A DNA stretch of 20,732 bases from a virus (IMGVR_UViG_3300010388_000097:1-20732), one strand, 5' to 3'. Shown: positions 1-20,732, counted from the stretch's first letter. Notes: generated by a model not told the origin, from the letters alone. Made by a program: numbers and translations.

Positions 1-855
1 AATGCGACCAAGCAGTAGTTCTGCCGAACGGCGAACGTTTCCTGATACGACACAGACACCAATCATGTTGCCGATGTCCGCGATGTCTACACGCGTCAGG
101 AGTTCTCCTGCACGACCAAGGAACATCTTTCTAATGTGGTTATGCAATTTAAGAAGTGGCTCGTGACCAGCAGCGACTCCACCAAAGGTCTTGATGGGAG
201 TCCCAAATGGCCTGATCTGGTCGTAGTTAAAGTCCCAGTTTGGCTGGTCTGGCTTTAGGAACGAGTTGATAAGAGCAGCGGTTGATTCAGCCCAGCCCTC
301 TCGGGTGTCTGGGATGTCGTAGTTCTGAGGACCTACTGGAGAGTAGATCTCAAAGCCCTTGTCTGCACCCTTGTCATCAAAGCCAACACCAACGCCTAGC
401 ATTGAGGCTTCCATTAGGAACGCAAAAGGCTTAGCAGGATTGTTCTTAGTCATCTCGTTAGTAGACACAAAGGCACAGTTCTGCAAAGCGGCAGAGTTTC
501 CCTGCACGTTTACGATGTCTGTTCCCATAACCCAAAGCCCACGACCAGGGGGAGTCCAGCGTAGGTTGAAGATACCGTCGAACGCTTCCTGAGCTTCTGA
601 CTGGGCCTTCACGCCGTTCCAAGGTAGTCGCTGTTGCTTTGTGTGGTCTTTTAGAATAGAGAAATAGCCATTAACTACACGTTCACAGACATCTACCCAA
701 GTTTCCTTAGTGCCATCTTCCTTTAGGCGGCTGTAGGTTCTTAGGAATGTGATTTCGCCGACTGAGTTGCCTGCTGCATCTGAATACCCCCAAGGAACTA
801 CTTTAGATCTGTAACTCTCTACAAAATCGGCGGACAGTTTAAATGAAACGGCCAT
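1..855 (-). CDS. nrdJ: Adenosylcobalamin-dependent (class II) ribonucleoside-triphosphate reductase, N-terminal part
   Basis: The first 285 residues of a ribonucleotide reductase are visible; the 3' end lies beyond base 1. Class II enzymes make deoxyribonucleotides from ribonucleotides using coenzyme B12, without oxygen or a second subunit. Features typical of the monomeric RTPR type are an N-terminal segment with VPWG (20-23) and FLRTYSR (37-43), PPGRGLW (102-108), the conserved Cys at 127 in QNCAF (one of the redox-active cysteines of the Lactobacillus leichmannii enzyme by position), the glycine-rich GVGVGFD (154-160), and SGNVRRSAE (271-279). The thiyl-radical cysteine and C-terminal cysteines would be in the missing part. 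The ATG at 855 follows AAGGAAG at good spacing. A 144-bp gap separates it from the next gene upstream, so it may have its own promoter. The gene probably supplies dNTPs for phage replication together with the dNMP kinase at 15712-16254. Confidence 0.88.
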   Translation of the reverse strand, partial: MAVSFKLSADFVESYRSKVVPWGYSDAAGNSVGEITFLRTYSRLKEDGTKETWVDVCERVVNGYFSILKDHTKQQRLPWNGVKAQSEAQEAFDGIFNLRWTPPGRGLWVMGTDIVNVQGNSAALQNCAFVSTNEMTKNNPAKPFAFLMEASMLGVGVGFDDKGADKGFEIYSPVGPQNYDIPDTREGWAESTAALINSFLKPDQPNWDFNYDQIRPFGTPIKTFGGVAAGHEPLLKLHNHIRKMFLGRAGELLTRVDIADIGNMIGVCVVSGNVRRSAELLLGRI

Positions 856-898
856 AGGCACTTCCTTTTACTTGATTTTTCGATAGGGGTGGACAACT

Positions 899-929
899 AT
901 TCTACGTCATCAGCCGTAGCCAAATCCAA
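899..929 (-). promoter_or_regulatory. Weak promoter candidate upstream of nrdJ
   Basis: On the minus strand TTGGAT (924-929) and TAGAAT (899-904) resemble -35 and -10 boxes, with a 19-bp spacer that is longer than ideal. This is the best sigma70-like pair I can see in the 144-bp gap before nrdJ. It does not share the AAGTAGAC motif of the two stronger promoters in this window. Confidence 0.2.
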
Positions 930-960
930 GGAATAATAATCCTGGTGTGTTATTTTTTGA

Positions 961-988
961 GACTACCTTGTTCCATGCCAAGATAGTC
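961..988. repeat. Inverted repeat (10-bp stem) between the TIM-barrel gene and nrdJ
   Basis: GACTACCTTG (961-970) and CAAGATAGTC (979-988) pair over ten positions with one G-T wobble, around an 8-base loop. In the minus-strand transcript the hairpin forms just after the stop of the gene at 1000-2460. It is followed by an A-rich stretch, not a T-run, so it is not an ordinary intrinsic terminator. It could mark an mRNA processing or stabilising structure, or an operator for nrdJ. Confidence 0.5.
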
Positions 989-999
989 GCTCTTAGTTA

Positions 1000-2460
1000 C
1001 TAAGAGTTTTCTGGATCGATCCGCTGAATTAGATCGTTTGTCTGCTGTTGGTCCATTCCACCGTTAGGTAATTCGGTCACAACTTTAGCCTTTTCTCCGA
1101 ATAAACTAGACAATACTCCAGCACTTCCAGAGCGTTCTACGGTCACTCGCATCATCTCTCTAGAGTCATCCAATTCCTTAATTGTCTTAAGAATCTTAAA
1201 GAATCTATCTAGTTCTTGGCTTACATTCGGGTCAGGATATCCACCGTTCAAATCCTCGGTAAACTTGGCAAATGCCACCCGCTGCCCTTGCATTTCAACG
1301 AGTGCGTCGATTAGCGACTTAAGTTGAGCCTTGGTTTTTACCTCTACAGGCAGGTTAAAAGCACACGCACTATCAGGCTTTGCCGCAGGGCAGTTAGGGG
1401 CAACAATACAGGTGTTGCAAATGCGTAGGCTGGTGCTGTTTGACTTAATAGTCGGTACTTCTTTGAGGACCTGCACTCCCTCGTCGTCGGTTTCCAGAAC
1501 CCTCGACATCTCGACTCCCAAAGACGGAAGTGTACGGAATTCGTCGGGATTTCGTGGCGTAAGTTTCCGCACATCACTACCACTCTTAGCAACATCAACA
1601 GGGGGTGTTTCCACTTTATCGGTGGGTACTGTTCCATCACTCATAGTTACTAAGTCCAATCCTATTTTGTCGTTCCAAAGTTCTAGTTGCTGGTAAGACC
1701 AGACGGCTAGTTTCGATACTTCTACAGCGTCATCTGCCAGAATCTTATCAAAATCTAGTTTTGCCTGCTCGTAGACAGCCTTGTATCGTGGTCTTGCTTG
1801 ATCTTTCATTCGCTTCGGGTAGCGAACAAGACGGTTGTTATGCCATACGATAGTTTCCCCGCGCATCATTGGTGATAGCCAAGCGAGGGTAGCCATAGTC
1901 GTAAATGGGGTATTACGCATAGAATCGGGTTTAGCGACTCCTAGTGCGTGGAATTTAGTCCCGTGCTGCTTAGCGAACCGGTGGGCAAAAGGCTCAAGGC
2001 TCAGGTCTTTCTCCAGGGCAGCCCCGGTAATGCAGACGTTCAGATAGCGAGTTGCTAGACTCTCCAAACTACCAGAATCATAAATAACTGCAAACTTGTC
2101 CTCGGGTACTTCCGCCCATGCGGTCTCCCGCTGCCGCTGCTTTGTGGCCGGGTCTAGGTCAGGGTGGTCTACCTCGGTAAACATGGTGATTCTATTTAGG
2201 TTATTAGCAATAAAGTCCTCGTAGTCAGCGAGGAACTCATCCAACTCGCCTGGCTCGAAGCTCTTGCTCGACGGGATCCCAGGGTAGACATAGATGTCCA
2301 CGCCCTCTGGAAAATAGTTTTCTAGTAAATAAGTCTTGGTCTTAGGCAAACCACGTCGGATTAGGCCCCACACGCTTACGCCCATGGCCTCCGTGTTCAT
2401 TTGACCTAGGATTACTCTGTTGCTAGGTACTTCTGCACCTAGGTATACAAACTGGGTCAT
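1000..2460 (-). CDS. TIM-barrel protein resembling tRNA-guanine transglycosylase/DpdA, with a Cys motif and helical C-terminal domain
   Basis: A 486-residue protein, tentatively of the queuine tRNA-ribosyltransferase-like superfamily. The match is in architecture: a helix-rich stretch with EFLADYEDFI (75-84), a FTEVDHPDLDPAT segment (94-106) where such proteins have an Asp-containing strand, a VCITGAAL strand (142-149), and KFHALGVAKPDSMRNTPF (169-186) resembling the HGLG...L...PF element of DpdA-like proteins. Where relatives usually carry a DSGA-type strand this one reads YVYPGIPSS (57-65), so catalysis by the usual aspartate is doubtful. C348, C351, C357 and C366 form a possible metal site. 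Residues 370-450 are helical and resemble a DNA-binding module. The ATG at 2460 overlaps the upstream stop as ATGA, which ties it to the HAD-like gene. The fold call is moderate and the function is unproven; no preQ0 synthesis genes are in the window. Confidence 0.5.
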   Translation of the reverse strand: MTQFVYLGAEVPSNRVILGQMNTEAMGVSVWGLIRRGLPKTKTYLLENYFPEGVDIYVYPGIPSSKSFEPGELDEFLADYEDFIANNLNRITMFTEVDHPDLDPATKQRQRETAWAEVPEDKFAVIYDSGSLESLATRYLNVCITGAALEKDLSLEPFAHRFAKQHGTKFHALGVAKPDSMRNTPFTTMATLAWLSPMMRGETIVWHNNRLVRYPKRMKDQARPRYKAVYEQAKLDFDKILADDAVEVSKLAVWSYQQLELWNDKIGLDLVTMSDGTVPTDKVETPPVDVAKSGSDVRKLTPRNPDEFRTLPSLGVEMSRVLETDDEGVQVLKEVPTIKSNSTSLRICNTCIVAPNCPAAKPDSACAFNLPVEVKTKAQLKSLIDALVEMQGQRVAFAKFTEDLNGGYPDPNVSQELDRFFKILKTIKELDDSREMMRVTVERSGSAGVLSSLFGEKAKVVTELPNGGMDQQQTNDLIQRIDPENS

Positions 2461-2912
2461 AGTCGGTTGTCCTCGTTAGCCATATCGATCTGGCGATCTA
2501 GTTCCCCTACCAGTTCTCCCCAACTCTTACGCCCACTCCTGCCGTCAGGTCGGAATTTAGCATTAAAGTAAACTGGGTGCAGGAATAATAGGGTTTTAAC
2601 CCCGTTTTCCAACAGTTGTTTAGATAAGTCCACGTCCGCTGTGATCGCAAGGTAGACAGGGCCCGAGGATTGCTGGTGCTGGACCTTTAGATAGTCCTTA
2701 TCTGGGTAGTTTCCAACGGTTTTATCCGAAATAAACCCATCAAGGTCATTTAATTTGTGCTCTTTGCACCAACGCAAGGCTTCTTCTTGGTCATCTACTG
2801 CCAACATGACTACGCCATTGACATTTAGGGACTTGTATAGTGCGATTCCTTCATAAATCGGCACGCGCTGCGGTGAACGGAGTACGCCATCCATAAAAAT
2901 TACTATTGCCAC
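2457..2912 (-). CDS. HAD-like protein with degenerate motif I
   Basis: This 151-aa protein begins with a hydrophobic strand running into FMDGVL (6-11), the place of HAD motif I (DxDGV/T). The nucleophilic first aspartate is replaced by Phe, so phosphatase activity is not expected by the standard mechanism. A hydrophobic strand in LNVNGVVMLAV (29-39), a second in YLAITADVDL (87-96), and TLLFLHPVYF (107-116) fit an alpha/beta Rossmannoid domain. The start is GTG at 2912, forced because an in-frame stop lies two codons upstream, and only a weak Shine-Dalgarno is visible. The TIM-barrel gene overlaps its stop by 4 bases and the nucleotidyltransferase-like gene lies 25 bases upstream. A non-catalytic nucleotide-binding or structural partner role in that trio is an inference. 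Confidence 0.55.
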   Translation of the reverse strand: MAIVIFMDGVLRSPQRVPIYEGIALYKSLNVNGVVMLAVDDQEEALRWCKEHKLNDLDGFISDKTVGNYPDKDYLKVQHQQSSGPVYLAITADVDLSKQLLENGVKTLLFLHPVYFNAKFRPDGRSGRKSWGELVGELDRQIDMANEDNRL

Positions 2913-2937
2913 GAGTTATTTGTCCGTTTCTTGTATT

Positions 2938-3828
2938 TTAGAGGTACTGTGATGCCGCACGTCGAACAAGCGTTCGAGCGTCTGGCAAGTCTACTCCATA
3001 GGTTTTCTTATTAAATTCTGCATCTTCAGCGTCCATAGCGTCTTTGATCGAGCGAAGGGCCTGAACTGCGCCTGATTTCTTACCTGATTGCCAACGGTAA
3101 TTAGCATAATCCAAATAACCTTCGCCAGTTTCGCTAAATGCGGCGGATCTACCTGCGTGGATGTCGTCGTACAGGCCGACTGCCTGTGACATTGCCATAC
3201 GCATAGCGGAACGAGCGGTGGACTTTACTGCTTCATTAGTTGCTTCATCGTATTTAGACTTAGCCGACATGTATCGGGTCAGGATTTCGATGGTCTGAGT
3301 GCGGTCTTGGTCAGCTTTTTTGTCCCAAACTGGGTTAGCCTCTGCACCGATAGGTTGCGGAGTGACTGTCCACTCATCATTGATAAGCGAATATGCTGCG
3401 TAAGGCTTGATGTCCACGATGTTGGACTTTACGTTCACATAAAAGGTCAGTTCAAAGGAGTCCATGAAACGGGCTGTAAGAGGCTGTAGGCGGCCTCTGA
3501 AGCCCTCATTAAAGGTCTGGGCTATCTCTTTGTCACTAAAGCGTGCAAACTGCGTGTTGGACTGTCTGAACAGCGGAAAATTGATGCCTACGAGGCAGTC
3601 TAGGTCGCCTGGATCGCGTTGTGCTGCCCACTGGTACGATACGCCAGATCCAGCCAGCCATGCGTGCATCCAGTTGCTAGACCCTGTGTAATTATCGTTT
3701 AAGTGGTTAAACAGTAATTGCAGGATTGCCGAGCGTACGGTTGGGTTTAGCTTCCCGTTCTTGAACAGGCGTGGGTCAAGGCCAGCCGAAGGTAGGCTGA
3801 AGTATGAAGTTTCTGCTGATTCTAGCAT
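2938..3828 (-). CDS. Nucleotidyltransferase-fold protein (Pol beta superfamily)
   Basis: A 296-aa protein with the signature of minimal nucleotidyltransferases: a helix ending in AGSGVSYQW (59-67), which supplies the G-S motif, then DPGDLDCLVGI (72-82) with D75 and D77 as the metal-binding pair, and a later strand NIVDIKPY (136-143) with D139 as probable third acid. The helical C-terminal half (175-296) could bind the acceptor. Enzymes of this superfamily transfer a nucleotide to RNA, protein or small molecules; the substrate here cannot be told. A GAGGAC Shine-Dalgarno lies before the ATG at 3828, which directly abuts the stop of the preceding gene. Its place immediately upstream of the HAD-like and TIM-barrel genes suggests one pathway. 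All three catalytic acids appear intact, in contrast to the HAD-like neighbour. Confidence 0.6.
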   Translation of the reverse strand: MLESAETSYFSLPSAGLDPRLFKNGKLNPTVRSAILQLLFNHLNDNYTGSSNWMHAWLAGSGVSYQWAAQRDPGDLDCLVGINFPLFRQSNTQFARFSDKEIAQTFNEGFRGRLQPLTARFMDSFELTFYVNVKSNIVDIKPYAAYSLINDEWTVTPQPIGAEANPVWDKKADQDRTQTIEILTRYMSAKSKYDEATNEAVKSTARSAMRMAMSQAVGLYDDIHAGRSAAFSETGEGYLDYANYRWQSGKKSGAVQALRSIKDAMDAEDAEFNKKTYGVDLPDARTLVRRAASQYL

Positions 3829-4029
3829 TTAGTCCTCGTTGCGGTCCTTGGTCTTAAAGTTTATGTCGTGGCGGATGGTGCGGTCCTGCTTATCTGTGTT
3901 AAGCGGGGTTACAAAACCACATGTCACGTGTGAGTCTGCGAATCGTGTCCCGTAAAGCACCATAAAACTCTCGTTTATGCCATCCATCTGAATACTTGCA
4001 CCACATTGGCAAGCCATTTCTAGGAACAT
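3829..4029 (-). CDS. Small protein of unknown function
   Basis: A 66-aa protein that I do not recognise. It has a CQC pair near the N-terminus (7-9) and a third Cys at residue 37, a central hydrophobic stretch SFMVLYGTRF (21-30), and a charged C-terminus rich in Lys, Asp and Arg. A clear GAGGAG Shine-Dalgarno 6 bases before the ATG at 4029 supports it as real. Its stop directly abuts the start of the nucleotidyltransferase-like gene, so it belongs to the same transcript. Confidence 0.65.
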   Translation of the reverse strand: MFLEMACQCGASIQMDGINESFMVLYGTRFADSHVTCGFVTPLNTDKQDRTIRHDINFKTKDRNED

Positions 4030-4039
4030 TGGGACTCCT

Positions 4040-4309
4040 CTATTCGGCGGATTTTCTCCTACTTACAGCATCCCTCATGGAGGCACTAATCCGCTGGCTA
4101 TCCGCCTGTGAATTTATCTCCATTACTCGTGCCATAAGTTCGCTGATGTCCTGGTGTTCGATCACTCGTGCGATCTCTGTGCAACCAATACGGATTTCAT
4201 CTTTGAGGGCTGGTCGTTCTGCAACCATCTCCACATCTAGGCGGGGAGTAGCAGACCAGTTGCCGTCTAAGGACCTGCTAACGATGAAGGCTACTTCAAC
4301 CTTATTCAT
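4040..4309 (-). CDS. Small alpha/beta protein of unknown function
   Basis: An 89-aa protein without a recognisable domain. The first third looks like beta strands (KVEVAFIVS, then WSATPRLDVEMVAE); the rest is a long charged helix, with DEIRIGCTEIARVIEH leading to an Arg/Ser-rich end. The ATG at 4309 overlaps the stop of the zinc protein upstream by 8 bases (ATGAATAA), suggesting coupled translation. Confidence 0.65.
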   Translation of the reverse strand: MNKVEVAFIVSRSLDGNWSATPRLDVEMVAERPALKDEIRIGCTEIARVIEHQDISELMARVMEINSQADSQRISASMRDAVSRRKSAE

Positions 4310-4814
4310 CGTACATTCCAGACTGCTCGTTAAACTTTTTCATATTAAAGGATTTAACTGGGCAGAAATCACATAGGTAAACCTTCGGGCCCTTAGCCTC
4401 GATCGGTAGACCGGCATCTCGACGTTCACGCTCGGTCTTAGGCGACAGCCACTTCTTCTCTGACTTGTAGTCGGAGCACTGACCCTGTGGTCGGTTGTGT
4501 ATGCTGTAGCACGCCATAGCGTCCTCGGAAAACTGGCTCTTGGTTTCGTAGAACTTGGTTCCAAACGAATCTAGGCCAGACCCGATCTTGCCGTGAATCT
4601 GCTCGATTACGGCTTCTTTCATCTTTGGAGCCATCCAGATACCCTTTGGCACGTTCCATAGAACGCCGTAGTGGCTCTCGCTGTGTCTCTCCGCTGCGAT
4701 GGTTAGCAGGGTGTCGCCTGGGTCTTCATCCGCACCTGGAAGCTCCTCAATGGTGCTACAGGTACGACAGACTAGTAGGCGGAAGTGTGGTTCTTGTTCG
4801 ACGTCTAATGACAT
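4302..4814 (-). CDS. Zinc-binding protein with two Cys/His clusters, unknown function
   Basis: A 170-aa protein. The N-terminal CRTC (16-19) with H44 and H48 could form one zinc site. C102, H106, C113 and the CDFC pair (148-151) could form another. Between them lies a helix-rich segment (62-76). It resembles conserved actinophage proteins of unknown role, but I cannot name a family with certainty. The ATG at 4814 follows AGGAG at good spacing and is the first gene after the promoter at 4842-4870. It therefore heads the transcript that contains the nucleotidyltransferase, HAD-like and TIM-barrel genes, and could be their regulator or a nucleic-acid-binding partner. Confidence 0.7.
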   Translation of the reverse strand: MSLDVEQEPHFRLLVCRTCSTIEELPGADEDPGDTLLTIAAERHSESHYGVLWNVPKGIWMAPKMKEAVIEQIHGKIGSGLDSFGTKFYETKSQFSEDAMACYSIHNRPQGQCSDYKSEKKWLSPKTERERRDAGLPIEAKGPKVYLCDFCPVKSFNMKKFNEQSGMYDE

Positions 4815-4841
4815 ATTGTGCTCCTAGTTGGACAGGTGGTT

Positions 4842-4870
4842 AGCCTATCACACGTAATTCGAATAGTCTA
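4842..4870 (-). promoter_or_regulatory. Promoter candidate, AAGTAGAC class, driving the 4814-1000 gene block
   Basis: On the minus strand, -35 TAGACT (4865-4870) and -10 TAGGCT (4842-4847) are separated by exactly 17 bases, with an extended -10 TGA directly before TAGGCT. The same layout and much of the same sequence (AAGTAGAC, TGTG before the -10) recurs at 12907-12935. The -35 box overlaps the TAG stop of the gene at 4868-5074. Confidence 0.5.
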
Positions 4871-5074
4871 CTTTACTGCTTTTGGGTGGACGCCTTTTTC
4901 AGCGTCGGTCTTGCAGGCCCCGCAACTTGCGTGGTATTCCTGCGAAGTGTGGTGCTGAGGAAACATCCATGACGAACCATGCTGACGCCCAAAAACTCCC
5001 TTGGAGTCTTTCTTCGCATCGCTAATCGCTCTGCTCTTGTTGTCATCAAACTGACGGCGCGTTGGTTCTGCCAT
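4868..5074 (-). CDS. Small His/Lys-rich protein of unknown function
   Basis: A 68-aa hydrophilic protein. The N-terminal half is a charged helix (QFDDNKSRAISDAKKDSK, 8-25). The middle is rich in His (H32, H41, H42, H48), followed by a CGAC pair (51-54) that may bind metal together with the histidines. No family is recognised. The ATG at 5074 follows AGGAAAG and is 2 bases after the stop of the preceding gene. Its TAG stop forms part of the -35 box of the promoter at 4842-4870. Confidence 0.65.
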   Translation of the reverse strand: MAEPTRRQFDDNKSRAISDAKKDSKGVFGRQHGSSWMFPQHHTSQEYHASCGACKTDAEKGVHPKAVK

Positions 5075-5076
5075 GA

Positions 5077-5283
5077 CTACTTTCCTGGGTTTACTTTATT
5101 AGGCTCTTCGCTGTTAATGAAGCCGTAGTTCATGTATGGGTGTAGACCAGCGCGGTTCTGTGCAACCTTCTGGTCGCCAGCGCCAGGCTGAACTACGGTG
5201 TTTGGGCGACGCTTACGGTACTTGCCGTCAGTTGCGCCGTCTTCTAGACCTTCAACACGTGAACGTGAGTTGTTTACTGTCAT
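5077..5283 (-). CDS. Small basic, probably disordered protein
   Basis: A 68-aa protein rich in Asn, Arg, Lys and Gly with no obvious hydrophobic core; KYRKRRP (21-27) is a strongly basic patch, and the C-terminal half contains HPYMNYGFIN (48-57). It might bind nucleic acid or be a minor structural peptide, but no family is recognised. AAGGA lies upstream of the ATG at 5283, supporting translation. Confidence 0.6.
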   Translation of the reverse strand: MTVNNSRSRVEGLEDGATDGKYRKRRPNTVVQPGAGDQKVAQNRAGLHPYMNYGFINSEEPNKVNPGK

Positions 5284-5291
5284 TTTTTTCC

Positions 5292-5510
5292 TTATACCAT
5301 TCGGTTGGCTACATGCTTAGCCGCTTTACGACGTGAACATGACGGGCAGATGTCCGAGTTCAACGCATTAACTGGGCCCATTAAAATGCCACAATCGCTG
5401 CATCCTTTAGACCCATTGTATACGGTGGTGCCGTGTTCGGTAGACGGATACGGAGTCTTGTACTCTGTGCCGTCACCTTCTGGATCCAAGTAATCAATCT
5501 TAATTGCCAT
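5292..5510 (-). CDS. Small zinc-ribbon protein
   Basis: A 72-aa protein with a treble-clef or zinc-ribbon pattern: CSDC (37-40) and CPSC (55-58), followed by a basic tail SRRKAAKHVANR (59-70). The N-terminal 30 residues are polar with several Pro and Tyr. Such proteins usually bind nucleic acid or proteins; the target is unknown. No strong Shine-Dalgarno precedes the ATG at 5510, which lies 9 bases after the stop of the upstream gene, so translation may be coupled. Confidence 0.65.
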   Translation of the reverse strand: MAIKIDYLDPEGDGTEYKTPYPSTEHGTTVYNGSKGCSDCGILMGPVNALNSDICPSCSRRKAAKHVANRMV

Positions 5511-5519
5511 AGTGTTATT

Positions 5520-5882
5520 CTACACCGATCCTAGGGTGTTTCGGCTAGTAGACTCTGTTGTAGTTGGCTGCTGGCTAAAGTCGCTTCTCTGAGCAGGACG
5601 GCCAGTCATCTCTACGATGTCCCTGATACCATACTCGGCGGTCTCGTACCCAAATCGATCCGGGAACTTACGGATCTGTGGCATAGGTGGGCGAACGTAC
5701 TCTTGGATTTCAGAAGCAGTCATATTGCCAATCTCCATCGATTGTGACAATAAACGCTCTTGATTAGACGCAAATGGGCCGATGTAGGCCTGCGGTGGGT
5801 ACGCGGCCTCGATCGGAGCTATGAAGGGTTTTCTACTGTTCCATGGCTTCTTGCCATAGACACCGTCTGGTGTGTTAGCCAT
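5520..5882 (-). CDS. Pro/Gln-rich protein of unknown function
   Basis: A 120-aa protein with many Pro, Tyr and Gln residues and a Ser/Thr-rich tail. A helix is likely around NQERLLSQSMEIGNM, and DRFGYETAEYGIRDIVEMTG resembles an ordered core. I do not recognise the family; its position among small phage proteins gives no role. I chose the ATG at 5882, preceded by GGTAAAGAG and overlapping the upstream stop by 8 bases. A start at 5903 would add seven residues and overlap the upstream gene by 29 bases. Confidence 0.6.
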   Translation of the reverse strand: MANTPDGVYGKKPWNSRKPFIAPIEAAYPPQAYIGPFASNQERLLSQSMEIGNMTASEIQEYVRPPMPQIRKFPDRFGYETAEYGIRDIVEMTGRPAQRSDFSQQPTTTESTSRNTLGSV

Positions 5883-6123
5883 TGTGCTCTTTACCGTGGT
5901 CAAAATCGCTGTTTCTAGAAGGCTTAATAGTAAGCGCGTCAGAACCAGAAAACGTGTTTCCGCCTGTGTTGATGAAGTGGGAGTAGCTGTTTCGGTGTGC
6001 TATTACCGCGGCGGCCTGCACTTTACCGCTACCTTCAGGCGAGCTAACGTCTCCCTCTACGTGGTGGGTTCTACTAGTATCGTTGCAGTGTTTGCAGTTT
6101 ACAGTTACTTTGTAATTTGCCAT
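5875..6123 (-). CDS. Small CxxC protein with C-terminal HGKEHN motif
   Basis: An 82-aa protein beginning MANYKVTVNCKHC, with one CxxC pair (10-13) and scattered His, followed by a Ser/Gly-rich middle. The last residues are DHGKEHNG. The next gene upstream, 6133-6369, ends in THGKEHND, encoded by a shared 12-base identity, so the two genes may share an origin or have exchanged ends. A GAGG Shine-Dalgarno precedes the ATG at 6123. Function unknown; a metal-binding peptide is possible. Confidence 0.6.
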   Translation of the reverse strand: MANYKVTVNCKHCNDTSRTHHVEGDVSSPEGSGKVQAAAVIAHRNSYSHFINTGGNTFSGSDALTIKPSRNSDFDHGKEHNG

Positions 6124-6132
6124 AGCAGCCTC

Positions 6133-6369
6133 TTAGTCGTTGTGTTCTTTACCGTGGGTAAAGTTCTCGTCCCTCTTGCCTAAGCTAGGGATCTCGTGGA
6201 AGTTTTGTGTTAGGCGGCCGTTGTTGTACTTCTGGCCAATAAGGCCTGCACGCTCTACCTGGTGGCCTGAGTGGGCGCTGTCAAAACGCTTACCTTTACC
6301 TACGGTTGAACATTCGGTGCAGCGCTTACCGCTAGTTACTAGGGATGCGTTGTCAAAAGGGCGGTCCAT
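6133..6369 (-). CDS. Small CxxC protein with C-terminal HGKEHN motif
   Basis: A 78-aa hydrophilic protein with CTEC (17-20) and a basic middle (GKGKRFDSAHSGHQ). It ends in THGKEHND, nearly the same as the end of its downstream neighbour. GGAGAT precedes the ATG at 6369. No domain is recognised beyond the possible half zinc site. Confidence 0.6.
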   Translation of the reverse strand: MDRPFDNASLVTSGKRCTECSTVGKGKRFDSAHSGHQVERAGLIGQKYNNGRLTQNFHEIPSLGKRDENFTHGKEHND

Positions 6370-6370
6370 G

Positions 6371-6904
6371 TTATCTCCAATGCGGCTTCATGTTTGAAAG
6401 TTGCGAGACGCGCTTCTTGTTCATCTCGTAAGGCGAGTTAGATTTAGCGGTAGGTCCAGCCTTACCGTCGTTTGGTAGGTGTGGTGCCGGTGCCAATCTA
6501 AATGCAGGGGTGTGCTTAGCAACTGGTACACCCTTTTTAGCGGCAGACATCTGACGCTTGATTCCAGCGTCCATGCCGAACTGTGGTGGGGTGTAGTAAT
6601 CGCTAGGATCAATACGCTCACCGCGGTGAACACCACGCTGGTACCCACGCTGGCTCTGGCGGATCTTTAGTCCGTTAAGTACCTGCTCGGATACGCTGTT
6701 AGGACGACCTTTGTCGTCTCGGCGTGTGCGAATTGTGCCTAGGTAACCATCAGGGTATTCCGCCTGTGGCTCTCTACCAACACCCATGCGTAGGTAGTCC
6801 ATCTCAGAACGCGCAACTGGCGTACCGCCTCCACCATAGTTGGTGTAGGTTCCGTATAACCCGTTTGCGCCTAGGTTCTGCGTATTTTGGTGAGGACTAC
6901 TCAT
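6371..6904 (-). CDS. Arg/Gly/Pro-rich protein of unknown function
   Basis: A 177-aa basic protein with low hydrophobicity. The first 30 residues are Asn/Gly-rich and probably disordered. The centre has EYPDGYLGTI followed by RTRRDDKGRP, then SQRGYQRGVHRGERIDPSDY. The C-terminal third contains a second Lys/Pro-rich stretch. The composition suggests a nucleic-acid-binding or virion-associated protein, and the central segment looks like one conserved among actinophages, but I cannot assign a function. The ATG at 6904 has only GGTGG as a weak ribosome site. Confidence 0.6.
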   Translation of the reverse strand: MSSPHQNTQNLGANGLYGTYTNYGGGGTPVARSEMDYLRMGVGREPQAEYPDGYLGTIRTRRDDKGRPNSVSEQVLNGLKIRQSQRGYQRGVHRGERIDPSDYYTPPQFGMDAGIKRQMSAAKKGVPVAKHTPAFRLAPAPHLPNDGKAGPTAKSNSPYEMNKKRVSQLSNMKPHWR

Positions 6905-6921
6905 ACCACCAGTTTAGTTAG

Positions 6922-7938
6922 TTATTTGCTAACAGGTGCCCTAAACTCATGTCCCATAAATACTGCCCAGTCGTCAAAGATAGGTACGGACTGTAGGGTA
7001 AACTCGCCAGACTCCTTGTACCATGCGAAGCCTATGCCCTGCTGCCAGTTCTCCCAATAGGTGACTGGTGACTCGTTAGGGGTGATGCCACCCTTTACGC
7101 TAGGTACAGACCCGTCTACACGACATAGACATCCTGGGCTAAACGCGGCATTTCGCGCTGGGCCCTGGCTGGTGTGGTTTGTGTGGTACAGGGTTTCGAT
7201 ACGGTGGATGTGCCCGTAGATGGTAGACGTGTGGTGGTTTGCATTAATGTACTTCATGGCTGTGCTACCGCCCGAGTTCACGCGATCTCCGTGGATGCAA
7301 CGCAGGTTCTTGTTTAGCCAGAACTCACCAGCTGGGTATCCGCTGGCGTAGGTGACGTTTAGTTCATCCATGCGTAGCAGGTGTGGCAGGCTGTTTACAG
7401 GCCAGTTGTCTGGGGTATCTCCGCCACGCTTCATGGTTACAACCGCTGGGGCGCGCTCTGCCAGATACTTATATATACGGCAGTCGTGGTTTCCCTCTAG
7501 GAATACGATCTGTGCGTCAGGGCAGGTTGCACGCTGTTGCGCTAGGTACTCGTATCCACGCTGGATTGCCAAGTTAGTCGAGTTCTGGAACGCGATCTCT
7601 TGGTGGTGGCGACTCTGTGCTGGTAGGTCTAGGGTGTCGCCAAGGTTTACAATCGTGTCCACGCCGAACTGTTGGTTAGCGTAGTCTACGATCTGCATGG
7701 CGATACTGATGGCCTGCTCTGAGTGGAACTCGACTACCGAGCCGTCCTCATACACTCGGTATCCGATCTGGGTGTCCGGCAACAAGGCTGCCAACTTCCA
7801 GTCGTTCGACGCCTTCTTCTTTGACGACTTCGACGACGTGATCTTCATTGGGGTTGCCTGGTGCAACGGTAGCGGAGTTTCAGGGCTACTTTCCAGTAAC
7901 TTCTTTAACTCTCTGGCTAGGCTTTCGGACAAGTGCAT
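6922..7938 (-). CDS. Calcineurin-like metallophosphoesterase
   Basis: A 338-aa protein with all metal-binding motifs of the superfamily in order: DTQIG (55-59, Gln in place of the usual His), GDTLD (100-104), GNHD (149-152), HGD (216-218) and GHIH (242-245). Such enzymes hydrolyse phosphomonoesters or diesters, including nucleic acids and nucleotides, with two metal ions. A Ser/Lys-rich linker (33-46) precedes the catalytic domain and looks flexible. The ATG at 7938 follows GAGAGGA and overlaps the HTH-like gene by 22 bases. The substrate cannot be read from the sequence; nucleotide or DNA-end processing would fit a phage, but that is inference. Confidence 0.85.
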   Translation of the reverse strand: MHLSESLARELKKLLESSPETPLPLHQATPMKITSSKSSKKKASNDWKLAALLPDTQIGYRVYEDGSVVEFHSEQAISIAMQIVDYANQQFGVDTIVNLGDTLDLPAQSRHHQEIAFQNSTNLAIQRGYEYLAQQRATCPDAQIVFLEGNHDCRIYKYLAERAPAVVTMKRGGDTPDNWPVNSLPHLLRMDELNVTYASGYPAGEFWLNKNLRCIHGDRVNSGGSTAMKYINANHHTSTIYGHIHRIETLYHTNHTSQGPARNAAFSPGCLCRVDGSVPSVKGGITPNESPVTYWENWQQGIGFAWYKESGEFTLQSVPIFDDWAVFMGHEFRAPVSK

Positions 7939-8159
7939 GTTCCTCTCAAGTGGTGAACAAATGATGTGCGTTTGAACGGCACGTCTGGCTGATACTTAAG
8001 GATTAGGTTTAGCGCATCAGTCAGGTTCAGGTTTGGGCTTGCTTGCAATAATGAAAATACTTCGGTAAACTCTTCGTCCTGTGCGGCGAGCCAGACGGCC
8101 ACGATACACCCAGTCACCTTAGAGCGGTTTGCCAGCTCTCTTAGTTCGTCTAGTAACAC
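7917..8159 (-). CDS. Helix-turn-helix-like small protein, possible regulator
   Basis: An 80-aa protein made of helices: LLDELRELANRS, CIVAVWLAAQ, then LNLTDALNLILKYQPDVPFKRTSFVHHLRGTCTCP. The final part, with a recognition-helix-like TSFVHHLRG followed by CTC, resembles small actinophage proteins annotated as HTH DNA-binding proteins. The start is GTG at 8159, preceded by AGGAGAG at good spacing. It is the first gene after the intrinsic terminator at 8251-8283, so it probably has its own promoter and may autoregulate. DNA binding is an inference. Confidence 0.65.
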   Translation of the reverse strand: MLLDELRELANRSKVTGCIVAVWLAAQDEEFTEVFSLLQASPNLNLTDALNLILKYQPDVPFKRTSFVHHLRGTCTCPKA

Positions 8160-8185
8160 TGTGATCTCTCCTATACAGCACGGCT

Positions 8186-8220
8186 ATTATCTTACGTCGT
8201 ACTGTACCACACTCTAACAC
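8186..8220 (-). promoter_or_regulatory. Promoter/operator candidate before the HTH-like gene
   Basis: This lies between a terminator and the next gene, so a promoter is expected. On the minus strand a good -10, GATAAT, sits at 8186-8191; no convincing -35 lies 16-18 bases upstream. The palindrome GTAC-T-GTAC (8199-8207) sits 7 bases upstream of the -10, where a repressor could act. An alternative extended -10, TGT-TAGAGT, lies further upstream. Confidence 0.3.
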
Positions 8221-8250
8221 GATATGCCAGATTAACACAAGGGGTGTTGA

Positions 8251-8283
8251 GAAAAGAAAAACCCGGTCGCGCGGGCGACCGGG
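8251..8283 (-). terminator. Rho-independent terminator
   Basis: A perfect 9-bp GC-rich stem, CCCGGTCGC (8262-8270) with GCGACCGGG (8275-8283), has a 4-base loop and is followed on the minus strand by TTTTTCTTTTC. It ends the transcript coming from the gene at 8315-8632 and separates the small-gene block from the HTH/phosphoesterase block. Confidence 0.92.
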
Positions 8284-8314
8284 GGCCGGAGTTAACCGGG
8301 GATGATTCTTTAGA

Positions 8315-8632
8315 CTAGTTTAGGTCTGAATAACCTGCGTTGAAGTTAGGCGCAGTGCGGTTTACTGAAGCAGTAAACAAACGACCGTTACCCTGTGTAG
8401 GACCTACGTGTGGGTCTGTGTAAGAAGGCATGGTGGTCTTAATACCATAACCGCGCTTACCGCTAGCCTTTACGTTTGAACGGTTTGCCTTGTTCTTGAT
8501 GGTAGGGTCTGCAGCCTGAGCGCCCTTCTTGGCGACTAGCTTACCTGATGTGCCCTCAGCCGACGCGTTCTTCGCGGTGGTTGCGGCACTGTTTCCCATG
8601 GTAGGGAACTTGCTCTTTGATGATTCACTCAT
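8315..8632 (-). CDS. Basic, disordered protein of unknown function
   Basis: A 105-aa protein rich in Ser, Ala, Lys, Asn and Thr, with almost no hydrophobic core and a strongly basic middle (residues 30-65, several KK, KR and NK pairs). There is no recognisable domain. Composition fits a nucleic-acid-binding or virion protein. A strong AAGAGGAAA ribosome site precedes the ATG at 8632, and a strong terminator follows its stop, so it is the last gene of its transcript. Confidence 0.65.
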   Translation of the reverse strand: MSESSKSKFPTMGNSAATTAKNASAEGTSGKLVAKKGAQAADPTIKNKANRSNVKASGKRGYGIKTTMPSYTDPHVGPTQGNGRLFTASVNRTAPNFNAGYSDLN

Positions 8633-8690
8633 GATTTTCCTCTTTTGGCCAAAGTGGGTGGTAATACAACCATACCGCTAATAGGACTGC

Positions 8691-8969
8691 TTAGCTTACT
8701 GAACTTACTTTAAATACAATCGCGCTAATTGTGTCTCCGTTGCTCTCTACTGAGGCAAATCCTGGGACACAAATTAGGTCGATACCCCTAGGGGCAGCGT
8801 ATCCTCGGGCAATAGCAATGGCCTTAACAGCCTGGTTTACAGCCCCAGCACCTACGGCACGGAGCTTACAGCCGCCGTTCTCGTAGACGGCGTGGGCAAT
8901 CGCGGATGCGACTAATTGGGGGTTACTGCCTGCGCCAACGCGCAATACATCATCTTTTGATTCTGACAT
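8691..8969 (-). CDS. SpoVS family protein (stage V sporulation protein S homologue)
   Basis: A 92-aa protein that matches SpoVS along its length: VLRVGAGSNPQLVASAIAHA (9-28), GAGAVNQAVKAIAIARGY (40-57), and DLICVPGF (64-71), as compared with Bacillus subtilis GAGALNQAVKAVAIARG and DLICIPAF. SpoVS is a small Alba-like-fold protein that affects septation and spore coat assembly in Bacillus and is thought to bind nucleic acid. A homologue in a phage could modulate host development or cell division, or simply bind DNA or RNA. AGAGG lies upstream of the ATG at 8969. The gene stands alone between the micro-genes and the disordered protein. Confidence 0.85.
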   Translation of the reverse strand: MSESKDDVLRVGAGSNPQLVASAIAHAVYENGGCKLRAVGAGAVNQAVKAIAIARGYAAPRGIDLICVPGFASVESNGDTISAIVFKVSSVS

Positions 8970-8990
8970 TTAATACCTCTTATTATGTGC

Positions 8991-9004
8991 GGAACTCCCG
9001 TTCC
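8991..9004. repeat. Small inverted repeat upstream of the SpoVS gene
   Basis: GGAAC and GTTCC flank a 4-base centre 22 bases before the SpoVS start. There is no T-run, so it is not a terminator. It could be an operator, but it is short enough to be chance. Confidence 0.25.
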
Positions 9005-9044
9005 TACCACTATACGGGTATTTAAAGGGGTAGTGTTGCCTAAA

Positions 9045-9158
9045 CTATTGGGCAGTTTCTTTGTGGCACTCGCAGGAACATGCCCGATCTGGGATGGTTT
9101 TTACGCAAGTACCGTGGTGCCCGTCTAGGCACCAGCCAAACTTACTCGTCCCGGCCAT
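9045..9158 (-). CDS. Micro-protein with CHHC-type metal motif
   Basis: A 37-aa protein starting MAGTSKFGWCLDGHHGTC and ending in CSCECHKETAQ. Five Cys (10, 18, 27, 29, 31) and three His (14, 15, 32) in 37 residues make a metal site very likely. The pattern C-LDGHHGTC ... C-x-CxCH is familiar from tiny actinophage and actinobacterial proteins. The ATG at 9158 lies inside the 3' end of the micro-gene at 9142-9255 (17-base overlap), with a purine-rich GGGATGAAG before it. It ends at TAG 9045-9047. Function unknown. Confidence 0.65.
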   Translation of the reverse strand: MAGTSKFGWCLDGHHGTCVKTIPDRACSCECHKETAQ

Positions 9159-9255
9159 CTTCATCCCACTCGCTCAGCGGAGGAAACGCTAGGATCCAGA
9201 CCATACCAAACAGGATCAGGGCTGGGATCATCGTCAACCACCATAGCCAGGCCAT
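9142..9255 (-). CDS. Single-span membrane micro-protein
   Basis: A 37-aa protein starting MAWLWWLTMIPALILFGMV: one hydrophobic helix (residues 3-24) followed by an acidic tail (SEWDEDGRDE). Its ATG overlaps the stop of the gene at 9255-9500 as TAATG, a junction type used repeatedly in this phage, which is the main reason to accept it. It may be a small membrane-active accessory protein. The function is not known. Confidence 0.6.
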   Translation of the reverse strand: MAWLWWLTMIPALILFGMVWILAFPPLSEWDEDGRDE

Positions 9256-9500
9256 TAGTCCTCGATCTTGAGTACTGGTGAGGTGGTGCGTAGTGTGATC
9301 TTGTCCTTGGCGTCATCCATGTGCTCAGTTACCATGCGCATAGGCTCGCCTACCTCGTAGTGAACGGTTAGGAACTTGACCCACTCGTTGTCTTTGCGGA
9401 GCGCGGTGTTGACAAAACTAGGGGTGGTGCGCGGTACACGGCGTACCATCTTGTCAGCCATATCGAACTCGTAAACGCTGTTTTCGGTATAAACCTTCAT
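9255..9500 (-). CDS. Small beta-rich protein of unknown function
   Basis: An 81-aa protein: KVYTENSVYEFDM (2-14) and KFLTVHYEVGEPMRMVTE (42-59) look like beta strands, with ITLRTTSPVLKIE at the end. It has a compact barrel-like profile similar to small conserved actinophage proteins. The ATG at 9500 immediately follows the stop of the coiled-coil gene, and GAAGG lies just upstream. The function is not recognised. Confidence 0.65.
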   Translation of the reverse strand: MKVYTENSVYEFDMADKMVRRVPRTTPSFVNTALRKDNEWVKFLTVHYEVGEPMRMVTEHMDDAKDKITLRTTSPVLKIED

Positions 9501-9833
9501 TTAGTTACCTTCTTTAATATACGTCAAGAATAGGGCCTTTACTGGTGCATCTAGCTTGGCCCAGGAATCGTCGCGGCTTTCCAGCCACTCATCAAACTTA
9601 CCAGTAGCCACGGCTGAATACAAGCGGCTTCTTTCTCCGGCTATGCCTATCTTGATTAGCTCCATCTCCTCATCGTCATAGACGTTGTTTCGGTAGATGT
9701 GCCCGGCCTTCTTCTTGGCCTTCTCATAGGCGATCTTGATGCCCATGTAGGTTTTGCTAAACTCTTTGGCAGCAAACTGTGCCTGGCGGTACTTCTCCTC
9801 CGCCTCTTTAAATGCTTCTTCTTTACTTAGCAT
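9501..9833 (-). CDS. Helical/coiled-coil protein of unknown function
   Basis: A 110-aa, highly charged, almost wholly helical protein. Residues 4-43 are a continuous Lys/Glu/Ala-rich helix (KEEAFKEAEEKYRQAQFAAK onward) with coiled-coil character, and a second helical part runs from 53 to 108. The gene overlaps its upstream neighbour by 11 bases. No family is recognised. It may be a protein-interaction or DNA-associated factor. Confidence 0.65.
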   Translation of the reverse strand: MLSKEEAFKEAEEKYRQAQFAAKEFSKTYMGIKIAYEKAKKKAGHIYRNNVYDDEEMELIKIGIAGERSRLYSAVATGKFDEWLESRDDSWAKLDAPVKALFLTYIKEGN

Positions 9834-10011
9834 CTAACTGGCCGTCTTGGATGTTGTGAATAACTGAAAATATCATCCGTCTGGTCTCACCGCTAATTGC
9901 TTTTAGCTTTAGTTCGTCCAGCATCTTGATGATCTGGGTCTCTTTGTCCCTCTGACCACGCTGATACGCTTTGATAGTGGTTGTGTGGATTAGCTCTTGA
10001 ATGTCGCTCAT
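9823..10011 (-). CDS. Member 1 of tandem small-protein family (YxxGxxD...IIKxL)
   Basis: A 62-aa protein. AYQRGQRDKETQIIKMLDEL (15-34) matches the core of the adjacent gene at 10008-10229 (YSQGVKDTEERIIKLLEEM) and, more weakly, 10226-10438 and 10538-10741. The C-terminal half has a different sequence. It starts at ATG 10011 with a 4-base ATGA overlap. Function unknown; a repeated amphipathic helix suggests a protein-binding module. Confidence 0.65.
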   Translation of the reverse strand: MSDIQELIHTTTIKAYQRGQRDKETQIIKMLDELKLKAISGETRRMIFSVIHNIQDGQLDAK

Positions 10012-10229
10012 CTGTTATCTCCTTTAATAATGGCAATAGCATCCTCACGAATTAGCACTTTAGGTGTTACTACAGATTCAATCGGGTTACCATCTATTGC
10101 AACTGCTGAATAAACTTGCCAAGGCATCTCCTCTAGCAGTTTGATAATGCGTTCCTCAGTGTCTTTGACACCTTGGCTATAAGCAGCCCTATCCCTTAAG
10201 CGCTCACCTATCTGCTCCCACTCGCTCAC
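10008..10229 (-). CDS. Member 2 of tandem small-protein family
   Basis: A 73-aa protein. The core is AAYSQGVKDTEERIIKLLEEM (15-35), and the C-terminus LIREDAIAIIKGDNR parallels YKKDVLALIKGEKK of the next member. It starts with GTG at 10229, overlapping the upstream stop as GTGA. The two shared blocks (core and C-terminus) make it the best link between members 1 and 3. Confidence 0.65.
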   Translation of the reverse strand: MSEWEQIGERLRDRAAYSQGVKDTEERIIKLLEEMPWQVYSAVAIDGNPIESVVTPKVLIREDAIAIIKGDNR

Positions 10230-10438
10230 TTTTTCTCTCCCTTGATCAAGGCTAGTACGTCTTTTTTGTAGACTACATCGTCAAAAGTATCTACGTCCAG
10301 CTCTTTAACTGCTTCATAAATCTCTAGTTGTTTGTCCGCCAGTCCTTTGGCGTACGCGGTATCCCAGATGGATTTGACTTCTGGGAGGCTGAGGTCATAG
10401 TGGTTCTCAGCGGGCTGGTTCGTCGGTTTCTTCTTCAT
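10226..10438 (-). CDS. Member 3 of tandem small-protein family
   Basis: About 70 aa. A polar leader is followed by TAYAKGLADKQLEIYEAVKEL (the family core) and a C-terminal block YKKDVLALIKGEKK. Two in-frame ATGs exist (10444 and 10438). The second is 6 bases after AGGAG, whereas the first would touch it, so 10438 is preferred. The first 98 or so bases upstream contain the short member 4, which overlaps this gene by 32 bases. Confidence 0.6.
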   Translation of the reverse strand: MKKKPTNQPAENHYDLSLPEVKSIWDTAYAKGLADKQLEIYEAVKELDVDTFDDVVYKKDVLALIKGEKK

Positions 10439-10535
10439 CGACATCTCCTAAATCTACTACAAGGTTATCGTCTAGGGACTTAATCCAGTCCTGTAATCCA
10501 GCGGCATATTTCTCTGCCCACTTCTTGATATCCAC
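10407..10535 (-). CDS. Member 4 of tandem small-protein family (short, GTG start)
   Basis: A 42-aa protein starting MDIKKWAEKYAAGLQDWIKS with the YxxGLxD core of the family, then a very acidic tail (DLGDVDEEETDEP). It starts with GTG at 10535, 2 bases after the stop of the gene at 10538-10741, and ends at TGA 10407 inside the next gene. It fills what would otherwise be a 93-base gap. The ribosome site (GAGTAA) is weak, so translation probably depends on coupling. Confidence 0.5.
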   Translation of the reverse strand: MDIKKWAEKYAAGLQDWIKSLDDNLVVDLGDVDEEETDEPAR

Positions 10536-10537
10536 TA

Positions 10538-10741
10538 TTACTCAGATTCGTCGATTACTTCTGCTAGGGTCTCTAGGTCGTAGCCTACGCCCAAGTATGG
10601 TTCTGCTTCGCGTGAAGCTAGGGCCTTCAGTACGTGGTCCACGCCTGCCTTAAACCCGATTGATTTTCCTGCCTTTAGACCTTCTGAGTAGTCGTACAGG
10701 TTGGTGATGCCTAGCGCACTTAGTTCTGCCATCTTAGCCAT
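10538..10741 (-). CDS. Member 5 of tandem small-protein family (divergent)
   Basis: A 67-aa protein with LYDYSEGLKAGKSIGFKAGVDHVLKAL (15-41), a variant of the Y-x-x-G core, and an acidic C-terminal half ending in ETLAEVIDESE. The ATG at 10741 follows AAGAGGC and overlaps the stop of the membrane-protein gene by 8 bases. The relation to members 1-3 is weaker and rests on core position and composition. Confidence 0.55.
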   Translation of the reverse strand: MAKMAELSALGITNLYDYSEGLKAGKSIGFKAGVDHVLKALASREAEPYLGVGYDLETLAEVIDESE

Positions 10742-10934
10742 TGTTTGCCTCTTTTCCTAATATGAATAGTGTTATTCCTACAGCGGCGATTACCCACCCT
10801 GCGTATGTTCTACCGTCTACTACAATACCACCGAAGCCAATTACTGCAACTCCGACGCCTACTGATCTGAGCATTAATTTTTGCATTTCTCTCCTCTTAG
10901 CCTTTAGCCTGTGGCCCTGGTATCCGTAAATCAT
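10734..10934 (-). CDS. Two-helix membrane protein of unknown function
   Basis: A 66-aa protein with a basic N-terminus (KAKRRE, 11-16) and two hydrophobic segments (LMLRSVGVGVAVIGFGGIVV around 20-39, and WVIAAVGITLFILG around 47-60), separated by VDGRTYAG. The start is ambiguous: ATG 10934 overlaps the RuvC gene stop as ATGA, but ATG 10886 (residue 17) has a far stronger ribosome site, AAGAGGAG, 4 bases before it and would remove the basic leader. A small membrane accessory protein either way. Confidence 0.6.
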   Translation of the reverse strand: MIYGYQGHRLKAKRREMQKLMLRSVGVGVAVIGFGGIVVDGRTYAGWVIAAVGITLFILGKEANNG

Positions 10935-11512
10935 TTCTCGCGATACTTCGGATCTTGTATATTATTGTAGATTTCTCGCTCATATGCAAGTTCGGCTTTA
11001 CCAGCTGCCATGTGCGCCAACGCGTACGAGTCCGCAGCGTTGTCATCGTTAAACTCTATGCCCCACTTCTTGAACACGTGCAATAGCATCTGGTTCTTTT
11101 GGATACCTGATCCTTTGCCAGTGACGTACTTCTTCAAGGTCGTCGGTGGGATGATGTAAGGGTATTTGCCGTGGTGTTGCCACAGCCACTCATACAATTC
11201 GGTCTTTACCATGCCACCTAGTTCCCCAGCCATGTGGGCCATCTGTGCGCCGTATGCGTAGCCTTCCATAGCCGCACGTATGTCGGTCTGATCGGCATCT
11301 ACGTATTGCTCTAGATAACTGCTAAAGGTCAAGGCCATGCTGGTTAGTCGGTCAATACCTGTGCTTTCGCCTTTGAACACGTAGGTCTTGTACCCATCGC
11401 TGTCCATATCCATGAAAGTAAGGCCGAACCCGGAGTACGACTGGTCTATACCTATTGCTAGTCGCGTGGACTTAGCGGGTACTCCAGGGCCGTACTCTTT
11501 TGTCTTAGCCAT
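10931..11512 (-). CDS. RuvC-like Holliday junction resolvase
   Basis: A 193-aa protein with the RNase H-like fold of RuvC. The first strand is IGIDQSYSGFG (20-30) with catalytic D23, a Glu at 83 follows in AMEGYAYG, and the C-terminal helix carries DDNAADSYALAHM (156-168) with D157 and D161. RuvC-type resolvases cut four-way junctions; in phages they resolve branched replication or recombination intermediates before packaging. The ATG at 11512 overlaps the upstream stop as TAATG, and it is co-transcribed with the Cas4-like nuclease, which supports a recombination role. The N-terminal 17 residues are extra compared with E. coli RuvC. Confidence 0.8.
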   Translation of the reverse strand: MAKTKEYGPGVPAKSTRLAIGIDQSYSGFGLTFMDMDSDGYKTYVFKGESTGIDRLTSMALTFSSYLEQYVDADQTDIRAAMEGYAYGAQMAHMAGELGGMVKTELYEWLWQHHGKYPYIIPPTTLKKYVTGKGSGIQKNQMLLHVFKKWGIEFNDDNAADSYALAHMAAGKAELAYEREIYNNIQDPKYREK

Positions 11513-12015
11513 TAGGTAGTAAACCTGCGGGTTCTGGTCTTGAAGTTGTCGCCAGCGGTACGGCGGGTCAACTCACGGCTACATACCGAACTACTACGCT
11601 CACAGTTGTTTGCCATGGTCTCTAGCATCTTGCGGTAGGCGTACTTGTTTAGGTGGTCCTGCTTTAGGTTCATGATCTCTGGGTCTGAATCTACCAGGGC
11701 CTTCATCATGGTTACTGTGGTCTTAGCACTGGCGCTCTGCTGACGTAGCATGGCCATCGACTCTTCGTAATCTACCTTGCGCTCAGCTTCCTTCTCGTCC
11801 ACGATGGCGCAGGATAGCTGGGTGTTAACGAAATCGCTGTATGCCGAAAACTTGGTGTACAGGAGCATCAGCTCTTCGTCATTGATATCAGTGATGTCTG
11901 CCGGAAGTGATGGGCGGTCTAGCTCAACCTCTCGGTCTACTACTAGGCCCTGCTTATCCATGGCATCTAGGACATACCGGCTAGTGTCGTTTGTAATTAA
12001 CGTACTCTTACTCAT
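11512..12015 (-). CDS. Helical protein of unknown function between Cas4-like nuclease and RuvC
   Basis: About 168 aa when started at ATG 12015, which follows AAGGA and overlaps the nuclease stop by 8 bases; the longer reading from 12072 would run deep into the nuclease gene. The middle (INDEELMLLYTKFSAYSDFV) and the long charged helix after it look like coiled coil. The C-terminal end has two Cys (NNCERSSSVCSR) and ends basic (FKTRTRRFTT). Its place between a Cas4-like exonuclease and a resolvase suggests a recombination accessory factor, but no family is recognised. Confidence 0.65.
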   Translation of the reverse strand: MSKSTLITNDTSRYVLDAMDKQGLVVDREVELDRPSLPADITDINDEELMLLYTKFSAYSDFVNTQLSCAIVDEKEAERKVDYEESMAMLRQQSASAKTTVTMMKALVDSDPEIMNLKQDHLNKYAYRKMLETMANNCERSSSVCSRELTRRTAGDNFKTRTRRFTT

Positions 12016-12883
12016 TGTATTCCTTACACTGTTTGCATTTATGTGCTCCACCGACATTGCAGTCGGGGGCAACTTCTTTAGACAACGAGTCTACCACTAA
12101 TTGTGCGCCATCCAAAATAGGCTGGATGGCCCAGGTATCACGACGAACGAAAAACTCTTTAACAGCCTGGGTAGGCTTTGCTTCGTATAGGATGATCGCC
12201 TCATCTGGCGCGGTAGGATCTGCACGCTTTGCCAGCTCCATGTACAACTGGACCTGAGCAACGTGCGACTCGAATGGTGACTGCATCTCTTTCCAGGTCT
12301 TGTTGAAGTCCTGGCCGTTGGCTAGGTAGTTTGACTTGTCTAGCCACATGAAGGTACCTTCACCGACCGACTTAATCTCTAGCATTAGGTCATCGCCGAA
12401 TCCCTTTAGCCAGCCGTCTGAGTGACCTGTGATCATCAGCTCGCTGCTCTCTACAGGTACTTCTTTAAATCGCATTAGGCGCTCTGATCCACAGGCGTCA
12501 CAGCCTTCTGGGCTAAGTGCCCATGTCAAGATACCGCAGACGCGACATTCCCATACGCCGTACAACTTACCCATCTCACGGAACCAGTTCTGCCAGGTGT
12601 CGTGGATACCGTGGCCCTGGGCAAAAATAAGTTCACGCGCCAGTGTCTTGGTCTGCGGGGCTGGGTGATGTCCACGTAGGTGGAAGTAGGAAGCGCGGTG
12701 GCACCACCACTGGCTTACTATGGCTGATGGGTGCAGACCGTCAAATGATCTGGAGTTATCCTGCGGCTTAGACAGGATGTGTCGTTCTACTTTACCTAGA
12801 ACTCGGCTGGTTGACTTACCAGCAGACACAAAGTCTTTTAGTTTTCCTGGGGCAATCTTTGAAGTTGTAGCATCTTTTGGCAT
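12008..12883 (-). CDS. Cas4-like PD-(D/E)XK nuclease with Fe-S cysteines and an inserted zinc ribbon
   Basis: A 291-aa protein. The nuclease core is readable: H94 in GHGIHDTWQ, D156 in GHSDGW, E169-x-K171 in LEIKS, and the helix QVQLYM (211-216) in the place of the QhxxY motif. C61, together with C275, C283 and C286 near the end, gives the one-plus-three cysteine layout of Cas4/AddB-type [4Fe-4S] nucleases. An extra CRVC...CDAC block (113-131) looks like a zinc ribbon inserted between motifs. Phage enzymes of this type resect DNA ends for recombination; CRISPR adaptation is a different use of the family. I chose ATG 12883 (AAAGGACG upstream); a GTG at 12916 falls in the promoter -10 region. 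Confidence 0.8.
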   Translation of the reverse strand: MPKDATTSKIAPGKLKDFVSAGKSTSRVLGKVERHILSKPQDNSRSFDGLHPSAIVSQWWCHRASYFHLRGHHPAPQTKTLARELIFAQGHGIHDTWQNWFREMGKLYGVWECRVCGILTWALSPEGCDACGSERLMRFKEVPVESSELMITGHSDGWLKGFGDDLMLEIKSVGEGTFMWLDKSNYLANGQDFNKTWKEMQSPFESHVAQVQLYMELAKRADPTAPDEAIILYEAKPTQAVKEFFVRRDTWAIQPILDGAQLVVDSLSKEVAPDCNVGGAHKCKQCKEYNE

Positions 12884-12906
12884 GTATATATCCGTCCTTT
12901 GCAACG

Positions 12907-12935
12907 AACATAGCACACATGCTAACTATTGTCTA
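12907..12935 (-). promoter_or_regulatory. Promoter candidate, AAGTAGAC class, for the Cas4-like nuclease transcript
   Basis: On the minus strand, -35 TAGACA (12930-12935) and -10 TATGTT (12907-12912) are separated by 17 bases, with an extended -10 TGC. The -35 overlaps the TAG stop of whiB, and the putative start site lies about 15-20 bases before the nuclease ATG. It matches the promoter at 4842-4870 in spacing and in the AAGTAGAC and TGTG elements. Confidence 0.55.
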
Positions 12936-13274
12936 CTTTGTTTTTTGTTTCTTGACGTATTCTTCAAAAGTCATGCCGAGCTTCTCTGCTTTACGCTTCA
13001 TGGCGTTACGCTCGCGATGGCTAAGGCCTCCCCAGATACCGTGCATCTGGTTTCTGCGCTCGGCAGTTAGTAGGCACTCTTCTCTTACAGGGCAAGGTGG
13101 CTGGCCATCACGACCAAAGCAGATAGACTTCGCCTTATCGGCGATCGGCTTGTATAGGTTCTTGTCCCTAGGAGGGAACCACATGTCGGGATCATACTTA
13201 GGAACGCCATTAATCTTGGTTGCGCACTTGGCGTCAAGCTCCCAAGGTTCTGGTGCTTCGAAATAAGGTAGCAA
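12933..13274 (-). CDS. whiB: WhiB-family Fe-S transcription factor
   Basis: A 113-aa WhiB-like protein: WELDAKC with C17, then C52, C61 and C67 (CPVREEC, 61-67), the GIWGG turn (79-83) with the Arg/Lys-rich tail RNAMKRKAEK. WhiB proteins bind a [4Fe-4S] cluster through four Cys and act with sigma factor in Actinobacteria; phage copies can repress host whiB genes and block superinfection. The gap between the second and third Cys is eight residues (CFGRDGQPPC) rather than the usual two. The start is TTG at 13274, the only start codon after the upstream in-frame stop, 5 bases after GGAG. Its presence is the strongest host clue in the window. Confidence 0.9.
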   Translation of the reverse strand: MLPYFEAPEPWELDAKCATKINGVPKYDPDMWFPPRDKNLYKPIADKAKSICFGRDGQPPCPVREECLLTAERRNQMHGIWGGLSHRERNAMKRKAEKLGMTFEEYVKKQKTK

Positions 13275-13295
13275 GTAGACTCCGAGTAGTAAGGG

Positions 13296-13640
13296 TTACT
13301 TCTCGCCCGTGTGGTCCTCTATACATTGTATCAGAAACTCACGAATAGTCAAAAAGTCATTTTCATCTAGGATGACATAGTTATTGTCATTTAGACTAAA
13401 ACCCAGAACAGGCGTACGGCTCTCCATGAGGGCCTCGGTGACGATCTTCTCCAGTACGTCAGACTTGACGCTAAAGGACTTCTTACCCGTCCATTTGTGC
13501 TCAATTAGAAGGTCTTTAGACCGTACGTCTCCCTTACGGAACCAAAAGGCCCCAGACGCCACATTGCGCTGGCCACCTATCAGGTTAGCTAGACGCTTCT
13601 CGTGCTTCTGGGACTGCTTTTGTCCTTCTGATTTAGCCAT
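13296..13640 (-). CDS. Holliday-junction-resolvase-like endonuclease (PD-(D/E)XK)
   Basis: A 114-aa protein with a compact endonuclease motif set: SGAFWFRKGDV (29-39) with D38, then LIEHKWT (45-51) with E47 and K49, and a helix KIVTEALMES (65-74), as in small phage and archaeal Hjc-type resolvases. E14 in the N-terminal helix could be an additional metal ligand. It may cut branched DNA or nick for recombination. The ATG at 13640 overlaps the upstream stop as TAATG. It coexists with the RuvC-like resolvase, so the two may act at different stages. The exact substrate is inferred. Confidence 0.72.
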   Translation of the reverse strand: MAKSEGQKQSQKHEKRLANLIGGQRNVASGAFWFRKGDVRSKDLLIEHKWTGKKSFSVKSDVLEKIVTEALMESRTPVLGFSLNDNNYVILDENDFLTIREFLIQCIEDHTGEK

Positions 13641-13846
13641 TAGGTAAGGTTCAACTCTTTCTTTACAAACTGCCAGTAGTCTTCGTAATCGATCTCTACT
13701 GAATTGATTGGTGCTCCGGTAGCCCGCTTAAATGCGTAGGTCTCTCGTAGCTGCTTCATGTAGCAAGACTTGCACAAGCCCTTCGCGTAGAAGGGCTTGT
13801 CGCAAGTCGAGCAGGAATCTTGCGCGTTGCGCTTTGCTCTGGCCAC
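13640..13846 (-). CDS. Small zinc-knuckle protein
   Basis: A 68-aa protein with C-x2-C-x9-C-x2-C (C12, C15, C25, C28: CSTC ... CKSC) and a basic N-terminus (ARAKRN). The C-terminal half is a helix-rich, acidic segment (EIDYEDYWQFVKKEL). It starts with GTG at 13846, 5 bases after AGGAG. The metal-site region is encoded by a long palindrome (13767-13808). It sits between RecA and an endonuclease, which suggests a DNA-processing accessory role. Confidence 0.7.
   Translation of the reverse strand: MARAKRNAQDSCSTCDKPFYAKGLCKSCYMKQLRETYAFKRATGAPINSVEIDYEDYWQFVKKELNLT
13767..13808. repeat. Long palindrome inside the zinc-knuckle coding sequence
   Basis: Arms ACAAGCCCTTC (13774-13784) and GAAGGGCTTGT (13790-13800) pair perfectly over 11 bp around a 5-base loop. 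The stem continues as GACTTGC (13767-13773) with GCAAGTC (13802-13808) after one bulged base, giving 18 bp. In the minus-strand mRNA this would form a very stable hairpin over codons 13-26 of the gene. No T-run follows. Confidence 0.85.
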
Positions 13847-14862
13847 TATTCTCCTAGACGGAGTGTGCCAAGCACATCCTTTTGCAGCTTCTCCTGTAGG
13901 TCTACTTCCTCACGAATCGAGTTTAGCAGTGCGTCCGCACCCTGCCATTGACGCTCATCGTAGCGGTAGTACGCACCTGCACGAGTGATGATCTTATTGA
14001 TAATACCTAGGGCGACAATTTCCTTAGCGTAGTCGTAATCGCCCTTGTCAACAGATCCACCATCGTCAAAGTAGAAGTCAGCAAATGCCACCTGGCCAGG
14101 AGGCGCTGACTTGTTCTTCTTGGTGGTGAACTTAATGGTCTGGCCAACCTTCTTCTTTTCCTGACCAGTGCCTACTTCGATCCAGTCATCGCGCTTTACT
14201 TCGATGCGGGTGAAGTAGAAGTAGTTCTTTGCCTCACCACCGGGGGTGGTACGAGGGTCGCCGTACATAACGCCGATCTTCATACGGAACTGATTGATGA
14301 TTAGTCCGATGAATGGGCGCTCTCCGCCAAGTAGGTCACGCTTTCCAGCCTTCTCCATCTTGCGGAAGAACTTACCGATTAGCATGGCTCCACGACCAAC
14401 GGTCATCTCGTCCATCTCCTTCTCGTCTTCAGCTGAGGGTACGAGGGCAGGGAACGAGTCAATGACTACGCAGTCTACTTCCTTGGTGTCAACGAACTCA
14501 AGAACAGCGCCAAGCGCGGTTTCCATCACGTTGCTGGTGAACACGTGGACACGTGAGGCGTCTACGCCACACATCTCTGCGTACTCTGGAACCCACTGCT
14601 CAGCAGCAATCCATACAGTAGTGAAGTTAGGGTCGCGCTTCTGGTTAGCGGCAATGGTCTTAAGGGCCAGTGCAGTCTTACCATTAGACGCTTCACCGAT
14701 GATCTCGTGCCACTGGTTAGTAGGCCAGCCACCGCCAAGGATCATGTCTAGTGACAGCGATCCGGAGGTGAAGCGAGTAGGCGCTACGACCTTTGATGCT
14801 AGGACTACGGTGTTTTCGCCGTACTTCTTGTTTAACTGTGCGAGTACTTTGTCTAATGACAT
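13846..14862 (-). CDS. recA: RecA-like recombinase
   Basis: A 338-aa strand-exchange ATPase. Walker A is GEASNGKT (56-63), the catalytic Glu is E88 in AAEQ, Walker B is CVVIDS (131-136), and the L2/core region has IINQFR (188-193) followed by TTPGGEAKNYF (205-215), matching RecA TPGG. It lacks the extended basic C-terminal domain of bacterial RecA, ending after a helix and an acidic tail. The ATG at 14862 overlaps the upstream stop as TAATG and follows AGGATCGG. RecA loads on ssDNA with help of the gp32-like protein (18294-18953) and drives recombination-dependent replication and repair. Phage UvsX is a functional alternative name. Confidence 0.92.
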   Translation of the reverse strand: MSLDKVLAQLNKKYGENTVVLASKVVAPTRFTSGSLSLDMILGGGWPTNQWHEIIGEASNGKTALALKTIAANQKRDPNFTTVWIAAEQWVPEYAEMCGVDASRVHVFTSNVMETALGAVLEFVDTKEVDCVVIDSFPALVPSAEDEKEMDEMTVGRGAMLIGKFFRKMEKAGKRDLLGGERPFIGLIINQFRMKIGVMYGDPRTTPGGEAKNYFYFTRIEVKRDDWIEVGTGQEKKKVGQTIKFTTKKNKSAPPGQVAFADFYFDDGGSVDKGDYDYAKEIVALGIINKIITRAGAYYRYDERQWQGADALLNSIREEVDLQEKLQKDVLGTLRLGE

Positions 14863-15260
14863 TAACCGATCCTATCGATAATTTGGCCTGGGTTGTAGTT
14901 GTTGCCTGTGTTTAGCTGTCTAGCGGCCTCTACGGCACCGCTACCGGCGTTAGGGATGCGAACGCCTGGGGTTCCTGATCCAGACTGCTGGATAGGGTAG
15001 CCACAGTCGTAGCAGCGTGCCTTGGTCTCTGCTGTACCGCCGTAGTTTCCACTGCCACAATTAGGGCAGCTGCCAGACGATGCGCTGGCTGGAAGTCTGT
15101 GGCCCGCCAGCTCAGGGTTCACAAACTGCTGTGAGGTCTGAGGCGGGTAGGAAGGGTTCTGTTGCACTGGTTGTGCGTATGTTGGCTGTACTGGAGCAGC
15201 AGGGCGCTGTGTAGGTGCCTGTCCGTTGCCGAGCTTGTCAGCCCACCATGAGTTACTCAT
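14862..15260 (-). CDS. Pro/Gln-rich protein with zinc ribbon
   Basis: A 132-aa protein: a disordered Pro/Gln/Thr-rich N-terminal half (APTQRPAAPVQPTYAQ, 15-30), then a zinc ribbon CPNC (65-68) ... CYDC (83-86), and a Gly/Asn-rich tail. The zinc ribbon may bind nucleic acid or another replication protein, and the flexible half may tether it. GAGGAC precedes the ATG at 15260. It is coupled to recA, which supports a recombination-related role. The family is unknown. Confidence 0.65.
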   Translation of the reverse strand: MSNSWWADKLGNGQAPTQRPAAPVQPTYAQPVQQNPSYPPQTSQQFVNPELAGHRLPASASSGSCPNCGSGNYGGTAETKARCYDCGYPIQQSGSGTPGVRIPNAGSGAVEAARQLNTGNNYNPGQIIDRIG

Positions 15261-15268
15261 ATTGTCCT

Positions 15269-15712
15269 CTATTCGATTCCTGTGAAGGTTCCATTAAGTT
15301 TTATTAGCCCTAGTTCAAGGGCGGTTGAGAATGTGCCCATCAGTCCGGCGAACGTTATGTTCCTGTAGAACAGCTTAATGCGTTCGCCTTCCTTTTGCAA
15401 AATTTCTTCTGACATTCCCGGCATGAGTAGAAGCTCTGCCTTCTGTGACTCATACGTGTACTGAGCATTGATACTAGCAAACAAACTCAGATATGGATAG
15501 ATGGGTTCGAGCTTTTCTGTCCTTCTGTCGGACTCTTCTCTTTCCTTCTCATCGCCCTCTTCGCTCACCGCAGTGAGGTCAAATACCTTGGCGTATTGAT
15601 TAGGGTTATCCACGTCCATATCGTACAAGAACCAGCGGAACAAGGTGCTTAGCGGGACCTTGTCTATTTGTACGTCATCGTCGTCGCCGTCGTCTTTAAT
15701 GAAGGGCCACAT
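15269..15712 (-). CDS. Acidic-start protein of unknown function
   Basis: A 147-aa protein. The first 12 residues are strongly acidic (KDDGDDDD, 6-13) and the rest is helical, with FRWFLYDMD (25-33), a charged linker EKEREESDRR (55-64), and hydrophobic helices in the C-terminal third that end in LELGLIKLNGT. The family is not recognised. AGGAG precedes the ATG at 15712, which overlaps the dNMP kinase stop by one base. Its place between the kinase and RecA suggests a replication-associated role. Confidence 0.65.
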   Translation of the reverse strand: MWPFIKDDGDDDDVQIDKVPLSTLFRWFLYDMDVDNPNQYAKVFDLTAVSEEGDEKEREESDRRTEKLEPIYPYLSLFASINAQYTYESQKAELLLMPGMSEEILQKEGERIKLFYRNITFAGLMGTFSTALELGLIKLNGTFTGIE

Positions 15713-16254
15713 CAGATCTCTCCTAAAAGCTTGTCTACCTGACTAAGTAGAAGTTCGACTGAGCCCTCGTTCTCAAGGTGGGCGTCAAACGTGTAGTGGT
15801 CAAGGTCATGCTCAGATATGTGGTCGTTAACAGCTTGCACGCCTGGACGAGTTACTCTCCAGTTGTGGCCCCAGTTCTTTTGAATGGCTGAGGCTTCGTT
15901 GCGGAACCTGACATCTGAGAACACAACGTTGTCGTGCGCCCATGACTTACCTATAGCATAGTCCACCCAGAAGTCTTCACCAAACATGCTTCGGCCGACT
16001 TCTGTGCCCATGCGCTGTAGTAAACCGCGCACCTCTGGGCTCTCGTCTTTAAGCACTTCCCAGCCTGCATTGTCTACGGCCCACGCAAGCGCAACGCCTG
16101 GTAGTCCTGGTAGGTCTAATCTAGGGTTAAGTCGGTAAAGCGCTTCTTTCATAGGATCAGCAAACGCCATCTTTACAAAGCCGTGGTTCTTTACCAAGTG
16201 ATTAGCTACGGTATCTTTGCCGGATCTAGCCCAGCCACTTAAGCCAATTATCAC
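15712..16254 (-). CDS. Deoxynucleoside monophosphate kinase (T4 gp1-like)
   Basis: A P-loop kinase of about 180 aa. The Walker A sequence is GWARSGKDT near the N-terminus, followed by FVKMAFADPMK (lid/substrate region), a middle RMGTEVGRSMFGEDFW that resembles the dNMP-binding element, and VVFSDVRFRNEA near the Walker B site. Such enzymes convert dNMPs, including hydroxymethylated or host-breakdown nucleotides, to dNDPs. I chose the GTG at 16254: it overlaps the PolA stop as GTGA and has GGGGAGAA just upstream. An ATG at 16269 would add five residues without a good ribosome site. Confidence 0.82.
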   Translation of the reverse strand: MIIGLSGWARSGKDTVANHLVKNHGFVKMAFADPMKEALYRLNPRLDLPGLPGVALAWAVDNAGWEVLKDESPEVRGLLQRMGTEVGRSMFGEDFWVDYAIGKSWAHDNVVFSDVRFRNEASAIQKNWGHNWRVTRPGVQAVNDHISEHDLDHYTFDAHLENEGSVELLLSQVDKLLGEI

Positions 16255-18233
16255 TTTGCTTCTCCCCATCGGTCTACGATCTTGATGTCTGCGATTAGTG
16301 GAACCTTTAGTACCTGAATGTCTTCCATAGCCTCGCGCAGAATCTCTGCGGTTGACTCAGCCATCTCGTCTGGAACTGTTAGTACCAATTCGTCGTGTAC
16401 TGTGAGGATGATCTTAGCCTCTTTAGGAATCATGTTGTGAGTTCGTACCATGGCGATCTTGATGATGTCCGCGGCAGATCCCTGGATCTTGGTGTTAAAG
16501 GCCTGACGCTCTGCCTGAGCGCGTGTGCCAGTGTCGCGGGACAGAATCTCAGGCAAGTAGCGACGACGTCCAGTCAAGGTCTTGATGTGAGGCACAGGCT
16601 TACCAGCGCGGGTAGCCGAGATTACCTTTGAGCGGTACTTGGCGATCGAACTAAACTGGCTTGCGAAGCGCTCCAATAGGTCCTTAGCCTCAGTCTTGGT
16701 ACAGCCAATCTGGGCAGCAATCTTGTCAGGTCCTACACCATACGCCATAGCAAGCACAAGCACCTTACCAGCCTTACGGTTCACACCCATGGTGTCACCC
16801 ACGGTGGTATAGATGTCCTTGCCAGTTAGGTAGTTCTCCATCATAATCGGGTCTTCCGAGAACGATGCAATAACGCGAGGTTCAATCTGCGAGTAGTCGG
16901 CAACGATTAGCTTGTGACCCTCTGGGGCAACGAACAGGTTACGAATCGCCTTACCGTGCGCAGTGTGAGGCGCTGGTACGTTCTGCAGGTTCGGGTTACG
17001 ACTTGAGAAACGGCCAGTCTCTGCACCGTGCTGTACGAAGTCTCCGTGGATACGTCCATTGATCAGCATGGTTTCTTTGGTCTCAATGCGGGTCTTACGT
17101 GCGGTAGTGCGCTCAATGTCGCCACCTAGGTACGGCATAACGTATGTAGACAGCAACTTGTTGTAGTCCGCGTACTCAAGGATTGCGGTTACTAGTGCGT
17201 CCTTGTCACGGTACGCCTCAAGCGCCTCTGCCGATACTGAGTAGTCTGACAGCGCAAGCTCGTCGCCTGCCTTGTCCTTAGTAGTTCCCTTTGGAGTCAG
17301 GATCTTAGGCTTTAGTCCACGACCGCCGTCTTCCTTAGACGCGTAAAGCAACTGCTGCTTCTCGGTGTTGGAATTGATGTTGAACTCACGACCAGCAATC
17401 TTCCAGATGTTGCCACGAGCCTCGTCCACCTTGGCTTCTAGGTCTACCTTCAGCTGCTTCAGGGACACGGTGTCGATCTGTGCGCCAGTTAGCTTCATGT
17501 CGCATAGGACAGCTAGGACATCCATCTCCAGAGCCATAACGCGGTTTAGGTCAGCGGCCTCGATCTTTGGTACAAGCTTCTTCCATAGCAGGAAGGTGTA
17601 CTTAGAGTCTAGGTAGGCGTACTTAGCCACGGTCATGAAGTCATAGACCTCTACCTCTTTACCAACGCCCTTGACCATCTCGTAGCCAAACTCGCGCTTA
17701 AGGCAGTCGTCGAGACCACACTTGTTCTTATTGCGGTTGTCTGAGATGAATGACGCAATCATGGTATCGAAGTAAGGGCCGACCGGGATACGTCCGCCGT
17801 AGTACTTCGCGATTGAGGTGATGTCGAACGCAAGGTTGTGTCCAACAGTGAGGATGTTTGGATTAAACATAAGTGGCTCAAGCGCCTTAAATACCTCGCC
17901 CGGGTAGAGCTGGTCAGGTGCTTGTCCAAAAACTTTAGTCGCCTTCTTGGCGTCACGGCTGTAGTCGCTAGGGCGAAGTGGCAAGCCTTTTTCCTTGCGT
18001 ACTTCTCCTTGACCCGTCAGTGGGTAAATCTCTTCGATAAACGCGCCGTGAGGGTGGCCCATCGGTATGACATCGCATCGGCCGTGTGTGGCAAGTGTGA
18101 TCCATAGGACTTCGTTCACCGGGGTCATGCCACGGCGATCTCCTACAGTTTCAACGTCAAAGGCAAAGGCATCTTGTGTGAGGTAGTACCCCACCATTTC
18201 GGCAAGTTGTTCGGCAGTAGTAATGATATTCAT
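16251..18233 (-). CDS. polA: Family A DNA polymerase with 3'-5' exonuclease domain
   Basis: A 660-aa polymerase. Exonuclease motifs: FDVE (25-28, D26 and E28), HNLAFD (132-137, D137), and YAYLD (205-209, D209). Polymerase motif A is VADYSQIE (444-451, D446), motif B is RxxxKxxxLxxxYG (R486, K490, L494, Y498), and motif C is VHDE (612-615). There is no 5'-3' exonuclease domain, as in phage replicative polymerases. L494 sits at the position of E. coli Phe762. The ATG at 18233 follows GTGGAG; a TTG at 18254 lies in the terminator T-run and is rejected. It is the main replicative polymerase candidate. Confidence 0.95.
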   Translation of the reverse strand: MNIITTAEQLAEMVGYYLTQDAFAFDVETVGDRRGMTPVNEVLWITLATHGRCDVIPMGHPHGAFIEEIYPLTGQGEVRKEKGLPLRPSDYSRDAKKATKVFGQAPDQLYPGEVFKALEPLMFNPNILTVGHNLAFDITSIAKYYGGRIPVGPYFDTMIASFISDNRNKNKCGLDDCLKREFGYEMVKGVGKEVEVYDFMTVAKYAYLDSKYTFLLWKKLVPKIEAADLNRVMALEMDVLAVLCDMKLTGAQIDTVSLKQLKVDLEAKVDEARGNIWKIAGREFNINSNTEKQQLLYASKEDGGRGLKPKILTPKGTTKDKAGDELALSDYSVSAEALEAYRDKDALVTAILEYADYNKLLSTYVMPYLGGDIERTTARKTRIETKETMLINGRIHGDFVQHGAETGRFSSRNPNLQNVPAPHTAHGKAIRNLFVAPEGHKLIVADYSQIEPRVIASFSEDPIMMENYLTGKDIYTTVGDTMGVNRKAGKVLVLAMAYGVGPDKIAAQIGCTKTEAKDLLERFASQFSSIAKYRSKVISATRAGKPVPHIKTLTGRRRYLPEILSRDTGTRAQAERQAFNTKIQGSAADIIKIAMVRTHNMIPKEAKIILTVHDELVLTVPDEMAESTAEILREAMEDIQVLKVPLIADIKIVDRWGEAK

Positions 18234-18252
18234 AGTATCTCCACAATAGTGC

Positions 18253-18280
18253 AAAAGGCGGGGAACGCAAATTCCCCGCC
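18253..18280 (-). terminator. Rho-independent terminator between ssDNA-binding protein and PolA genes
   Basis: A 9-bp stem, GGCGGGGAA (18257-18265) with TTCCCCGCC (18272-18280), has a 6-base loop and is followed on the minus strand by TTTT. It starts 14 bases past the stop of the ssDNA-binding protein gene. The T-run is short, so some readthrough into polA is possible. Confidence 0.8.
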
Positions 18281-18293
18281 TCTCACTACTTAA

Positions 18294-18953
18294 TTAAATA
18301 AGCGCGTCAGCGATCTCGTCAAGTTCCTCAATTGAGTGTTCCTTGATGAGTCCGCGAGTGTAAACCTCAGCAGCATCTACTACCTTCGTAGCAGCTTCTG
18401 GCTTTAGGTTCCAGTCTTCTTCTAGATCGCGCTCCTTAATAGGAGTTACGGTGTAGGTGGTCTGTGGACCCTTGCCTAGGCGCACAACAGCCCAGTATCC
18501 CTTAGTCAAAGGACCCTGTGGTGAGTAGTGAGCGGCGTGTAGAGCCTGGTACAGACGTGCACCTGAGATAAGCATCTGACGCTGAATACCCTCTGGGTGA
18601 GTCAAGTTCACGACAGTGAAGGCGCGCTTGTTCTCTGGGCGGTCAGACAACTTCAGACATAGTGGGCAATCAGCACCAACACAGACGTACGAGCGCTTAC
18701 CGCTGGTCTTCTGCTTTAGGAAGTGCTGCTTGTAGATAGCAAACGGTCCGTTCTCATCCAAGAACTTTAGGACCTGGTGCTTACCCTCTTCGAACTTTAC
18801 TTCGGTAGGGAAGTCTCCTGAAGTGGAGATACTGTCAGCTGCATCCCATCCTGACTGGACGGAAGTTGAGCTGGAGGTTGACTGCTCTGGGCGGTCATCG
18901 ATGTCGTCGGCAACGTAGCTGGCGGCATTTGGAGCATCTGGCTGAATTGGCAT
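18294..18953 (-). CDS. ssDNA-binding protein with zinc site (T4 gp32-like)
   Basis: A 219-aa protein. A polar, Ser-rich N-terminus (1-50) is followed by a beta-rich core, with GPFAIYKQHFL (69-79) and a zinc site H77, C91, C96, C99 (H...C-x4-C-x2-C), like the H-C-C-C site of T4 gp32. The next segments YWAVVRLGKG and TTYTVTPIKERDLEED fit an OB fold with an acidic C-terminal tail, the usual contact point for replication partners. AAGGA precedes the ATG at 18953. It would protect ssDNA for PolA and RecA. Its own terminator allows high, separately set expression. Confidence 0.75.
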   Translation of the reverse strand: MPIQPDAPNAASYVADDIDDRPEQSTSSSTSVQSGWDAADSISTSGDFPTEVKFEEGKHQVLKFLDENGPFAIYKQHFLKQKTSGKRSYVCVGADCPLCLKLSDRPENKRAFTVVNLTHPEGIQRQMLISGARLYQALHAAHYSPQGPLTKGYWAVVRLGKGPQTTYTVTPIKERDLEEDWNLKPEAATKVVDAAEVYTRGLIKEHSIEELDEIADALI

Positions 18954-18964
18954 TTTTTTCCTTA

Positions 18965-19429
18965 TTAGTTGATTTGCATTTCTTCTGCGCGGATCTTATC
19001 CCACGCCTCGGCGACCTTGCTACCAAGGGTCCGGTGTGTAGTCCAGTCTATACGATCTACTTCCAAAAGTCCAGCTTTTGCAAATATTTCTATAGTGGCT
19101 TCAACCATAGCCTTGCTATACAGTCGCCTTCCCGCGTACTCCTTGCCGTTACTGCCGATTTTATCTGGCAGGCGGTAAGGAGACGTCGGAAACTGTCCTT
19201 GCTCCATCCAATACCGTAAGGTCTTGGTAGAGCGATTGATCGCTTTTGCAAGCGTACCTAGAGTATACATCTGTACGGTGATACCGCTAGGTAGGTTTTT
19301 CAGGGAGTAAGTGTCTTCCCAAGTGGCGTCGATCTTTTGCTTGGGAGCGACTGGCTCACGACGCTTGCGCTTACTGCCCGGGTAGAATTTATCCAGGTCA
19401 GCGAACGTTTCGTCAATAAAGTCATTCAT
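18965..19429 (-). CDS. MerR-like helix-turn-helix protein
   Basis: A 154-aa protein. A charged N-terminus with a basic stretch (KRKRREP, 20-26) leads to YTLGTLAKAINRSTKTLRYW (55-74), a clear winged HTH of the MerR class with the STKTLRYW recognition helix, then a wing (GRRLYSKAMV, 100-109) and a C-terminal helix. There is no effector-sensing Cys domain. It could regulate early genes or, like some phage MerR-like proteins, act in excision or replication initiation. The ATG at 19429 overlaps the stop of the upstream FmdB-like gene as TAATG. Confidence 0.75.
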   Translation of the reverse strand: MNDFIDETFADLDKFYPGSKRKRREPVAPKQKIDATWEDTYSLKNLPSGITVQMYTLGTLAKAINRSTKTLRYWMEQGQFPTSPYRLPDKIGSNGKEYAGRRLYSKAMVEATIEIFAKAGLLEVDRIDWTTHRTLGSKVAEAWDKIRAEEMQIN

Positions 19430-19602
19430 TAGTTGTTACTACTTCCCCAACCGCCACCTTTAAACGCAACGGCTCCAATGTTGAACATTCTTTGCAGAGG
19501 CTCATCACATTTCTTGCACTTGTGAACTGTGGTGTCTCCCATTGGATGAGGGACAACAAATTCTTGCTCACACTTGTTGCATTTATATTGGTAAACAGGC
19601 AT
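19429..19602 (-). CDS. FmdB-like zinc-ribbon micro-protein
   Basis: A 57-aa protein starting MPVYQYKCNKC, with a second CKKC at 29-32, then FNIGAVAFKGGGWG. The order PxYxYxCxxC ... CxxC ... (F)KGGGW is the signature of the FmdB/CxxC zinc-ribbon family, whose members are small presumed regulators. The ATG at 19602 overlaps the stop of the preceding gene as TAATG, and the stop overlaps the start of the MerR-like gene in the same way, so the three genes are probably translated together. Confidence 0.8.
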   Translation of the reverse strand: MPVYQYKCNKCEQEFVVPHPMGDTTVHKCKKCDEPLQRMFNIGAVAFKGGGWGSSNN

Positions 19603-20033
19603 TACTTCTCCAGTACTAGGGCCCAGGTAACTTTCTCTGGGAACATTGTATCAATGTCTTCGTCAGTCAACTTACCAGCATAGTACGCGGCCATGACAGC
19701 GTCCTCGTCTAGCACGACAATAGTCTTTGTGCATGACTCGTAGACACCCTTGTCATTAAGGATCTTGTTTGCGGTAGGTTCACTGAAAACTTTAGAAACA
19801 CGGCGCTGTCGAACGATCGACTTGGTGCCGGTGACGTCATCATTAATTGGGAATACGAGGCTACCCTTTTCGTTTGGGGTACCCATCTCCTCAGCATAGT
19901 TGCTCAGGCGCTTCTTGATGGCATTGATGCGGTCGTCAATAGCAGACGATTCTTCTTTCAAAGAAACGTACTGTTGCAACTCGCGTTTGATCGGGTCCAG
20001 GTTTTCTACTGGCTCGTCGGTGATGATTGGCAT
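19602..20033 (-). CDS. Coiled-coil protein of unknown function
   Basis: A 143-aa protein. The first 50 residues form a helix with heptad character (ELQQYVSLKEESSAIDDRIN, 18-37). The middle reads GSLVFPINDDVTGTKSI (57-73) with basic RQRR after it, and the C-terminus holds helices with acidic residues. The family is not recognised. GAGGTACGA precedes the ATG at 20033. The folded leader at 20047-20094 lies directly upstream, so its expression may be controlled there. Confidence 0.65.
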   Translation of the reverse strand: MPIITDEPVENLDPIKRELQQYVSLKEESSAIDDRINAIKKRLSNYAEEMGTPNEKGSLVFPINDDVTGTKSIVRQRRVSKVFSEPTANKILNDKGVYESCTKTIVVLDEDAVMAAYYAGKLTDEDIDTMFPEKVTWALVLEK

Positions 20034-20046
20034 TCGTACCTCATTA

Positions 20047-20094
20047 GTCTAAAGCCCGTGGGCTTGCTAACCATTAGCGATACAAACTTTAGAC
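20047..20094 (-). promoter_or_regulatory. Nested inverted repeats: folded leader or RHH operator
   Basis: GTCTAAAG (20047-20054) and CTTTAGAC (20087-20094) are perfect inverted arms. Between them on the minus strand lie GCTAA-TGG-TTAGC and AAGCC-CACG-GGCTT, so the RNA could form an outer stem with inner hairpins, although the last inner arm shares bases with the outer arm. It occupies the whole gap between the RHH gene and the 143-aa gene. It could be a post-transcriptional switch or an operator. Confidence 0.5.
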
Positions 20095-20256
20095 CTATTC
20101 TGCGGTCTTGTCAAGCTCCGCTACATAATCTTCCAGAGCAGCGATGATAATGCTGGTAACGGTGATCCCGTTGTCAGCAGCTTTCTTCTGCACTGTGGTC
20201 CAAAGTTCATCGGACACGCGGATTGTGCGCGTAGGAGTTTTAGGTGCGTTTGGCAT
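20095..20256 (-). CDS. Ribbon-helix-helix DNA-binding protein
   Basis: A 53-aa protein, starting MPNAPKTPTRTIRVSDELW. The beta strand TRTIRVS (9-15) is followed by a first helix DELWTTVQKKAADNG (16-30) and a second TVTSIIIAALEDYVAEL (32-48), the standard Arc/CopG layout. RHH dimers bind operators as transcriptional repressors. It follows the metallopeptidase gene by 13 bases, and inverted repeats that could serve as its operator start at its stop codon. The ATG at 20256 has a weak GAAAG upstream. It is likely an autoregulator or an early-gene switch. Confidence 0.8.
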   Translation of the reverse strand: MPNAPKTPTRTIRVSDELWTTVQKKAADNGITVTSIIIAALEDYVAELDKTAE

Positions 20257-20269
20257 CTATCTACTTTCG

Positions 20270-20632
20270 TTAGTCTTTTTCTAACAGCCAACGAGTCAAC
20301 GTAGGGTTCTCGCGGAGAATGCTGAGCATTGTGTCTTCATACATAGCGATGAAGTAGTGCTCCCAAGTTGCGATTACTTCGTTTGGCTGTACTTCTTCTA
20401 GATTCGGCTTAATGCCACTAGCACCATTAGAGAAACGAATAGCGTGGAATAGCTCGTGGAACAACGTCTGTCGTTTACGAGATGGAGGACAGTGCTTGTC
20501 TAGCACGATGGTGTTGGTCTTTTGCAAGGTGTAGCCGTAAGAGTCGTCAGCGATGTAACCATCATCTGCGCGGTCGCGCTCAATAACGGTCCACATCTGG
20601 GCACCGATCTTGATCTTCTTTGGAGTAGGCAT
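20270..20632 (-). CDS. HExxH zinc metallopeptidase (ImmA/IrrE-like)
   Basis: A 120-aa protein with TLFHELFHAIRF (57-67), carrying HExxH (H59, E60, H63), and a downstream acidic helix NEVIATWEHYF (84-94) in which E85 could be the third zinc ligand. Such small phage metalloproteases resemble ImmA/IrrE, which cleave repressors, although here the HTH domain of classical ImmA partners is lacking and a beta-rich N-terminus precedes the motif. No Shine-Dalgarno is seen before the ATG at 20632; a TAATAT -10 box ends 6 bases before it, so the mRNA may be leaderless. The RHH protein downstream is a possible substrate. Confidence 0.75.
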   Translation of the reverse strand: MPTPKKIKIGAQMWTVIERDRADDGYIADDSYGYTLQKTNTIVLDKHCPPSRKRQTLFHELFHAIRFSNGASGIKPNLEEVQPNEVIATWEHYFIAMYEDTMLSILRENPTLTRWLLEKD

Positions 20633-20648
20633 ACACCAATATTACCAG
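20633..20648 (-). promoter_or_regulatory. Extended -10 promoter giving a leaderless transcript
   Basis: On the minus strand, TGG-TAATAT (20639-20647) forms an extended -10. Initiation 6-7 bases downstream would fall on the A of the ATG at 20632, which has no ribosome site. No -35 is clear, because the stem of the terminator occupies that space. Leaderless mRNAs are common in Actinobacteria. Confidence 0.4.
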
Positions 20649-20652
20649 AAAA

Positions 20653-20682
20653 GGCCAAAACCCCCTGTGTAAATACAGGGGG
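20653..20682 (-). terminator. Rho-independent terminator after the right-edge gene
   Basis: A perfect 8-bp stem, CCCCCTGT (20661-20668) with ACAGGGGG (20675-20682), has a 6-base loop and is followed on the minus strand by TTTTGGCCTTTT. The interrupted T-run is weaker than at 8251-8283. It lies 16 bases past the stop of the partial gene at the edge. Confidence 0.8.
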
Positions 20683-20698
20683 CCTTGGGCTATTTAAG

Positions 20699-20732
20699 CT
20701 ATTTCTTGTGGAAAGTGATGTCCAAGCCGTTG
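20699..20732 (-). CDS. 3' end of an unknown gene (partial)
   Basis: The last ten codons read NGLDITFHKK followed by TAG at 20699-20701. The terminator sits just downstream, which supports this as a true gene end. The alternative frame ends at TAA 20694-20696 (RLGHHFPQEIA) and cannot be excluded. Too short to assign. Confidence 0.4.
   Translation of the reverse strand, partial: NGLDITFHKK

Follow-up and report, generated by a model that had tools for sequence, protein, structure and literature searches.

A widespread three-gene module of actinophages that links a probable nucleotidyltransferase to a TGT-like protein apparently lacking its catalytic nucleophile

Actinophages carry a real and widespread, though unnamed, module of three adjacent genes encoding a nucleotidyltransferase-like protein (NTase), a small Rossmann-like protein, and a protein of the TGT/DpdA superfamily (here, the TGT-like protein). 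As judged from aligned sequences, the TGT-like proteins are without the catalytic nucleophile throughout the family, and the NTase is the only member of the trio with a recognizable intact active-site motif. Because the TGT-like protein has lost its catalytic residue, the function of the trio is probably other than the guanine modification of its relatives. The preferred reading, tentative and rated somewhat below an even chance, is that the NTase is the enzyme of the module and that the TGT-like protein, once a base-exchange enzyme, has become a recognition subunit. The observations that support this reading are the conserved linkage of the three genes, the superfamily membership of the TGT-like protein, the loss of its nucleophile, the intact NTase motif, and the absence of QueC and QueD. 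Literature searches of partial coverage turned up no account of the trio.

Gene order and distribution of the trio

The window, the whole stretch of DNA analyzed here, is a 20,732-base virus record (IMGVR_UViG_3300010388_000097:1-20732), and positions are counted along it. As an earlier note on this DNA had reported, three adjacent genes lie on the minus strand. In transcription order they encode the Pol-beta-type nucleotidyltransferase-like protein of 296 aa (2938 to 3828), the small Rossmann-like protein of 151 aa, which has a GTG start (2457 to 2912), and the TGT-like protein of 486 aa (1000 to 2460), and the last two genes have the 4-base overlap that had been described (ATGA, 2457 to 2460). 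Shine-Dalgarno patterns and promoter and terminator scans were uninformative. Pfam and NCBIfam searches with the trio proteins returned sub-threshold matches only, PDB sequence-profile searches gave no meaningful match for any of the three, and PADLOC had no match to them. The closest named relatives are phages of Streptomyces, and the window also contains a gene for a WhiB-family transcription factor (12933 to 13274, minus strand; Pfam E value, 1.2e-13), which together suggest that the host of the virus is actinobacterial.

The order NTase, small Rossmann-like protein, and TGT-like protein on one strand was found in all 160 fetched loci that contain the three genes; because many of these loci come from contigs that were fetched more than once in overlapping pieces, the 102 distinct NTase proteins that they encode are the better count. 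In 137 of the 160 loci, the second and third genes overlap. Of the loci with fewer trio genes, some are controls already known or opposite ends of a single record (L004, L005, L021, and L022), and the others for the most part appear to be truncated at contig ends. The complete trio is present in 13 metagenomic phage contigs recovered with the 486-aa protein and in five Streptomyces phages (BRock, GiJojo, LuckySocke, Alone3, and pSt2308), whose proteins are 31 to 38% identical to those of the window for the two larger proteins and 25 to 30% identical for the small one. Six prophage-like loci in Streptomyces and Nonomuraea genomes have the same order and strand, and the neighbors of the trio in these genomes read as phage-like. 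In Streptomyces diastatochromogenes, a gene for a large serine recombinase, assigned by inspection, adjoins the trio (L178, 9456 to 11798), which fits a temperate phage.

The Streptomyces phages usually have an additional gene between those for the small protein and the TGT-like protein, with the three still together. In these phages and in the Nonomuraea locus, the inserted gene encodes about 250 to 560 aa (8784 to 9950 in L001 and 7352 to 9037 in L177), and where it was scanned, no family match was convincing. In about 20 other loci a gene of about 238 aa is added, starting roughly 970 bases past the NTase start.

The shared order and strand of the trio are far beyond chance, and the three genes are a fixed module. 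Much of the block around the trio is syntenic in the main-clade phages, so linkage there is partly a matter of shared descent. A shared function is argued more strongly by the persistence of linkage, despite inserted genes, in Streptomyces phages that have diverged and in prophage-like loci. In this survey of gene neighborhoods the three genes behave as one unit, in line with the earlier note; of the outcomes that the note had named as refuting it, a fold other than a TIM barrel and a lack of co-occurrence in other phages were both looked for, and neither arose.

Upstream of the NTase gene, a Cys-rich protein of 170 aa with no family match is encoded at 4302 to 4814 (minus strand). Its gene is present in 100 of the 102 loci, homologs occur in the Streptomyces phages and in a prophage-like locus (38% identity), and the module may include this protein as a fourth member. 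A partial gene that reads by inspection as encoding a ribonucleotide reductase (1 to 861, minus strand) lies downstream of the trio in 87 of the 102 loci.

Fold and catalytic residues of the TGT-like protein

The 486-aa protein, which had been likened to tRNA-guanine transglycosylase (TGT) and DpdA, belongs to the DpdA/TGT superfamily by fold and profile. It matches phrog_887 with an E value of 7.9e-43, the DpdA proteins of phages 9g and Sonali also belong to phrog_887, and the TGT-like protein of BRock is 27% identical to Sonali DpdA. AlphaFold2 predicts an eight-stranded TIM barrel at residues 1 to 265, with block-mean pLDDT values mostly above 90, in agreement with the barrel that the earlier note had read from the sequence. 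The PDB fold matches listed for this model are all of the TIM-barrel type without pointing to TGT in particular; none has an E value below 0.001, and Cap10, the TGT-family protein of type IV CBASS discussed below, was not identified among them. The barrel (about residues 1 to 265) is followed by a linker, a four-Cys site, and a C-terminal domain; the extra helical domain that had been proposed for this last part is indeed predicted to be helical, but with low confidence, and it is poorly resolved in the model.

The nucleophile was compared in an alignment of 109 trio proteins with 16 phage DpdA controls. Rhinoforte (a Rosebushvirus relative) was used in place of Rosebush and Orion. At the position of the nucleophile, which is the Asp within YSCDSSSW of 9g (S-x-D-S motif), Asp is present in 16 of 16 DpdA proteins and in none of the 109 trio proteins, which have Ser (84 proteins), Ala (10), Thr (10), His (4), or Gly (1). 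The window protein has A190 at this position, encoded at 1891 to 1893 on the minus strand (coordinates from the gene frame). The Asp of the DSG motif is likewise found in 16/16 controls but in only 17/109 trio proteins and is replaced by Y59 in the window protein, whereas position 98 is Asp in 16/16 controls and 56/109 trio proteins. These aligned Asp positions are presumably the catalytic acids, an assignment taken from established knowledge of TGTs together with the alignment.

In a phylogenetic tree, the trio TGT-like proteins form one clade apart from DpdA (support, 100/99), separated by an inner branch of 1.7 changes per column; long branches of some DpdA controls leave the placement of the root uncertain. 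The occurrence of DpdA as a singleton was considered as a general cause of Asp loss and was rejected, since the singleton DpdA of phage 7-11 retains Asp.

Other parts of the barrel have been retained. The residue corresponding to H171 is His in 104 of the 109 trio proteins and in all 16 DpdA proteins, strong conservation within the trio family is seen at H171, W194, W206, R213, Y214, K219, Q221, and R223, and conservation exceeds 95% at many positions of the barrel. Conservation of this strength could mean other chemistry instead of mere binding, which counts against the TGT-like protein being a recognition subunit. It is what might be expected of an unorthodox transglycosylase or glycosidase, in which the barrel would break the base-sugar bond by means of H171, D179, or a water molecule, leaving the product to be processed by the NTase and the small protein, and it is unusual for an idle pseudoenzyme. 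Such an enzyme is nevertheless unlikely, as the nucleophile Asp is gone from 109 of 109 proteins, the DSG Asp and D98 are gone from most or many of them, and the genes for deazaguanine synthesis are missing from the trio phages.

QueC and QueD were found in 0 of 21 trio-bearing phage records, comprising the five Streptomyces phages, which are complete, and 16 contigs of 85 to 102 kb, which may not be, and in 3 of 3 control phages. In keeping with what the earlier note had seen, no deazaguanine synthesis genes lie near the trio, either in the window, itself a 20.7-kb record, or in its larger relatives. A canonical TGT was found in none of the six genomes with a prophage-like trio (control, 14 of 14 genomes), one of which has a full-length QueC. 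With the nucleophile gone, the DSG Asp mostly gone, QueC and QueD missing, and no canonical TGT, the trio protein does not appear from its sequence to function as DpdA in the known way. The DpdA-like insertion of 7-deazaguanine that had been put forward is therefore not borne out, and the alternative branch of the earlier note, in which the module does "something else entirely," is the one that the evidence favors. BRock gp36 is named a queuine tRNA-ribosyltransferase and GiJojo gp181 a dpdA-like transglycosylase, and both are without the nucleophile Asp. Public names of this kind imply 7-deazaguanine in phage DNA; they probably mislead and overstate the activity, because the catalytic residue that defines it is missing throughout.

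The four-Cys site that had been noted in the TGT-like protein (C348, C351, C357, and C366; 1363 to 1419, minus strand, coordinates from the gene frame) is complete in 103 of 103 aligned trio proteins and is probably a metal site. In Bacteroides phage BS162P1, a separate gene, gp88, matches the trio C-terminal domain (phrog_887 positions 365 to 486; E value, 8e-20). It is located at 4725 to 5480 of L022, directly after the gene for gp87, a DpdA with an intact Asp; a QueC-like gene precedes this pair, and a QueE-like gene, identified by inspection, follows shortly after. The stand-alone C4/helical domain of BS162P1 is an unnamed companion of DpdA. It is possible that DpdA and this companion domain became fused in the actinophage line and that the chemistry of the barrel was then lost as QueC vanished and the NTase module was gained. 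A SpoVS-like protein of 92 aa encoded in the window (8691 to 8969, minus strand) is 37% identical to a protein near the QueC and DpdA genes of BS162P1, and BRock gp51, similar in position to the window gene, is annotated as a sporulation protein.

The probable nucleotidyltransferase and the small Rossmann-like protein

Sequence motifs and the predicted structure indicate that the NTase is probably a Pol-beta-type nucleotidyltransferase. G60, S61, D75, and D77 are invariant in all 106 proteins, with D75 and D77 on a predicted strand (residues 74 to 82). The next predicted strand (125 to 131) carries E126, which is Glu in 103 proteins and Asp in 3, so that the NTase motif is present, with Gly-Ser, a pair of Asp residues sharing a strand, and a third acid on a strand farther along. 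The earlier note had named D75, D77, and D139 as the three acids. The first two hold, but the position of D139, in a short predicted helix, is Asp in only 39 of the 106 proteins (Lys in 15, Glu in 14, and Ser in 14), and the third acid is more likely to be E126. The AlphaFold2 model of the NTase (pLDDT, 90.1) has a C-terminal helical bundle. A Foldseek search of the PDB with this model gave no match below an E value of 0.001, and the only NTase among the listed matches was AadA (6fzb; E value, 0.1; TM-score, 0.26). In the BFVD set of viral models, one protein named nucleotidyl transferase matched with an E value of 1.7e-8. Nine further uncultured phage proteins in BFVD share the NTase fold at 13 to 17% identity (E values of 5.6e-8 to 4.5e-11), including one named amidoligase and one named LETM1-like.

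An NTase in this setting could also serve RNA repair or the maintenance of tRNA 3' ends, adding nucleotides to damaged RNA while the TGT-like protein binds tRNA. TGT-fold proteins bind tRNA, phages use NTases in RNA-end repair (PMC7824862), and BRock encodes 29 tRNAs (PMC7453282). However, no RNA ligase or polynucleotide kinase is annotated beside the trio in the phage records, the window contains no tRNA gene, and the NTase has no Pfam match to tRNA NTases, which make such a role quite improbable.

The small protein reads as Rossmann-like and contains an FMDGVL motif that is HAD-like; annotators of Streptomyces phages have named its homologs hydrolases or phosphatases, and the earlier note had taken it for a HAD-fold protein. 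The HAD assignment is weak. None of 66 members of the family matched a Pfam HAD family, and an hhalign comparison with NagD-type HADs gave a P value of 0.002 but was off-register (P value against NYN, 0.6). Residue 6, which corresponds to the nucleophile of the HAD DxDG motif, is Phe, Ser, Val, or another residue and is Asp in none of 98 proteins. If the small protein is HAD-like, its nucleophile would thus be missing from the entire aligned set. A PIN/NYN fold was weighed as an alternative because 22 of the 66 members have weak matches to DUF188 and 7 to PIN_9; profile comparison favored HAD over NYN, though weakly and off-register.

A possible mechanism and comparison with known systems

If the TGT-like protein is a recognition subunit, a guanine-like base or a nucleic acid would sit in its barrel with the glycosidic bond left uncut, and the four-Cys/helical C-terminal domain may aid the binding of nucleic acid or of a partner. 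The small Rossmann-like protein would act as a non-hydrolytic adaptor. The three proteins would form a complex in which the NTase transfers a nucleotide, the putative target being a nucleic acid. In a bolder form, the trio might represent a new nucleotidyl-transfer system, with the nucleophile-less TGT fold reading a base or nucleic acid for the NTase and a novel conjugate being made on DNA, tRNA, or protein, as an independent phage counterpart of the NTase/remodeled-TGT pair of type IV CBASS; this form is possible, if on the unlikely side.

Type IV CBASS also bears on a role in counter-defense or nucleotide signaling. Cap10 of this system is reported to be a TGT-family protein remodeled to bind a CD-NTase (PMC11996544), so that an NTase coupled with a remodeled TGT has a precedent in immunity, and the Streptomyces phages have ArdA-like antirestriction genes downstream of the trio. 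The phage NTase could make or modify a small nucleotide, or the TGT-like protein could mimic or sequester part of a host immunity based on deazaguanine. Such a role is highly doubtful given that PADLOC had no match, that no QueC-like Cap9 is present in the trio phages, and that the NTase has no conserved Gly at residue 2, which is Asn in 35, Leu in 30, Asp in 23, and Gly in 2 of 106 proteins with start codons as called. Least probable is a conventional DpdA that puts host-made 7-deazaguanine into phage DNA, which would suit the phrog_887 match, the names given to the BRock and GiJojo proteins in public records, and the traces of modification in Salmonella phage 7-11, which has DpdA only (PMC6884629), but is opposed by a nucleophile Asp that every DpdA control including that of phage 7-11 retains and every trio protein has lost, by the six genomes with prophage-like copies, none of which has a canonical TGT and only one of which has a full-length QueC, and by Mycobacterium phage Orion, which has DpdA only, a host without preQ0 synthesis, and no modified bases (PMC6884629).

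Among known systems, phage DpdA (phrog_887; Enterobacteria phage 9g, CAjan, and Sonali) is like the trio protein in being a TIM-barrel member of the TGT superfamily with the conserved His (H171). The trio protein differs in the absent nucleophile Asp, the mostly lost DSG Asp, and the fused C4/helical domain, and the trio differs in having no QueC or QueD and in being linked to an NTase. The DpdA/gp88 pair of BS162P1 shares the C-terminal domain and a SpoVS-like neighbor with the trio but consists of two separate proteins with an intact Asp and with QueC- and QueE-like genes alongside, and no NTase was recognized there. AadA (6fzb) has a comparable two-acid NTase motif and C-terminal helical part, although the likeness (E value of 0.1 and TM-score of 0.26) is too weak for membership.

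The trio may resemble Cap10 and its CD-NTase in principle, by analogy with the published account of type IV CBASS (PMC11996544), in that an NTase gene is paired with one for a TGT-family protein turned from base exchange to another use. Unlike that system, the trio is without Cap9/QueC in the 21 trio phage records and without a conserved N-terminal Gly, and no effector was recognized. The function of the module is directly testable, as it occurs widely in actinophages, some of them culturable phages of Streptomyces. Should the TGT fold prove to be a recruited partner of the NTase, the module would be a second case of the principle seen in type IV CBASS, this time on the side of the phage.
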